64,000 nucleotides of DNA. Origin: Enterococcus viikkiensis (lineage in GTDB: Bacteria > Bacillota > Bacilli > Lactobacillales > Enterococcaceae). Below, piece after piece: positions 1-64,000 of the stretch; the first letter of the stretch is position 1, and each line of letters opens with the position of its first letter. The translations under genes were made by a program, and so were the position numbers. The notes below the pieces were generated by a model. The model worked only from the letters and a program-made list of their open reading frames with translations. It did no database searches and had not been told where the DNA came from. Where the stretch lies: positions 124,001 to 188,000 of the forward strand of contig NZ_BJDW01000003.1 in NCBI RefSeq assembly GCF_005405345.1, given 5' to 3'.

Positions 1-74
1 CTTTTTGACTGAAATTAACTAACAATTTGATGATATTCATCAAATAAATTTTGCAAAAAGTGCTAAGCTTCACA

Positions 75-107
75 CAAAAAAATGACCCACACTGGTTTGC
101 GAGTCAC
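75..107 (-). terminator. weak intrinsic terminator after the DUF1801 gene
   Basis: On the minus strand an imperfect stem (TGACTCGC with GTGGGTCA) is followed by a run of seven T. It lies just after the stop codon of the 123-470 gene. The stem has mismatches, so the call is tentative. Confidence 0.45.
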
Positions 108-122
108 TCTACAGCTTTTCAT

Positions 123-470
123 TTATTGATCTTCCATCACTTCTTGCAAGCGAAAACGTACCATTGCTTTAATCAAATCAATTGGCAACTCTTGGTCATA
201 AGGAAACTGAACGGCTCCCTTAGAGGTTTTGTAGTCCTTTAATTGTTTTTCAAAAGCTCTCATAGCGCTAGGCGTCGGATAAAAACCGATATGCTTTTTC
301 ATTGCCCCGAAATGAACCAAGTTTTCTTTTAAATAAAAGGTTGGCATCTGGTACGAAATTTTCTCTTTCGTCTCGGGTGGAACCGTTTCTTTAATTACTT
401 GATACATTTCTTTTAGCTTGGGCTGCTGATCTTTTTCAGCCTCATTGATATATTCTTCGATTGATGTCAT
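123..470 (-). CDS. DUF1801 (YdhG-like) protein
   Basis: The protein has 115 residues, the size of a stand-alone DUF1801 domain. It shows the family pattern of an N-terminal helix, a KISYQMPTF stretch at about residues 37-45 and HIGFYP at about 60-65. Some relatives (Bacillus YdhG/Fra) are described as frataxin-like iron chaperones, but others have no known role, so I do not assign a function. A GAAAGGA ribosome binding site precedes the ATG. A weak terminator follows, and the gene is probably transcribed alone or after the unknown gene at 530-841. Confidence 0.8.
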   Translation of the reverse strand: MTSIEEYINEAEKDQQPKLKEMYQVIKETVPPETKEKISYQMPTFYLKENLVHFGAMKKHIGFYPTPSAMRAFEKQLKDYKTSKGAVQFPYDQELPIDLIKAMVRFRLQEVMEDQ

Positions 471-529
471 CGCTTCACGTCCTTTCTTTTAGTCTAGCGG
501 ATAAGACTGAAAAGGGATACAAAACTGCT

Positions 530-841
530 CTATTCTTCTTTCAAGCTCTCTCCTAAAGAAAAGCCATCAAAGGTCTCGCCATCATAATATTTCAATAATT
601 GGTCTGCTGTTAATAAAGAAGACGTCATTTCTTCGTCCTTTTCTTCCTCTACTTGATTTAGCGCGACATATTCTTGATATTGCTCTGCTAATTGACGGTA
701 CATCGCTTTTTTTGAAGAGCCTTCGCCGGTAATAAACGGCAGTTCTTTCAGATGGCCGCGATAAAGGGGTAAATTGCCCACCCACTCGATTGGCTGTTCT
801 ACGACGGTTAGTTGGACGTCGGCAAAAATATCTTCATACAT
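530..841 (-). CDS. unknown small acidic protein coupled to an AraC gene
   Basis: The product is a 103-residue soluble, acidic protein that I do not recognise. It has no signal peptide or membrane segment. Its start codon overlaps the last 8 bases of the AraC-type gene at 834-1793, so the two are probably translated together from one message. This suggests a job linked to that regulator, but nothing in the sequence states it. A short Glu/Lys-rich middle part (EEEKDEE) looks disordered. It is kept as real because of the tight overlap and the same strand. Confidence 0.6.
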   Translation of the reverse strand: MYEDIFADVQLTVVEQPIEWVGNLPLYRGHLKELPFITGEGSSKKAMYRQLAEQYQEYVALNQVEEEKDEEMTSSLLTADQLLKYYDGETFDGFSLGESLKEE

Positions 842-1793
842 TGGTTTTTTCCTCCTGAATTTTTCGATATTGGCGTGGGGTAAGCCCTTCGATTTGCTTG
901 AAACGTTTATAGAAAAAGGCCTTATCTTTATAGCCTAAGCGTTCGACAATGGTTTGAACGGTCAGATCCGTTTGCTCTAAGTAGCGCTTGCAGCGCTGGA
1001 TGCGACGCAGCAACACGATCTCCGTGAAGGCCTGCCCAGTTTTTTCCTTCAACAAGCTCGACAAATAATTCGGGTGAAAATGAAATTTCTGAGCGACCTC
1101 TTCTAGTGTCACCTGCTCCAAGCGAGCATCGATATAGGCTAAAATTTCTTCCATTAATTGGCCACTGGACACGAAGCTGTCTCTGGCGACAAGATGTCCC
1201 ATCTCGGCTTGACTGATCTCCACAATCAGCAATACAAACGCTGCCTTCGTTACCTTGTTATTGAAATACGCCATCTTGACCACTTGTTTTAACAACAGCA
1301 ACGCATAAAAATGAACATCCGTTAATGTCGCAAAATCATACACCAAATAACGGCTAACGCCTAGGAATTCTGTACTTATTGCTTCGATAAAAAAGCGATA
1401 CAACAACGGTTCTTCAAAAAATTGACCTAATAATGACTCGGTGAAGTAGCTTGCCTTAAAATAAAAAGTAATGACTTCCGCATTCCGGTCTCCTTGAAAA
1501 GAAAGTCCCGTAGCCCCATTCGTTAGGATTAATCCACCCCTACCAAGCGGTCTTGCAGACGCATCGAGTTCCACCACGACTGCCCCTTCCAGCACATACA
1601 ACACCCGAATAAAATCCGAAGAAACTTCAATCTGCTGTTCGCTCTTGCGCGTTACAAAAGCCGCAATCTCACGCTTGGGATTTTCCACAAATTGCTGAAC
1701 CTCCGCTTTCATCTCTTTATCATCAACCAGATAGCAATCCAATGTTTCCAAAAACTGATAAAACTGATCGTATTGCTGCTCCGTTACCTTCAT
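834..1793 (-). CDS. AraC-family transcriptional regulator
   Basis: The 319-residue protein has a variable N-terminal sensing half (cupin-like, beta-rich, about residues 40-130). Its C-terminal AraC/XylS half (about residues 215-315) has two helix-turn-helix motifs. The second ends in the typical GYKDKAFFYKRFKQ and LTPRQYRK motifs. Such proteins usually activate a nearby metabolic or stress operon. Here the only coupled gene is the unknown small protein at 530-841, and the divergent neighbour is proC, so either could be a target. The effector cannot be read from the sequence. Confidence 0.88.
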   Translation of the reverse strand: MKVTEQQYDQFYQFLETLDCYLVDDKEMKAEVQQFVENPKREIAAFVTRKSEQQIEVSSDFIRVLYVLEGAVVVELDASARPLGRGGLILTNGATGLSFQGDRNAEVITFYFKASYFTESLLGQFFEEPLLYRFFIEAISTEFLGVSRYLVYDFATLTDVHFYALLLLKQVVKMAYFNNKVTKAAFVLLIVEISQAEMGHLVARDSFVSSGQLMEEILAYIDARLEQVTLEEVAQKFHFHPNYLSSLLKEKTGQAFTEIVLLRRIQRCKRYLEQTDLTVQTIVERLGYKDKAFFYKRFKQIEGLTPRQYRKIQEEKTNV

Positions 1794-1937
1794 TTTCCAC
1801 CGCCTTAGAATCGAACACTTTTTTCTTTATCTACACTATTTTAAACAACTGTTTCTCAGCATATAATTTCTTTATTGATTGTAGCATTTTTAGCGTTTCA
1901 TTACATTTGATTCAAACACTTCTAAGGAGGATTTAGT

Positions 1938-2750
1938 ATGAAAATTGGTTTTATCGGTGCCGGCAATATGGCCACGGCAATCGTGGAGGGAATCGTACAA
2001 AAAGGCTTCAGTAAGCCAGAAGACATTTATTTATATGATATCGATTCGGAGAAAGTCCAAGCCTTTGCGGGAAAAATCGGTGCTCATGCGCTGAAAGACC
2101 CGCAAACCGTTATTCAAACTGTCGACACCTTGATCCTAGCAGTCAAACCGAATGTCATTAAAGGGGTCTTGCTAGACGCCAAAGAAGCGATCATTGCCAA
2201 TGATCCACTGATCGTCTCTATCGCAGCGGGAACCAGTACGGAGGCATTATATACGGTTTTCGAAACCGATCAGCCGATCCGAATTGTCCGGGTCATGCCG
2301 AATATGAACGCAATGGTTGGTGAAGGAGCAGCCGCCATCTGCCGAAACAGCGCTGCAACTGAGGAAGATGTTAACCAAATCATTGATCTCTTCAATGCTG
2401 TGGGGAAAGCTTGGCCTTTAGAAGAAAAATATTTTTCCATCTTTACTGCGATCGCCGGCAGCTCGCCAGCCTATACCTTCTTATTTATCGATTCAATCGC
2501 TCGGGCCGCTGTGAAGAATGGTTTGCCAAAGGATCTCGCTCTAGAAATGGCCACCCAAGCCATTCTCGGCAGTGCCCAAACCTTAGCCGCTAGTCAAGAA
2601 AATCCGTGGACTTTAATCGATCGGGTCAGCTCACCAGGCGGAACGACAGTCGCGGGGATCGTGGAATTGGAAGACAATGCCTTTATCTCAACCGTTATTA
2701 AGGGAATCGATGCGACGATTCGAAAAGACGAGGAGTTAGGGAAGAACTAA
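1938..2750 (+). CDS. proC: pyrroline-5-carboxylate reductase
   Basis: Makes L-proline from 1-pyrroline-5-carboxylate with NAD(P)H, the last step of proline synthesis, in the cytosol. The 270-residue length is usual. The N-terminal dinucleotide-binding motif GFIGAGNMATAI is at residues 4-15. The C-terminal dimerisation domain has the GSSPAYTFLFIDS and SSPGGTT family motifs. An AGGAGG ribosome binding site lies 8 bases before the ATG. It is a single gene closed by a strong terminator. It sits next to the glycine betaine transporter, another compatible-solute function, though on the opposite strand. Confidence 0.96.
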   Translation: MKIGFIGAGNMATAIVEGIVQKGFSKPEDIYLYDIDSEKVQAFAGKIGAHALKDPQTVIQTVDTLILAVKPNVIKGVLLDAKEAIIANDPLIVSIAAGTSTEALYTVFETDQPIRIVRVMPNMNAMVGEGAAAICRNSAATEEDVNQIIDLFNAVGKAWPLEEKYFSIFTAIAGSSPAYTFLFIDSIARAAVKNGLPKDLALEMATQAILGSAQTLAASQENPWTLIDRVSSPGGTTVAGIVELEDNAFISTVIKGIDATIRKDEELGKN

Positions 2751-2758
2751 TTAGTCAC

Positions 2759-2796
2759 AAAAAAATCGTTGGTCTTAATTGACCAACGATTTTTCC
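2759..2796. terminator. bidirectional terminator between proC and opuA
   Basis: A perfect 14-bp stem (AAAAATCGTTGGTC, loop TTAATT, and its complement) carries A and T runs on both sides. It can therefore stop proC on the plus strand and the opuA operon on the minus strand. Confidence 0.93.
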
Positions 2797-2803
2797 AATT
2801 CTA

Positions 2804-4528
2804 CTATTCTTTCCACGCATCAACTTCTTTTTGATGATCCTTGATCCAGTCCTTCGCTGCTTGCGAGGGATCTTTGCCTTCGTTGATTGCTAACATGACA
2901 CTTTCCATATCTTTTTGGGTCCAGTGGAAGTTGTCTAATACTTTGTAAGCTTCGGGTTGGTCTTTTTTTAGACCTTGGCGAGCCATCGTGTGGATCGACT
3001 CGGCTGAGCCCATCGCATTTTTAGGATCTTCCAAATATTTCAACCCATATTTTGCAAACATCCAGTGGGGCGACCAGCCAGTGATCACGATGGGTTCTTT
3101 GTTTTTAATGGCTTGGCCTAGAGCTACGGTCATTGCGCCAGAAGAAGAGGTTGAAACCTTCCAATCCGCTAAGTTTGGATAAGCCTTCAATGTATTTTCT
3201 GCCGCATTGACGACACCCGCACCAGGTTCAATCCCGGTGATGGTTTTATCGGCTTGGTCGGATAGATCTGCGATGGAATTCACATCCATATAATCCGGTA
3301 CGACGATCCCAACTTTGGCACCTTTCAAGTTGACGCCTAAATCATCGACTTGATCTTTATATTGGGCATATTGTGATTTGTGCGTATTCGGTAGCCAAGC
3401 CGCAACCATTGCATCCGATTCACCTTTGGCAACAGATTCCCACATAATCGCATTATCTAATGGGGTGGTATTGACTTTATACCCCATCTCTTTTAATACT
3501 TCTCCTACAACGTGGGTTGAAGCGACTTCGGTATCCCACTCTACATAAGAAAGATTGATCGTACCTTTGGTTTTCTCAGATGCTCCGCCAAAACCAAATG
3601 ACGCCAATAACACAACAGCTGCGACCACACCGGCTGCGATGCCCCACTTTTTCTTCTTGCTCTTCGGCATTTTTTCAGCGGCTTGTTGTTTGGGTTTATT
3701 GATATTTTGGGTAAAGCGGTCAATGATAATCGCTAAAATAACTAGTGCTAACCCATTGACGAACCCATTTCCGACTTGTGCTCGTTGTAAGGCTGATAGA
3801 ACCCCTCGTCCGAGACCGGGAGCACCGATCATTGAGGCGATGACGACCATTGATAAAGCCAACATCGTTGTTTGATTGATCCCGGCTAAAATAGTGCTTT
3901 TCGCTAACGGCAATTCTAATTTGAATAATTTTTGTTTTGCAGTTCCACCGAATGAATCAGAAGCTTCGACTAACTCTTTTGGAATTTGACGAATCCCTAA
4001 ATTCGTAAAGCGGACCGTTGGCGGCAAGGCAAAAATCACTGACGCAAAGACCCCTGGCACCATGCCGATTCCAAAGAAGGCAACAGCTGGGATCAAATAA
4101 ACAAAGCCAGGCATCGTCTGCATGAAATCCAAAATCGGTGTAATGATCTTTTTCGCCGTCTCGTTTTTCGCCATCAAGATTCCTAACGGCACCCCGATGA
4201 TGATCGAAAGCAAACTAGATAAAAGCACGAGCGTGACGGTACTCATTAAATCCGTCCATAAACCTTGATTATAAATAAATAATAGTCCGATCAAGGTAAA
4301 GCTGGTTAATCCCCATTTTTTATTGGAGATGAAAAATGCAGCAACTGTCAAAACTAAAATAAATAAGAGTGGCGGAATCATTGTTAAGATTCCCGTCATA
4401 CCATCCATCAAAAATTGTCCGGCTTGTTGCAGCGCTGAAAATAGTCCTGCGAAAGTACTCGTTAACCAATCTGTGACATTTTCAACCCAATCTGCAACGG
4501 GTAAAGCTTGTTGTAAAAAACTAAACAT
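2804..4528 (-). CDS. opuAB/opuAC (busAB-like): glycine betaine ABC transporter, permease fused to binding protein
   Basis: The 574-residue fusion imports glycine betaine (or a related quaternary amine) for osmoprotection. The N-terminal half (to about residue 290) is a multi-pass permease with the conserved cytoplasmic loop around [17 protein letters not shown] linker and one more hydrophobic segment lead to an extracytoplasmic OpuAC-type binding domain from about residue 325, starting near [11 protein letters not shown], with Trp residues that fit the aromatic box. This architecture is known from Lactococcus and related genera. The gene overlaps the ATPase gene by 8 bases, so the two subunits are translationally coupled. 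Confidence 0.93.
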
Positions 4529-5717
4529 TCGTCGTCACCTCTTCTTCTGTATTTGCCAACGCTTCTAAGACACTGCCGCGAATCACGACGCCGACTAAGC
4601 GGTCGCCTTCCACAACAGCTAACGGAGCTGGCGAATCAAAAATCAGATTAAAAATATCGGTCACCAGCATGTCTTTAGGAATGCGGCGAACATTTTTATC
4701 AATGACTTCTTTTAAGGTTAGATTATTTTTCCGAGCTTCTAAGGCTTTATCCGCCGTCAGGCTGCCTTTTAATTTACGCTTGCGGTCAACCGCTAACAGC
4801 ATGCTGACTTCTTCTTTCCGCATTCGGTTCAAGGCCACATTTGGACCATCGACTTCGATATTGGTCGTCAATGCCGGTACCATAATATTTTGCGCAGTCA
4901 AGACTTTTGAACGATCCACATCTTCCACGAAGTCGCGGACATACTGATTGGCTGGATGGGTCAGAATTTCTTCCCCCGTTCCGATCTGCATGATTTGTCC
5001 GTCTTTCATCAAGGCAATCCGATCACCGATCCGCAAGGCTTCATTCAAGTCATGGGTAATGAAGATAATCGTTTTTTGTACATTTGATTGCAAATCCAAT
5101 AACTCATCTTGCATCTCACGACGAATCAATGGGTCCAATGCTGAGAAAGCTTCATCCATCAATAAGATTTCTGGATCATTGGCTAATGCCCGCGCTAAAC
5201 CGACTCGCTGCTGCATCCCACCGGATAATTGATCAGGGTATTGATCCTTAAAGGTCAGCAACCCGGAGTTATCTAAAGCTTGCTCCGCCTTGGCTTGGCG
5301 TTCCGCTTTCGGTACACCCCGGACTTCAAGTCCGTATTCCGTATTTTCTAAAATCGTTCGATGTGGGAACAGCCCAAAGTTTTGAAAGACCATATTAATT
5401 TTATGGCGGCGCACTTCCCGCAGTGCTTCTTTATCCATTTGGGCAATATTCTCACCATCAATATAAATCTCACCAGAAGTTGGATCGATCAACCGATTTA
5501 ACAATCGAATCATCGTGGATTTTCCACTACCGGAAAGACCCATAATAACAAATATTTCTCCTTCGTTGACTTCAAAACTGGCGTCATACACACCAACTGT
5601 CGCACCCGTTTGCTCGACAATCTCGTTCTTACTACGATTTTCTTGAATCATCGAAAGGGCTTGTTGTTGCTTCTTACCAAAGATTTTCGTCAAATGTTCA
5701 ACCTTAACTTTACTCAA
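4521..5717 (-). CDS. opuAA (busAA-like): glycine betaine ABC transporter ATP-binding protein with CBS domains
   Basis: The 398-residue ATPase subunit energises betaine import. Walker A (GLSGSGKST) is at residues 60-68, the signature LSGGMQQRV is at about 165, and the Walker B region [12 protein letters not shown] follows. Two CBS domains fill residues from about 280 to the end. In the lactococcal homologue such CBS domains sense ionic strength and bind c-di-AMP, which closes the transporter. That control is inferred here by homology. It is the first gene of the operon, with an AGGAGG ribosome binding site and a BusR-like operator upstream. Confidence 0.93.
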
Positions 5718-5804
5718 AATGTATCCTCCTTATTAAAAGTTTTACGAACCTCGTTCGCGAAACCAACTATCCTCTGCATTAAACAATGCTTTCACTGAAA
5801 AAAA

Positions 5805-5836
5805 GTGACCATACAACACTAACATGGTGTGGTCAC
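5805..5836. promoter_or_regulatory. candidate BusR operator in the opuA promoter
   Basis: GTGAC (5805-5809) and GTCAC (5832-5836) are separated by exactly 22 bp. The wider arms AAAAGTGACCA and TGGTCACTTTT are fully complementary. One arm falls between the -35 and -10 boxes, the other at the start site. The c-di-AMP repressor BusR of Streptococcus agalactiae is reported to read a two-part motif with 22 bp separation, and a busR gene lies 1.7 kb away. The site could also fold as a hairpin before a T run, but its overlap with the promoter favours an operator. Confidence 0.65.
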
Positions 5837-5845
5837 TTTTGTCAA
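5816..5845 (-). promoter_or_regulatory. probable opuA promoter
   Basis: Reading the minus strand, a perfect -35 box TTGACA (5840-5845) is followed after 18 bp by TAGTGT (5816-5821), with the extended TG one base upstream. Transcription would start near 5809, about 90 bases before the opuAA start codon. The -10 box is weak, so assignment rests on the -35 box, the extended TG and the position. Confidence 0.6.
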
Positions 5846-5884
5846 AAATGATGCAGAAAGTTTTCAGGAAAACAAATTTAACGC

Positions 5885-5918
5885 AAAAAAAACTAAGCAT
5901 TTCTGCTTAGAATTTTTT
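5885..5918 (-). terminator. terminator of the flavin oxidase gene
   Basis: A 7-bp stem (CTAAGCA, loop TTTC, TGCTTAG) lies between A and T runs, 15 bases past the stop codon at 5933. On the minus strand the stem is followed by eight T. Confidence 0.88.
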
Positions 5919-5932
5919 GTCACCTAGATCCG

Positions 5933-7276
5933 CTAGACCTCTCGATTTTGAGTAAAGAAATGCATTGGATCGTAGACTTGTTTCAATTTTTTTAATCTGG
6001 CCGCGGTTTGGTTGGACCAAACGCGAAGATTTTCTGCCGTACTCGTATCGCTTGAATAGGCACCGTATATTCCTTGACCAAATTCTTGGATTGGTTGGAA
6101 AAGCCGCAGCGCTTCATCCGCATGCGCTTGATTGACCCAATAGGCAATCATAATCTCTGCTTCCCTAAAAGACCATGCGTTGAAATCAGCGGCTTTATCA
6201 TTCATTGCTCCACCGAGCGCCCGTAATTCCACACCATAGACAAAAGGCGGCTCCAGCAGTTTTTCCATTTCGGCCGCTATCGCTTGCGGAATATCTGTTA
6301 CCAACGTATTTTTTCCAAAAGACGTATTTTTTCCATCGATGCGGGCGTGTTCATCGGGAAAGAAATCGGCGTAGTTCATCGTTACTTCGGTTTTAGCGGA
6401 AACATTGCCTAAATGAAGGGCCTCATCCAGCACCGCTCTTGCTTCAGGAGTCTCTTCGCCGTACCAAAAGTTTCTCGTCTGTACCGTGATCGTTTGATCG
6501 GCAGCTTTGTTTAGCAATAGGATACTCGTCAATTTATTTGAGGAATGTTTGAACCATGTATGCCAAGCTTGCGTAAAGCCATAGAGATCTGTAATTGTAT
6601 AGTTGATGGTTTGGACGATCATAGGGATCGAAAGTTCCGAATCTGTCGTAGTCACTTTGTCCGCTTGAAACAGAAATTCCGTTACTACACCAAATTGTCC
6701 CCCGCCTCCGCGAATGCCCCAAAAAAGTTCCGGTTCATTCAGGTCATCAAGCTCATGTCGTTCACCGTCCGCTGAGATTAGTGTCGCACCAATAACCCGA
6801 TCAATCGTCAAGCCAAAGGAACGTAGAATAATACCCATTCCACCGGATACCCCCAAGCCACCAACACCCGTATCACCATGGTCACCGCTTGAAATCACTA
6901 ATTGATCCGCTAGCAATTTTGTCGCTACGTCTGACCAGAGCGCGCCGGCTTGGATTTTAACAATGCCTTTTTCTTTATCGATCACCTGAATCTGATTCAT
7001 GTGGGATAAATCTAGGATCATTCCTTGATCGTTTACGGAAGTCGCAGACAATCCATGCCCTCCGCAACGGACAGAAAAGGGAAAGTCTGCCTCTTGCTTG
7101 ATCCGAGTTGCATAGCTGATTGCGTCCCGGACTTGTTCTTCGGTCTCTGCTAAAATGACAATTTTTGGCTGACCTACTTTATAATCATTTGAACGAACCT
7201 CATCATAGCGCGAGTCTTCTGGGAAAACGGCAACATCCTTCAGTGACTGCGGTAATTCTGGCAACTTTTTCTCCAT
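5933..7276 (-). CDS. FAD-linked oxidase, berberine-bridge type
   Basis: The 447-residue protein has an N-terminal PCMH-type FAD-binding domain and a C-terminal BBE motif (YDPMHFF near the end). RCGGHG at about residue 70 carries the His that bonds FAD covalently in this family. The place where plant-type enzymes have a second, cysteine link reads GDHGDTGVGGLG, with no Cys, so only a single covalent bond is expected. Relatives oxidise sugars, alkaloids or other alcohols with O2 and release H2O2. The substrate here is unknown. The gene stands alone between two terminators. Confidence 0.87.
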   Translation of the reverse strand: MEKKLPELPQSLKDVAVFPEDSRYDEVRSNDYKVGQPKIVILAETEEQVRDAISYATRIKQEADFPFSVRCGGHGLSATSVNDQGMILDLSHMNQIQVIDKEKGIVKIQAGALWSDVATKLLADQLVISSGDHGDTGVGGLGVSGGMGIILRSFGLTIDRVIGATLISADGERHELDDLNEPELFWGIRGGGGQFGVVTEFLFQADKVTTTDSELSIPMIVQTINYTITDLYGFTQAWHTWFKHSSNKLTSILLLNKAADQTITVQTRNFWYGEETPEARAVLDEALHLGNVSAKTEVTMNYADFFPDEHARIDGKNTSFGKNTLVTDIPQAIAAEMEKLLEPPFVYGVELRALGGAMNDKAADFNAWSFREAEIMIAYWVNQAHADEALRLFQPIQEFGQGIYGAYSSDTSTAENLRVWSNQTAARLKKLKQVYDPMHFFTQNREV

Positions 7277-7410
7277 AGTAAATCCTCCGTTCGTAAATTC
7301 AAAAAGTTCTTAGGGGTTATTAAAGTGTCTCATGGAGAGAGCCAATAGTAAAAAAATAACTTTCGTAATAAAGAAAGCGTTATCATTTCTTAATCTTTTG
7401 TCTTTAAAGC

Positions 7411-7450
7411 AAAAAAAGCTCCCCGAAGCTGAAGCAAAGGCGGGGAGCTT
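7411..7450 (-). terminator. intrinsic terminator after busR
   Basis: A 10-bp stem AAGCTCCCCG / CGGGGAGCTT is followed on the minus strand by seven T. It closes the busR transcript. It is preceded by a copy of a box shared with three other terminators in the window (see findings). Confidence 0.88.
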
Positions 7451-7505
7451 CAAGAACTTTTGGCGTATGCCGAAGAAGCGGCTTTGGTCACACCGGTGAT
7501 TCGGA

Positions 7506-7544
7506 AATAGAACCTGCGACAACACTGTTGTCACAGGTTCTATT
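7506..7544. repeat. near-perfect 39-bp palindrome downstream of busR
   Basis: The 19-base arms differ at one position around a single central base. The stem GAACCTGTGACAA is identical to the stem of the mnmG terminator at 61652-61682. It starts 5 bases past the busR stop codon and lacks a T run, so it may protect the mRNA 3' end or be a mobile repeat. Confidence 0.8.
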
Positions 7545-7548
7545 TGCT

Positions 7549-8187
7549 TTATTTATCTGGATAAAATAAATGCTGCATACGTTGCAGCACCAACTCATTA
7601 CCGACAAAGAATAAGGTGTCGCCTGCACAAATTTTGGCGTAAGGACCTGGTGATAACAGCAGCTCATCTTTTTGCTGAATCGCAATAATGGTTGCACCCG
7701 TCTCATGCCAAATATTTAGTTCATTAACAGTCTGCTCTAAATGTTCCGCTGCTTCCGTCAAAGTCAACTCGTACGGAACAAAGGGGGCGACATTGTGAAC
7801 ACGCTTGGTTTGCGCAAATAACTGGTCCAATAATTGTGTCATAGTGGTTAATTCTTGTTTTTGTTTTTCAATACTAGTTTGGATATCCTTTTTGATCTCT
7901 TGGGCGGATTGGACGTCTTGATATTTTTCGAAATAGACTTTTGCTTTTTCTCGCGAAAGGACATACGCACCGCTGCCATGACGAACTTCCATGATTCCAA
8001 GGTCAACTAAGACATTGATGGCTTTTCTAGCTGTCTCCGGTGAAACATTGAAATTACTAGCCAGCGTAGAACGCGCGCGAATTTTTTCGCCTACTTGATA
8101 GCGATTGTCCGCGATCCGCTCGGCAATCTCCACCGCTACTTGCTGGTACCGAGGCAGTAAGACCCGCTTCTTGTTTTCCCCTTCCAT
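7549..8187 (-). CDS. busR: c-di-AMP-responsive GntR-type repressor BusR
   Basis: The protein has a GntR winged helix-turn-helix (about residues 12-75, with SNFNVSPETARKAINVL), a long central coiled coil, and a C-terminal RCK_C (TrkA-C) domain. That is the architecture of BusR, which binds c-di-AMP and represses the betaine transporter operon. I place the start at the ATG at 8187, after AGGAGGGG, giving 212 residues. An upstream in-frame start would add 14 residues without a ribosome binding site. The opuA operon it should control is two genes away on the same strand. Confidence 0.9.
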   Translation of the reverse strand: MEGENKKRVLLPRYQQVAVEIAERIADNRYQVGEKIRARSTLASNFNVSPETARKAINVLVDLGIMEVRHGSGAYVLSREKAKVYFEKYQDVQSAQEIKKDIQTSIEKQKQELTTMTQLLDQLFAQTKRVHNVAPFVPYELTLTEAAEHLEQTVNELNIWHETGATIIAIQQKDELLLSPGPYAKICAGDTLFFVGNELVLQRMQHLFYPDK

Positions 8188-8566
8188 TCGACCCCTCCTA
8201 AGTTCATCTAACTGTCCTCTATTTTTCAAAAAATGAGTCTGAGTCTTACCGGATCGATCCTTCTGGTAAAGCGGCTAACGCCGTCAGACACGCTCCTATA
8301 AAACGGCACACTCTGAAAAATGGAACGGACATTTTTTTGCAGAATTCTTTTCAAGCATAGCATATTTTTTTTAGAAAAGCTGTACCCATTCTATGAGCAC
8401 TTAAATGAAGATGTTAGTGTTTTTTTTTTTAGTTTTTTTTCATAGAAGCACTTTTTTCGCTGCTATCCTTCGCCTTTTTGTTAAAAAAAAGCTAGACTAA
8501 TTCAGATTATTTTTTGTACGGATCTATTCGGTGCTTAAAAAAAGAAAAAGAAACAGGAGTGATTGT
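8188..8566. other. divergent intergenic region busR/nupC
   Basis: About 380 bases without a convincing gene. It has long T and A tracts (8420-8440) that could act as UP elements for nupC. I see no clean -35/-10 pair, no riboswitch fold and no BusR-like GTGAC pair here. Confidence 0.5.
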
Positions 8567-9742
8567 TTGCATTTGTTAATGGGTATTATTGGGTTGGTCT
8601 TAGTCTTGGCGTTAAGTTTTCTAATTAGTAATGATCGGAAAAAGATTCGTTTTACACCGCTTTTGGTCATGCTGATTTTGCAATTTTTATTCGGTTTTAT
8701 TTTACTGCGTACCTCAGTGGGAACAAAGATTGTTGGTAGTTTAGCTGGCGTTTTTGATGCTTTACTAAGCTTTGCCGGTTCAGGGGTGAACTTTGTCTTT
8801 GGCGGAATTGCCAACAAAGGCAGCTTTCCCTTTTTCTTAAATGTTCTGATGCCGATCGTCTTTATTTCTGCGATCATCGGAATCTTGCGTTACATTAAGG
8901 TTCTGCCGTTATTTATGAAAGGTGTCGGTCTGGCATTAAGTAAAATCAACGGTATGGGCAAGCTAGAATCCTATAACGGAATCGCTTCTGCAATTTTAGG
9001 GCAGTCGGAAGTCTTTATCTCCATCAAAAAGGAATTACCTACCTTGTCAGAACAACGCCTAACGACGATGAGTATCTCAGCGATGTCAACGGTCTCCATG
9101 TCAATCGTTGGTTCTTACATGGCTCTGATTCAACCACGCTATGTCATTACGGCTTTAGTCTTGAACTTATTCGGTGGCTTCATCATCGCCTCCATCGTTA
9201 ATCCTTATCAACTGGAGAGCGATGAATTAGTGATTGAAGAGGACAAAGAACAAACCTTCTTCCAAATGCTCGGGGAATATATTTTAGATGGCTTCCATGT
9301 AGCAGTTACCGTTGCGGCCATGCTGATTGGGTTTGTCGCCTTGATCGCGATGATCAACTTCCTTTTCGCTAAGATCACAGGACTGACTTTCCAAGAAATT
9401 CTTGGTTATGTCTTTGCGCCATTGGCCTTCATTACTGGGATTCCTTGGAAAGAAGCCGTTCATGCCGGCAGCTTGATGGCGACTAAATTAGTCACCAACG
9501 AGTTCGTTGCCATGACCGAATTAGCCAAAGGTAATTGGCATTTCACCCCACGGACGACTGCCATCGTCTCCGTTTTCTTAGTCTCCTTTGCAAACTTCTC
9601 TTCGATCGGCATCATTTCTGGTGCGATGAAGGGTTTGAATGAAGAAAAAGGCAATCTGGTGGCCAAGCACGGCTTGAAAATTCTATTAAGTGCCAGTCTC
9701 GTCAGCTTTTTAAGCGCGATTATCACAGGGTTGATTTTTTAA
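8567..9742 (+). CDS. nupC: concentrative nucleoside transporter (NupC family)
   Basis: A nucleoside:cation symporter of the CNT family in the cytoplasmic membrane. The protein is almost wholly hydrophobic, with the family features GQSEVFISIKKELP and FANFSSIGIISG in the core. I choose the TTG at 8567 as start because AGGAG (8555-8559) is 7 bases upstream. The GTG at 8531 would add a basic 12-residue leader with no ribosome binding site. That gives 391 residues, close to the usual length of about 400. It is a single gene with a strong terminator. Confidence 0.92.
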   Translation: MHLLMGIIGLVLVLALSFLISNDRKKIRFTPLLVMLILQFLFGFILLRTSVGTKIVGSLAGVFDALLSFAGSGVNFVFGGIANKGSFPFFLNVLMPIVFISAIIGILRYIKVLPLFMKGVGLALSKINGMGKLESYNGIASAILGQSEVFISIKKELPTLSEQRLTTMSISAMSTVSMSIVGSYMALIQPRYVITALVLNLFGGFIIASIVNPYQLESDELVIEEDKEQTFFQMLGEYILDGFHVAVTVAAMLIGFVALIAMINFLFAKITGLTFQEILGYVFAPLAFITGIPWKEAVHAGSLMATKLVTNEFVAMTELAKGNWHFTPRTTAIVSVFLVSFANFSSIGIISGAMKGLNEEKGNLVAKHGLKILLSASLVSFLSAIITGLIF

Positions 9743-9745
9743 AAG

Positions 9746-9787
9746 AAAAGAGGGATCAGAGCTGATTTGCAGCTCTGATCCCTCTTT
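9746..9787. terminator. terminator after nupC
   Basis: A 15-bp GC-rich stem (GAGGGATCAGAGCTG and its complement) with loop ATTT lies between A and T runs. It works in both directions. Confidence 0.93.
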
Positions 9788-9809
9788 TGATTATCCGGCG
9801 CGACCGCGC

Positions 9810-10112
9810 TTATAATTGTTCATCTTCCAATACTTCATACTCATAAGGCGAACCTTCGTAGAAAAATTGGGTGGAGACAGTTGCTTCATTGTCCATTGCG
9901 ATTAATTCTTTGCGGAAAGGAAAACGCACCGAGTGACCTGTTTGTGTTTCAGATCCCGGTAAAATATAGGATAAGTTGTCGTCTGGTGTCGGCTTGTTCA
10001 AGTCACTCATGACCGCATCTATCACCTGTTGCTGATCTATTTTTTCTGCTTTTGCAACCTTTTGATAATCCTTAAAAAAAGCGGCCTGTCCTTCAAAATA
10101 CGTTATTTCCAT
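9810..10112 (-). CDS. unknown small protein
   Basis: The product is 100 residues if it starts at the ATG at 10112, which has AAAGGGTGA just upstream. It is acidic and soluble, has no signal peptide and ends in EDEQL. I do not recognise the family. The next gene upstream on the same strand (10172-10573) is also an unknown small soluble protein only 59 bases away, so the two may form a small operon. Confidence 0.65.
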   Translation of the reverse strand: MEITYFEGQAAFFKDYQKVAKAEKIDQQQVIDAVMSDLNKPTPDDNLSYILPGSETQTGHSVRFPFRKELIAMDNEATVSTQFFYEGSPYEYEVLEDEQL

Positions 10113-10171
10113 TTTCTTCACCCTTTCCAATGATCGGAATCCTCTGACATTCCTTTACTAAATAAATCGGT

Positions 10172-10573
10172 TTACTCTGTTAAATCTAACTGACCCGCTT
10201 CGGTTTGAAACAGCGGCCAACTTCCCGCCAATTCTAAGCGAATCAACTTTAACTCAGGATAGCGCTGAAGCGCGACTATGATCGAGTTGATCAATTTTCC
10301 TTGCTGATTGACATGTTCCTGTGGTGATAACAGCGTATCTTGATCAAGCATGTCACCATAGGATCGGTTTTCTTCAATCACCTCGTGAAATGCAGCCTTG
10401 AACACGCGCTCAATTTTTCGCGCAAACTTCGCTTCATTCTCCGTCGTATAAGCGATTTGATCCTTGCCTGCCAAAAAGGTCGCATAGATCAAAGGAACCG
10501 TAGACACAGGCTTCACGGGAGAAACATAATAAAACGCCTCTTCCAAAAGATCCATTGAAATCGTCAGCTTCAT
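10172..10573 (-). CDS. unknown protein
   Basis: A 133-residue soluble protein that I do not recognise. It is rich in helix-forming stretches in the middle (AKFARKIERVFKAAFHEVIE) and has no membrane segment. An AGGAG site precedes the ATG. It sits at the edge of an insertion-sequence remnant and may belong with the small gene at 9810-10112. Confidence 0.68.
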   Translation of the reverse strand: MKLTISMDLLEEAFYYVSPVKPVSTVPLIYATFLAGKDQIAYTTENEAKFARKIERVFKAAFHEVIEENRSYGDMLDQDTLLSPQEHVNQQGKLINSIIVALQRYPELKLIRLELAGSWPLFQTEAGQLDLTE

Positions 10574-10689
10574 AACATCTCCTCTTTTCTAGAATTATTA
10601 TAGCATTCACTAGGGTATTTCTTAGGTAATTTAAGCTCAAAAAGCTGTAATTGAAAACTCGAAAGATCCCCTCCGGCTCGCGAGTGATT

Positions 10690-11049
10690 GCCCTTATCGG
10701 CGAACTTTTCATTCGGATCAAGGTTTGGCTTATCAAATAAAAGTATATGGTCAAGTGTTGAAGCAACATAAAATTTTTCAAAGCTGTCTCAAAAAGGAAA
10801 TGATTTAGATAATTCGCCTATGGAAAACTTTTTTAGCCTTCTAAAACAAGAAATTTATCATAGCTTTAATGAACTTAAGATGGCAATTAATCAGTATATC
10901 TACTATTACAATAACGGATGAAAAAGAAACTGAACTGGCGTTCAATTGGGAACGGCCTATCAAACAGCGGCTTAATACTTATTTTAATATATAAAAAAAA
11001 AGAGTGGATTTCTTCCCTTTAAATGTCTAACTTTTTTGGGATTAATACA
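10690..11049 (+). pseudogene. decayed IS3/IS150-type transposase 3' end and right terminal repeat
   Basis: Reading frames broken by shifts and stops spell the C-terminal half of an IS3-family OrfB. HSDQGLAYQ starts at 10710, and after a frameshift come KGNDLDNSPMENFFSLLKQE and AINQYIYYYNN. Two shifts and several stops show it is dead. Its tail (about 10940-11049), down to GTCTAACTTTTTTGGGATTAATACA, matches the fragment at 17875-17986. A further stretch TTGGGGTTAGACTTTTT right after it resembles an opposite IS end. Confidence 0.85.
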
Positions 11050-11227
11050 TTGGGGTTAGACTTTTTAGTTCGCTTTTTTGTAAGCGCCTTTATAAAAATC
11101 GAACTTAAGGACCACCTTAGCGCTAAAATTGAGCCGTTTTCCAAATTATTTTGCGAAAAATAGTTAAAAAGGGTGAGATAAGTTCAGTTTTTATTTTAGC
11201 CATGAAAAAATGTGAACCTAGATGTGA

Positions 11228-11256
11228 TTGCCTATGTAAACGGTGATAGCTATATT
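11228..11256 (+). promoter_or_regulatory. promoter of the ascorbate-type PTS operon
   Basis: A -35 box TTGCCT (11228-11233) and a -10 box TATATT (11251-11256) are 17 bp apart. Transcription would start near 11263, 35 bases before the first ATG. A GAGGTGAT ribosome binding site follows. Confidence 0.75.
11235..11248 (+). promoter_or_regulatory. cre-like box inside the promoter
   Basis: TGTAAACGGTGATA fits the CcpA consensus TGWAANCGNTNWCA with one mismatch. It fills the spacer between the -35 and -10 boxes. A bound CcpA would block RNA polymerase, so catabolite repression is expected. Confidence 0.6.
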
Positions 11257-11297
11257 ATAAATGTGCACAAGTACTAGATGAAATGAGGTGATCTTAA

Positions 11298-11768
11298 ATG
11301 TTAAGTAAAGTAATTAAGGAAGATTATATTCAATTAGATGTAGAAGCAAATGATTTTCCTGATGCTATTAGTCAAGCGTTAGAACCACTTGTCGAAGATG
11401 ATGCCGCTACGCAAGAATATGTAGATGCGGTTATAAAAATCTATCAAGAAACTGGACCATACATTGTGATTACTAAAAATGTGGCCTTACCCCACGCTCC
11501 CGTATCAGAAGGAGCGAAAAAAGTGGCGATTGGTTTTACCCGGTTGAAAAACGCCATTGTTTCAGGTCATGAATGTAACGACCCAGTAAAATATTTATTT
11601 CCATTAAGTGCTAAAGATAGTCAGTCCCATATTGAATTACTATCGGAATTGGCGGATTTGCTAGGCGATCCCGTCTTTATCGAATTTTTAGAAAATGTTT
11701 CATCAAAAGAAGAATTTATTAATTATTTAAAAAAATATGAAGGAGCTCAAAAAAATGAAAAATCATAA
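11298..11768 (+). CDS. PTS EIIA component (ascorbate/fructose type)
   Basis: A 156-residue cytosolic phosphocarrier that passes phosphate from HPr to EIIB. The active His is H66 in the motif NVALPHAPV, the pattern of the mannitol/fructose/ascorbate EIIA fold. It is the first gene of the operon, directly after the promoter. It overlaps the EIIB gene by 14 bases, which points to coupled translation. Codon use is visibly AT-rich compared with the genes to its left. Confidence 0.9.
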   Translation: MLSKVIKEDYIQLDVEANDFPDAISQALEPLVEDDAATQEYVDAVIKIYQETGPYIVITKNVALPHAPVSEGAKKVAIGFTRLKNAIVSGHECNDPVKYLFPLSAKDSQSHIELLSELADLLGDPVFIEFLENVSSKEEFINYLKKYEGAQKNEKS

Positions 11769-12051
11769 AGCATTAGTCGCATGTCGTGCCGGAGTCGGAT
11801 CAAGTTTAATGTTAAAAATCAAGGTTAACGAAGTCGTAAAAGAAAATAATTATCCTTTAGAAGTTGAACATTCTTCTTTAGATGGTGTCCCAGGATTTAC
11901 TGGCGATATGTTGATCACTTTACCAGATGTAGCCGAAGAATTAATTGAGAAAAAAGTTCCTTATAAGGTGGTAGCCGTTCGCAACGTTGTCGATAAAAAG
12001 GAGATCAAAGAAAAATTAGAAGAAGCTTTTGCCGAACTTGAAGGTGAATAG
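11755..12051 (+). CDS. PTS EIIB component (ascorbate type)
   Basis: A 98-residue EIIB that takes phosphate on Cys10 in the loop ACRAGVGSS and hands it to the incoming sugar. I start it at the ATG at 11755, preceded by GAAGGAG at a good distance. Starting at 11737 would place the start before that site. Size and motif fit the UlaB/SgaB group. The stop is 25 bases before the EIIC gene. Confidence 0.9.
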   Translation: MKNHKALVACRAGVGSSLMLKIKVNEVVKENNYPLEVEHSSLDGVPGFTGDMLITLPDVAEELIEKKVPYKVVAVRNVVDKKEIKEKLEEAFAELEGE

Positions 12052-12076
12052 CCAGTATTAAGGGGGAAAACAAAAA

Positions 12077-13339
12077 ATGGATTTTATTATTAGTTTTTTG
12101 AGTACACCTGCGGTTCTTTTGGGTGCAGTAGCCATGATCGGGCTACTCGCTCAAAAGAAAAGCAGTACCGAGGTAATGACTGGAACATTTAAAACAGTTA
12201 TCGGTTTCTTGATCTTTAGTGCAGGTGGCACGATCATGACCGGTGCACTACAAAATTTCAACTCATTATTCCAAACAGGGTTTCATATCGTTGGAGTTGT
12301 CGCTTCACCCGAAGCTGCAACAGCCTTAGCTCAAACTAAATTTGCTTTTGTAACAAGTTGTACGTTGATTTTAGGTTTTATCATGAACTTAGTTATTGCT
12401 CGCGTAACACCTTTCAAAAACATTTTCTTCACTACCGGGCATAGTTTATTCTTTGCTTGTGTATTGTCACTAATTTTGAAAGCACATCATTTTGCAAATG
12501 TTCCCGCAATTATTATCGGTGGTGTTTTGCTAGGTTTCTTCTCAGCCGCTTTACCACAACTTTGTCAGCCATTTATGCGTCAAATCACAGGTAGTGATTC
12601 CACAGCCATTGGTCACTTTAATATGGTTGGTTATGCTTTATCAGGTTATATCGGAAAATTATTTGGTAAATATAAAGACCGGACAACTGAAGATATTAAT
12701 TTTCCCAAATGGTTATCATTCTTTCGTGATTTCTTAATGGGTGTAGCCGTTGTTATGCTATTTTTGTTCTACGTTTCCGCATTAAAAGCTGGTCCAGTAG
12801 CAACGCAAAAATTAGCTGGTAGCGTTCACTGGTTAGTTTTCCCATTTGTTCAAGCCTTTACTTTTACAGCTGGTATTTCAATCTTAATGACTGGTGTTCG
12901 AATGTTCTTAGCTGAAATTACAGCAGCCTTTGTTTCAATTTCAGAAAAATTCATTCCAAATTCTCGTCCCGCTTTAGATGTTCCAACGGTCTTCCCTTTT
13001 GCTCCAACAGCCGTTATCGTCGGTTTTATTTCTTCTTACGCAGCTGGTCTATTAGGTGTTGTTATTATGGTTGCCTTGCATGCGCCAGTTGTCATCATTC
13101 CGGCAGCCCATATTTGTTTCTTCTCAGGTGGTACCGCAGGGGTCTTTGGTAATTCAACTGGTGGTTGGCGTGGTGCAGTGGTTGGTTCCTTTGTAGCTGG
13201 CTTACTATTAGCTTTCTTACCGATGGTTCTTTATCCATTATACGGCACACTAGGTATTGAAGGCTCAACCTTCCCGAATATTGATTACAATGTAATGGGT
13301 ATTCTATTAAACAAAATCCTTAATCTCTTTGGGATGTAA
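12077..13339 (+). CDS. PTS EIIC permease, UlaA/SgaT family
   Basis: A 420-residue membrane permease with about 10-11 hydrophobic segments, the length and layout of UlaA (L-ascorbate) permeases. It moves its sugar into the cell while EIIB phosphorylates it. UlaA relatives carry ascorbate and some unassigned acidic or pentose-like substrates. The rest of the operon lacks the UlaG lactonase and the Ula epimerases, so ascorbate itself is unlikely. AGGGGG precedes the ATG. Confidence 0.9.
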   Translation: MDFIISFLSTPAVLLGAVAMIGLLAQKKSSTEVMTGTFKTVIGFLIFSAGGTIMTGALQNFNSLFQTGFHIVGVVASPEAATALAQTKFAFVTSCTLILGFIMNLVIARVTPFKNIFFTTGHSLFFACVLSLILKAHHFANVPAIIIGGVLLGFFSAALPQLCQPFMRQITGSDSTAIGHFNMVGYALSGYIGKLFGKYKDRTTEDINFPKWLSFFRDFLMGVAVVMLFLFYVSALKAGPVATQKLAGSVHWLVFPFVQAFTFTAGISILMTGVRMFLAEITAAFVSISEKFIPNSRPALDVPTVFPFAPTAVIVGFISSYAAGLLGVVIMVALHAPVVIIPAAHICFFSGGTAGVFGNSTGGWRGAVVGSFVAGLLLAFLPMVLYPLYGTLGIEGSTFPNIDYNVMGILLNKILNLFGM

Positions 13340-13372
13340 TAGTCACCACTATCCATTAACTGAGAAACGCTT

Positions 13373-13425
13373 AAGCTGGGAAATCCAAAAATTGACTGAA
13401 AAATTTTTGTGGTAGCTCAGCTTTT
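13373..13425 (+). promoter_or_regulatory. stem-loop between EIIC and the SIS gene
   Basis: AAGCTG (13373-13378) pairs with CAGCTT (13418-13423), with a second small stem inside, and is followed by TTTT. It may partly terminate or stabilise the upstream PTS mRNA, setting a lower level for the enzymes downstream. Confidence 0.45.
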
Positions 13426-13473
13426 TATGCTTATAAAAATAAAAGCCGAAGTTTTTAGAAAGAAGGAACTATT

Positions 13474-14085
13474 TTGAGTACAGAAAAATTAGATCATTAT
13501 ATTGCAACTGTAGAACGAGAAATCTTGTCCTTTACAAAGTGCATTGATAAGGATGCCTTGCAAAAGGCAAATAAAATTATTCAAACAAGTAAAAAAAATC
13601 ATGGCCGGGTGCATATTACCGGTGTAGGCAAACCAAGTCACGTAGCCGAATATATTGCCGCATTAAACTCTTCTATCGGTACCCCAACTTATTTTTTAGA
13701 TACAACGGAAGCCGTTCATGGATCAGCAGGACAAGTGCAACCAGAAGATGTCGTGATCGCCATCTCAAATTCAGGTCAAACCGAAGAATTAAAACGAACG
13801 GTTCTAGCCTTGCAAAAAATCGGTGTAAAATTAATTGGGGTCAGTGGGGGCAATGATTCTTGGCTACATGAACATGTGGATGCCTTTTTATTTGCAGGCG
13901 TCAAAGCAGAAGGAGACGATTTAAACAAACCACCGCGAAATTCTATCTTAGCTGAAACAATTATTTTACAATGTTTATCAGTCTTGCTTCAAGAAGAACA
14001 GCAATTAGGATTAGATGAATATTTCTTATGGCATCCAGGTGGTGCTTTAGGTCAATCCATTCGCGATTTGAAGGAGGAAGCATGA
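13474..14085 (+). CDS. SIS-domain sugar-phosphate isomerase, KpsF/GutQ-like
   Basis: The 203-residue protein is a single SIS domain. It has GVGKPSHVAEYIAA near residue 50, SNSGQTEELK near 104 and the C-terminal HPGGALGQSI motif that marks arabinose-5-phosphate isomerases (KpsF/GutQ/KdsD). It lacks the two CBS domains of KdsD. It probably interconverts an aldose and a ketose phosphate made by the PTS. The start is TTG with AAGGAA upstream. Its stop overlaps the next gene (ATGA). Confidence 0.85.
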   Translation: MSTEKLDHYIATVEREILSFTKCIDKDALQKANKIIQTSKKNHGRVHITGVGKPSHVAEYIAALNSSIGTPTYFLDTTEAVHGSAGQVQPEDVVIAISNSGQTEELKRTVLALQKIGVKLIGVSGGNDSWLHEHVDAFLFAGVKAEGDDLNKPPRNSILAETIILQCLSVLLQEEQQLGLDEYFLWHPGGALGQSIRDLKEEA

Positions 14086-14990
14086 TGAAAATTAAAGGAA
14101 TTGTAACGGCTATGGTAACACCTTTACAAGCAGACAACTGTGGCATTGATGAACAAAAAACTCGTCAGTTAGTCGAACATTTAATTACAAATGGTGTGGC
14201 GGGCTTGTTTGTTTTAGGGACAAACGGTGAATTTTATGCTTTATCAACAGAAGAAAAAATAGCCTTAGCCAAAACTGTCGTTGAACAAGCAGCTGGTCGC
14301 GTGCCAGTTTTTGCAGGAGCCGGTGGTATATCAACCCAAGCCGTCAGTGATTTAGCTAATGAATTTGCCAAAGTCGGTGTAGATGCCGTCTCAATCATTA
14401 CGCCTTTTCTAATCAAAATTAGCGATCGAGAATTAATCAATCATTATCAAGAAATTTCTGAAAAAACCCAATTACCAATTATTTTATATAATATTCCAAG
14501 CAATACAGGCATCAATATTAGTGAGGCGGCCTTTAAAGAATTAGTGAAAAATCCAAAAATTATTGGGATTAAAGACAGTAGTGGGGATGTCGAAAATATT
14601 AAGATGTATATCGAAAATAGTCGACAGCGAGCAGATTTTTCGGTGCTAGTTGGTTCAGATTCTAAAATATTAACTGCTTTAAACTTAGGCGCTGATGGGG
14701 CAGTTGCAGCCACGTCTAATGTTTTAACTAAAACAGATGTTGCAATTTATGATTTATATCAGTCTGGAGATTTAGCTGGAGCTCAAGTTTTACAAACAAG
14801 TATTGATGAATTTCGTCGGGTGTTAAAATTTGCCACTGTTCCCGCTGTTTTAAAATATTCCTGTGGTTTAATTGGGTATCCTGTGGGAAAAACTAAATTA
14901 CCAGTATTACCGGTAAAAGAAAAATATGTGGCCGAAATTAAAGAAGTCCTAACAACTTATGGGACCATCGAAGGATTTGAGGTACAATAA
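14085..14990 (+). CDS. DapA/NanA-family class I lyase
   Basis: A 301-residue TIM barrel of the dihydrodipicolinate synthase / N-acetylneuraminate lyase superfamily. Visible active-site parts are GTNGE (45-49), Tyr135 in YNIPSNTG and the Schiff-base Lys163 in GIKDSSGD. Members cleave or dehydrate 2-keto acids. The context (sugar PTS, isomerase, second aldolase) argues against lysine synthesis. AAGGAGGA lies before two adjacent ATGs at 14082 and 14085. I take the second for better spacing. The gene overlaps the SIS stop codon. Confidence 0.85.
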   Translation: MKIKGIVTAMVTPLQADNCGIDEQKTRQLVEHLITNGVAGLFVLGTNGEFYALSTEEKIALAKTVVEQAAGRVPVFAGAGGISTQAVSDLANEFAKVGVDAVSIITPFLIKISDRELINHYQEISEKTQLPIILYNIPSNTGINISEAAFKELVKNPKIIGIKDSSGDVENIKMYIENSRQRADFSVLVGSDSKILTALNLGADGAVAATSNVLTKTDVAIYDLYQSGDLAGAQVLQTSIDEFRRVLKFATVPAVLKYSCGLIGYPVGKTKLPVLPVKEKYVAEIKEVLTTYGTIEGFEVQ

Positions 14991-14991
14991 A

Positions 14992-15621
14992 ATGAAAAAA
15001 TTAAGAGTTTTATCGCGCATTGAAAAAGAAAAATTAATGGCTATTATTCGAGTTGAAACAATTGATCGTGCCAAAGAAATTGTTGATAGTTGTTTAGCCG
15101 GAAAGATTTCTTGTTTGGAAATTAGTTATACGAACGACAATGCCGGAGAAATAATCGAACAATTAAAAACGATTTATGCAGATCAAATTTTAATTGGCGC
15201 TGGAACAGTTTTAGATAGCGAAACAGCAAGACTGGCTATTTTAAATGGGGCAGAGTTTATTATCGCGCCTAATTTTCAATTGAGCGTGGCTAAAGTTTGT
15301 CATCGTTACCAAGTTCCTTATATGCCTGGGTGTACAAGTATGACAGAAATCATTACCGCTTTGGAAGCTGGTTCAGATATGATTAAAGCTTTTCCAACCT
15401 CTTCTATTGTAGGACCAAAGATTATTTCAACTATTAAAACGCCGATGCCTCACGTACCAGTTTTATCCTCTGGTGGGGTTACTTTAGACAATGTTACTAA
15501 CTGGTTACAAGCTGGAGTGGATTGTATGGGTGTTGGTACGCTACTTTCAAAGGGCAGTCAAGCCGAAATAGCTGAGCATGCTCAAACTTTGCGTAAACAA
15601 GTGGATGCTTTTATGAATTAA
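14992..15621 (+). CDS. KDPG/KHG-type aldolase
   Basis: A 209-residue class I aldolase that splits a 2-keto-3-deoxy sugar acid phosphate into pyruvate and an aldehyde. Glu43 in CLEISY, the GAGTVL loop (69-74), PGCTSMTE and the Schiff-base Lys132 in MIKAFP are all present. The Ser in EIS, where EIT is usual, is a small change. It starts one base after the previous stop. Two pyruvate-forming lyases side by side, with no dehydratase in the operon, make the pathway unusual. Confidence 0.88.
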   Translation: MKKLRVLSRIEKEKLMAIIRVETIDRAKEIVDSCLAGKISCLEISYTNDNAGEIIEQLKTIYADQILIGAGTVLDSETARLAILNGAEFIIAPNFQLSVAKVCHRYQVPYMPGCTSMTEIITALEAGSDMIKAFPTSSIVGPKIISTIKTPMPHVPVLSSGGVTLDNVTNWLQAGVDCMGVGTLLSKGSQAEIAEHAQTLRKQVDAFMN

Positions 15622-15646
15622 ATTCGAGATGGGAGGAAAACAACCA

Positions 15647-17740
15647 ATGGCTTCAATTGATCAACGAACATTCCAATTAATTGAAAAAATGATTGAACGA
15701 CCCTTTAATACGGCTCAACATTTGATGAAACAACTTTCTTTGTCCAAGTCCCAAGTGGAATACGCTGTATCTAAAGCTAACGTTTTGTTACAAGAAGCTG
15801 GAAAAACTCCCATCGAAATCGGCTTAAATAATTTTATTTTAGCCGAGTCAAGTCGTAACTATTTCTTAGATTTTTTGTCTAAAGAAGATGTTTTTTCCGT
15901 CTATGAATTAAGCGGAGAAGAACGCAAAAAATATATTTTTTTGATGACCCTTTATTATCATGAAGAATATTTATCGATTAATCATTTTCTCGATGCTTTG
16001 CAAGTTGGGAAAACAACTTTAATCAGCGATATGAAAAAACTAGAAGAAGAACTGCAACGATTGCATATTGAGATCTCTTATTCCCGAAAAGAAGGCTATC
16101 GCTTACAAGGAGACGAGGCCGAAATTCGTTACTATTTAATGCGAATTATTTTCGAAGATTTCAGTAAAAACAACGCGCATTTTTTATATGATTACTTTTT
16201 ATATCGGGAAAGTACCGTGGATAAAAAAAGGATTTTTGCAGTTGTTGAAAGCGAATTAAATCATTATCACATTAATATAGTCGAAAATCGCATGAATGAA
16301 TTTTGTTATATGCTAGTTTTTTTACTACCCCGTTTGAATAAAACCTGGGCTGAATTTTATCAAAATTACAGTTTTCAAACTTTTTTCGAAACCAAAGAAT
16401 ATCAATTTTCAACCTCTTTATTAGCCCAATTTCAGATTGAAAATAAATATGCTAAGCTTTATGTTTGTGGTTGGATGTTGGGTATGGCCATGGGGGATGC
16501 AAAACAAAACTCCCCAGATTATTCGATTATTGATGAGCTAGTTGACCGAATTTTTGAGCGGTTTGAATTATTGTCAGGTATTCGTTTTAAAGATGAACGT
16601 GCTGCAAAACAACAACTATACAGCCATTTTCGGCCGGTTTATTATCGTTTATTTTTCCATTTGCCGATTGTTAATGTTTTACACAAAAAAATTGTGCAAG
16701 AATTTCCTGATATGTATCAAATTGTCCAAGAGACGATGAAGCCTATTGAAGTTCTATTTGGCACCGAAATTCCTAATGAAGAAGTTTCATTTTTAACCTT
16801 ACATTTTGCCTCTTTGATTGATGAATATGACGAATATCAAGTTCAGCAAAAAATTGGGGTTATTGTTTGCCCCAACGGTATTGGTAGTTCAGCAATTGTT
16901 TATAACGAGTTGAAAAGTGTTTTTCCTGAGATGATTTTAATTGGTCCCATGGAAACCAATGCGCTGGAAACAATTAGTCAAAGCTATGATATGGTTTTTA
17001 CCACCGTTCCCAATATTCGTTTATATGCTTTGAAAAAGCCTGTTTTTGTCGTCAATCCAATTATGTCCATTGATGAAAAATATCGACTGGTTCAAGCTGT
17101 TCAAAACGAGGGCAATCCTCAGTATGAAGATTATCGTGTAGAAGATTTACTCGCCATTATCAAAAAACATGGGACGATAACGGAAGTGTCAGCTTTAAAA
17201 AAAGAATTGAACGATTATTTACAAGGTCGCAATAATAAGTCGCATAAGCATGCTTCTAAAGTCGTTAATAGAAATAAACAAGCTGAATTTAATTTATTAG
17301 ATATTTTGAAACCGGAGTTTATTCAATTGCAAATTTCTTCTCGCAGTTGGGAAGAAGCCTTGTATGTAGCGGCCGCCCCTTTAGTGGATGCCGGAGTTAT
17401 TACTAGACATTATATTGAAAAAATCATTCAAACAACTCGTAATGAAGGTCCTTATATGGTGATTACCGAAAAAGTAGCCTTACCCCACGCCCGTCCTGAA
17501 GACGGTACGCTAAAAGTTGGATTAGGCATTACAGCTTTAAAAGACGAAGTTGTAATTTTAGGCAAGACACCGGTCAAATATATCTTTACCTTATCAGCTG
17601 TGGATAATAAAAAACATTTGTCTGCCATAGCAGAATTAGTTTCTTTTCTGGATAGACCCGAATTTTTCACGTTGTTGGATCAAGCAGAAGATCCTCAAGA
17701 AGTCTATGCCTGGGTTGAACAACATATTGAATCCGATTGA
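15647..17740 (+). CDS. PRD-containing transcriptional regulator with EIIB and EIIA domains
   Basis: The 697-residue BglG/MtlR-type activator or antiterminator has N-terminal helix-turn-helix domains, two PTS regulation domains (about 180-390), an EIIB-like domain with Cys408 in IVCPNG, and a C-terminal EIIA domain with His614 in KVALPHARP. Phosphorylation by PTS proteins should switch it with substrate supply. The start is the ATG at 15647 after GGGAGGAAA. As last gene of the operon it probably controls its own promoter at 11228. Confidence 0.9.
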   Translation: MASIDQRTFQLIEKMIERPFNTAQHLMKQLSLSKSQVEYAVSKANVLLQEAGKTPIEIGLNNFILAESSRNYFLDFLSKEDVFSVYELSGEERKKYIFLMTLYYHEEYLSINHFLDALQVGKTTLISDMKKLEEELQRLHIEISYSRKEGYRLQGDEAEIRYYLMRIIFEDFSKNNAHFLYDYFLYRESTVDKKRIFAVVESELNHYHINIVENRMNEFCYMLVFLLPRLNKTWAEFYQNYSFQTFFETKEYQFSTSLLAQFQIENKYAKLYVCGWMLGMAMGDAKQNSPDYSIIDELVDRIFERFELLSGIRFKDERAAKQQLYSHFRPVYYRLFFHLPIVNVLHKKIVQEFPDMYQIVQETMKPIEVLFGTEIPNEEVSFLTLHFASLIDEYDEYQVQQKIGVIVCPNGIGSSAIVYNELKSVFPEMILIGPMETNALETISQSYDMVFTTVPNIRLYALKKPVFVVNPIMSIDEKYRLVQAVQNEGNPQYEDYRVEDLLAIIKKHGTITEVSALKKELNDYLQGRNNKSHKHASKVVNRNKQAEFNLLDILKPEFIQLQISSRSWEEALYVAAAPLVDAGVITRHYIEKIIQTTRNEGPYMVITEKVALPHARPEDGTLKVGLGITALKDEVVILGKTPVKYIFTLSAVDNKKHLSAIAELVSFLDRPEFFTLLDQAEDPQEVYAWVEQHIESD

Positions 17741-17765
17741 ACGTAAAAAGTTACTACTATTTATA

Positions 17766-17814
17766 AAAAACTTTTCCTTATTTGTTTAGTTACAATGAGG
17801 GAAAGTTTTTTTAT
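17766..17814 (+). terminator. terminator of the PTS operon
   Basis: AAACTTTTCC and GGGAAAGTTT form a stem with one bulge, followed by seven T, 25 bases after the regulator stop codon. Confidence 0.8.
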
Positions 17815-17874
17815 TTGAGATCAGATGAAAAAATATGGGAAGCACATTTTCTGAAGCAAGTAAATCAACATTAT

Positions 17875-17986
17875 GCCGTTCAATTTGGAACAGCATATCA
17901 AACAGCTGCGTAATGCTTATCTTAATGCATGAAAAAAGGAGTGGATTTCTCCACTCCTTAAAAGTCTAACTTTTGGGATCACTACA
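17875..17986 (+). mobile_element. right-end fragment of an IS3/IS150-type element
   Basis: About 110 bases match the tail of the element at 10690-11049 in the same orientation. They hold the last codons of the transposase (reading QFGTAYQTAA), a GGAGTGGA-TTTC-TCCACTCC terminator and the end GTCTAACTTTTGGGATCACTACA. No other part of the element is visible, so it is a truncated copy. Confidence 0.8.
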
Positions 17987-18017
17987 AAAATCGATTTTCC
18001 CAAGCCTTTTTTCATTT

Positions 18018-18905
18018 TTAAATCGTCACAGTAATCGCCGCAGCAGCTAAAATCAGTACTAAGCCGATAATCGTAATGGTCATTTCTTTTTTGGTTTTCT
18101 TTTGTCCTAAGAACCAGATCCCCGTCAAGGTCGCTAGTACCACCGAGGTTTGCGACAAAATAAAGCCGGTTGCCAAACCATTCATATCTGGTTGAGCAGA
18201 GATCAAATAGGTCAACGCCGCAAAGGCGAAGAAAAAGCCAGAAAATATATGTTTATATGACACCACTTCAGTAAAGGCCGATTTTTCTTTATCTTTGAAG
18301 CCTAAAAATACCGAGTAAGCGACAGCGACTAAAAGCATACCTATCGCTTGGGGTAAGAAAGCCTGCATCCCATTGATAGAAGTTGCTTGGGGAGCAGCTG
18401 AATACGCCCAGTAACCAATTTCACCGACAGCTAATAAGAGGATAGCTTTTTTCAAAATACTCGCTTTTTCTTGCGTCTTCTCCTCTGTCCAGACCGTCAT
18501 CCACGCACCTAAAATGATTAAGATCAATGCGAATCCGCCTAATAATTTGGCACTCATTCCTGGCCAATTTCCTAGCGCGAACACGCCCCACAGCGACGCG
18601 CCTAATAGTTGGAACGCGGTAGTGATCGGCATGGCCCGTGACGAGCCAACCAAGGTAAAAGATTGGAACGTAATGATCTGCGCCGTCGCCCAACCAACCC
18701 CAGAGAGAATGGAGAAGACTAGATCCATACCACCTGGCAGACTCATACCATTGATCAGGGCAAAAATTAATGCGAAGATCAACGTACCGATAGTAGATCC
18801 TAGAATTTGATTGACTGGTCGCCCACCGATTTTTGATGCAATGGTCGGATAGAGTCCCCAACCAAGTAACGGTCCTAGACCGATCAAAATTGCTGTTGCA
18901 TTCAT
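18018..18905 (-). CDS. rbsU: ribose uptake protein, GRP/RbsU family
   Basis: The 295-residue membrane protein has about ten hydrophobic helices, as in the glucose/ribose porter family of Lactobacillales. It starts with GLGPLLGWGLYPTIASKIGG and contains the repeated small-residue helices of the DMT superfamily. It replaces the ABC-type ribose importer of other bacteria. It is the third gene of the ribose operon, 24 bases after rbsD, and would bring in free ribose for the pyranase and kinase upstream. Confidence 0.9.
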   Translation of the reverse strand: MNATAILIGLGPLLGWGLYPTIASKIGGRPVNQILGSTIGTLIFALIFALINGMSLPGGMDLVFSILSGVGWATAQIITFQSFTLVGSSRAMPITTAFQLLGASLWGVFALGNWPGMSAKLLGGFALILIILGAWMTVWTEEKTQEKASILKKAILLLAVGEIGYWAYSAAPQATSINGMQAFLPQAIGMLLVAVAYSVFLGFKDKEKSAFTEVVSYKHIFSGFFFAFAALTYLISAQPDMNGLATGFILSQTSVVLATLTGIWFLGQKKTKKEMTITIIGLVLILAAAAITVTI

Positions 18906-18929
18906 GTTGCTTCCTCCTTTTTAGGCTGT

Positions 18930-19325
18930 TTAAAAAACAACGCCGCTTTCTAATAGAATATTTGCGTAAGGCGTCATTTCTCCCGTTCGAATAAAGGCAT
19001 GGCTATCTTTTAGATTCGCCTTCATTTCGCTATGAGGAATAAACGTCACTGGTGTTTCTGGCAAACGGTCTTGGATTTTTTTCAGCATAGCCGGATTCTC
19101 TGTTTTGATTTCTTCCGCTAAATAAATTCGTTGAACTTCTAGTTCTTCCAACACATTATTTAGTACATCCATAAAACTTGGAATCCCATTATCGACGGCA
19201 AGATCGATTTTTTCCGTTGTCTGAGGGACGGGCATCCCCGCATCGCCAATACTTAATAGATCAAAATGACCCATTTGGGCAATCACCCGTGAGATATCTG
19301 AGTTGATGACTTTTGTTTTTTTCAT
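18930..19325 (-). CDS. rbsD: D-ribose pyranase
   Basis: The 131-residue enzyme turns beta-D-ribopyranose into the furanose form used by ribokinase. The N-terminal [15 protein letters not shown] carries the catalytic His19, followed by DAGMP. Length and motifs are typical. It lies between rbsK (16 bases upstream) and rbsU and is in one operon with them. Confidence 0.95.
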
Positions 19326-19341
19326 AGTAAACGTCCTTTCT

Positions 19342-20256
19342 CTACACTAATTCGTTTTTATAAGGGATCGATGGTTGGGCACCAAAGCGTTGAACAGTTA
19401 AGGAAGATGCTTGATTACCAAATGTAATGGCCTCAGCTAAATTGCTGAAATCTTTTTTTAATACACTACTCATTGCACCAATAAAGGTATCTCCGGCTGC
19501 GGTTGTATCCACTGCTTGAACCTTAAAGGCTGGGATGATTCCACTATGTCCTGCCACATCATAAAAGGCTCCTTTACTACCAATCGTGATGATGACCGCT
19601 TCAATACCTAATTGATGCAGTTGATCCGCTGCCGCTTTCAAACTAGCTTCATCGGTCACTTTGATTCCCGTTAAAATTTCAGTTTCTGTTTCATTGGGAA
19701 TGATCATATCGGTCACTTCCAATAACTCCGTCGGTACTTTTTCTAACGCTGGAGCCGGGTTTAAAATCGTCTTTACCCCGGCTTCACGAGCAATTTTGAA
19801 GGCTTCGATCGTACTTTCTAAGGTGCTTTCAAATTGCGCGATCACAAAATCGCTGGCTTTGATCAGCTCTTTATATTCTTCTACCTGCTTAGGGGTAAAG
19901 GCGTTGTTCGCACCTGAATGAATCATAATGCTGTTTTCCCCTTGATCATCAACAATGATATAGGCTTGGCCGGTCGCTTGCTTTTCCAACGTTTCTACAC
20001 CAGTTACTACGATGCCTTCTTCTTTCAAAAGCGCTAGCATCATTTCACCTGCTTCATCGTTGCCCACTGCGCCGATGAAATTCGTGTTCGCTTCCGCCCG
20101 TTTCGCTGCTACGGCTTGATTGGCACCTTTTCCGCCACCTGCTGAAAAAATTTCTTTTGTATGCATTGTTTCTCCAGGTTTGGGCATTTGTTTCACTCGG
20201 ATCGTCCGATCAAGGTTGATGCTGCCAATTACTGTAATCGTATTCATTTTGTTCAC
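19342..20256 (-). CDS. rbsK: ribokinase
   Basis: Phosphorylates D-ribose to ribose 5-phosphate with ATP. The 304-residue PfkB-family protein has [16 protein letters not shown] at about residue 40 and the C-terminal [12 protein letters not shown] with the catalytic Asp. It is the first gene of the ribose operon. Its promoter and twin operators lie in the gap to rbsR. Confidence 0.95.
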
Positions 20257-20298
20257 TCCGTTTCGTAGTCGTTAAGTTGAGTCCATTTGCAATTGATT

Positions 20299-20321
20299 AA
20301 AACGTTTTATTAAAACGTTTT
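20299..20321. promoter_or_regulatory. twin operator palindromes before rbsK
   Basis: Two copies of the perfect palindrome AAAACGTTTT (20299-20308 and 20312-20321), centres 13 bp apart, sit just downstream of the predicted rbsK start site. Such CG-centred palindromes are typical LacI-family targets, so RbsR is the likely ligand. CcpA is possible too. Confidence 0.78.
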
Positions 20322-20335
20322 AATTCGACACCAAA

Positions 20336-20364
20336 AATATAGCACAGCTTGAAAGCTATTTCAA
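20336..20364 (-). promoter_or_regulatory. rbsK promoter
   Basis: On the minus strand TTGAAA (20359-20364) and TATATT (20336-20341) are 17 bp apart. The -35 box overlaps the 3' end of rbsR. The start would be near 20329, immediately before the twin operators. Confidence 0.7.
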
Positions 20365-21348
20365 GCGTGCTGTTGAAAAACGTTTTATTAGTTGAACTGC
20401 GAGCATTAATTCTTCCCAATCCTTTTCAGGTTCTTGGATTCTTTTTAGCAATAATTCTGCGGTGGTCTGACCTAACTCATAGATAGGCTGAGCAATCGTC
20501 GTCAGCTGCGGTGTGACGTACTCACACATGTCAATATTGTCGTAGCCAATCACGCTATAATCTTGCGGAATTTTCTTGCCCGCTTCTGCTAACCCTAAAT
20601 AAAGTCCAAATGCCAGCTCATCATTAATGGCAAAAATCCCTGTGATATCTGTGTCATGAATTTTTTTAGCTGCTTGTCGTCCGCCTTGCTTTGATAGCTC
20701 ACTATGGATCAGTGTGGCTTCAGGAAAAATCTCCCGAAAACCAAGCAAACGTGTTGCGATATTTTCCGGCGCATCTTTCGGTAAGACCACCGCAACCTTT
20801 TGATGTCCTAGCTCTTGCAAGTGCTCACCTGCGAGTCTCCCGCCAGTATAATCATCTGTCAAGACCGCATCGCTGAAGCCTTCTGCTTTCTTTTGATCCA
20901 ACACGATAAACGGTAAATTTTTTGTTCGTAACGTTTCATTAATGGCTTGATTTGAGATTGCCGAACTCGCAATAATATAACCATCTACGCCCCGACGACT
21001 CAACTCTTCTAAATAATCTATCTCTTTTTTTGTATCCAGATCGGCATTACATAACAAGGTCACGAAATTTTCCCGATACAATACACCTTCAATTCCACGA
21101 ATCAATTGACTAAAAAAAGGGTTCGTAATATCTGGGACTAGCACACCAATGGTCTTACTTTTTTTCATGATCATACGGCGAGCAAAATAATCCGGCTCAT
21201 AATTCAATGCCTGTTTCGCGGCTAAAACCTTCTCTACTGTTTTAGGACTGAATTTACCGTCATTTCCGTTTAAAATCTGGGAAACCGTTGCGATTGAGAC
21301 ACCCGATTGTTTCGCAACATCTTTGATCGTAATTTTTTTATTTGTCAT
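20356..21348 (-). CDS. rbsR: LacI-family ribose operon repressor
   Basis: The 330-residue protein has an N-terminal LacI helix-turn-helix (ITIKDVAKQSGVSIATVSQ at residues 6-24) and a periplasmic-binding-like sensor domain. Its position 99 bases upstream of rbsK, on the same strand, and the operators in that gap identify it as the ribose regulator. The effector is probably ribose or ribose 5-phosphate. No terminator separates it from rbsK, so readthrough is possible. Confidence 0.88.
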   Translation of the reverse strand: MTNKKITIKDVAKQSGVSIATVSQILNGNDGKFSPKTVEKVLAAKQALNYEPDYFARRMIMKKSKTIGVLVPDITNPFFSQLIRGIEGVLYRENFVTLLCNADLDTKKEIDYLEELSRRGVDGYIIASSAISNQAINETLRTKNLPFIVLDQKKAEGFSDAVLTDDYTGGRLAGEHLQELGHQKVAVVLPKDAPENIATRLLGFREIFPEATLIHSELSKQGGRQAAKKIHDTDITGIFAINDELAFGLYLGLAEAGKKIPQDYSVIGYDNIDMCEYVTPQLTTIAQPIYELGQTTAELLLKRIQEPEKDWEELMLAVQLIKRFSTARLK

Positions 21349-21481
21349 TTAATTCTCTCCTGCTTTACACTCTGCTACATTTTCTCACGAAAGAGTTTTC
21401 CTGTAAATACACTCATCGAAAACTTGCCAATCCGAGATTATTTTTCTATACTGCTTATGACACGTTTATAGGAGTGAAGGA

Positions 21482-22408
21482 ATGGATAAAAAAACAAAAA
21501 TCATTTTAGGAATCGTCGGACTATTAATTATCGCACTTATCGCAGCAGGAAACTATTTTTACTCTTACGCCGTTGTTCCAACGGAAAAAGATTTTATGTC
21601 TGAAAGCTCAGAGAAAAAATCGGCTGAATTGATCGCAGCCGAAAACTGGTTCAATAATAAAAATAACCGTAGCGAATGGCAGCTGCAGTCAAAAGATGGA
21701 CTGAAATTATCCGCTTATTATTTACCTGCACAAAAAGATCAACACAAAACCGTCATCATCGCTCACGGCTATATGGGGCAAGCCAGCGATATGCCGCAAT
21801 ACGCTAAAATTTATCACGATCTCGGCTACAATGTCTTAATGCCGGATGCTCGTGGTCATGGTAAGAGCAAAGGTGATTATATCGGCTTTGGCTGGCCCGA
21901 AAGAAAAGACTATCTCCAATGGATCGACCGCATCGTTAAGGATGACAGCCAGTCAGAAATCGTTCTTCACGGTGTCAGCATGGGAGCAGCGACAGTTATG
22001 ATGACTAGCGGCGAAAAGTTGCCCGAAAATGTCAAAGCCTTCATCGAGGATTGCGGTTATAGCTCTGCGAAAGATGAGTTAAGCTATCAGTTAAAGGATA
22101 TGTTCAACCTACCAGCCTTTCCGTTGATTCCTGTAACCAGTCTAATTACAAAAATCCGTGCAGGCTACTTCTTTGGCGAAGCCAATGCAGTTAAGCAGCT
22201 CCACAATAATACGAAACCGATGCTCTTTATTCATGGAGACAAGGATGATTTTGTCCCATTTTCAATGCTAGATAAAGTCTACGGAGCTACTAAAGGACCC
22301 AAAGAAAAATATGTCGTTCACGGTGCGAAACATGCCGAAGCCTTGAGTACTGATCCGGCTATGTATCAGGAAAAAGTCACTGGATTTTTGGAGACGTATG
22401 TGAAATAA
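21482..22408 (+). CDS. membrane-anchored alpha/beta hydrolase
   Basis: A 308-residue serine hydrolase with one N-terminal membrane segment (residues 8-29) and the catalytic part outside or at the membrane. The nucleophile Ser lies in GVSMGAAT, the oxyanion region is AHGYMG, and an acid in HGDKDDFVP and a His in GAKHAE complete the triad. It resembles the YqkD/FrsA-like esterase group. The substrate is unknown. An AGGAGTGAAGG ribosome binding site precedes the ATG. It is a single gene with its own terminator. Confidence 0.85.
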   Translation: MDKKTKIILGIVGLLIIALIAAGNYFYSYAVVPTEKDFMSESSEKKSAELIAAENWFNNKNNRSEWQLQSKDGLKLSAYYLPAQKDQHKTVIIAHGYMGQASDMPQYAKIYHDLGYNVLMPDARGHGKSKGDYIGFGWPERKDYLQWIDRIVKDDSQSEIVLHGVSMGAATVMMTSGEKLPENVKAFIEDCGYSSAKDELSYQLKDMFNLPAFPLIPVTSLITKIRAGYFFGEANAVKQLHNNTKPMLFIHGDKDDFVPFSMLDKVYGATKGPKEKYVVHGAKHAEALSTDPAMYQEKVTGFLETYVK

Positions 22409-22445
22409 AGCGTAACGAGGATTCTCCTCGTTGCGTTTTTTTTTT
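22409..22445 (+). terminator. terminator after the hydrolase gene
   Basis: The stem GCGTAACGAGGA / TCCTCGTTGCG, with one mismatch and loop TTC, is followed by ten T. Confidence 0.93.
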
Positions 22446-22583
22446 ACGTCTATTTCTTACAGTTTTCGTTTCACCGGGTTTCGTTTCTTGTCACAGTGAA
22501 TCCTACACCAGCAATTTTGTTTCACTCGGCAACCTCTTTTAGCTAGAGGAGAAAGTGATCCGCCCACTTCTCACTTTTTTCAC

Positions 22584-22967
22584 TTACGGAACAGTTCCAT
22601 AATACCGTCTTTCTCGATATATTTTTTGAATCCTTACCACCTGTTTCCAATGACGAAACACGGGATGTTGACTAAACATCTGCAGCAGTAACAACGCCCA
22701 TTCTGCCACGGAAAAATACGCCCGAAAATAGTAAAAATAGCGTCTCATACTGCTTGTGGGTGCATCTATATAAAGTGTGCGAATCAATTCGCGACACGGG
22801 GTCTCAAGCGCTTCTGTTCCTAATTGATCACGAATCTGCAATACACGAACCAGCTTGATCACGCAGTTTTTATTTTTGCTGACTTGGTAATACAACGTAA
22901 TTCTTTTTTCCAACGTTTGGGGCTTTAAACTAAATAGCTGCTTCGCTGTAAAGGGCTGTTCTTGCAT
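22584..22967 (-). CDS. unknown basic protein
   Basis: The product is 127 residues from the ATG at 22967, which follows AAGGGGGTG. An upstream in-frame ATG at 22994 has no ribosome binding site. It is rich in Arg, Tyr and Phe and strongly basic (RYFYYFRAYF, RIQKIYRERRYYG). It could be a nucleic-acid or membrane-surface binder, but I recognise no family. It stands alone between a hydrolase and the polyol operon. Confidence 0.6.
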   Translation of the reverse strand: MQEQPFTAKQLFSLKPQTLEKRITLYYQVSKNKNCVIKLVRVLQIRDQLGTEALETPCRELIRTLYIDAPTSSMRRYFYYFRAYFSVAEWALLLLQMFSQHPVFRHWKQVVRIQKIYRERRYYGTVP

Positions 22968-23087
22968 ATTCGTCACCCCCTTTTTTCTCTTCACTACTAT
23001 TAACGAAAGTTTCTGGACAAATGCGTACCTTTTTTTATTTTTTTAATCGTTTAAATAGATTTTTTATTTATTGGTCGATACGTGCAA

Positions 23088-23124
23088 CAAAAAAAGCAGA
23101 TCACTGTTTAAGTTGATCTGCTTC
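23088..23124 (-). terminator. terminator of the polyol PTS operon
   Basis: A 10-bp stem AAGCAGATCA / TGATCTGCTT is followed by seven T on the minus strand, just past the dehydrogenase stop codon. Confidence 0.92.
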
Positions 23125-23134
23125 TCTTATTTTT

Positions 23135-24193
23135 TTAAAATTCTCCTGGATTCGACTCAATCATGACTTTGATCTCGTTGCCTTCCATCACTTTATCAAA
23201 TGCTGTCCGCCATTCTTCCAACGGATATTTTTTGGTAATCATCTCATCGATATTAATCGCACCTTTAGCCAGTAAATGAATCGCAATCGGCCAATCGTAC
23301 GGATTTTGTGAGCGGCTACCAATGTATTGAATCTCACGTTGAATGATCGATTCCGTGTCAAGATCCACCATTTTGTTAGCAAAAAGTCCGACTTGTACGA
23401 ATTGCCCTTGCTTCCGAATCAACGGCAAGCTGGCATTCACTGCCGGCACGGCACCCGAGGCATCATACACTTTATCAACGCCATAGCCATCGGTTACTTC
23501 GTTGACCACCGCCGCTAAATCTTCTTTCATTGTATCCACAATAATATCCGCACCGAGTTTCTTCGCCAATTCCAAACGATGGGCATCTTTTGTGATCCCA
23601 GTCATAATAACGAAAGCGCCGATTTCCTTAGCGATTTGCAGTAAGAACAAGCCGATTGGTCCAGGTCCCATAATAATGATCGTATCCCGTAATTCCAAGT
23701 GACTCTTCTGATACATTGCATGGACACAGCAAGCCAACGGTTCACTCATCGCTGCCCCTTCAAAACTTAGATGATCCGGTAAAATATGAATACTTTCTTC
23801 ACGAGCCAAGACGTAATTTGCCATACTACCATTTTGCTGTGTACCGATTCCTTTACGATAAGGACATAAATTGTATTGTTTTTCTTTGCAGTAATCACAT
23901 TTTCCACAGACATAAAAAGTTGTTTCGCTAGTTACCCGATCGCCTACTTTGACTTTTGTGACCTTTTCGCCAACGTCAACGACTTCACCAGAAAATTCAT
24001 GGCCTAGTACAACCGGCGTCGTTGGATTTTTGTATTCCCCTTTAAACGTATGGATGTCTGATCCACAGATCCCAGTGTACGCTACTTTGATTAATACTTT
24101 GTCGTCTACTGCCTCTGGTACTGGTAAGTCGATAAATGCCATTTGGTCATAACCGGGCGCTTGCTTCGAGACGCCCTTCATCATTTTACTCAT
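23135..24193 (-). CDS. zinc-dependent polyol (phosphate) dehydrogenase
   Basis: A 352-residue medium-chain dehydrogenase. Catalytic zinc ligands lie in GICGSD and GHE, structural zinc cysteines in CGKCDYCKEKQYNLC, and the NAD-binding motif is GPGPIGL at about residue 178. As last gene of a galactitol-type PTS operon it probably oxidises the imported polyol phosphate, such as galactitol 1-phosphate to tagatose 6-phosphate. No tagatose pathway kinase or aldolase is in the window, so sorbitol or another polyol is also possible. Confidence 0.85.
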   Translation of the reverse strand: MSKMMKGVSKQAPGYDQMAFIDLPVPEAVDDKVLIKVAYTGICGSDIHTFKGEYKNPTTPVVLGHEFSGEVVDVGEKVTKVKVGDRVTSETTFYVCGKCDYCKEKQYNLCPYRKGIGTQQNGSMANYVLAREESIHILPDHLSFEGAAMSEPLACCVHAMYQKSHLELRDTIIIMGPGPIGLFLLQIAKEIGAFVIMTGITKDAHRLELAKKLGADIIVDTMKEDLAAVVNEVTDGYGVDKVYDASGAVPAVNASLPLIRKQGQFVQVGLFANKMVDLDTESIIQREIQYIGSRSQNPYDWPIAIHLLAKGAINIDEMITKKYPLEEWRTAFDKVMEGNEIKVMIESNPGEF

Positions 24194-24206
24194 TTCAATA
24201 AGCCCC

Positions 24207-25475
24207 CTACATTACTTGTGCTACTAATTCTGAGAATTTCAAGAAGATCCATTTTAAGAAGTTTCCGCCGGTATCTAAGTTAGTGATTTCAGCGGCACCA
24301 TCTGGGAATTTGACGATTCCTTGAGCCATTTCCGTAATAACTGGTGCAAAGTTTGTTGCCATCAATAACGCCGCAGCCATAACGACAGTCAATGAAATAA
24401 CTGAGTGCAAAATATTTCCCTTACGACTTGGTACCACCAACGCTGCGAAGAATGGGATCGTTGCTAAGTCACCAAAAGGCAAGACACGGTTTCCTGGTAA
24501 AATAACCGCTAAGAATAAAGTGATCGGTACCATCAAAAGACCGGTTGATAACGCCGCAGGAGACCCTGTTGCTAACGCGGCATCCATTCCTAGATAGATT
24601 TCGCGATCGCCGTAACGGCTTTGTAGTAGTTTTTGTGCTCCCTCTTGAATTGGAATTAAGCCTTCCATCAAGATTTTAACCATCCGTGGCATCAAGAACA
24701 TCACACCACCCATGTTCATTCCGATTTGTAAAATCCCAATCAAATCGTAGCCACCTAACAAGCCTAAGAACATCCCGATGATAATCCCCATGATCATTGG
24801 CTCGCCAAAAATACCAAAACGTTTTTGAATCGTTTCTGGTTTTACATCTAATTTATTAATTCCAGGAATTTTATCTACCAACCAACCTACTGGTAACGCT
24901 AGAACAGCGTATCCTTGCGCCGATCCGGTTGTGATACTAATTCCTTCTAAGCCATAATATTCTTGAACTTTTGGAGCGGTTTTGTCAGCGATAATTTGGA
25001 TAATAATCGTAAACAAAATCCCACACAAGATGCCAAAGAAAAAACTTTTTGTTACAATATAACCAGTTGCTGCTACAGAACTAACATGCCAGTAGTTCCA
25101 GATATCGATATTTAATGTTTTGGTCCGGTTTAGCGCCAACATAATTAAATTCACGATTAAAATCACTGGAATCATCACAGCCGCGATTGGTTGCGCCCAA
25201 GTCCCGGCTGAGACTGCTGGCCAGCCAGCATCAATGATCGTTAGATTCAATCCGAATCGTTCAACCATCGCTTGCGCTGCAGGACCAACGTTTGTAGTCA
25301 AGACCGTAATGACCAGGTTAATCCCGATCATCCCGATACCTACTGTTATCCCTGAAATAATTGCTTTTTTAATTGGCACTCTAAAAATAAGACCAACGAT
25401 AAAGATAATGATCGGCAACATAACACTGGGTCCGGCACCTAAAATACTCTGTACCACATCCATTAAACCATCCAT
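24207..25475 (-). CDS. gatC-like: PTS EIIC permease, galactitol family
   Basis: A 422-residue membrane permease with about ten hydrophobic segments and the GatC-type region QEGAQKLLQSRYG. It transports and helps phosphorylate the polyol. AGGAGG is 8 bases before the ATG. The gene is 14 bases upstream of the dehydrogenase gene. The 91-base gap to EIIB holds a strong hairpin. Confidence 0.87.
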   Translation of the reverse strand: MDGLMDVVQSILGAGPSVMLPIIIFIVGLIFRVPIKKAIISGITVGIGMIGINLVITVLTTNVGPAAQAMVERFGLNLTIIDAGWPAVSAGTWAQPIAAVMIPVILIVNLIMLALNRTKTLNIDIWNYWHVSSVAATGYIVTKSFFFGILCGILFTIIIQIIADKTAPKVQEYYGLEGISITTGSAQGYAVLALPVGWLVDKIPGINKLDVKPETIQKRFGIFGEPMIMGIIIGMFLGLLGGYDLIGILQIGMNMGGVMFLMPRMVKILMEGLIPIQEGAQKLLQSRYGDREIYLGMDAALATGSPAALSTGLLMVPITLFLAVILPGNRVLPFGDLATIPFFAALVVPSRKGNILHSVISLTVVMAAALLMATNFAPVITEMAQGIVKFPDGAAEITNLDTGGNFLKWIFLKFSELVAQVM

Positions 25476-25528
25476 ACATATTTCCTCCTATGCTATAAAT
25501 TAATTTTTTAAACCCCTGTTTTAACGGT

Positions 25529-25559
25529 GCAATTTCCCACGTTAGACGTGGGAAACTGC
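25529..25559. promoter_or_regulatory. strong hairpin between EIIB and EIIC genes
   Basis: TTTCCCACG (25533-25541), loop TTAGA, CGTGGGAAA (25547-25555), with three more outer pairs. No T run follows, so it is not a plain terminator. It may be an mRNA processing or stabilising element, or the end of an IS200/IS605-like repeat. Confidence 0.6.
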
Positions 25560-25566
25560 TCATTTA

Positions 25567-25854
25567 TTAAATAGCTTTTGCGGCTTCAATAATTTGTGCT
25601 TCCACTTTATCCGCTCCGATTCCAGTTAAAAATGCCATTGCTTTAATCGCTGGAATCTTGTATTCCGTTGGTAGCATTGTTGTTGAAATCAACATATCCG
25701 CGTCATCTTGTTTCGAAGCCGCTTCAGAAATTTTAATTTGCGTAATTTCTACTGGCATTTGATTTCTAGCAAATAAATCCTCGACTTTTTTCATTACGAC
25801 TGTTGATGTTGCGATTCCTGCTCCACAAGCTACTAATACGCGAATTTTTTTCAT
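25567..25854 (-). CDS. gatB-like: PTS EIIB component, galactitol type
   Basis: A 95-residue cytosolic EIIB with the phospho-cysteine Cys10 in VACGAGIATS, as in GatB. It lies 60 bases after EIIA and before EIIC in the same operon. Length is typical. Confidence 0.88.
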   Translation of the reverse strand: MKKIRVLVACGAGIATSTVVMKKVEDLFARNQMPVEITQIKISEAASKQDDADMLISTTMLPTEYKIPAIKAMAFLTGIGADKVEAQIIEAAKAI

Positions 25855-25914
25855 GATAACTATCCCCTTTTTCTTTTTAATATATTTATTTTCTTCCAGC
25901 TAAAAAGCTGATTT

Positions 25915-26388
25915 CTATAACTGATTTTTTTCGATGATCGTGATTAATTCATTTTCCGTTGTTGCTAATAAAAGCTCTGATAAAACGGCTTCATTTTGTA
26001 AGAGTCCCATCAAAGATTGCAGCATCTCCAGTTGCGCATGGGGTTGGTTTAGTCCTAAGACAAAGACAATCTGTGCTTTGACTTGTTGATTATTATCTTC
26101 CATGCTGTAAAAACTCACTGGATCTTGCAAGGTAATCACTGCTACGAATTCTTCTAAGATGCACTCAGCATCTGTATGGGGAATCGCCGCCCCAAAATTT
26201 ACTAATTGAATTCCGGTTGGAAAAGTCTCTTCTCGTTTTTTAATTCGTTCTAAAAAGTCTTCCCTCACCCAACCAAGATCGGAAGCTTTGGCAGCAATCT
26301 GCTCAAATAGCTCGTCTCGGGAAGAAAAATTTTCTTGTGTGAAAACCAACGGCGCCTTTACATACGAACTTAGTGTCGCTTCTCCCAT
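25915..26388 (-). CDS. gatA-like: PTS EIIA component, galactitol type
   Basis: The 157-residue EIIA has the phospho-histidine His71 in GAAIPHTDAE. GGAGGG precedes two consecutive ATGs at 26391 and 26388. I take the second because of spacing. The first would overlap the regulator stop as ATGA. Coupling to the regulator gene is therefore close. Confidence 0.85.
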   Translation of the reverse strand: MGEATLSSYVKAPLVFTQENFSSRDELFEQIAAKASDLGWVREDFLERIKKREETFPTGIQLVNFGAAIPHTDAECILEEFVAVITLQDPVSFYSMEDNNQQVKAQIVFVLGLNQPHAQLEMLQSLMGLLQNEAVLSELLLATTENELITIIEKNQL

Positions 26389-28469
26389 CATTTTGCCCTC
26401 CAATAGTCATCGTTGAATATTTCCAACGCTTTACGAATATCTTCTTTTGTTTTTGCTTCTTCCATAGCTACCAACTGGTCTTCCCCTGCCAGGCTCATCA
26501 TTTCAAAAATCAAATCTAAATGTTCCTCTTTATCATTCGAACCTAGCAAGATGACCGTATGAATTTTTCCACCATCTTCAGTTGGTATACCTTTTTTTAC
26601 AATGCCTAAACTGATTCCGACACCGATTGCTCCCGCTTCTGATACCGTATGAGGCAAGGCAATTTTATTTCTTAAAACCGTATATGGCGGCAATGTCGGC
26701 ATTTCTTTTTTCAGTGCTTGGATATAATCCTCTGTAATGATTTGCTGGCGTTCCAATGGTTTAGCCAACGCATCTAAGACGTCGCTCCAGCTGATGGCCT
26801 CTTCAAAAATTTGAATTGTTTCTCCTTTTAACAGGTCAATCAAATGCGGCCGTTTCTTTTCTAAAATTTTCGACTCTTTCGGTGCGAATAAATTCAATAG
26901 TTCTTCGTAAAAACTTGCTTCATCAATAATCTCAGCATGCTTCTTTACCACCGCTAAAATCTTTTCTGGCGTCACAATCTCGGATTGGACAATTGCGGTA
27001 GAACGCAGGACCCGCTCTCTTAATTGGCGCTTTTCTTGCTCAGATAAGAAGTTATTAACGACAAAGACTTTTTTCTCTGTCTTTAGTGGTACTGCCGAAA
27101 AAATAAATTCCGTTTCATGCTCTGTACGATAAAATTCCCGCGCTGACATGGTTGCGACAAAATCAATTTCCGGCAATAGATTTTTCAACGTATTCTCCAG
27201 CAAGACCGCAATTGAGATACCATTCGGACACACGATAATTGCCCGTTTACGATTTTCCGGATGAATAATCTCACTGCTTTCTACGATATGACTACCAATA
27301 AACAAAGAAATGAAAAACAATTCGGTATCCGGAATCGGTTGCTCAAAAAATCGTTCCAATGGACCACTAGCTTCTTTCACTAGATAAAAGAGTGAAAAAA
27401 GATTGGCATCTTTGTTCTCCTGATAAAACTTCGTTTGTAGATTCAAATGATACTTGATCCGATAGTAGGCCGGCCGCATATGAACCAGCAGACGATCTAA
27501 CAGTTTTTCTTTGTCTTCCAAACTTACACCGGCGATTTTTTCAAAATTAGCAATGACGTCTTCCAGTGCTTCCTTCATTTTATTGATTTCTTTAACGGAA
27601 AGGATATCGCCTCGCGACAAGTTCGTTGTCAGCAACAGCATTGTTAAGTAGACTCGCTCATTTTCACTTAAGCCATCGACATCCCAAATCACGCGATCCG
27701 CTGCCAAATATTCCTTCGTGTCGGTTAGTTCGCGATAATTGATCTTAAAGCTGTAAGAAATCAACTTTCCTCGCTGTGCCCGTCGAATCATTAGAATAAT
27801 CAACAAGGGCAGTGTCCTTAAGCGTTCATCTGTAAACTGAACCTCCAGTTCTTCCTCAACCAGTTCTACCCGTTTGTTAAAACTCTGAATCTGCTGGACG
27901 TCTATGTTGGCAAACTGAATAATCATCTGAATTCCATTATAGGTCGTCGCTAAGTTGTTCAATAAATCCGACAGTAGATTGCGTTTATTCCACTCATCTC
28001 CACGAATGAAATACCCCTTCTGACGGGTGTACTTTAAATCCAGCTCATAGGATTGAAGTGTTTGCGTTACTTCTTTTAAATCTCGCAAGACCGTGTTGCG
28101 ACTAACTTTCAATTTATCAATAAAATGATTCAACGATAGATAATCTTCTTTACTCAGTAACATTAGTTGAATCAAAGCCACGCGTTCTTTACTTGAAAAG
28201 ACATAATCCTCGGTCGTCTCTCCTAGCGCTTCATCACCACCCTTATAAATCGAAAGAATGTCACTCGTAATGACAAAATGACCATTTTTCGTTCGTTTAA
28301 TCTCACTCAGCTTCTCATCCAACAATGAATCATTGATTTTCTTCAAGGCGTAATTTAATTGGCCTCGTGTTAAATCAAATTTCTTACATAACAGCTTACT
28401 AGTAATCTGGGGGTTGTTGATTAGCTCAACAAAAATTTGATTGGTTCGTTCTTCTAAATTCATTGTCAT
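26388..28469 (-). CDS. PRD-containing regulator of the polyol PTS operon
   Basis: A 693-residue BglG/MtlR-type regulator with N-terminal helix-turn-helix domains (about 1-140), two PRDs (about 180-395), an EIIB-like domain with Cys in IVCPNGISIAVL, and a C-terminal EIIA domain with His607 in KIALPHTVS. It is the same architecture as the regulator at 15647 and should likewise respond to PTS phosphorylation. It is first in its operon, so it controls its own expression too. Direct repeats upstream may be its target. Confidence 0.9.
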   Translation of the reverse strand: MTMNLEERTNQIFVELINNPQITSKLLCKKFDLTRGQLNYALKKINDSLLDEKLSEIKRTKNGHFVITSDILSIYKGGDEALGETTEDYVFSSKERVALIQLMLLSKEDYLSLNHFIDKLKVSRNTVLRDLKEVTQTLQSYELDLKYTRQKGYFIRGDEWNKRNLLSDLLNNLATTYNGIQMIIQFANIDVQQIQSFNKRVELVEEELEVQFTDERLRTLPLLIILMIRRAQRGKLISYSFKINYRELTDTKEYLAADRVIWDVDGLSENERVYLTMLLLTTNLSRGDILSVKEINKMKEALEDVIANFEKIAGVSLEDKEKLLDRLLVHMRPAYYRIKYHLNLQTKFYQENKDANLFSLFYLVKEASGPLERFFEQPIPDTELFFISLFIGSHIVESSEIIHPENRKRAIIVCPNGISIAVLLENTLKNLLPEIDFVATMSAREFYRTEHETEFIFSAVPLKTEKKVFVVNNFLSEQEKRQLRERVLRSTAIVQSEIVTPEKILAVVKKHAEIIDEASFYEELLNLFAPKESKILEKKRPHLIDLLKGETIQIFEEAISWSDVLDALAKPLERQQIITEDYIQALKKEMPTLPPYTVLRNKIALPHTVSEAGAIGVGISLGIVKKGIPTEDGGKIHTVILLGSNDKEEHLDLIFEMMSLAGEDQLVAMEEAKTKEDIRKALEIFNDDYWRAK

Positions 28470-28899
28470 CCCTCTTTACATCCTTAATTTAAATGAAAAA
28501 CGCTTACATTGATAGTCTCTTTGTTCCCAAATAATTCAGTGTTTTTTATGCAACTTGGGACTTACAAATACTCTTTTTAGTAAAAAATAATAAAAAGAAT
28601 CATAAATCAACTATATATCAACCACAAACCGACTTTATGTTCTGATTTTTCACTACTTATTATGCAACTTGGGACTTTAATTTTCTATCCTTTTTAACAA
28701 GAGTCTCATTATTTGTCTGTTCTTTATGTAAGCAAGACTTTACCCGTTTTTTAGCAATCGTGGCTATTACATAAGAAAGTCTTTCGCGAACTCGCTCAAC
28801 TTTTGAGCAATAGAACCACGCTAGTTCGTGAAGTCGACATGGATATGCCTGCTGTAAAGCAATTTATTCATGTGAAAATTTTATACTTTCTTTCAAGGT
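28470..28899. other. AT-rich upstream region of the polyol operon
   Basis: About 430 bases without a gene. It holds two 16-bp direct repeats (28548-28563 and 28662-28677) and, at 28771-28816, a sequence related to one at 41078-41122. I see no convincing complete promoter. Confidence 0.6.
28548..28677. repeat. paired direct repeats ATGCAACTTGGGACTT
   Basis: The 16 bases at 28548-28563 recur without change at 28662-28677, 114 bp apart, each preceded by a T/A-rich tract. They lie 79 and 193 bases upstream of the PRD regulator gene and are good candidates for activator sites. Confidence 0.8.
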
Positions 28900-28939
28900 A
28901 AAAAAAAGCACGAAAGAACACATAGCTCGTTCTTTCGTC
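28900..28939 (-). terminator. terminator after the aldehyde dehydrogenase remnant
   Basis: The 10-bp stem ACGAAAGAAC / GTTCTTTCGT is followed on the minus strand by a C and then eight T. Confidence 0.85.
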
Positions 28940-28958
28940 CCCTTCGTTTTTACACTCT

Positions 28959-29206
28959 TTAAAATGGATACTGGCCTTTTCCTGATTTCGTCGTCACCCA
29001 TTGCACTCGAGTAAATTCTTCTAAGACCCACTTTCCATTGAAGCGTCCGATCCCAGAATTTTTTTCTCCACCAAAAGGTGCGTTGGGTTGATCATCCACG
29101 GTCAAGCCGTTGATATGACACATCCCCGCCTCGATCCGATTAGCCACTGTTCTTCCTTTGTCCAAATCCTTCGTGAACAATGTACTAGATAAGCCGTATT
29201 CTGAAA
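28959..29206 (-). pseudogene. C-terminal remnant of an aldehyde dehydrogenase
   Basis: About 80 codons match the last part of an NAD-dependent aldehyde dehydrogenase (SEYGLSSTLFTKDLDKG, GMCHINGLT, APFGGEKNSGIGR). The enzyme would normally be near 480 residues. The active-site Cys and cofactor domain are missing. An in-frame TAG stands directly before QVSEYG, and homology stops there. The gene is dead, yet its terminator survives. Confidence 0.88.
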
Positions 29207-29329
29207 CTTGCTAGCCACGCGACAATCACTCGGAGAACACCATTTAAGAACCGTGAATACAAGACAGACGGAACGCCAACCTCTTTTTTTTACCTCCGTA
29301 AAAAAAATACACTAATTTACAAGTTCAAA

Positions 29330-29364
29330 AAAAATACCCCAAAGCAATGAATGCCTCAGGGTAG
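29330..29364 (-). terminator. terminator of the lipoprotein gene
   Basis: TACCCTGAGGCA / TTGCTTTGGGGTA form an imperfect stem followed by eight T on the minus strand. Confidence 0.75.
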
Positions 29365-29380
29365 TCTGATAAGCTATTTT

Positions 29381-29902
29381 TTAATCCAATCTTTTAACCG
29401 GCCGCAGCTCCATTCGATATGGCGGATTGACCGTTGCATCCTCTAGCTGAAGACCCTCAGCCAATCGTTTGACTGTGAGTGTATAATCATTAACCACATT
29501 TGCTCTAAAATTCCCACTGATGTGGTATTTGACTGTCGTGTCATCAATGACTTGATAGTCCGCAAAGTTTTCTGTATCCCAGCGCTGCTCTTTTGAGCCA
29601 CGAAACATAGTGGTTCTAATTTTTGAACCTGGTTTAAAGGTAAAAATATAAGAATCATCATTCCAAGAATAACTCAGCAATAACGTGGTTAAATCCTGCT
29701 GAGGGTCAAACTTGACTTGATTTTCTTCTGCATAGGTCCGATTTGAGTAGTTATCTTTCGCTGATTCTGTCTGATCCTCTGCAATGATTTTGCGAACCTC
29801 CACCGGATCATTGGAAGTCACGGTGATTGCGTCTGGCTCTTTTACAGCGGAACAGCCTGTCAAAAAAACCATTCCCAATCCGATCAATAGTCTTCGTTTC
29901 AT
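29381..29902 (-). CDS. putative lipoprotein
   Basis: A 173-residue protein with a signal peptide and lipobox (FLTGC, Cys17), so it is anchored on the outer face of the membrane. The rest is a soluble domain with beta-strand character and no family I recognise. It stands alone with its own terminator. Confidence 0.78.
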   Translation of the reverse strand: MKRRLLIGLGMVFLTGCSAVKEPDAITVTSNDPVEVRKIIAEDQTESAKDNYSNRTYAEENQVKFDPQQDLTTLLLSYSWNDDSYIFTFKPGSKIRTTMFRGSKEQRWDTENFADYQVIDDTTVKYHISGNFRANVVNDYTLTVKRLAEGLQLEDATVNPPYRMELRPVKRLD

Positions 29903-29968
29903 TGTTTCTCCTCATTCGTTTATTCCTTCATCATAACAAGGAATTGACTCCTCAAAATGAACATAAAA

Positions 29969-29996
29969 TAAAAAAATCCTAAATTTTCTAGGATTT
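29969..29996 (-). terminator. terminator overlapping the stop of the 29995 gene
   Basis: AAATCCTA / TAGGATTT forms a short stem followed by seven T on the minus strand. Confidence 0.75.
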
Positions 29997-30402
29997 ACTC
30001 TGCCGCTAATTTTATTTCATAAGGTTCTGTTTTAAAAAGCTGAACTAAAATCTGATTGACTTGATCAAACAATTCTTCGTCAGCTTCAAATCTTTGCTTT
30101 GTTTGAATTCGCTCAGTCCCTGCTTGATAAATAATTTGATCACCTAAATAGTGCGGCTTAACCACAGCCGTTCCCTTTTGCAAAACAAGCTCTTCTTCCC
30201 CGATTCCAACTGGAATTGCCGTCTCTCGCCAACCATTTTTCTGAGCCAATACTTGAACAAGCGAGGGAACATCAACATGATCTAACAACGCAGACCGATG
30301 ATCTTCGAAATGAATAGTCAAAGTCTCCATATTTTGCAAGCCACAAGCATTACAGCCACCTTCAATTAAAAATGCTTTACTCGTAATCACTGCTTTAAGC
30401 AT
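29995..30402 (-). CDS. unknown protein with an N-terminal CxxC motif
   Basis: The 135-residue soluble protein has GGCNACG at residues 15-21, a possible metal or redox site. I do not recognise the family. Its start overlaps the 3' end of the HAD gene by 8 bases, so the two are translationally coupled and probably work together. Confidence 0.68.
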   Translation of the reverse strand: MLKAVITSKAFLIEGGCNACGLQNMETLTIHFEDHRSALLDHVDVPSLVQVLAQKNGWRETAIPVGIGEEELVLQKGTAVVKPHYLGDQIIYQAGTERIQTKQRFEADEELFDQVNQILVQLFKTEPYEIKLAAE

Positions 30403-31072
30403 CTATTTCACGCACCTTTTGATAAATCTCGTTTAATTTTAGCTGATCCAAATCAACAAATGACGTTACAACAACATCCGCAAAAGCTAAGTCTTGTTTA
30501 GGAAACGCTGGATTGGCGAAACCCATACAGACCATCCCCGCATTGCGTACCGCGCCGGTACCGTTTTTTGTATCCTCGATCCCCAGACAGTTGTTAGGAT
30601 CAACCCCAATTCGCTCTGCCGCTGCTAAATAAACATCCGGAGCTGGTTTTGAGTGTTTGACCTCCTCGGTACTGACCACTTCTGAAAAATAATCCGCTAA
30701 ACCAATTTCTCGCAAATTTTCTTTAATCTCCGCTAATGAAGACGAAGAAGCTACTGCTAGCTTTAAGCCAGACGCATGCAGTCTTTTGACAAAACTTTGA
30801 ACATGAGGAATCACCCTGACTCCATCACGCTCAATCATTGCCCTACGCCGAGCGGTCATTTCAGCCACATATTCTGGTACCGATAACGGCAAATCGAAGT
30901 CCTGCTTCATTTGTGCCCACATATAGTCACTCGTGGTACCCATAAATTGAAAATGGTAGCTCTCCTCAACTGGATGCCCCGCTTCCGCTAAAATCGCTGA
31001 TTTACTTTGAAAATAGGTGTATTCTGAATCAACTAACACGCCATCCATATCAAAAATAATTGCTTCTAACAT
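30395..31072 (-). CDS. HAD-family phosphatase / beta-phosphoglucomutase-like
   Basis: The 225-residue HAD hydrolase has FDMDGVLVDS at residues 7-16 with the nucleophile Asp8 and acid/base Asp10, ASSSS in motif II, a Lys in HSKPAPD and the acidic motif GIEDTKNG. The cap region fits the PgmB/YcjU subgroup, which covers sugar phosphate phosphatases and phosphoglucomutases. There is no maltose or trehalose gene nearby to fix the substrate. Confidence 0.88.
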   Translation of the reverse strand: MLEAIIFDMDGVLVDSEYTYFQSKSAILAEAGHPVEESYHFQFMGTTSDYMWAQMKQDFDLPLSVPEYVAEMTARRRAMIERDGVRVIPHVQSFVKRLHASGLKLAVASSSSLAEIKENLREIGLADYFSEVVSTEEVKHSKPAPDVYLAAAERIGVDPNNCLGIEDTKNGTGAVRNAGMVCMGFANPAFPKQDLAFADVVVTSFVDLDQLKLNEIYQKVREIDA

Positions 31073-31325
31073 AAATACCCTCCATCAAAACCTTTGCTTA
31101 AACTCTATCACACAATTAAACGCCAATGTAGCCTTTTTTAGTGGTCGGCCTAAAAGAAAACTCCTTTCCACTGAAAAATGTAAAGGAGACTGATTCAATT
31201 CAAGGAGTCAATTTTTTCAAAACAATAAAATGATTCTATTCTCATTTCGCATACGATTTTTCTAACGTAAAAATTCAAAAGTATCTCGTACGCCTCCCAT
31301 TCTACTAATCTCCTAAAGCAGAACT

Positions 31326-31355
31326 GAAAAAAAAGTCTGCAACGTGTGCAGACTA
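31326..31355 (-). terminator. terminator of the TMEM175-like gene
   Basis: AGTCTGCA / TGCAGACT, loop of five bases, is followed by eight T on the minus strand and overlaps the stop codon. Confidence 0.88.
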
Positions 31356-31925
31356 AAGGCTTTTTTCGATAGCTTTTTCTGGGATGAACCACATTAATAG
31401 GATCAGTACATTCACAACCAAGACCATGATCGGTGCGATCAATTTTCCTAAAAGTAACGCTAAGAGCGCTAATCCAATTGATAAATACGATTTGGGATAA
31501 TGTTTGAACAACTGGCCGATCTTTGAATCTTCACCATTCGCTCGTACCAGCGCCCGCACTAATAAATAATAGGCGACATCCGTTCCCAAGGTGACTATTC
31601 CATACAACGCTTGAGGCGCCCACTCGAATGGATAATCCCCGACCCAAGCGGTCACAAAAGGAAACATCGTCATCATTAAAATCAAAAGGTTATTCGACCA
31701 CAGCACCCAACCATCAACCTTTCGTACCAACTGAAAAAGATGGTGATGATTGTTCCAGTAAATCGCTAGACTAACAAAACTAATCAAATAGACGATAAAT
31801 TTATGGTGCATATCCAAGAAAGCAGACCAATTAGGTGAATTCGGTTCATGTAATTCTAACACTAGCAGTGTCATAATAATTGCAATGACTGCATCGGTAA
31901 AAGCTTCAATTCGTGACTTTGGCAT
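31353..31925 (-). CDS. TMEM175-family (DUF1211) potassium channel-like protein
   Basis: The 190-residue membrane protein has five to six hydrophobic segments. The N-terminal RIEAFTDAVIAI corresponds to the RxxxFSD signature of TMEM175 channels, here with Thr for Ser. Bacterial members are tetrameric K+ leak channels. It is a single gene with its own terminator. A K+ channel fits the c-di-AMP/osmotic theme of the window, but no physical link is visible. Confidence 0.85.
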   Translation of the reverse strand: MPKSRIEAFTDAVIAIIMTLLVLELHEPNSPNWSAFLDMHHKFIVYLISFVSLAIYWNNHHHLFQLVRKVDGWVLWSNNLLILMMTMFPFVTAWVGDYPFEWAPQALYGIVTLGTDVAYYLLVRALVRANGEDSKIGQLFKHYPKSYLSIGLALLALLLGKLIAPIMVLVVNVLILLMWFIPEKAIEKSL

Positions 31926-32170
31926 TTTTTCTGACCCCTAACTCGCTGCATTTATTACTAATAAAAAATAAGTTTTCCGTTATCTTTTCTATTAAACAAA
32001 AAAAAGACCAAAATATCAAGAATAACGCCACCATATTCAGTTAGCTCTCATTAATCCTAAAATAAACCAAGTAAAAGTTTAGCCACAAATACGTCTTAAG
32101 TTGGACGAAAGTCAAATTTTTTTTTGCTACACTAAGTTTATGATAAAACAGTAGAAAGAAGGAATTAAAA

Positions 32171-32368
32171 ATGATGAAAGAATATCCTATGGTTGTGCGT
32201 ATTTTAGCTGTTATCGGCTTTTTCCTAGTTGCTAGTTTGATTTTGAGTATTGTTGTTCCAGTTATTTCCAGCTTGATCGGTTTATTCTTTAAAATCGCGA
32301 TTCCATTGGCGATCGCATATGTTCTAGTCAACTGGTTGACCAAACGTCGGGATCGCAGAACCTACTAA
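32171..32368 (+). CDS. small membrane protein
   Basis: The 65-residue product has two hydrophobic stretches joined by short turns and a basic C-terminus (TKRRDRRTY), so the tail should be cytosolic. It is preceded by AAAGGAATT and followed by a strong terminator, which supports a real short gene. I do not know the function. Confidence 0.7.
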   Translation: MMKEYPMVVRILAVIGFFLVASLILSIVVPVISSLIGLFFKIAIPLAIAYVLVNWLTKRRDRRTY

Positions 32369-32381
32369 TTAAAAGTTGATA

Positions 32382-32424
32382 CAAAAAGGAGGTCCTTTCT
32401 AGCAACGAAAGGGCCTCTTTTTTT
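32382..32424. terminator. bidirectional terminator
   Basis: GAGGTCCTTTC / GAAAGGGCCTC, with one G-T pair, has A and T runs outside. It serves the small membrane protein gene and the ZIP gene. Confidence 0.9.
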
Positions 32425-32425
32425 G

Positions 32426-33244
32426 CTACCCTAGGGCAACGTCTAAAATCATCATAATAATAAAACCCAACATCGCGCCAAAAACGCCAAAATGATGCTT
32501 GCTGTCTGTTGTCGCCTGAGCCTCTGGAATTAATTCTTCGACAACGACATAGATCATCGCTCCTGCAGCAAATGACAGTGCGTAAGGCAAGATCGGCTGA
32601 ACACTAGTAACTAACAAGGCCCCAATAACGGCCGCAATAGGCTCAACGATTCCCGATGCTTGACCATACACAAACGATTTTGTCCGACTCAATCCTTCTT
32701 GTCTTAAGGGGATCGAAACGGCCGCACCTTCCGGAAAATTTTGGATACCGATTCCCAGAGAGACCGAGATTGCCGCTAATACCGCAACAGCAGGATTGGC
32801 GGCTTCACTAGCGGCACCGAAGGCTACCCCTACCGCTAACCCTTCCGGTATATTATGCAAGGTGATGGAAAAGACTAACAAAATTGTCCGTTTTAAATGG
32901 CTAGGCAAGCCTTCCCGTTCCTTATTTGGGCCAAAGTGCATGTGGGGAATCAGCTTGTCGGCGATATACAGAAACAAACCACCTGAACCAAAACCGATAC
33001 TAACCACTAACCACGGAATCGAACCATTTTCCTCCGCCGCAACGATCGCTGGATCTAATAAGGACCAAAAGCTTGCAGCGATCATAACCCCCGAAGCGAA
33101 GCCCAGCATGAGATTCAATACATTGCGGTTGATATTTTTGAAGAAGAAAACCATTGCCGCACCTAAGGCGGTCATCCCCCAAGTAAATAGTGTTCCAACT
33201 AAAGCTTGCTGCCAGGCAGCGAGGCTTATTAGCCAATCCGTCAT
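32426..33244 (-). CDS. ZIP-family metal transporter
   Basis: The 272-residue protein (from the ATG at 33244, after GGAGG) has about eight membrane helices. The metal-binding helices carry HNIPEGLAVG and QNFPEGAAVS, the core signature of ZIP transporters of the GufA group. It probably imports Zn2+ or another divalent metal. An upstream in-frame start would add 20 residues with no ribosome binding site. Confidence 0.9.
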   Translation of the reverse strand: MTDWLISLAAWQQALVGTLFTWGMTALGAAMVFFFKNINRNVLNLMLGFASGVMIAASFWSLLDPAIVAAEENGSIPWLVVSIGFGSGGLFLYIADKLIPHMHFGPNKEREGLPSHLKRTILLVFSITLHNIPEGLAVGVAFGAASEAANPAVAVLAAISVSLGIGIQNFPEGAAVSIPLRQEGLSRTKSFVYGQASGIVEPIAAVIGALLVTSVQPILPYALSFAAGAMIYVVVEELIPEAQATTDSKHHFGVFGAMLGFIIMMILDVALG

Positions 33245-33397
33245 AGAAACCTCCGATAAATTTTTATTTATGTAACAGACTTCGTAAAAGTAACGTCTAG
33301 CCAAAGAATTGTCTCAGTAGTTATCGCTAATTTTTAATGTTTGTCATAATAATATCATGTCTTAGGCATGCCCGTATACTTTCAAAAGACACTTTCT

Positions 33398-33426
33398 TTG
33401 CCGGTTTTTTTTAGACGCGGTATACT
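33398..33426 (+). promoter_or_regulatory. pyruvate oxidase promoter
   Basis: TTGCCG (33398-33403) and TATACT (33421-33426) are 17 bp apart. The start would be near 33433. The sequence GTATACTTTCA over the -10 box also occurs 46 bp upstream at 33374-33384. Confidence 0.7.
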
Positions 33427-33467
33427 TTCAGGGTAAGAAGCTTACAAAAAGAAAGTGAGTGAAGAAG

Positions 33468-35189
33468 ATGTCAAAAATTAATGCAGGCGTTGCAATGGTC
33501 AATGTTTTTGAAGCTTGGGGAATCGATCATATCTATGGAATTCCCGGTGGCTCATTCAATTCAACAATGGATGCGCTATATCATGAACGCGAATCTGTAA
33601 AATATATTCAAGTACGCCACGAAGAAGCCGGCGCTTTAGCTGCAGCAGCAGATGCAAAACTAACTGGTAAAGTCGGTGCCGTCTTCGGTTCTGCTGGTCC
33701 TGGTGCCAGCCACTTAATCAATGGTCTTTATGACGCACAAATGGACAATGTTCCTGTTTTGGCGTTATTAGGTCAAGTTGCTACAACTGCTATGAACTAC
33801 AACTCTTTCCAAGAATTAAACGAAAATCCGATGTTTGCAGATGTCAGTGTCTACAATCGGACCGTTATGACTCCCGAAAGTCTGCCTCACGTCATTGATG
33901 AAGCCATCAAAGCGGCTTATCAACAAAAGGGTGTCGCAGTCGTAACGATTCCCGTTGACCTTGGTTTTGAAGAGATCGAAGAAGTGGAAATCGCAACCGC
34001 GAAAAATCATAAAACCGGCGTCATCCTACCTGACGAAGAAGATCTTAAAGCCGCACTTCCTTTAATTGCAGCAGCAAAAAAACCCGTTCTTTACGTTGGT
34101 CAAGGTGTCCGTGGCGGTTTTGATGCGGTGAAAGCTTTCGCAGAGCATTTCTCAATGCCTGTTGCAGCAGCCGTACTTGCCAAAGGGATCATTCCTGATC
34201 TCTATGAAAATTTCTTAGGTTTTGCTGCCCGTGTCGCAACCAAACCAGCCAATGAAGCGTTAGCTGACGCAGACTTGATTGTCTTTGTCGGTAGTGACTT
34301 CCCATTTGGTCGTTACTTCTTTAATCCGGAAGCAAAATTCATTCAAGTTGATATCGATGCGACAAAATTTGGTCGTCGCCACAATGTTGACCAATCCGTT
34401 TTAGGTGACGGAGCGACTGCATTACGTCGGTGGGTAGAACTTGGTGAAGCACGTCCAGCAGATGCGTGGTTGAAAGCCAACCAAGAAAATATCCGCAACT
34501 GGCACGCTTGGCGTAAGAGCTTCTATAACGATGACTCTACGCCATTAAGAGCGGAACCGATCTTTAAAGAAATCAATCGCATCGCTGAAAAAGATGCTGT
34601 CTATGTTAGTGATGTCGGTAATGTAACAGTGAATTCGATCCGTCATTTAGAAATGAACGGCGAACAACAATTTACCACTTCAGGTTGGTTTGCAACAATG
34701 GGGAATGGTGTACCAGGCGGAATCGCTGCACAATTGACTTATCCAGACAAACAAGTCTTTACCTTCAGTGGTGACGGTGGCTTTGCTATGCAAATGCAAG
34801 ATATCATCACCCAAGTAAAATACAATTTACCAATCATCAACGTAGTCTTTTCTAACAACGCTTTTGGTTTCATCGAAGCGGAACAAGAAGATACCGAACA
34901 ACAAAAATTCGGTGTTTTCCTAGAAGGCGCGGACTTTGGTAAAGTTGGTGAAGCTTTGGGCGCTGATGGGTTTACCATCACTGAATACAGTCAGCTTGAA
35001 CCTGCATTTACTGCGGCAAAAGAAAGCAAACGTCCGGTCGTAATCGATATTAAGATCAAAGACGAACGTCCTTTACCAGTCGAAGCGCTAGAATTGGAAC
35101 CTGAAAAATTCTCAGCTGAACAAATCCAGGCCTTCAAAGAAAAATATAAAGTCCATGACATGCCAACCTTGCGTGAACTATTAAAATAA
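33468..35189 (+). CDS. pox5 / spxB-like: pyruvate oxidase
   Basis: Converts pyruvate, phosphate and O2 to acetyl phosphate, CO2 and H2O2 using ThDP and FAD. The 573-residue length and the N-terminal GIPGGSFNSTMDAL, RHEEAGALAAAADA and C-terminal ThDP motif GDGGFAMQMQD fit the Lactobacillales enzymes. I start it at the ATG at 33468. A GTG three codons upstream is also in frame. It is a single gene. It gives extra ATP in air and releases peroxide. Confidence 0.94.
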   Translation: MSKINAGVAMVNVFEAWGIDHIYGIPGGSFNSTMDALYHERESVKYIQVRHEEAGALAAAADAKLTGKVGAVFGSAGPGASHLINGLYDAQMDNVPVLALLGQVATTAMNYNSFQELNENPMFADVSVYNRTVMTPESLPHVIDEAIKAAYQQKGVAVVTIPVDLGFEEIEEVEIATAKNHKTGVILPDEEDLKAALPLIAAAKKPVLYVGQGVRGGFDAVKAFAEHFSMPVAAAVLAKGIIPDLYENFLGFAARVATKPANEALADADLIVFVGSDFPFGRYFFNPEAKFIQVDIDATKFGRRHNVDQSVLGDGATALRRWVELGEARPADAWLKANQENIRNWHAWRKSFYNDDSTPLRAEPIFKEINRIAEKDAVYVSDVGNVTVNSIRHLEMNGEQQFTTSGWFATMGNGVPGGIAAQLTYPDKQVFTFSGDGGFAMQMQDIITQVKYNLPIINVVFSNNAFGFIEAEQEDTEQQKFGVFLEGADFGKVGEALGADGFTITEYSQLEPAFTAAKESKRPVVIDIKIKDERPLPVEALELEPEKFSAEQIQAFKEKYKVHDMPTLRELLK

Positions 35190-35206
35190 TTACGAGCTTC
35201 ATCAAA

Positions 35207-35240
35207 TAAAAAAAGTTGTGCCAGTGGCACAACTTTTTTT
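35207..35240. terminator. bidirectional terminator after pyruvate oxidase
   Basis: AAAAAAAGTTGTGCCA / GGCACAACTTTTTTT with a 2-4 base loop. It closes both pox5 and the EIIA gene. Confidence 0.92.
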
Positions 35241-35617
35241 TACATTCTTCTGATGGTCAATTTGGTTTCTTTTTCCAATTGTTCTGTCAGCTCGTCAGCT
35301 GCTAACTCACGATTTACCAATGCTTGCAGCACCATTGGCAAATTCACTCCTGTGACTAACGCTTGCCGAGCATCATTCATGACACAATAACTGGCATAGC
35401 GAAAAGGTGTCCCACCAAAAATGTCCACGAGCCAAACAAGTTCGTCCGTCTTCGTTAATACTTCATTGGCTAAATCCGTTATTTTTTCTTGAAGTCCGGT
35501 AGCTCCCGGCTCGATATTTATTGTTTCGACACAGCTTTGCTCACCCAAAATGGCTTCCGCCGTCTTTAACAGACTATCCGCTAAATGGTCGTGAGTCGCG
35601 ATAATGAGCCCGATCAT
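35240..35617 (-). CDS. orphan PTS EIIA, mannose family
   Basis: The 125-residue domain has the phospho-His9 in IIATHDHLA and the conserved DIFGGTPF at about 66-73. This is the EIIA fold of mannose-type PTS. No EIIB, EIIC or EIID gene is near, so it may serve a distant permease or regulate, as single EIIAs do elsewhere. It lies alone, divergent from the ABC-F gene. Confidence 0.87.
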   Translation of the reverse strand: MIGLIIATHDHLADSLLKTAEAILGEQSCVETINIEPGATGLQEKITDLANEVLTKTDELVWLVDIFGGTPFRYASYCVMNDARQALVTGVNLPMVLQALVNRELAADELTEQLEKETKLTIRRM

Positions 35618-35685
35618 ACTGACACATCCCTTCGAGACTTAAGTTTAGCGTATTTTAAATCGCAAGTAAATTCTTAACCGTTGAC

Positions 35686-35714
35686 TTGAAACTTCAGATG
35701 TTCCCCGATATAAT
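35686..35714 (+). promoter_or_regulatory. promoter of the ABC-F gene
   Basis: TTGAAA (35686-35691) and a perfect TATAAT (35709-35714) are 17 bp apart. The start is near 35721, which excludes the in-frame codons upstream as translation starts. Confidence 0.82.
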
Positions 35715-35757
35715 GCAAAGAGGCCTTGGGCCAATACTGATAAAGCGAGGAAATTCA

Positions 35758-37377
35758 TTGATTACAGTAAGTGACGTTAGTTTACAATTCCCTGATCGTA
35801 AATTATTTGATGACGTAAATATTAAATTCACTCCCGGCAATTGTTACGGGTTGATCGGTGCTAACGGCGCCGGTAAATCGACCTTCCTTAAAATTTTAGC
35901 AGGTGATATCCAACCTTCTACCGGTTCCATTACCTTAGGACCTAATGAACGGATGGCTGTTTTAAAACAAAATCATTTTGACTTTGAAGAATACACCGTA
36001 CTTGAAACGGTTATTATGGGACACGAGCGCTTGTACCAAGTGATGCAGGAAAAAGACGCTGTCTATATGAAGGAAGATTTTTCTGATGAAGACGGGATTC
36101 GCGCAGCCGAATTAGAAGGCGAATTTGCCGAACTAGATGGCTGGGAAGCGGAACCGGAAGCCGCCGTTTTACTGCAAGGATTAAACATCCCTGAAGATCT
36201 ACATCAGCAAAAAATGAGTGAATTGACGGCAGGACAAAAAATCAAAGTGCTTTTAGCGCAATCACTTTTCGGCAAACCCGATGTCCTATTACTAGACGAA
36301 CCAACCAATGGATTAGATATCCAATCTATCAACTGGTTAGAAGAATTCTTAATCAATTTTGACAATACCGTTATCGTTGTCTCCCATGACCGCCACTTCT
36401 TAAACAAAGTGTGTACCCACATGGCGGATTTAGACTTCGGTAAAATCAAATTGTACGTTGGTAACTATGACTTTTGGTTAGAATCAAGCCAGTTAGCAAC
36501 CAAATTGCAGTCACAACAAAACGCGAAAAAAGAAGAACAGATCAAAGAACTGCAAGACTTTATCGCACGTTTCAGTGCCAACGCGTCTAAATCAAAACAA
36601 GCAACTTCAAGAAAGAAAATGTTGGACAAGATCACACTTGATGACATCCAGCCTTCTTCTCGCCGTTATCCTTTCGTTCAATTTAAACCAGAACGAGAAA
36701 TCGGCAATGATTTACTACAAGTGGATAATGTCAGCGTAACAATCGATGGTAAAAAAATCTTAGACAATATCTCCTTCACCTTGAACCGTGACGATAAAGT
36801 CGCTTTCGTTGCTGAAAATGACTTGATTACGACGACCTTGTTCAAAGTGATTATGGGCGATTTACAGCCTGACAGCGGTAGTATTCGTTGGGGCGTCACC
36901 ACCACTCAAGCTTACTTGCCAAAAGACACGACGAAAGAATTTGACAGCTCTATGCCGATCCTTGATTGGCTACGCCAATATGCTAGCAAGGAAGAAGATG
37001 ACAACACCTTCTTACGTAGCTTCTTAGGACGGATGCTATTCTCAGGTGATGAAGTGATGAAGCCCGTCAATGTCTTATCCGGTGGCGAAAAAGTTCGTTG
37101 TATGCTATCGAAATTAATGCTGTCTAAATCAAACGTCTTAGTGCTAGATGATCCAACCAATCACTTAGACCTAGAATCGATTTCAGCATTAAACGATGGC
37201 TTGATCGCTTATAAAGGTTCGCTTTTATTCGCCTCACATGACCATCAGTTCATTCAAACTATCGCCAACCGCATCATCGCCGTTTCAGAACATGGCGTGG
37301 TGGATCGTGCAGAAACCACTTATGATGAATTTTTGGAGAATCCAGAAGTTCAAAAGCAACTGAAACAATTAGTTTAA
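35758..37377 (+). CDS. ABC-F ATPase, YbiT-like
   Basis: A cytosolic twin-ATPase protein of the ABC-F group, which act on ribosomes. Two ATP-binding domains (GANGAGKST at about residues 36-44; a second with LSGGEKVRC) flank a linker rich in charged residues. The second Walker A reads VAENDLITTT and is degenerate. I start it at TTG 35758, with GCGAGG 7 bases upstream, giving 539 residues, the usual size. The promoter just upstream supports this. No resistance role is shown. Confidence 0.88.
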   Translation: MITVSDVSLQFPDRKLFDDVNIKFTPGNCYGLIGANGAGKSTFLKILAGDIQPSTGSITLGPNERMAVLKQNHFDFEEYTVLETVIMGHERLYQVMQEKDAVYMKEDFSDEDGIRAAELEGEFAELDGWEAEPEAAVLLQGLNIPEDLHQQKMSELTAGQKIKVLLAQSLFGKPDVLLLDEPTNGLDIQSINWLEEFLINFDNTVIVVSHDRHFLNKVCTHMADLDFGKIKLYVGNYDFWLESSQLATKLQSQQNAKKEEQIKELQDFIARFSANASKSKQATSRKKMLDKITLDDIQPSSRRYPFVQFKPEREIGNDLLQVDNVSVTIDGKKILDNISFTLNRDDKVAFVAENDLITTTLFKVIMGDLQPDSGSIRWGVTTTQAYLPKDTTKEFDSSMPILDWLRQYASKEEDDNTFLRSFLGRMLFSGDEVMKPVNVLSGGEKVRCMLSKLMLSKSNVLVLDDPTNHLDLESISALNDGLIAYKGSLLFASHDHQFIQTIANRIIAVSEHGVVDRAETTYDEFLENPEVQKQLKQLV

Positions 37378-37383
37378 AACACA

Positions 37384-37425
37384 AAGAGGCCCTGACAGAA
37401 GCTACTACTGGAACGCCTTATTCGT
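37384..37425 (+). repeat. terminator-preceding box, copy A
   Basis: The segment from CCTGACAGAAGC to TTATTCGT matches the box at 58005-58047 and, less well, those at 61600 and 7450-7490 (minus strand). All precede strong hairpins. Confidence 0.65.
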
Positions 37426-37461
37426 AAAAAGCCCAGGCGAAAATTTTCGCCTGGGCTTTTT
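37426..37461 (+). terminator. terminator of the ABC-F gene
   Basis: A perfect 36-base palindrome, AAAAAGCCCAGGCGAAAA and its complement, ends in TTTTT. Confidence 0.92.
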
Positions 37462-37687
37462 ACCTGTTATCACTCACTAAAGAGTTGAGAAGCTATTACG
37501 TACACTACAAGCTGCCAATCGTGATCAAGGCCATCCATTCAGACGAATCAACCTAATAAAGCAATGACCGTATCTCAGTCAAAACGAGCGCTCTTCCTCC
37601 TGGCATCATGTAAGACGAGCCCATGTCACGCTACGATGGCGGCGTACCAATACGACCAACATAGGCGACTATTGCCAAAACAAAGAG
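37462..37687. other. intergenic region, no gene seen
   Basis: About 225 bases, richer in G and C than usual intergenic DNA here. No frame has a ribosome binding site or a family match. It could be the worn remains of a gene. Confidence 0.5.
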
Positions 37688-37715
37688 TTGTCATAAATTT
37701 TATTTATATGATAAT
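37688..37715 (+). promoter_or_regulatory. promoter of the LysR gene
   Basis: TTGTCA (37688-37693) and GATAAT (37710-37715) are 16 bp apart, followed by AAAGGAG and the ATG. Confidence 0.7.
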
Positions 37716-37739
37716 CTAATTTCACAAAAGGAGATTATT

Positions 37740-38654
37740 ATGAACTTTAAAGACTTAGAATACTTCCAACGCTTAGTTCGCGAGAAAAATTTTACGAAAG
37801 TTGCGAAAGCCTTTCAAGTCAGTCAGCCAACGATTACCTACGCCGTAAAACGGCTAGAAGACGAGCTGGGAACTGAACTCGTTTACCGTGACCAATCTCA
37901 TAAACAATTGATGATTACTCAATCTGGTTTGGTCCTTTCTCGCCATATTTCGAATATCTTGAAAGAATTAACCATCGCTGTTACTGAAATCGATCGCTTG
38001 AAGGAAGAAACCTTGGATTTTGGTCTGCCACCGATCATAGGTAATTTCTATTTTCCAAAGTTATCCTCCTACCTTTTTAAAAATAATTTGATGAGCCACA
38101 TCCATTTAGTCGATGGCGGTTCACGAGACCTCTACGATCTTTTACGCCGCGGTAAGATTGATTTGGCCCTTTTAGGCACTACTCAACCAATTCGTGACGG
38201 TGAATTAACCAGTGAACTACTCGTCGAAAAAAAATTTATGATCGTAGTTAGCCCGCAGCACCCATTGGCAACCCGCAAAGAAATCTCTTTTGCTGAACTC
38301 AAAGATGAGCCCTTTGTTTTACTGAATGAGCATTACGTCCATCCCACCGCCTTCAAAAAAATGGCCCAGCAGGCACATTTTGAACCGCAAATTATTTATC
38401 AAAATAGCAATTTGAATATTTTAAAAGGCATGATCAGAGAACAGATTGGAATTGGCTTTTTAGCAGAGCTGGCAGTCTCGCCTGAAGATAAGCTAGTGAC
38501 AATCCCTATCACCGATAGCCCACAGCCTACCTTTATGATCTCATTGGTTCAACGAGAGCAAATATTAGATTCCACTATTCGCGCACAATTAATTGAATTG
38601 ATCCGTGAATTCAGTACAAACGACATCAATAAAAAAAACGAAGAAATCCATTAA
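37740..38654 (+). CDS. LysR-family transcriptional regulator
   Basis: The 304-residue protein has an N-terminal winged helix (NFTKVAKAFQVSQPTITYAVKRLE) and a C-terminal co-inducer domain. Similarity in feel to MleR, the malolactic regulator, is noted, but no malolactic enzyme gene is adjacent, so I leave the target open. Confidence 0.88.
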   Translation: MNFKDLEYFQRLVREKNFTKVAKAFQVSQPTITYAVKRLEDELGTELVYRDQSHKQLMITQSGLVLSRHISNILKELTIAVTEIDRLKEETLDFGLPPIIGNFYFPKLSSYLFKNNLMSHIHLVDGGSRDLYDLLRRGKIDLALLGTTQPIRDGELTSELLVEKKFMIVVSPQHPLATRKEISFAELKDEPFVLLNEHYVHPTAFKKMAQQAHFEPQIIYQNSNLNILKGMIREQIGIGFLAELAVSPEDKLVTIPITDSPQPTFMISLVQREQILDSTIRAQLIELIREFSTNDINKKNEEIH

Positions 38655-38678
38655 CTAGGATTTCTTCGTTTTTTTTAT
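38632..38678. terminator. bidirectional terminator LysR/DegV
   Basis: AAAAAACGAAGAAATCC and GGATTTCTTCGTTTTTT form a 17-bp stem that begins inside the LysR coding end. Confidence 0.93.
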
Positions 38679-38680
38679 TA

Positions 38681-39547
38681 TTAGTTGCGTTTTTCACCAC
38701 GAGTAAAGACTGCGATACAGCCAAGTCCGGTGTGACTAGAAATCGTTGTCCCCAACGGAAAGATCCGAACCTCTTTTGGTTGGATATTCTCTTCTAAGTG
38801 ACGCTTAACCTCTTCTGCCCCTACTTGATCGGCGCTAGTCGTAATAAAAATCGTTTGGTTCGCTGGATCCGTCGTTGCCTCGCTGATTTTATCAGCAACT
38901 AATTGCAACGCCTTTTTGCGGCCTCTGATTTTTTCGACATTTTGCAGCTTGCCCGCTACATCAACGGTGATGATCGGCTTAATATTCATTAAGCCACCAA
39001 TCGCAGCGCTGGTTTTAGAAATACGGCCGCCTCGTTGTAAATGATGCAAATCATCCACAGTCACCCAATGATGATACGTCAATTTATTCTCTTCCAGCCA
39101 TTCATACAACTCTTGCAGCGACATGCCTGCTTGTTGTTTTTGAGCCGCTTCATAGACCATGAGTCCTTCGCCGCCGCTGGCTGCCAAAGAATCCACTACC
39201 AAGACTTCCGCCTCAGGTAAATCCTCTTTCAATATTTCGACTGCCTGCATCGCACTGTGGTAAGAGCCACTTAACCCAGAGGAAAAACAAATGTATAAAA
39301 CAGGAATCTTTTTCTCTGCATAGCTGCGGAAAAATTCAACATAACGCCCTACGTTGACTTGTGACGTCGTTGGCATCGCACCATCTTTGATCTTTTGATA
39401 GAACTCGTCAATCTTAAAATTACGACCTAAATCATCGGCCATCTCTGTCCCATTAACTTCCACATACATCGAAATAAAATCAACCTTGATTTCATCTAAT
39501 AATGTATATGGCAGGTCACAACATGAATCCGTTAGAATCTGATACAT
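38681..39547 (-). CDS. DegV family fatty-acid-binding protein
   Basis: The 288-residue DegV protein starts with the typical TDSCCDLPYTLL and has PTTSQVN and SSGLSGSYHSA motifs that hold the fatty acyl carboxylate. Such proteins (FakB type) deliver exogenous fatty acids to the kinase FakA. Whether this copy does so cannot be read here. Confidence 0.9.
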   Translation of the reverse strand: MYQILTDSCCDLPYTLLDEIKVDFISMYVEVNGTEMADDLGRNFKIDEFYQKIKDGAMPTTSQVNVGRYVEFFRSYAEKKIPVLYICFSSGLSGSYHSAMQAVEILKEDLPEAEVLVVDSLAASGGEGLMVYEAAQKQQAGMSLQELYEWLEENKLTYHHWVTVDDLHHLQRGGRISKTSAAIGGLMNIKPIITVDVAGKLQNVEKIRGRKKALQLVADKISEATTDPANQTIFITTSADQVGAEEVKRHLEENIQPKEVRIFPLGTTISSHTGLGCIAVFTRGEKRN

Positions 39548-39624
39548 TTTTAAAGTCCTCCAAATACCCGCTTATAATAGTAATTCTATTTTACTAGATA
39601 TTCGGTTGCTTGTCTCACAATATG

Positions 39625-40917
39625 TTAGATTTGTGCCCAGACACTCTCAAGAATATTCGTTTGTGTCCGATCTGGCCCAACTGAGAAAGTTGAGATACGA
39701 ACACCAACCAGTTCAGAAACCCGACGCACATAGTTCCGAGCATTTTCCGGCAAGTCCGCTAACGTACGACAACCGGTAATATCTTCACTCCAGCCAGGCA
39801 ATTCTTCATAAACCGGTTTGCAGCGATTCAATTCCTTCAAGCTTGCTGGGTAATGATAAATCAATTCACCGTCTAATTCATAAGCAGTACAGATTTTAAC
39901 GGTTTCCAGTCCACTTAAAACATCAATCGAATTCAACGATAGATTCGTAATCCCTGAAACGCGTTTAGAATGACGCATAACTACAGAATCAAACCAACCA
40001 ACCCGACGTGGACGTCCAGTCGTTGTGCCATATTCACGACCAACTTCACGAATTTGATTTCCAACTTCATCGTTTAATTCTGTTGGGAACGGTCCATCAC
40101 CGACCCGCGAGGTATAAGCTTTACATACGCCTACCACTTTATCAATCTTCGCTGGTCCAACCCCACTACCAATCGTTACACCACCGGCTACTGGGTTAGA
40201 TGAGGTCACGAAAGGATACGTTCCCTGATCGATATCCAGCATAACCCCTTGTGCTCCTTCAAATAAGACACGTTTACCTTGGTCCAGTGCATCATTCAAA
40301 ATGACAGAAGTATCCGTCACATATTGCTTGATCTGTTGACCGTATTCATAATATTCTTCAAAAATATCGTCGAAGTTCATCGCTTCATCATCAAACATCT
40401 TGACGAATTGACGATTTTTTTCTTCTAAGTTAATCTTCAACCGCTCTTCAAAAATTTCTTTATCTAGCAAGTCCGCGATGCGAATGCCCACACGCGCTGC
40501 TTTATCCATATAAGCTGGTCCGATCCCTTTGATCGTTGTACCGATCTTATTTTCACCTTTGGCATCTTCTTGTAATTGATCCAATTTAATATGATATGGC
40601 AAAATAACATGGGCACGGTCAGAAATACGTAAATTATCTGTTTTGATCCCGCGTTCATGTAAATAAGCTAATTCTGTCACTAATGATTTCGGATTGACGA
40701 CTACACCGTTTCCAATGACACTGGTTTTATCCGCATAGAAAATCCCAGACGGAATCAAGTGTAATTTATATGTTTCATTGTCAAATTTGATTGTATGACC
40801 TGCATTGTCTCCACCTTGGTAACGAGCAATGACTTCCGCATTCTCACTTAAAAAGTCTGTGATCTTTCCTTTTCCTTCATCGCCCCACTGCGTCCCTACA
40901 ACTACTACAGATGACAT
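39625..40917 (-). CDS. purA: adenylosuccinate synthetase
   Basis: Joins IMP and aspartate with GTP in AMP synthesis. The 430-residue enzyme has the GTP-binding [11 protein letters not shown] at residues 8-18 and the catalytic His in NAGHT. It follows dnaB on the same strand, the order common in enterococci and bacilli near the origin, but a terminator separates the two. Confidence 0.97.
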
Positions 40918-41145
40918 CTGAACACCTCATTTTATTTTATTTAATCCTGAACCATTGTAACAAGAATACCGCAATCTTTCAATGAAAATTCGAATATTAG
41001 AATTGAATGATTCTAAAAAATGAGTAAATCACGAACATTATTTTTAAAACCTAGAAAAACTCTGGTGAACTCAATATATAAGAGAGACTGCGCGAGCTTT
41101 CTCAGCTTTTGAGCACTAAAATGACCCTTTTATACTCCTGTAAAG

Positions 41146-41183
41146 ATAAAAAAATCTCCGCCAGTTTTTACTGGCGGAGATTT
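41146..41183 (-). terminator. terminator of dnaB
   Basis: The 10-bp stem TCTCCGCCAG / CTGGCGGAGA is followed by seven T on the minus strand. Confidence 0.93.
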
Positions 41184-41187
41184 TCAT

Positions 41188-42549
41188 TTAAAATTCTGCT
41201 CTTGGTGACAGTGACGAGAATTTATTGTATTCCTTAATAAAGAGTAATTCTACCGTTCCTCGTGCACCGCTCCGGTTTTTCTCAATGATCACTTCGATGA
41301 CATTTCGATTAGCAACTGAATCTTCCTCTTCTTCACCTTCACGCTCGTAATAATCCTCACGATACAAAAAGGCTACGATGTCAGCATCTTGCTCAATGGA
41401 CCCTGATTCCCGGATGTCACTTAGGACCGGACGTTTGTCCTGACGTTGCTCTACACCACGAGAAAGCTGTGACAACGCAATGATCGGTACTTTTAGTTCT
41501 TTTGCTAATTTCTTCAACTGACGTGAAATCTCCGAGACCTCTTGTTGTCGATTCTCGCGACCAGTTCCTTCAATTAGTTGTAGATAATCGATCAGGATCA
41601 ATCCTAAATTGCCCTTCTCTTTCGCTAATTTATGACATTTTGCCCGAATCTCAGAAATCTTGATCCCCGGTGTGTCATCAATAAAAATATTAGCTCGTGA
41701 CAAGCTGCCCATCGCAACGATCAAGTTTTGCCATTCTTCTTCTGAAAGTTGGCCGGTTCGCAAATGACTCGCCTCGATCGATCCTTCCGCACAAAGCATC
41801 CGGTTAACAAGGGATTCCGCCCCCATTTCCAAACTGAAGATTGCCACAGATTTATCTGTTTTAGTCCCCACATTTTGCGCAATATTTAACGCAAACGCCG
41901 TCTTACCTACGGCTGGACGAGCTGCTAGGATGATCAATTCTTCCGATTGCAGCCCTGCGGTCATTTTATCAAGTGCCGCATAACCGGTCGGCAACCCAGT
42001 GATTTCCTCATCGTTGCGGGCTAATTGATCGATATTTTCAATCGCAGTATTCAAGACCTCACTGATGGTCAAAAAACCGCTCTTATTGCGTCTTTCGGAG
42101 ACTTCCATAATATTACGCTCGGCAGTATCTAAAATCGTCTGAACGTCGTCTCCTTGCTCGAAACCTTCTGTTACGATGTTCGTAGCTGTTTGAATCAGAT
42201 TTCGTAACAGTGACTTCTCTTCCACGATCTTCGCGTAATAACCGATATTAGCCGCGGTAGGAACACTTAAAGCCAATTCGGATAGATAACTTAATCCGCC
42301 GGCATCTTCTAATTGATTCTGTTGTTCCAATAATTCTTTGACCGTGATCACATCAATGGCTTCATTGCGGTCATTTAACTGAATCATCCCACGAAAAATC
42401 AGCTGATGGCCCCGACGGTAAAAATCTTCTGGAACTATGTACTCCATGGCCGTAATCAAAGCATCAGTCTCCAAAAAAATAGAGCCTAAAGTCGCTTGTT
42501 CGGCTTCAATGCTTTGGGGTGGCACACGATCTTGTAACATTTCGCTCAT
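41188..42549 (-). CDS. dnaB: replicative DNA helicase
   Basis: The 453-residue hexameric helicase opens the fork. It has an N-terminal domain (to about 130), a linker and a RecA-like motor with Walker A ARPAVGKTAF near residue 210 and Walker B LILIDYLQLI. It comes after gdpP and rplI, as usual. Confidence 0.97.
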   Translation of the reverse strand: MSEMLQDRVPPQSIEAEQATLGSIFLETDALITAMEYIVPEDFYRRGHQLIFRGMIQLNDRNEAIDVITVKELLEQQNQLEDAGGLSYLSELALSVPTAANIGYYAKIVEEKSLLRNLIQTATNIVTEGFEQGDDVQTILDTAERNIMEVSERRNKSGFLTISEVLNTAIENIDQLARNDEEITGLPTGYAALDKMTAGLQSEELIILAARPAVGKTAFALNIAQNVGTKTDKSVAIFSLEMGAESLVNRMLCAEGSIEASHLRTGQLSEEEWQNLIVAMGSLSRANIFIDDTPGIKISEIRAKCHKLAKEKGNLGLILIDYLQLIEGTGRENRQQEVSEISRQLKKLAKELKVPIIALSQLSRGVEQRQDKRPVLSDIRESGSIEQDADIVAFLYREDYYEREGEEEEDSVANRNVIEVIIEKNRSGARGTVELLFIKEYNKFSSLSPRAEF

Positions 42550-42607
42550 GTTTGTTTACGCTCCTCTACGTCCATCTATTTTACAGAATCTAACGCCTAA
42601 ATACAAC

Positions 42608-42654
42608 AAAGAGTATGAGGGATTCTCTGAAATTCAGGAATACTCATACTCTTT
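42608..42654. promoter_or_regulatory. long hairpin between rplI and dnaB
   Basis: AAAGAGTATGAG (42608-42619) and CTCATACTCTTT (42643-42654) pair fully, with a further ATTC/GAAT stem inside. No T run follows on the minus strand. It may be an mRNA processing point or a partial block between the two genes. Confidence 0.7.
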
Positions 42655-42675
42655 GGTATTTACTCGATTAATGAA

Positions 42676-43128
42676 TTATTCTTCCACCACGTGAACCTTA
42701 ATAATCCCTTCAACTTCTGGATGAAGTTTAACGGGGACTTTCGTATAACCTAACGTGCGGATAGGATTTTCCAATTCGATTTTGCGTTTATCTAGCTTCA
42801 AATCAAATTGCTTCTTCAAGCCTTCAGCAATTTGTTTTGACGGGATCGAACCGAATAATCGGCCATCCTCGCCACCTTTAGCTTTAATTTCAACGACGGT
42901 TGTTTCTTTTGCTAAAAAGTCAGCCAACTCATTGGCTTCGGTTAACACTTCAGCCGCTTTTTTATCTTGCGCTTTTTTCTGTCCACTTAACTCAGAAATA
43001 CTGCTTTTATTTGCTTCCTTCGCTAAGTTATTTTTCAACAAATAATTTTGTGCATAACCTGTTGGGACTTCTTTAATATCGCCCTTTTTCCCTTTACCTT
43101 TAACGTCTTGCAAAAAAATTACTTTCAT
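42676..43128 (-). CDS. rplI: ribosomal protein L9
   Basis: The 150-residue large-subunit protein starts with [21 protein letters not shown], the typical N-terminal domain, then a long helix and the C-terminal domain. It overlaps gdpP by 4 bases (ATGA), so its translation follows that of gdpP. Confidence 0.97.
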
Positions 43129-45089
43129 TCTTCTGTCCCCTCCGTTAATTGCTTATTAATAGCTTCTAGCAGTTGTTCTTTTGCTTGAGCGATCGTACTG
43201 TCAGATAACTGTGTCGCTGCATTGGTAAAATGACCACCGCCGCCTAACATTTCCATTACCACTTGGACATTAATCGTCCCAGAACTACGTGCGCTGATAG
43301 CTATGACGCCATCCGTCCGCTTAATGATAACGAATGCCGCGTTGATATCCGCCATCGACAAAAGTGTATCCGCCGTTTTTGCTGCAGTGACACTATCAAA
43401 TTCTTGATTATCTGTACCTGTAGCGACAACGATATCATCTCTAATATATTCACTTTCACCCACTAGCTTACTAATCTCTAAATAGGATTGAATATCGGTA
43501 CTCAATAAATATTGTACTAAAGAAGCATCCGCTCCACAAGTCTTTAAATAACTAGCGACATCAAATGTTCGAGCAGTCGTTCGGACGGCAAAATTTTTCG
43601 TATCGACAGTAATCCCAGCAAGTAGCAAAGTAGCTTCCATCTTACTCATCCGCTGTCCTTCATTGCTTTCAAACTGAATCAGTTCCGTCACTAGTTCAGA
43701 TGCTGAAGAGGCCGATGATTCAATATAGGTCAGTAAAGAATTCTCAGGAAACTCCTCTCCTCTACGATGATGATCAATAATGACAATATTCTCAAACTGT
43801 TCATACAACTCTTGGTCAATTGATAAAGACGGTCGATGATAGTCCACCATTACTAACAAATCACCTGGTTTTCGCGATTTTTTAGCAGCATCAGGAGAGA
43901 TCAACAGTTCTTCCAACTCACCATTTCCATGAATCTCTTCTAAGCAACGTTCCACATCCGGGATGGTTTCTTCTTCGTTAATCACGATACGTACTTTTTT
44001 ATCATGGTAACGCGCGAGACAAGCCACGCCAAATGCCGAACCAATCGCATCCATATCAGGAAAACGGTGTCCCATCACAAAAACATTACCCGTTTGGTTA
44101 AATACATTTTTTAAAGCCGTTGACATCGCCCTTGAGCGTACCCGTGTCCGTTTTGCGGCACTGGCTGAGTTTCCGCCATAGAAGACCGGCTTTTGGTCTT
44201 CCGCAGCATTTTTCACCACCACTTGATCGCCCCCACGAACCAAAGCGATATCCAAATTACTCTGAGCCTCATCACCGATTACTTCCAATGACTCTGCTCC
44301 ATAACTAATTCCCATACTGACAGTAATCAACATGTCTTGTTTCTCAGCAGACACTCGAATATGTTCCAATAAATCAAAATTATTTTCGATCATTTTTTCT
44401 AAATCATCATACCGTGCAAAAATGAAAAAACGCTCGGCATTTACACGTTTGTAGAAAATCCGATAGGAATCCATCCAATCAGAAATAATCGTTGTAATAA
44501 ATGAATTCAGATTTGAAACTTCTTTATCATCTCTACGATCAATCACATCATCATAATTGTCAACCGACAAGATTCCAACAACCGCTTGTTGCTGTTTCTC
44601 TTTGTTTTCTAGTACATATTCCTTCGTAATATCAATTAAATAAACGACTCGTTTTTCTTTATCTAATTCAAAATGATAGAGAATATCATTTATTTTATAA
44701 ATACTTTTGCCTTTTTCCGCTCGTTGCAATAATTCATTTACCATATCTTGCTGATCTGCTTGTGACAAATGCTGCACTTTTTCAGTGATCGCAGGATTCA
44801 TCCAAGTAAAGTTTTGCGACTCATCCCAAGCAATAATTCCTACGGGCATATCAACAGACACATAGTCCATTGCTTCTTGTGCTTTGCTTGAAGCGTACTG
44901 GATCTTTTGTTGATTAGTTAACTCGATCCGATTACGTAAAGCAATGGTATAAACCCATAGTAAAAGATCGATTATTATAACAATTGCCGCTGTCCACACA
45001 GTGAAGGGTAGCAAAAAAACGGCCGTTAATTGAATTAACAGTAAACAGAATAATAAAAAGGACCACTTTAAACGAGGATTCTTTTTCAT
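43125..45089 (-). CDS. gdpP: c-di-AMP phosphodiesterase GdpP
   Basis: The 654-residue membrane protein has two N-terminal helices (residues 10-52), a PAS domain, a degenerate GGDEF domain and a DHH-DHHA1 phosphodiesterase domain with [26 protein letters not shown] and GGGGHF. It breaks c-di-AMP to pApA and so sets the level of the messenger that BusR and OpuA respond to. It sits in its conserved place before rplI. Confidence 0.95.
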
Positions 45090-45149
45090 CGTCGGCCTCC
45101 TAACAGTGTAATTTTATCACAAACTCTTTTATCAGGCGACTTTATTGAA

Positions 45150-45165
45150 TGTTTCACGTGAAACA
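45150..45165. promoter_or_regulatory. parS site
   Basis: TGTTTCACGTGAAACA is a perfect 16-bp palindrome that fits the ParB/Spo0J consensus TGTTNCACGTGAAACA. It lies between gdpP and rpsR. Confidence 0.93.
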
Positions 45166-45197
45166 AAAAAGAGACCTCAAAAATTTGAAGTCTCTTG
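45165..45197 (-). terminator. terminator of the rpsF-ssb-rpsR operon
   Basis: GAGACTTCAAA / TTTGAGGTCTC forms a stem with one mismatch, followed by six T on the minus strand. It abuts the parS site. Confidence 0.88.
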
Positions 45198-45208
45198 TGA
45201 TAATTTGA

Positions 45209-45445
45209 TTATGCTTCTTCTGATACGAAGGCTAATAACCCCATGATACGAGCGCGTTTAATAGCAATCGTTAATTTACGTTGGTTTTTAGCACTTGTTC
45301 CAGTTACACGACGAGGTAAAATTTTACCACGTTCGCTAATGAAACGTTTTAATAATTCGATGTTTTTGTAATCGATGTATTCGATATGATTAGCAGCAAT
45401 ATAGTCTACTTTACGACGTTTGCGACCTCTTCTTTGTTGTGCCAT
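45209..45445 (-). CDS. rpsR: ribosomal protein S18
   Basis: The 78-residue small-subunit protein has the typical [15 protein letters not shown] and [14 protein letters not shown] motifs. It is last in the rpsF-ssb-rpsR operon, 23 bases after ssb. Confidence 0.97.
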
Positions 45446-45468
45446 TCCGTTTCCCTCCTATTCAATTG

Positions 45469-45975
45469 TTAGAATGGTAAATCATCATCTGAAATGTCGA
45501 TTGAGGATCCACTAAATGGATCTGAATCTCGATCGAAGTCAGGCATAGTGTTCTTAGCTGACTGAGAGGATTGATTACTATTGTTGTTAAAATTATTTCC
45601 TCCACCTTGGAAGCTATCATTAGAATTTGGGTTCTGTTGACGTTGTTCATTAGCAGAACGAGATTCCAATAATTGGAAGTTCTCAGCAACAACTTCGGTC
45701 ACATAGACACGTTGTCCTTGCTGATTTTCATAATTTCTGGTTTGGATACGGCCAGTCACACCTAAAAGAGTTCCTTTGCGCGCATAATTAGCTAAAGTTT
45801 CAGCAGATTTCCGCCAAATCACACAATTGATAAAGTCTGCTTCGCGATTTCCGCTTTGATTCGTAAAATTACGATTCACAGCCAAAGTAAACGTTGCAAC
45901 ACCTGTCCCATTTGCAGTATAACGTAAATCAGGATCCTTTGTTAAACGACCAACTAGTACAACATTATTAATCAA
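45469..45975 (-). CDS. ssb: single-stranded DNA-binding protein
   Basis: The 168-residue protein has an OB fold (residues 1-105), a Gln/Asn/Ser-rich linker and the acidic tail DDDLPF that recruits replication proteins. It starts [18 protein letters not shown]. It lies between rpsF and rpsR. Confidence 0.97.
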
Positions 45976-46002
45976 AGTAAAGCCAGCTCCCTTCTCGTCA
46001 AT

Positions 46003-46018
46003 TGTTTCACGTGAAACA
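46003..46018. promoter_or_regulatory. parS site
   Basis: TGTTTCACGTGAAACA, identical to the site at 45150, in the short gap between rpsF and ssb, directly next to the rpsF stop codon. Confidence 0.93.
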
Positions 46019-46019
46019 A

Positions 46020-46322
46020 TTATTCTTCAATCTTAACGATCATGTGACGAATAATATCGTCATTGATTTTTGCAAGACGATCGAATTCGTTAACTGCAGC
46101 AGCTGTTGTTGGTGCAGTTGCATTGACGATATGGTAGATACCTTCACGGAATCCGTTCATTTCGTACGCGAAACGGCGTTTTTCCCAATCTTTTGAATCG
46201 ATAATTTCAGCGCCATTATCTTTCAAGATTGTATCGAAACGTTCTACTAAAGCAGTTTTTGCTTCTTCATCAATGTTCGGACGAATGATGTATGTGATTT
46301 CATACTTCGTGTTTTGACTCAT
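46020..46322 (-). CDS. rpsF: ribosomal protein S6
   Basis: The 100-residue protein has the typical [14 protein letters not shown] start and [17 protein letters not shown]. It is first in the operon. The leader contains a hairpin (CTCTTAAAAAATTTAAGAG on the minus strand). An S6:S18 feedback element is possible, but its key bases are not clear. Confidence 0.97.
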
Positions 46323-46414
46323 TGATTTTCACCTCCCTATGGACTATAAGGCTCTTAAATTTTTTAAGAGCAAGGAGAGCGATCTAAAAATATATAGACT
46401 ACTCACAAATATTC

Positions 46415-46443
46415 ATTATACATAATCGTCTTACAAAAATCAA
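46415..46443 (-). promoter_or_regulatory. promoter of rpsF-ssb-rpsR
   Basis: TTGATT (46438-46443) and a perfect TATAAT (46415-46420) are 17 bp apart on the minus strand. The leader is about 85 bases. Confidence 0.75.
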
Positions 46444-46468
46444 ATGTTTCTTTTCTATAAGTTACGAA

Positions 46469-46496
46469 AAAAGGCTGGGATTTCTCCCAGCCTTTC
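46469..46496 (-). terminator. terminator of gyrA
   Basis: The 11-bp stem AAAGGCTGGGA / TCCCAGCCTTT is followed by T-rich sequence on the minus strand, 9 bases after the stop. Confidence 0.9.
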
Positions 46497-46504
46497 AAAT
46501 ATTC

Positions 46505-48997
46505 TTATTCTTCCGTCTCATTCGGTGTTTCTTCAAGTACTTCTTGGCTCTCAAGAGCTTCGACTTCCTCTTCTTTTTCAACAATTGCCATCGTCGCAAC
46601 TTTCGTATTTTCTTCCATCTTCATCAGACGAACACCTAATGTTGCACGACCGGTTTGCGAAACACTAGCTACGTTGAAACGAATAATGACACCACGATTG
46701 GTCACTAAAAGAATATCTTCATCGCCATTAACTGTTGTTAAACCAGCTAACGGACCATTCTTTTCTTTCACGTTCGCCGTCTTGATTCCCTTACCGCCAC
46801 GGCCTTTAATTGGATATTCAGCAGCTTTTGTCCGTTTTCCGTAGCCTTTTTCGGTAATTACTAAGACTTCTTGGTTTTCTTTCAGAACGGCTGAACCAAT
46901 GACATAGTCTTCATCCCGTAGACGAATCCCCCGTACACCGCTGGCCGTACGGCCCATATCACGAACCGCTTGTTCTTTAAATGTTGCAGAATAACCATCG
47001 TGCGTACCGATAATGATCGTTTCATCGCCTTCTGTCGACATAACGTTGACTAATTCATCGCCTTCACGTAAACCGATAGCGATCAAACCATTGGCCCGAA
47101 TGTTTGAAAAGGCCGTAACAGTCGTTCGTTTTACCGTTCCATTTTTCGTAACAAAGAATAAGAAATGGCCGTCTTCGGCTTGCCCGTTGACTGAGATCAC
47201 AGCTTGAATAGTTTCATTAGAATCAATTCCTAGCAAGTTAATGATTGGAATCCCCTTAGCTGTCCGTCCATATTCAGGAACTTCATAGCCCTTCGCCCGA
47301 TATACCCGACCACTGTTAGTAAAGAACAGTAGCGTGTCATGCGTAGAGCAAGAAATCAGTGTTTTCACAAAATCATCATCGTGAATGCCCATCCCTTGAA
47401 CACCACGCCCACCACGACGTTGTGCGCGGAACTCGCTTGAAGCAAGACGTTTGATATAGCCATTGTTAGTCAATGTAATAACAACGTCTTCCTCTTCGAT
47501 CAAGTCTTCGTCCTCCAAGCTCAAGACTTCGCCGACGAGTAGTTCTGTGCGGCGATTGTCGCCAAACTTAGTAGCCACTTCCGCTAATTCTGTGCGGATG
47601 ATTTCCACCACACGCTCAGGACGCGCTAGAATGTCGTCTAAGTCGTTAATCGTCTTTAATAGCTCTTGGTATTCGTTTTCGATTTTCTCGCGTTCTAAGC
47701 CTGTTAAACGGCGTAAACGCATATCTAGGATTGCTTGTGCTTGTCGATCCGATAATTCAAACCGTTCAATCAAAGTAGCCTTAGCGATATCGTCCGAAGC
47801 TGAACTGCGAATCGTCGCAATAATTTCATCAATGTGGTCTAGCGCAATTCGTAAGCCTTCTAGAATATGTGCCCGTGCTTCCGCTTTTTTCTTATCAAAG
47901 ATAGTCCGACGAGTAATGACAATTTTTTGATGCTCGATGTAGTTTTCCAAGATTTGTTTTAAATTTAAAATTCGTGGAATACCTTTTTCAATCGCTAGCA
48001 TGTTGAAACTAAAGGATGTTTGAAGTGAAGTCAGCTTATATAAATTGTTCAAGATGACAGATGCACTCATATCCCGACGAACTTCGATCACAATCCGCAT
48101 GCCTTCACGTGACGTTTCATCCCGTAAATCTGTGATTCCTTCAATCCGTTTGTCTCGATGCAATTCAGAAATACGTTCGATCAGTTTCGCTTTATTGACC
48201 ATATATGGCAATTCCGAAACGAGGATCCGTTCCTTGCCATTTTTTTGTTCCTCAATCTCAACTTTTGCCCGTACAGTGATCGAGCCTTTCCCTGTTTCAT
48301 AAGCCCGACGAATACCAGATTTCCCCATCACTAAGCCGCCTGTTGGAAAATCTGGTCCAGGAATGACGTCCATCAACTCCTGTGTTGTTGCGTCAGGATT
48401 TTCCATCAACAATTCGATTCCGGCTGACACTTCCCGCAAGTTATGAGGTGGAATATTAGTTGCCATTCCGACTGCGATCCCCGTTGCCCCGTTCACTAAT
48501 AAGTTAGGAAAACGTGCTGGTAAAACTTCCGGTTCTTGCTCGCTATCATCATAGTTTCCTTGAAAATCAACGGTATCTTTATTGATATCTCGCAGCATTT
48601 CCATAGCGATCTTACTTAGACGTGCTTCGGTATAACGCATCGCTGCTGCTCCGTCACCATCGACAGAACCAAAGTTTCCGTGTCCATCCACTAACATATT
48701 TCGATAGCTGAAGCTTTGGGCCATCCGAACCATTGATTCATAAATTGCACTGTCACCGTGGGGGTGGTATTTACCCATAACATCCCCGACGATCCGTGCT
48801 GATTTCTTATGTGCTTTATCTGGTGTTACGCCTAATTCATTCATCCCATACAATATCCGACGGTGAACAGGTTTCAGTCCGTCCCGGACATCGGGAAGCG
48901 CCCGTGCTACGATAACGCTCATTGCATAATCAATGAAGGATTCACGCATCTCACTAGTTAGATTGACGTCATGTATATTCTCTCTTCGATCTTCCAA
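46505..48997 (-). CDS. gyrA: DNA gyrase subunit A
   Basis: The cleavage subunit of gyrase, with the catalytic Tyr in [10 protein letters not shown] start it at TTG 48997, 6 bases after AGGAGG, giving 830 residues. The ATG 11 codons upstream lies before the ribosome binding site. With this start the quinolone-determining residues are Ser83 and Glu87 ([10 protein letters not shown]), the standard numbering, and both are wild type. The C-terminal beta-pinwheel ends in an acidic tail. Confidence 0.96.
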
Positions 48998-49118
48998 ATT
49001 GATCCTCCTAGCTCGTATTAAGGTATTCATTTTTCTTAAAACGAAAAATGAATCTTGTTCTCATCACTTATCTCGTTTCTCTAAACACGTAAACGTGTAG
49101 GAAAAACCGATAGCCTCA

Positions 49119-51068
<1,950 letters not shown>

Positions 51069-52187
51069 CTATGTCTCTTTCCTTTCTATCTGTCCTTGCT
51101 GGACGTAAAAAATATCCGGATGGACCGTCATTTTGCCTTTGACGTGATTTAAAGTGGTCGTAGTTAAAAAAGTCTGCACTTTATTTTCAATCGTCTCTAA
51201 TAAATGGATCTGACGACTATCATCTAATTCGCTCATGACATCATCTAAAAGTAAGATCGGATATTCTCCTGTTTCTTCTTTCATTAAATCAATCTCTGCT
51301 AATTTGACACTTAAAGCAGTCGTTCGTTGCTGGCCTTGCGACCCATAGGTCTGAACATTCTGTTGATTGACCATAAAGATCAGGTCATCTCGATGAGGCC
51401 CTAAAAAAGTATTGCCCTTGAAGATTTCTCGTTTACGATTTTTTACTAATTCATTCATAAATACGGTCCGAATCGCTTCAACCGCTTCACTCTCTATAGG
51501 GATGCTGGCATCATATTGAATCGCCAGCGTCTCTTTTTGATTCGTAATCTTACTATGAAGATCGTTCGACCAATATTCCAGTTTTTTAATGAACTGCAAC
51601 CGATTAGCCAGCACTTTGCTGCCAAAATCTACTAGCTGTTCTGTCAAAATATCCAGATAAATTTCATCGGTTTGTTTCTTTTCAGAAAGCTGCTTCAAAT
51701 AAAGGTTACGCTGCTTCAAGGTCTGCTGATATTGTGCCAAATCATAAAGATAAACGGGATTGATCTGACCTAACTCCATATCAATAAAGCGGCGGCGCAT
51801 TTGTGGGCTGCCCTTGACTAAGGAAAGATCTTCTGGCGCAAATAAAATGACATTCAGCTGGCCAATATAACTACTTAACTTCTTTTGTTCGATGTGGTTG
51901 ACTTTTGATTTTCGACCTTTTTTAGTCAACAGCAGCTCCAACTCCAATTCGCTGGTTCCTCGTTCGATCCGCCCTTTGATCTGAGCAAAATCTTCGTGCC
52001 AGCCGATCAATTCTTGTTCACTGCTGGTTCGATGACTGCGAGTCAAAGCCAAAACATAGATGCTTTCTAAGAGATTGGTCTTGCCTTGTGCATTCTCCCC
52101 TAAAAAAATATTCAATCGATTGGGAAAAGCTAATGAAAGCTCGGAGTAGTTGCGATAATTTCTCAACTCAAGCTTATTCAGCCGCAT
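51069..52187 (-). CDS. recF: DNA repair and recombination protein RecF
   Basis: The 372-residue SMC-like ATPase loads RecA at gaps. It has Walker A LGENAQGKTNLLE at residues 29-41 and Walker B LLLDDVMSELD near the end. It overlaps yaaA by 14 bases and abuts gyrB. Confidence 0.97.
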   Translation of the reverse strand: MRLNKLELRNYRNYSELSLAFPNRLNIFLGENAQGKTNLLESIYVLALTRSHRTSSEQELIGWHEDFAQIKGRIERGTSELELELLLTKKGRKSKVNHIEQKKLSSYIGQLNVILFAPEDLSLVKGSPQMRRRFIDMELGQINPVYLYDLAQYQQTLKQRNLYLKQLSEKKQTDEIYLDILTEQLVDFGSKVLANRLQFIKKLEYWSNDLHSKITNQKETLAIQYDASIPIESEAVEAIRTVFMNELVKNRKREIFKGNTFLGPHRDDLIFMVNQQNVQTYGSQGQQRTTALSVKLAEIDLMKEETGEYPILLLDDVMSELDDSRQIHLLETIENKVQTFLTTTTLNHVKGKMTVHPDIFYVQQGQIERKET

Positions 52188-52422
52188 CTTGTTCTTCCTT
52201 ATTTTTGACCATAAAAAAAGTTCCTACCTCAGGAATCTCAATCATCATTCCTGGATAGAGCTTTCGGCCGCGGCGATTTTCCAGCTCGCCATCTACAAAT
52301 ACAGTTTCCTCCGCTAAGAACCATTTGGCCTGTCCTCCGCTAGAGATCAAATTGATCTCTTTTAATAACTGGCCTAGCGTCATAAACTCTGTTTCCAAAA
52401 AAATTTTTTGTTTCACATTCAT
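52174..52422 (-). CDS. yaaA: S4-domain protein YaaA (RlbA type)
   Basis: An 82-residue S4 RNA-binding domain protein always found between dnaN and recF in Firmicutes. Motifs GQLLKEINLISSGGQAKWFL and the RRGRKLYPG loop are visible. A role in ribosome assembly is suspected for the family. Confidence 0.93.
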   Translation of the reverse strand: MNVKQKIFLETEFMTLGQLLKEINLISSGGQAKWFLAEETVFVDGELENRRGRKLYPGMMIEIPEVGTFFMVKNKEEQDAAE

Positions 52423-52540
52423 CCCTCATTTTCATTTCAGAAACTCCTCTCCATTATACCCTTTTTAAAGGAAGAAAACAAATGAACTCGTTGTATTTTT
52501 CGATTTAAGAAGTTCTGAGGCATTTTAATTAATTTACTCA

Positions 52541-52586
52541 AAAAAAAGTAAAAGGTCTTAAAATCGATTTTAAGACCTTTTACTTG
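52541..52586 (-). terminator. terminator after dnaN
   Basis: A perfect 40-base palindrome centred on ATCGAT (arms AAGTAAAAGGTCTTAAAATC) is followed on the minus strand by TTTTT. Confidence 0.92.
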
Positions 52587-52656
52587 AATTCTGTTTGTTT
52601 ACATCCTTGTTTCATATTTTTCGAAAATTCTGTGAAACGCTTGAAAAAACACTTAG

Positions 52657-53787
52657 TTAGTTCGTTCGAACTGGAGTGATTAATTGAATAAAGGATACGT
52701 CCCCTTCGCTAGGCTCCAATGTAAATGGACGGATCGCTGAAATAAATTGAATCTTGATACTCATATCTCCAAAAGCCCGTAAAGCGTCTTTCATGTAATC
52801 AGGATTAAAGGAAATCTCTAAGGGGTCTCCGCTAACTTGTTCGTAAACCAATTCTTCTTCTACTTTCCCGATTTCAGGCGAGTTGCCGTAAAGAATGACA
52901 GAGTTATCCGCAATTGCTAGTCGAACGATATTGTTTCTTCCTTCATGAGAAAGCAAAGAAGCCCGTTCAATCGCAGCTAAAAAGGTTGGTACAGAAAAAG
53001 TTAGTTCTGTATTGAAGCTTGACGGAATCAAACGATTGGTATCCGGATAGTTGCCTTCTAGTAAACGAGAATAGAAATACATCGTTGGTGTTTTAAACAA
53101 TACTTGGTTTTCCATGATGCTGATTTCGACTTCTGCTTCTTCGTCTGATAACGAACGCGACAATTCTACTAAGCTTTTACCTGGAATCACAATATCAAAA
53201 TCATTATTCGCATTTTCAATCGGAACAACGCGTTGGCTCAGACGATGAGAGTCGGTCGCGACTGCTAATAGCTTTCCGTTAGACATCGTAAAATGAACAC
53301 CGGTCAAAATGGGACGACTTTCATGTTGAGAAACAGAAAAGACCGTTTCCCCAATTAACTTTGTCAACATGTGGACAGGTAATTTTAATTGGTTTTGTTC
53401 TTCAACAACCGGTAGATGTGGATAATTATCGGCGTCTAATCCATTCACTGTAAAGTGAGCAGCCCCTGAAGTAATCAAAACCTGATGATTTTCTTGAACT
53501 TCTAGCGTAAAGGTATTTTCTGGTAAACGGCGAATGATTTCACTAAAGAAACGTGCTTGTAAAACAATCGTTCCTGTTTGACTGATTTGTAACTCTGCTT
53601 TTTCATCATCTACAGCTAAAAAAGTTTCAATTGAGATATCCGCATTACTACCAGTTAAATTTAATCCTTCTTGAGTTAATTCGATTTTTACCCCAGTTAA
53701 GATCGGGATTGTCGTTTTTGTTGAGATAGCTCGCTGAACAGTTTGTAATTCTTGAATAAAGCGGGAACGATTAATCGTAAATTTCAT
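52657..53787 (-). CDS. dnaN: DNA polymerase III beta subunit (sliding clamp)
   Basis: The 376-residue protein has three repeated clamp domains and begins MKFTINRSRFIQELQ. It holds the polymerase on DNA. It lies 159 bases after dnaA, separated by the unwinding region of the origin. Confidence 0.97.
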   Translation of the reverse strand: MKFTINRSRFIQELQTVQRAISTKTTIPILTGVKIELTQEGLNLTGSNADISIETFLAVDDEKAELQISQTGTIVLQARFFSEIIRRLPENTFTLEVQENHQVLITSGAAHFTVNGLDADNYPHLPVVEEQNQLKLPVHMLTKLIGETVFSVSQHESRPILTGVHFTMSNGKLLAVATDSHRLSQRVVPIENANNDFDIVIPGKSLVELSRSLSDEEAEVEISIMENQVLFKTPTMYFYSRLLEGNYPDTNRLIPSSFNTELTFSVPTFLAAIERASLLSHEGRNNIVRLAIADNSVILYGNSPEIGKVEEELVYEQVSGDPLEISFNPDYMKDALRAFGDMSIKIQFISAIRPFTLEPSEGDVSFIQLITPVRTN

Positions 53788-53946
53788 AATGAAACTCCTT
53801 TTTATTTATTTAAGTTATATAAGTAATAAAAGTAGTAGGGCCTGTTGATCATGTGGAAAAAAAGAATAAAAGCTTGCTGCAAAAGGTTTTCCACTTGTGG
53901 ATAAGGTGTGGATAAAACGAAGCTTTTAGCTTGGGATTTCCACAGG
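53788..53946. other. oriC: origin part between dnaA and dnaN (unwinding region)
   Basis: Two perfect DnaA boxes TGTGGATAA (53896-53904, 53907-53915) stand 2 bases apart, with degenerate copies nearby. About 50 bases on follows, on the minus strand, CCCTACTACTTTTATTAC and more AT-rich triplets (53812-53840). This is the layout of the Bacillus subtilis unwinding site, where DnaA-trios lie next to a GC-rich stretch and boxes. Confidence 0.85.
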
Positions 53947-55272
53947 CTAACCTAACAGTAGATTTTTGATTTCGGCAATTTCTTGTTGCGTGCTACTATC
54001 AGTTTTCATTAATTGCCTGATTTTTTCGTGTGCGTGGATGACGGTGGTATGGTCTTTACCACCAAATTCAGCACCAATTTTAGGTAGAGAACTTTCGGTC
54101 ATTTCTCGAGCTAAATACATGGCGATTTGTCGTGGGACAACAATTGCTTTGACTCGTTTCTTCCCTTTTAGATCCTTGACTTGAATGTGATAAAACTTAG
54201 CGACTTCATCTTGGATCTTACTGATGGATAATTGCGTGTTGCTAGTGCCTTTTAGACTTTTTAAGGCATCTGCTGCGATACTTGTTGTAATATCGGCGTT
54301 ATTCATAGTAGCAAAAGCTTGTACTCTGACCAGCGCACCTTCTAATTCGCGGATATTTGAATCAATCTGGCCAGCAATATAACTTAAGGTGTCGTCTGGA
54401 ATCTCCAGCTTTTCAGCCTGCGCTTTTTTCCGTAAAATCGCTGTTCTAGTCTCAAGATCGGGCGGTGTAATATCGACCGATAGGCCCCAGGCAAAGCGGG
54501 AAACCAACCGTTCTTGCAGTTTAGGAATTTCGTTTGGCAGACGGTCACTAGTTAAGACAATTTGTTTATTTTCATTATATAAATTTTCAAAAGTATGGAA
54601 AAATTCTTCCTGAGTCGCCTCTTTATCAGCAAAAAATTGAATATCATCGACTAATAGCAGATCAACTTTGCGGTATTCTTGGCGAAATTCTTCCGAGGTT
54701 TTATTTTTAATGGAATTAATAAAATCATTTGCAAAGGTCTCGCTAGAAACGTATTTAACTTTTGCTTGTGGATTGATGGCTAACATTTGATGGCCGATTG
54801 CGTGCATCAAATGGGTTTTCCCTAAACCAACGCCTCCATAAAAGAAGAGCGGATTGTAAATAGAACCTGGTTCTTCCGCAACAACTAGCGCGGCAGCATG
54901 AGCCATCTGGTTTCCTTTCCCAATAACGAAGGTATCAAACGTATATTTTGGATTCAGTAAGGCCCGCTTGGTTAATTCTATTTTGGGTGGTTCGTCTTTT
55001 TCCACAATACTAACTGGTGGTGCCTCATCAGGTGTAACGAAGAGCGGCATGATTTCGTCACCGGTTAATTTGAAGCCGATCTCGACGATTTTGGCAGCTA
55101 GATGTTTTTCCCAGTAGTCTTTATGCAAATCACTGGTAACTTCGATGGTTAGTTGATTATTTGTCAATGTTAAGGGTTTAGCACTGCCTACCCAAGCATC
55201 ATAACTGGCAGGATTGAGGTCATGCTTGTAGCTGTCCTTCAATTCCTGCCAGAAAGTGTCCAATGAGGTCAA
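53947..55272 (-). CDS. dnaA: chromosomal replication initiator DnaA
   Basis: The 441-residue initiator has domain I (to about 80), a short linker, the AAA+ domain with Walker [12 protein letters not shown] and Walker [11 protein letters not shown], and the C-terminal domain IV with [11 protein letters not shown] that reads DnaA boxes. It is the first gene of the leftward cluster. Confidence 0.98.
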
Positions 55273-55700
55273 ATAATTCGCCTCCTATATTAATAAAATT
55301 CAGATAGACTTACTTTATCATTTTTTTCGAGAGTTTTCCACAGCCGGGAATCAAATAAGAAAAATTTTATCGTTTTCCACAAGATGTATAAAAATACAAA
55401 AAGGTTCTCCACTAACAGGAAAAAAATTATACACAACGAGGTAGGTTATTGTGGAATTTTTGGTTTTTCCACGTCGAAATGAACAAGTACCGTAAAAAAT
55501 GAAGGCAGAGAGGCGTAAGGAGCAAGCACTTTGTCCACATAACTTATCCACCATGTGGAAAACTTTTCCAAAAGAACTATTTTTGGGGAAAAATGCCAGA
55601 TAAGAGAATGAATAAGTTTTTTGCAGGAAAAAGGTTATGCACATCTTGAAGAAGTTTATCCCCAAAAATTGTGGATAAGCTTTTTTCTTTTTTTCATTTC
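55273..55700. other. oriC: origin part upstream of dnaA (DnaA-box cluster)
   Basis: Boxes or near-boxes: TTTTCCACA (55334, 55373), TTGTCCACA (55551), TTATCCACC (55564), TGTGGAAAA (55574), TTATGCACA (55635), TTATCCCCA (55656) and the perfect TGTGGATAA (55670-55678). The dnaA -10 box is probably TATAAT at 55426-55431 on the minus strand. Between dnaA and rpmH the two arms of the chromosome diverge. Confidence 0.88.
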
Positions 55701-55704
55701 ATGA

Positions 55705-55734
55705 TTGACAAACTAGGGGTGTACTCGTTATAAT
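55705..55734 (+). promoter_or_regulatory. rpmH promoter
   Basis: Perfect TTGACA (55705-55710) and perfect TATAAT (55729-55734) are 18 bp apart, about 45 bases before the rpmH start codon. This is the strongest promoter by consensus in the window. Confidence 0.9.
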
Positions 55735-55778
55735 ATTCGGGTATGTCTATGTAATGTAAGTAATGGAGGTGTATTTAA

Positions 55779-55913
55779 ATGAAAAGAACTTATCAACCAA
55801 ATAAACGGAAACGTCAAAAAGTTCATGGATTCCGTAAACGCATGAGCACTAAAAACGGCCGTCGCGTATTAGCAAGCCGTCGTCGTAAAGGAAGAAAAGT
55901 ACTTGCTGCTTAA
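55779..55913 (+). CDS. rpmH: ribosomal protein L34
   Basis: The 44-residue basic protein starts [18 protein letters not shown] and ends in GRKVLAA. It was found by reading the sequence between the promoter at 55705 and a terminator at 55915. GGAGGTG lies before the ATG. Confidence 0.97.
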
Positions 55914-55914
55914 G

Positions 55915-55939
55915 CCACTGCCGGTCAGTGGTTTTTTTT
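55915..55939 (+). terminator. terminator after rpmH
   Basis: CCACTG, loop CCGGT, CAGTGG, then eight T. It probably lets part of the transcripts read on into rnpA. Confidence 0.9.
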
Positions 55940-56049
55940 GTGTCCGAAAATAGCCAATGTAGGAATTTTTCTTCTAATAAGGATGATTCCTTAATTTGAA
56001 ATATGGTATTATTGTCAAGTATAGATTTAAAAGAAACGAAGGAAGCTAG

Positions 56050-56385
56050 ATGCAGAAAAAATATCGGGTCAAAAAAGAACGAGAATTTCAAAAAGTGTTC
56101 CAAGAAGGTGCTTCTTTTGCGAATCGAAAATTCGTAGTCTATCGTCTAGAGCCTTCTGGTCAAAAACATTTTCGAGTAGGCATATCGGTTGGAAAAAAAG
56201 TCGGAAATGCCGTTGAGCGAAATCAAGTAAAACGTCACATTCGTGCGGTTTTGCAAGAATTAAAAACGGAGTTGCCACCCATCGATTTTATCGTGATCGC
56301 ACGGCCTACTACGAAAGCTTTACCTCATGCTGAAATGCGTTCGAATCTTATACACGTTCTAAGGTTAGCAAAAATAATAAGTTAG
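56050..56385 (+). CDS. rnpA: ribonuclease P protein component
   Basis: The 111-residue basic protein binds RNase P RNA for tRNA 5' processing. It has KREREFQKVFQEG-like start and the RNR signature region GNAVERNQVKRHIR. It is followed by yidC 17 bases on. Confidence 0.96.
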   Translation: MQKKYRVKKEREFQKVFQEGASFANRKFVVYRLEPSGQKHFRVGISVGKKVGNAVERNQVKRHIRAVLQELKTELPPIDFIVIARPTTKALPHAEMRSNLIHVLRLAKIIS

Positions 56386-56402
56386 GAAGGAAACAGATGT
56401 AA

Positions 56403-57224
56403 GTGAAGAAATATAAAAAAATAGTATTGATGACAGGACTACTAAGTCTGGTCTTCTTGTTGTCGGCTTGTGGAACAGGTCAAATTGATGCTCATAGTAC
56501 AGGTTTTTGGGATCGCTACATTGTTTTTTACTTTGGTGAAGCGATTAAAGGGTTATCCTTTGGAAATGTCGGAATCGGGATCATCTTATTTACCATTATT
56601 ATTCGAGTCATTTTAATGCCGTTGATGCACTTCCAAACAAAAAGTATGCGGAAGACGCAAGAGTTGCAGCCGCAAATAAAAGCGTTGCAACAAAAATACG
56701 CAACTCGTGACCAAGAAACGCAACAAAAGCTGCAAGCAGAAACGAAAAAATTGTATGCCGCCAATAATGTGAACCCTTACGCTGGCTGTCTGCCACTATT
56801 GGTTCAAATGCCAGTCATGATGGCCTTGTACCAAGCAATCTTGCGGATTCCGGAATTACGCCAAGGTCATTTTATGTGGTTGAACTTGAGTCAATCAGAT
56901 CCTTACTTTATTTTACCGATCTTAGCGGCGTTCTTTACTTTCGCAAGTACGTATTTATCAAGTATGAGTCAATTAGAATCGAACGCTTCAATGAAGATTA
57001 TGAATTTTGCGATGCCTGTGATGATTTTCGTCATGGCCTTGAATCTGGCTAGTGGATTATCTTTATACTGGGTAGTCTCAAATGCTTTCCAAGTCGTTCA
57101 AACATTGTTAATCAATAATCCTTTCAAGATTCGCCGTGAACGAGAAGAGGCTGCACGACAGATTCGAGACCGTGAACGAGCACTTGAAAAAGCGAAAAGT
57201 TCGAAGAAAAAACGTAAAAAATAA
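56403..57224 (+). CDS. yidC: membrane protein insertase YidC
   Basis: The 273-residue Oxa1-type insertase is a lipoprotein precursor (LLSACG, Cys23) with five membrane segments and a basic tail. The start is GTG, with AGGAAA upstream. It lies between rnpA and jag as in most Firmicutes. Confidence 0.95.
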   Translation: MKKYKKIVLMTGLLSLVFLLSACGTGQIDAHSTGFWDRYIVFYFGEAIKGLSFGNVGIGIILFTIIIRVILMPLMHFQTKSMRKTQELQPQIKALQQKYATRDQETQQKLQAETKKLYAANNVNPYAGCLPLLVQMPVMMALYQAILRIPELRQGHFMWLNLSQSDPYFILPILAAFFTFASTYLSSMSQLESNASMKIMNFAMPVMIFVMALNLASGLSLYWVVSNAFQVVQTLLINNPFKIRREREEAARQIRDRERALEKAKSSKKKRKK

Positions 57225-57237
57225 GGAGGTTAAAAAA

Positions 57238-57990
57238 ATGCCTGTTTATGAAGGTCCAACGATTGACGAAGCGATCGCACAAGGCTTGCAAGCCTTGGGA
57301 TTAAAAAAGGAAAAGGTTGAGATCGAGATCCTGACCGATGCCAAAAAAGGGTTTCTTGGCATGGGAAAAAAAGCTGCTCGCGTTTCAATTGAACCGACTG
57401 TCGCTGAAGAAATCACCGAAGCGGTAGTAGACACAGTCGATGTGCTAGTAGAAGAATCGATTGAAGTAGCACCGGAACCGATTAGTGAACCAGCCGAAGC
57501 TGCGAGTCAGCTAGTTGAACTAGAGGAAGGCGAAGCAGTTAAGGAATTGGCACTCTATCTAACAAATATCACGAATGAGATGGGTGTACCGGCCTTAGTG
57601 AAGATTCAACATGAAGCGAACGGCTTGATCGTGATGAACTTAGAAACCAGCAAGCAAGGAATGCTGATCGGCAAACACGGCAAGATTTTAAACGCGTTGC
57701 AATATTTGGCGCAAGTTTTTCTTCATCGTGTGGCGAAGGAAAAATTATCCGTCGTTGTAAATGTTGGTAACTATCGTCAAAAACGTGAAGAAGTTTTGGT
57801 TCGTCTAGCTCAGCGGACGGCTGAAAAAGTGAAAGAAACTGGTCGCCCGGTTTTCTTAGAACCAATGCCTGCCTTTGAACGAAAAATGATCCATTCAGCA
57901 TTGAGTAAAGATGATTACATCAAAACGCATTCTGAAGGAGAAGATCCATATCGCTATTTAGTCGTTGAACCGGCTAAAAAATATTTCTAA
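57238..57990 (+). CDS. khpB (jag): RNA-binding protein KhpB (Jag/EloR)
   Basis: The 250-residue protein has a Jag_N domain (1-50), an acidic linker, a KH domain (GKHGKILNALQYLAQ) and an R3H domain at the C-terminus. It acts with KhpA on mRNAs of cell elongation. AAGGAGG precedes the ATG at 57238. An upstream in-frame ATG inside yidC is not used. Confidence 0.94.
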   Translation: MPVYEGPTIDEAIAQGLQALGLKKEKVEIEILTDAKKGFLGMGKKAARVSIEPTVAEEITEAVVDTVDVLVEESIEVAPEPISEPAEAASQLVELEEGEAVKELALYLTNITNEMGVPALVKIQHEANGLIVMNLETSKQGMLIGKHGKILNALQYLAQVFLHRVAKEKLSVVVNVGNYRQKREEVLVRLAQRTAEKVKETGRPVFLEPMPAFERKMIHSALSKDDYIKTHSEGEDPYRYLVVEPAKKYF

Positions 57991-58004
57991 AATGAAGACG
58001 AAAA

Positions 58005-58047
58005 GCCGTGACAGAAGCGGCTTGTAGAATATCGTTTATTCGTGAAA
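58005..58047 (+). repeat. terminator-preceding box, copy B
   Basis: CCGTGACAGAAGC to TTTATTCGTG, closely like copy A at 37384. Confidence 0.65.
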
Positions 58048-58082
58048 AGGAGGTGTGACTGCACGCAGTCACACCTCCTTTG
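58046..58082 (+). terminator. terminator after khpB
   Basis: AAAGGAGGTGTGACTGC and its complement form a stem of about 16 bp around a small loop. Confidence 0.9.
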
Positions 58083-58127
58083 TTCTTTACCAAAACTTGA
58101 TAAAGGAGACAATTTCAGCATGAAAAC

Positions 58128-58156
58128 TTGAATTGTCCCGAAAAATATGCTAATCT
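58128..58156 (+). promoter_or_regulatory. promoter of a short transcript or mnmE leader
   Basis: TTGAAT (58128-58133) and TAATCT (58151-58156) are 17 bp apart. The start would be near 58163. Confidence 0.6.
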
Positions 58157-58162
58157 AGCGAC

Positions 58163-58234
58163 AGAATTTTGTAGAAAAGCAGTCAAAGTGCTCATCTACT
58201 CCTTTTACTAAGGGGTGGAGTAGGCACTTTTTTT
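58163..58234 (+). ncRNA. candidate small RNA or attenuator leader before mnmE
   Basis: A transcript from the promoter at 58128 would run about 70 bases into a terminator hairpin (AAAGTGC and CTACTCC with GGAGTAG and GCACTTT, 58185-58230) and a T run, 26 bases before the mnmE start codon. It is either a stand-alone small RNA or a regulated leader. Confidence 0.5.
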
Positions 58235-58259
58235 ATGTTCTAAATTAGGAGGAAACAAA

Positions 58260-59657
58260 GTGGCAGAGATCACCTTAGAATTTGATACGATCGCAGCGAT
58301 TTCCACACCACCTGGTGAGGGAGCGATCAGCATTGTCCGTTTAAGCGGCGATCAAGCGGTGGCCATCGCAGACAGCGTCTATCGCAGCGGAAAGAAATGT
58401 TTACTAGATGTACCTTCTCATACAATCCATTACGGTCACATCGTCGATCCTGCTGATCAGCAGGTCGTTGATGAAGTGATGGTCAGTGTGATGTGGGCGC
58501 CCAAAACCTTTACGCGGGAAGATATTGTTGAAATCAATTGTCATGGCGGCATCGTCGTCGTCAATCAACTACTGCAATTAATTTTACGTTCGGGTGCACG
58601 TCTGGCTGAACCTGGGGAATTTACCAAACGGGCCTTTTTAAACGGTCGGGTAGATTTGTCCCAAGCGGAAGCAGTGATGGACTTGATCCGCGCAAAAACA
58701 GACCGGGCGATGAATGTTGCAATTAACCAATTAGACGGGAATCTATCTCACTTGATCCGTCAATTACGGCAAGAAATTTTAGAAACATTGGCCCAAGTGG
58801 AAGTCAATATCGACTATCCAGAATACGATGATGTAGAAGAACTGACGACGCAATTATTGTTAGAAAAAGCACAGCAGGTCGGTCAACAAATCGATGCGCT
58901 ATTACTGAATGCCAAGCAAGGAAAAATTTTACGAGAAGGCCTGAGCACGGCGATTATTGGTCGTCCAAACGTAGGTAAGTCCAGCTTGTTGAATTATTTG
59001 CTACATGAAGAAAAAGCGATCGTCACAGAGATTGCGGGAACGACTCGTGATGTGATTGAAGAATATGTGAATGTTCGAGGCGTACCGTTGAAATTAATCG
59101 ATACGGCAGGTATCCGTGAAACAGACGATGTTGTTGAACGGATCGGGGTGGAACGCAGCCGCAAAGCTTTGAGCGAAGCAGATTTGATCTTGTTAGTATT
59201 GAATCAAAGTGAAGCGCTGACCCCCGAAGATAAAGAGTTGTTAGAAGCAACGAAAGGATTGAAGCGGATCATTCTGTTAAATAAGACGGATCTTCCGCAG
59301 CAATTATCTTTAGCCGAATTAGGCGAGTATATGGAAAATGAAACGGTCTTTTCGATTTCTGTTTTAGAAAAAAATGGCTTAGATCAATTAGAAGAAGCAA
59401 TCGCGACCCTATTTTTCGGTGGTCAAACCGGTGAAAAAGACGCGACCTACGTGTCTAACACGCGACATATTGCCTTGTTGGAAAAAGCAGGTCAATCCTT
59501 AGGTGAGGTTCGCAATGGGATCATGGCTGGCATGCCGGTTGATTTGGTTCAGATCGATATGAATCGCTGTTGGGATTATTTAGGCGAAATCGTCGGCGAC
59601 AGTGTGCAAGATGAGCTGATCACACAATTGTTCAGTCAGTTTTGTTTAGGAAAATAA
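58260..59657 (+). CDS. mnmE: tRNA modification GTPase MnmE
   Basis: The 465-residue GTPase works with MnmG to modify U34 of tRNAs. It has an N-terminal folate domain, G domain with [12 protein letters not shown] at about residue 230, and the C-terminal FCLGK with the conserved Cys. The start is GTG with AGGAGG upstream. Confidence 0.96.
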
Positions 59658-59690
59658 GGACAGACTATTAATAAATGAAGGAGCAACTCC

Positions 59691-61586
59691 ATGGAATATC
59701 AAGCAGGAAATTATGATGTGATCGTCGTCGGCGCTGGCCATGCTGGTTCAGAAGCCGCTTTAGCCGCTGCACGAATGGGACAGAAGACCCTATTGATCAC
59801 GATCAATTTAGATATGGTGGCATTCATGCCATGTAACCCCTCAATCGGAGGTCCCGCCAAAGGGGTAGTCGTTCGCGAAATCGATGCACTGGGTGGCGAG
59901 ATGGGTCGCAATATTGATAAGACCTATATCCAAATGCGGATGCTGAATACCGGTAAAGGTCCCGCGGTTCGAGCATTACGGGCCCAAGCCGATAAACACG
60001 CCTATGCGGAAGAAATGAAGCACACGATTGAAAAAGAAGAACATCTAACCTTGAAACAAGGGGTCGTGGATCGTTTAATTGTTGAAGAAGGTATCTGTAA
60101 AGGAGTTGTTACGTCAACCGGTGCGGTTTATTCAGCCCAAGCGGTGATTATTACCGCCGGAACGGCTTTGCGTGGGGAAATTATCATTGGTGAATTAAAA
60201 TATTCCTCAGGTCCTAATAACTCGCAGCCATCCATTAAGCTGGCGGATCATTTGCGAGAGTTGGGCCTAGAGATCCATCGCTTTAAAACTGGAACACCGC
60301 CGCGAGTAAAATCAGGCTCGATTGATTACAGCAAGACGGAAATCCAGCCTGGCGATGAAAAGCCGAACCATTTTAGCTATCAAACGCCTGACAGCAGCTA
60401 TTTGAAAGAGCAAATCCCTTGCTGGTTAACGTATACAAACTTGAACAGTCATCAAATTATTCAGAACAATTTGCATCGTGCGCCGATGTTTACTGGGATC
60501 GTTGATGGGGTAGGGGCTCGTTATTGCCCATCGATTGAAGATAAAATCGTTCGTTTTGCAGATAAAGAACGTCATCAATTATTCTTAGAACCAGAAGGCC
60601 GTCACACAGAAGAAGTCTATGTCCAAGGCTTATCGACTTCATTACCAGAAGATGTTCAAAATGAGATTTTACATTCTATTGAAGGGTTAGAAAACGCTGA
60701 AATGATGCGGACTGGCTATGCGATCGAATATGATATGGTTGCCCCTCATCAATTACGCCCAACACTGGAAACAAAGGTGATTGAAAATCTTTATACCGCT
60801 GGACAAACCAACGGAACAAGTGGCTACGAAGAAGCAGCTGGACAAGGATTGATGGCAGGGATCAATGCTGCCTTAAAAATCCAAGGAAAAGACCCTTTTA
60901 TCATGAAGCGCAGCGATGGCTATATTGGTGTTATGATCGATGACTTAGTAACGAAAGGAACGAACGAGCCGTATCGTTTATTGACTTCACGAGCAGAATA
61001 CCGGTTGATTTTACGTCACGATAATGCTGATCTACGCTTAACAGAGATTGGACATGCGATTGGTTTAGTCGCAGAGGAAAACTACCAATCGTACTTAGTT
61101 AAAAAGGCCCATATTGAGGCGGAGATGGCTCGTTTGCAATCGATTCGGATCAAACCCCATGAAGACGTTCAAAGCTTCCTACGGGCTAAAAACAGCGCAG
61201 AATTGAAAGACGGTGTTTTAGCCAATGATTTCTTGAAGCGTCCAGAAATTTCGTACCAAGAATTATTGCAATTCATTCCGGCCAATGATGAATTAACGGA
61301 AAAAGAAATCGAGCAAGTAGAGATCCAAATCAAGTATGAAGGCTATATTAAAAAAGCGATGGAAAAAGTCGAAAAATTGAAACGGATGGAAGCGAAACGT
61401 ATTCCAGAACGGATCAATTACGAGGCGATCAATGGACTAGCCACTGAAGCTAAGCAAAAATTACAAAAAATCCAACCCGAAACGATCGCCCAAGCGAGCC
61501 GAATCAGCGGTGTGAATCCCGCAGACATCAGTATCTTGATGGTTTACGTGGAACAAGGGAAGATCGCTAAGGTAGCAGCAGAATAA
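59691..61586 (+). CDS. mnmG: tRNA modification enzyme MnmG (GidA)
   Basis: The 631-residue FAD protein has the dinucleotide motif [18 protein letters not shown] at residues 14-31 and the conserved [12 protein letters not shown]. It is MnmE's partner and lies 33 bases after mnmE in the same operon. Confidence 0.97.
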
Positions 61587-61597
61587 AATAATACTAT

Positions 61598-61650
61598 CAA
61601 GAGGTTGTGACAGCAGTGTTCAGCTTCAAGAACGCCGTTTATTTATAGGA
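61598..61650 (+). repeat. terminator-preceding box, copy C
   Basis: GAGGTTGTGACAGCAG to CGCCGTTTATTTAT, related to copies A and B. Confidence 0.6.
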
Positions 61651-61651
61651 G

Positions 61652-61685
61652 GAACCTGTGACAAGCTTTTTGTCACAGGTTCTTT
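61652..61685 (+). terminator. terminator after mnmG
   Basis: The 13-bp stem GAACCTGTGACAA / TTGTCACAGGTTC, loop GCTTT, is followed by TTT. The same stem occurs at 7506-7544. Confidence 0.88.
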
Positions 61686-61692
61686 GTGCGTT

Positions 61693-62436
61693 TTAGCTTA
61701 AAGAAATAGGTTGGATATAATCAGCTTTCCAGCGCTGATCTGAATCATCATAATCAAAATACCACGTTTGTAAAAAAGCTTGTTTCTGACTAGTACTGCC
61801 AGTAAGGATTCTACCGGTAGCTAATTCTTCTTCGTAATCTAAGCAAGTAAAGTAAATCTGGACTGAAAAACTATTTGGATTGATCCAGCGATAGTTTGAA
61901 AGCTCTTGAAGCTGTGTTTTTTCAGTTCGGTTAGCAAAGCCCTTTTCCCGTTGTTCATTTAAAATTACCAAATGCGTTTGGTAGAGCTTTTCAGTATAAA
62001 ATTTTTTCGCAGCCTCTAAAGACGACCGATTCCAAGCGTTTTGGATCGTTAAAAAGGCCGTTTCGACTTCTTGTAGCAAATGCTGTTTCTTTTGGTTGTT
62101 ACCGGGAATGGCAGCTAAAAAATCTTGACGGGTGGCTACATTCGATTGATGGACACGAATTTTTTTTCGTAAGATTGAAAACCCGGCGACACCAACAAAA
62201 AATAAACCAGAAAGGAAAGAGCCAAGAGGTGAACGTGTTCCTCCATAGTAATGAGGGGTATAAGTCCTCAATGTTCTACCACGGCTTCCAGAATAACTAT
62301 GCAAGCCGCCACTGCTGCGACTACTTGAGTGTGCAGACCGGCCGCCAGAATGACCGCCGGCGGTAGCTTGGGAAACGCTTGGATAAACAGTTAAAAATAA
62401 GAAAAAAGCTAAAATAAAAATAACTATTCTTTTCAT
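61693..62436 (-). CDS. secreted/membrane Tim44-like domain protein
   Basis: The 247-residue protein has a signal peptide (cut near ATA at about 25), a Ser/Gly/His-rich stretch (27-65), one membrane segment (about 72-88) and a C-terminal Tim44/SnoaL-like domain (from about 105) facing the cell interior or wall. The function of bacterial members is not known. Confidence 0.75.
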   Translation of the reverse strand: MKRIVIFILAFFLFLTVYPSVSQATAGGHSGGRSAHSSSRSSGGLHSYSGSRGRTLRTYTPHYYGGTRSPLGSFLSGLFFVGVAGFSILRKKIRVHQSNVATRQDFLAAIPGNNQKKQHLLQEVETAFLTIQNAWNRSSLEAAKKFYTEKLYQTHLVILNEQREKGFANRTEKTQLQELSNYRWINPNSFSVQIYFTCLDYEEELATGRILTGSTSQKQAFLQTWYFDYDDSDQRWKADYIQPISLS

Positions 62437-62696
62437 AAATTGCTCCTAAATTGAAGTTTGTTTGATTATAACGATAAAATTTAGTAGAAGCGATGTTTAC
62501 TGTTGAAAATGATAGTTTTTTTAGTAGATAAAAGAGTATTTTTAATTTAAAACAGTTTGTTCATTTGAAAGTAGAGAAAATCCTTGTTTCATGTGAAACA
62601 ATTTATTGAGGTCAGGATTTTGTGTACTTAAAGCGAATCTATAGAAGCTTTTTGAATGAGTTTAAATAACTAAATTACATAATTTTAGATAACGAA
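62437..62696. other. intergenic region with a parS-like site
   Basis: About 260 AT-rich bases without a gene. The only clear feature is the parS-like palindrome at 62585. A promoter for the 61693-62436 gene must lie here, but I cannot pick it out with confidence. Confidence 0.6.
62585..62600. promoter_or_regulatory. parS-like site
   Basis: TGTTTCATGTGAAACA differs from the perfect sites at 45150 and 46003 by one central base (C to T). Such variants can still bind ParB, more weakly. Confidence 0.7.
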
Positions 62697-62728
62697 AAAG
62701 CAAGCGCTTAGCAAGCACTTGCTTTTAG
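62697..62728 (-). terminator. terminator of aroD
   Basis: AAAAGCAAGTGCTT / AAGCGCTTGCTTTTT forms a stem with one mismatch followed by a T run on the minus strand. Confidence 0.88.
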
Positions 62729-62747
62729 AAAAAATAGCTTTAATTGA

Positions 62748-63500
62748 TCAGACCGCCAACGTCTTCAGAATTTTTCTTAGTTCATTAACAGGGACCTGAC
62801 CTGGCGCCGAAGCGGTTCCGGCAGAGCCAAAGGTTGCGGCAGAACCAAAGACTTGACCAGAGACGCGACTGACCATCCCCAGTGCCCCCATCGACATGGT
62901 AATTAGTGGCCGATCGGCATAAGTTTCATACATCTCGCGGGTCGCATCCAGTAACGTTAGAACATCTGCGGAGGATTGAGGCATCACGGCGATTTTACAA
63001 ATATCCGCGCCTTTTTCCTGCATCGCGCGGAGGCGCGTAATGATTTCTTCTTTCGCCGGCGTCTTGTCAAAATCATGGTTGCACATAACGACTTTGATGC
63101 CTTTTTGTTGGGCCGCCTTCATTGTTTGAGTGACCGGTGCTTCCGGCATAAACAATTCTAAATCAAGCAAATCGGCCTTTCCTTCTGCAATTACCGTCTG
63201 ATAAAGCTCGAAATACTTTTCATCGCTTAACGGCAATACGCCGCCTTCTTGGTATGTTCGAAAGGTGATAAGTAAGGGTTTATTCAACGCCGTTTTCAGT
63301 TTATGGGATAGTTCAGCAACGATTTCAGGCTTTTCTACCGCTTCAAAGAAATCAATTCGCCATTCCACGATGTCACAATCCAATTGGCTGATTTGAGCGG
63401 CTGATGCCAGTAACGCTTTTTCTGTCCGATCAACCATGGGCACGATGATCTTCGGCTCTCCTTCACCAATCACAAGCTGATCGATTGTTACTTTTTTCAT
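62748..63500 (-). CDS. aroD: 3-dehydroquinate dehydratase, type I
   Basis: The 250-residue class I enzyme makes 3-dehydroshikimate from 3-dehydroquinate. It has the Schiff-base Lys in ICKIAVMPQ and the catalytic His in MCNHDFDKT. AGGAGG lies before the ATG at 63500. It follows an MFS transporter 35 bases away, so it may serve uptake and use of quinate or shikimate and not only synthesis. Confidence 0.94.
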   Translation of the reverse strand: MKKVTIDQLVIGEGEPKIIVPMVDRTEKALLASAAQISQLDCDIVEWRIDFFEAVEKPEIVAELSHKLKTALNKPLLITFRTYQEGGVLPLSDEKYFELYQTVIAEGKADLLDLELFMPEAPVTQTMKAAQQKGIKVVMCNHDFDKTPAKEEIITRLRAMQEKGADICKIAVMPQSSADVLTLLDATREMYETYADRPLITMSMGALGMVSRVSGQVFGSAATFGSAGTASAPGQVPVNELRKILKTLAV

Positions 63501-63535
63501 GTTCTTTCCTCCTGCTTCACACAAATAAATTCTAT

Positions 63536-64000
63536 TTAGCTTTTTGCTTGCGTTTCTGTTAACTGTAAAGAACTTTTTTCTTCTTTATCCGCTGATAAAT
63601 CGACCGTGCTGCGATAGCGAATAAAGATAATCACCGCCAAGACAAAACCGATTCCAGCGATAATCGTATCAAAGAACATGATACCACGAACATTCGTCTT
63701 GGCAATTGCAGCCGCAGCGATTGGGATCAAGAAAGAGGCGATACTGCCAAAGGTATAGAAAATACCTGTGATCGTTCCTTTACCAGCAGGGAACATTTCT
63801 CCCATAACGGTCAAACCGAGCTGCATCACTCCGCCGGCTGCGAAGAACCCGACTAGTCCTGCACCGATCATCATAACTGTCGGTGATGGGAACAGCCACA
63901 TAATCGTGATCGTTACAAATGAAACGAAGGTATAAAGTGTGACCAAGTAAATTGGGCGAACTCTCGTCGCTAACGCAGCCGTTACAGCGACACAAATCAA
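63536..64000 (-). CDS. MFS transporter, C-terminal part (truncated by the window edge)
   Basis: At least 154 residues of the C-terminal half of a major facilitator protein, with five to six hydrophobic helices and a charged tail. The N-terminal half lies beyond the window. The pairing with aroD suggests a shikimate or quinate carrier, which is inference only. Confidence 0.85.
   Translation of the reverse strand: MICVAVTAALATRVRPIYLVTLYTFVSFVTITIMWLFPSPTVMMIGAGLVGFFAAGGVMQLGLTVMGEMFPAGKGTITGIFYTFGSIASFLIPIAAAAIAKTNVRGIMFFDTIIAGIGFVLAVIIFIRYRSTVDLSADKEEKSSLQLTETQAKS

Follow-up and report, generated by a model that had tools for sequence, protein, structure and literature searches.

Several described systems share parts with the operon considered here. 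In Gram-negative bacteria, Kdo is synthesized by KdsD, KdsA and KdsC with arabinose-5-phosphate and Kdo-8-phosphate as intermediates, and the ascorbate (ula) operon of Escherichia coli encodes EIIA, EIIB and EIIC (UlaA) of a phosphotransferase system (PTS) together with the UlaG lactonase, the UlaD decarboxylase and the UlaE/UlaF epimerases. In E. coli CFT073, a single-domain SIS isomerase of the KpsF/GutQ type lies beside PTS and PRD genes, and the arabinose-5-phosphate isomerases of this strain and of Clostridium tetani are reportedly covered by earlier work. The Dga pathway operon for D-glucosaminate combines the DgaE ammonia-lyase with a mannose-family PTS, and two further E. coli enzymes, the KDG aldolase YagE and NanA, which acts on sialic acid, are Schiff-base lyases of the DapA superfamily. 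NanA and human NPL cleave KDO, which is a component of Gram-negative lipopolysaccharide and plant cell walls (PMC13220900), N-acetylneuraminate lyases (NALs) form it out of pyruvate and D-arabinose (PMC4016182) and a KDO aldolase is cited (PMC4412817). Among the matches listed in the literature searched, from which older or closed-access work may be missing, neither a published pathway with the gene set of the present operon nor a description of a Gram-positive Kdo catabolic pathway was found, in line with the statement of an initial annotation, made from the sequence alone, that the set matches no known pathway.

In this study, the operon was analyzed within a window of 64,000 nucleotides from Enterococcus viikkiensis (the whole stretch of DNA that was examined) using open reading frames (ORFs) and Pfam and NCBIfam models. 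Seven genes lie on the forward strand at positions 11298-17740, downstream of two candidate sites:

11228..11256, + strand: weak promoter-like hexamers, TTGCCT-17-TATATT (hexamer scan)
11235..11248, + strand: cre-like site that differs from TGWAANCGNTNWCA at one position and ends 63 bases before EIIA starts
11298..11768, + strand: PTS EIIA (PTS_EIIA_2; PF00359, 1.3e-30)
11755..12051, + strand: PTS EIIB (PTS_IIB; PF02302, 3.5e-13; among NCBIfam models nearest to ascorbate EIIBC, without reaching the cut-off)
12077..13339, + strand: PTS EIIC, UlaA/GAT family (PF03611, 4.4e-113)
13474..14085, + strand: SIS-domain sugar-phosphate isomerase, KpsF/KdsD type, NKPPR subclass, TTG start (PF01380, 5e-13)
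14082..14990, + strand: DapA/NAL-superfamily Schiff-base lyase (PF00701, 2.1e-76)
14992..15621, + strand: KDPG/KHG-aldolase-family enzyme (PF01081, 9.6e-36)
15647..17740, + strand: PRD regulator, Mga-type HTH, EIIA domain at the C-terminus (Pfam; the ORF opens at 15629)

The EIIA and EIIB genes overlap, as do the SIS and DapA-type genes at 14082-14085; a single base separates the DapA-type gene from the aldolase gene, and 25 bases separate the latter from the likely start of the regulator, an ATG at 15647 preceded by GGGAGG. The initial annotation had described an ascorbate-type permease with a SIS protein, two pyruvate-type lyases and a PRD regulator, in an operon lacking the enzymes of ascorbate use and a dehydratase. 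The ORFs and the Pfam and NCBIfam models agree with this description. Inspection of the ORFs of at least 70 amino acids between 8500 and 21000 yielded neither UlaG nor UlaD, and neither an epimerase nor a dehydratase; Pfam was run on the seven proteins of the operon and on seven ORFs that flank it, and small overlapping ORFs were assessed by eye. Rfam and tRNA scans gave no matches.

The transporter proteins belong to the same families as those of the ula operon, and EIIC scores above the cut-offs of both a general EIIC model (NF009553; 587.6 bits against 423) and the ascorbate-EIIC model (NF006919; 448.2 bits against 380). However, EIIC is 28% identical to UlaA, and ascorbate use was ruled out by the absence of the Ula enzymes among the scanned proteins near the operon. 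A separate group of EIIC proteins at about 47% identity (L135-L138) adjoins a transketolase-like gene, named by eye, and is mentioned as an informal contrast. The D-glucosaminate (dga) operon likewise pairs a PTS with a KDPG-family aldolase, but it has other enzymes and contains neither a free-standing SIS isomerase nor a DapA-type lyase; its ammonia-lyase and mannose-family PTS were not found in the window operon using ORFs and Pfam, and an apparent dga operon, which we so name from its gene order, is located elsewhere in the same genome (L189).

The seven-gene operon is common to many enterococci and their relatives. The best DapA relative examined in each of 30 family genomes lies in this cluster in 26 cases, and four of the 30 genomes contain a second operon in which the same three enzymes accompany a mannose-family PTS. 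Among 27 full-length EIIC homologues of at least 65% identity from 395 genomes of the order, a KdsD/KpsF-type SIS gene is nearby in 25, as is a DapA-type gene in 25. The gene order is conserved beyond chance, because it is kept across many species in which the DapA-type protein is only 42-71% identical to that of the window. A pyruvate-lyase-type enzyme and a KdsD-type isomerase are encoded together with a transporter, and the co-occurrence on which the initial annotation depended was found. A contig search with the DapA-type protein gave two loci, in Enterococcus devriesei and E. xiangfangensis, which recur as G004 and G020. In a class-level sample of 398 genomes only the genome of the window itself carried the cluster, and none was added by 24 genomes from the order of G1157 or by 131 from that of G956.

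The enzyme content varies among clusters. Two clusters of one lineage (L036 and L037) have the SIS and DapA-type genes without a KDPG-type aldolase, and a cluster of another lineage (L096) has SIS with an HpaI-type aldolase in the place of DapA, the KDPG-type aldolase being a broken remnant behind SIS. In genome G383 (L133), the permease (68%) is accompanied by a divergent PRD regulator and, of the three enzymes, by the KDPG-type aldolase alone, in which Glu45 and Lys133 are kept; no SIS or DapA-type gene is nearby, and the SIS matches in this genome are frames of 250-618 amino acids, none near 200. The operon of G370 (L086) has no KDPG-type aldolase, and its SIS gene may be outside the operon, since it lies beyond a LacI-type gene and beside kinase, RbsD and ABC genes. 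In G956 the DapA-type frame is short (243 amino acids) and the aldolase clusters with a different type. The mannose-PTS operon contains, in addition, a D-2-hydroxyacid dehydrogenase, whose best models are PGDH (238 bits) and glyoxylate reductase (188 bits), neither reaching its cut-off, and a PucR-type HTH regulator, whose match to the CdaR model is weak (22 bits).

The window isomerase is a single SIS domain without CBS domains and falls below the cut-offs of its best NCBIfam models, kpsF (103.8 bits against 203.7) and KdsD (101.8 against 505), both of which extend past the SIS part that it matches. The catalytic residues, which we take to be Lys59, His88, Glu111, Glu152 and His193 in KdsD numbering, are kept in all 16 aligned cluster SIS proteins, that of the window included. 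At the KdsD Thr161 position, the window protein and its class (9/9) have Arg. A canonical KdsD-type SIS takes the place of this class in nine clusters, with 192-228 bits against the KdsD model (seven of the nine scanned) versus 102 for the window protein; its gene is divergent in L131, L132 and L207. This replacement points to a pentose phosphate as the substrate. The closest solved relative is 5uqi, presumably the KpsF/GutQ-type isomerase (c3406) of E. coli CFT073, whose operon differs in having phosphoglycerate-dehydrogenase-like and MalY/PatB proteins as neighbours and no pyruvate aldolase. No match to the window SIS protein was obtained among phage records. A role of the isomerase in Kdo synthesis was ruled out, as KdsA above cut-off occurs in one (G956) of the 38 genomes that carry the cluster in one form or another and in none of the other 37.

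The DapA-type lyase barely exceeds the NCBIfam dapA cut-off (209.4 bits against 206.15) and falls below those of the NAL model PRK04147 (183.2 against 281) and of KdgD (110.5 against 374). At Arg138 and Tyr107 (E. coli numbering), which we take to be DHDPS residues, it has Asn and Leu; position 138 varies among the cluster proteins, with Arg in L080 and L086. The subclass has Asn at DHDPS position 45 and Leu or Phe at 107, and Tyr107, present in DHDPS, NanA and YagE, is missing in 27 of 27 members, so that the mechanism may differ. A second DapA-family gene in the same genome has both Arg138 and Tyr107 and is followed by a 251-amino-acid ORF of dapB size; this copy and the missing residues rule out the operon protein as the lysine enzyme, although it reaches the dapA cut-off. 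Its identity is 30% to NanA and 31% to YagE, and it keeps the active-site Tyr137 and Schiff-base Lys165, whereas Glu192 and Ser208, which we assume to be the sugar-binding positions of NAL (NanA), are replaced by Ser and Ala. At a further locus (L204), DapA relatives adjoin YhcH/NanQ-family and BNR_2 proteins as well as a carrier of the CitMHS type, a neighbourhood that would suit ulosonic acids. The KDPG-type aldolase of the window lies above the PRK06552 cut-off (242.1 bits against 238) and keeps Schiff-base Lys133 and Glu45; the named substrates of its family are KDPG and KHG.

From the gene content, the co-occurrence, the conserved catalytic residues and the exchanges of isomerase and aldolase, all visible in the sequences, we infer that the operon may serve the PTS-coupled breakdown of a 3-deoxy-2-ulosonic acid, the simplest candidate being the eight-carbon acid Kdo, with a probability of roughly 0.45. 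The acid would be taken up by EIIA, EIIB and EIIC and receive a phosphate on its terminal hydroxyl, so that Kdo becomes Kdo-8-phosphate. The DapA-type lyase, with the KDPG-type aldolase assisting or duplicating it, would then cleave this through a Schiff base to pyruvate and D-arabinose-5-phosphate, which the SIS isomerase would convert to ribulose-5-phosphate for the pentose phosphate pathway. The whole would be Kdo-8-phosphate biosynthesis in reverse, with the same predicted intermediates and a KdsD-family isomerase with its catalytic residues, but in a catabolic direction and with a pyruvate lyase substituting for KdsA. The general scheme of PTS, pyruvate lyase and pentose-phosphate isomerase, implying an eight-carbon acid, is probable, while Kdo itself as the substrate is a somewhat less than even proposition. 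The simplest core common to the clusters is cleavage by a pyruvate aldolase with the isomerase acting next, because L036 and L037 dispense with the KDPG-type aldolase and L096 combines SIS with an HpaI-type aldolase. Against Kdo stand the two aldolases in most clusters, where one substrate needs fewer, the KDPG-type aldolase alone in G383, the scores of the window SIS below the arabinose-5-phosphate isomerase cut-offs together with its Arg at the Thr161 position, and the dehydrogenase of the mannose-PTS operon, which is superfluous to this scheme. The doubtful membership of SIS in the G370 operon, which also has no KDPG-type aldolase, the divergent canonical SIS genes, the dapA-model score and variable position 138 of the lyase, the loss of Tyr107 and the deviating G956 enzymes weigh in the same direction.

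The variants also bear on other readings. The G383 cluster, with an aldolase that has both catalytic residues and belongs to a family named for KDPG and KHG, would fit the import of 2-keto-3-deoxygluconate or one of its stereoisomers, a 2-keto-3-deoxy acid of six carbons, whose 6-phosphate the KDPG-type aldolase would split into pyruvate and glyceraldehyde-3-phosphate, leaving DapA and SIS to a side substrate. This is unlikely, however, as SIS and DapA accompany nearly all of the EIIC homologues, the clusters in which the KDPG-type aldolase is missing or broken retain SIS with another pyruvate-aldolase-type enzyme, and a triose phosphate creates no need for a pentose-phosphate isomerase. Import of a different ulosonic acid, such as one with nine carbons (KDN, a sialic acid), cleaved to pyruvate and a hexose 6-phosphate on which SIS would act as a hexose-phosphate isomerase, draws on the membership of N-acetylneuraminate lyase in the DapA superfamily, the partial PRK04147 match and the departure of the window SIS class from KdsD at position 161; with the NAL positions 192 and 208 altered and the canonical KdsD-type SIS substituting in other clusters, it is decidedly improbable.

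The initial annotation had offered as one reading that the PTS phosphorylates an aldose or sugar acid, which SIS isomerizes, on which the DapA-type enzyme acts as a dehydratase or lyase and from which the KDPG-type aldolase finally frees pyruvate. Every gene is thereby used once, and dehydratases do exist in the DapA superfamily, but the KdgD score is far below its cut-off and some clusters lack the KDPG-type aldolase or DapA. DapA-type enzymes require a 2-keto acid for the Schiff base, and the ketose phosphate that SIS would form from a neutral sugar is therefore unfit for this step. We consider this scheme, with dehydration by the DapA-type enzyme, very unlikely; the idea of a distinct sugar-acid PTS pathway other than ascorbate use, encoded by co-occurring genes, is supported, whereas the enzyme order conflicts with L036, L037 and L096. 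For the mannose-PTS operon at least, the additional dehydrogenase and PucR-type regulator raise the prospect of a 2-ulosonic acid hydroxylated at position 3, such as Ko, or of its reduced form, giving hydroxypyruvate, on which the dehydrogenase would act, and arabinose-5-phosphate, with the window operon as a simpler relative; since the window operon has no dehydrogenase and the CdaR match is weak, this is the most remote of the readings.

Under the preferred Kdo reading, the PRD/EIIA regulator would activate the operon in the presence of the PTS substrate. A cre-like site with at most one mismatch occurs in 9 of 22 cluster upstream regions (shuffle mean 0.47, maximum 4, with shuffles preserving base composition only), which suggests catabolite control; across the whole window, six such sites were found against 5.9 expected. 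Promoter-like sites showed no enrichment in the region (24 found against 24.5 expected from shuffles).

It is conceivable, although we put this forward tentatively, that the operon represents a new Gram-positive use of Kdo, in which a PTS phosphorylates the acid, a new DapA subclass supplies a dedicated lyase for Kdo-8-phosphate and an arabinose-5-phosphate isomerase works catabolically. The three-enzyme module would then have been joined to two PTS families that are not related to each other, and a kindred lyase would act in a non-PTS pathway for DHA, another ulosonic acid, which is part of plant rhamnogalacturonan II. If true, this would provide a role for single-domain KpsF-type isomerases in bacteria that seemingly do not make Kdo and would account for part of the non-lysine DapA annotations, with enzymes that are open to direct testing. 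Furthermore, the cluster may be a selectable trait, because enterococci from milk, fermented food and people also carry genes of it on plasmids.

The operon at issue reads as follows:
11298-17740, forward strand: EIIA, EIIB, a UlaA/GAT-family EIIC permease, a SIS-domain protein, a DapA-superfamily protein, a KDPG/KHG-aldolase-family protein and a PRD regulator containing an EIIA domain of its own

The SIS and DapA genes overlap, the gap between DapA and the aldolase is 1 base, and 25 bases separate the aldolase from the likely start of the regulator. A nucleoside transporter lies to the left, and the convergent genes to the right (sugar transporter, RbsD, PfkB kinase and LacI regulator) are a ribose-type operon. 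Among the scanned proteins of the operon and its flanks, none is an ascorbate- or sugar-acid-type lactonase, decarboxylase, epimerase or dehydratase. These family scans bear out the initial annotation, which described this gene set as lacking ascorbate and dehydratase enzymes, and its claim that the set matches no known pathway is supported within the reach of literature searches. By eye, a frame-broken stretch just upstream (10780-10990) looks like the last part of an IS3-type transposase, and a further PTS set of galactitol-type appearance (23135-28469) comprises a 422-residue EIIC, EIIB, EIIA, a PRD regulator and a zinc-type dehydrogenase. Elsewhere in the same genome (L188:7395-9207), a KDPG-type aldolase adjoins a 180-residue SIS protein and a 211-residue protein, which by eye resemble a hexulose-phosphate synthase/isomerase pair.

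The neighbourhood search proposed in the initial annotation was run from the lyase, the permease and the isomerase, and the genes were found to co-occur. Relatives of DapA (E of 1e-60 or better) were found at 40 places in 32 of the 105 genomes of the family, and loci were built for the best place in 30 genomes; G049, G018:C3, G011:C2:230724 and G093:C4 were left out of this reading. The remaining genes of the operon neighbour the best DapA in 26 of the 30 genomes, with the order EIIC-SIS-DapA-aldolase-PRD intact in 22 of these clusters; two lack the aldolase (L012 and L013), one has its EIIC elsewhere (L014) and one has a different SIS placed behind the regulator (L015). G018, for which no locus was built, carries a window-type cluster in which DapA is interrupted by a stop.

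EIIC matches at E of 1e-110 or better occur in 62 of the 395 genomes of the order. The sample for counting comprised 27 full-length proteins of at least 65% identity and excluded one truncated copy of 89% identity (G022), whose contig piece (L141) shows neither SIS, DapA nor aldolase beside EIIA, EIIB and a partial EIIC. Near these 27 permeases, in overlapping loci, a KdsD/KpsF-type SIS was found in 25 cases, DapA in 25 and the aldolase in 24. By nearest class, 18 of the SIS proteins group with that of the window and seven with canonical KdsD-type proteins; the split is rather 17 to eight, because the window-class SIS of G219 is part of an adjoining mannose-PTS operon and its Ula-type cluster holds a canonical one. 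Four cases are irregular: the contig of G380 stops behind DapA, the cluster of G370 lacks the aldolase, G383 has only the KDPG-type aldolase of the three enzymes beside its permease genes, and in G058 some 15 kb separate EIIC from the other cluster genes. An EIIC with another EIIB several kilobases off, reversed and surrounded by transposase genes, was seen both in G058 (L038/L140) and on the Enterococcus lactis plasmid pSU-B46 (L128:7113-18151).

Weaker EIIC homologues were only sampled. All three enzymes lie near that of G116 (51%), a SIS fragment followed by the contig end near that of G283:C51 (51%), and none of the three was found at the locus of G413 (47%). In four 47% homologues (G413, G275, G097 and G382; loci L135-L138), a full-length transketolase-like gene, named by eye, lies behind the UlaA-type EIIC, apparently a different PTS pathway.

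The remaining four best DapA places (L029-L032) represent a second conserved operon, with a mannose-family PTS:
L200, 3012-10267: mannose-PTS operon, also in L083, L090, L201, L202 and L203 and, reordered, in L084

The order in L200-L203, which are enlarged stretches of L029-L032, is aldolase, EIIB, EIIC, EIID, 2-hydroxyacid dehydrogenase, EIIA, DapA, a regulator with a PucR-type HTH, a second EIIB and SIS; families were tested on L083. The complete set in L083 (G085; read again as L206) and L090 (G069) brings the total to six genomes. In L084 (G219) the set is rearranged without the regulator and second EIIB, and L039, L081, L085 and L143 hold incomplete forms; in L084 and L090, the dehydrogenase and the PTS components were identified by eye. 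This operon carries the same three enzymes as that of the window, plus the dehydrogenase.

The SIS of the window belongs to a KpsF/KdsD-family class without CBS domains, marked by an NKPPR motif, which scored at least 271 bits against its profile in the 395 genomes of the order, whereas all other matches, some of them truncated proteins, scored below 150 bits. The class is present in 21 of these genomes, every one of which has at least one copy adjoined by both DapA and the KDPG-type aldolase. A search of the 397 remaining genomes in the class sample did not find it, and two additional genomes among 398 of the phylum sample have it. The gene set recurs in G956 (L095), with a short DapA frame (243 residues) and an aldolase that groups with another aldolase type. 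Eight plasmid records carry the NKPPR SIS, seven from Enterococcus (milk, fermented food, chicken and human) and one from Clostridioides difficile; the cluster gene set was read in three of the eight. This patchy presence suggests horizontal transfer.

Natural replacements are informative about the order of reactions. G1157 (L096) has PRD, EIIB, EIIC (50%), an NKPPR SIS with a degraded KDPG-type aldolase remnant behind it, and an HpaI/GarL-like aldolase whose best NCBIfam scores (HpaI and GarL, 97.5 and 96.6 or less) are below cut-off. In L036 and L037 (permease 47%) DapA is present and the KDPG-type aldolase is absent from the cluster, such aldolases being found elsewhere in both genomes. A canonical SIS occurs in nine Ula-type clusters (G057, G219, G143, G400, G297, G329, G380, G116 and G370), and the seven scanned scored 192-228 bits with the KdsD model over the SIS part, against 102 for the SIS of the window. 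The canonical SIS gene is divergent in three Lactobacillales genomes (G297, G329 and G380); in G370 a LacI-type gene lies between it and the cluster, it is accompanied by genes for a sugar kinase, RbsD and ABC proteins, and it possibly does not belong to the cluster. What the clusters share is a PTS together with one or more enzymes of pyruvate-aldolase type, drawn from three families; nearly all also have a KdsD-like isomerase. This shared core fits a scheme in which the imported acid would be cleaved to pyruvate and an aldose phosphate, which the KdsD-like SIS would then isomerize; we assign this general scheme a probability of about 0.65. The order in the initial annotation, with SIS acting first, the DapA-type enzyme as dehydratase or lyase, and the KDPG-type aldolase releasing pyruvate last, is probably wrong, since the swaps fit lysis before isomerization.

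Five catalytic residues of KdsD are conserved in all 16 cluster SIS proteins; the position of KdsD Thr161 is Arg in 9/9 of the NKPPR class and Thr in 7/7 canonical cluster proteins, and the tree separates the NKPPR class from canonical SIS and KdsD (support 1.0). One clade (support 0.96) takes in the DapA proteins from the two operons and from a related group, with a Niallia protein of the related group placed, at weak support, among those of the PTS operons. At position 45 all 27 carry Asn, and at 107 Leu or Phe; Tyr133 is retained, as is the Schiff-base Lys, and position 138 is variable, being Asn in the protein of the window and Arg or Lys in some others. The other DapA-family protein of the genome has DHDPS residues at all six positions examined and is followed by a 251-residue frame, which by size and place only would be dapB. 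The DapA of the window barely exceeds the NCBIfam dapA cut-off despite its differing residues, which shows that this label says little here. Glu45 and Lys133 are kept in 10/10 KDPG-type aldolases.

Only cleavage of an eight-carbon acid calls for an arabinose-5-phosphate isomerase, and Kdo is the common natural acid of this kind. As the substrate Kdo is a tentative choice, somewhat short of an even chance. Kdo, a constituent of lipopolysaccharide and of the cell walls of plants, is cleaved by NanA and human NPL (PMC13220900), and the NALs of Lactobacillus antri and Escherichia coli form it from D-arabinose and pyruvate (PMC4016182). KdsA was not found over cut-off in 37 of the 38 genomes carrying some form of the cluster; weaker matches in 31 of these 37 are presumably DAHP synthase. 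A cre-like site precedes EIIA in the window, whose upstream region is one of 9, out of 22 belonging to clusters, that hold such a site; the shuffles used for comparison preserved base composition only, and close relatives among the 22 are not independent. Across the whole window such sites showed no excess over expectation. Several features sit poorly with this reading. Most clusters have two aldolases, conceivably for C6 and C8 acids or for a pair of C4 epimers; in one genome the aldolase stands alone and no SIS frame is close to 200 residues; the NKPPR class has its Arg and the DapA subclass has lost Tyr107; and the mannose-PTS operon has an extra dehydrogenase.

Relatives of this DapA also occur in a cluster without a PTS:
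L204, 4250-11833; L205, 2664-10346; L198, 7995-15151: non-PTS DapA cluster, with the YhcH/NanQ-family, BNR_2 and CitMHS genes not all in each

L204 and L205 come from two genomes of the family. There, DapA is accompanied by a DUF1537-type kinase (scoring best with the D-threonate kinase model, 203.9 against a cut-off of 450), an iron alcohol dehydrogenase, PdxA (above its cut-off), a YhcH/YjgK/YiaL-family protein (NanQ model 63.4 against 160), BNR_2 and a CitMHS carrier; family assignments were tested on L204, with that of the YhcH protein tested on L205 as well. Caballeronia likewise groups DapA with the iron alcohol dehydrogenase, PdxA and a BNR_2 protein of the sialidase family. This cluster is a candidate pathway for an ulosonic diacid, for example the DHA found in rhamnogalacturonan II, in which lysis would yield pyruvate and a tetruronate, followed by reduction to a threonate-type acid, phosphorylation and conversion to dihydroxyacetone phosphate. 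If true, this reading would back an ulosonic acid substrate for the whole DapA subclass.
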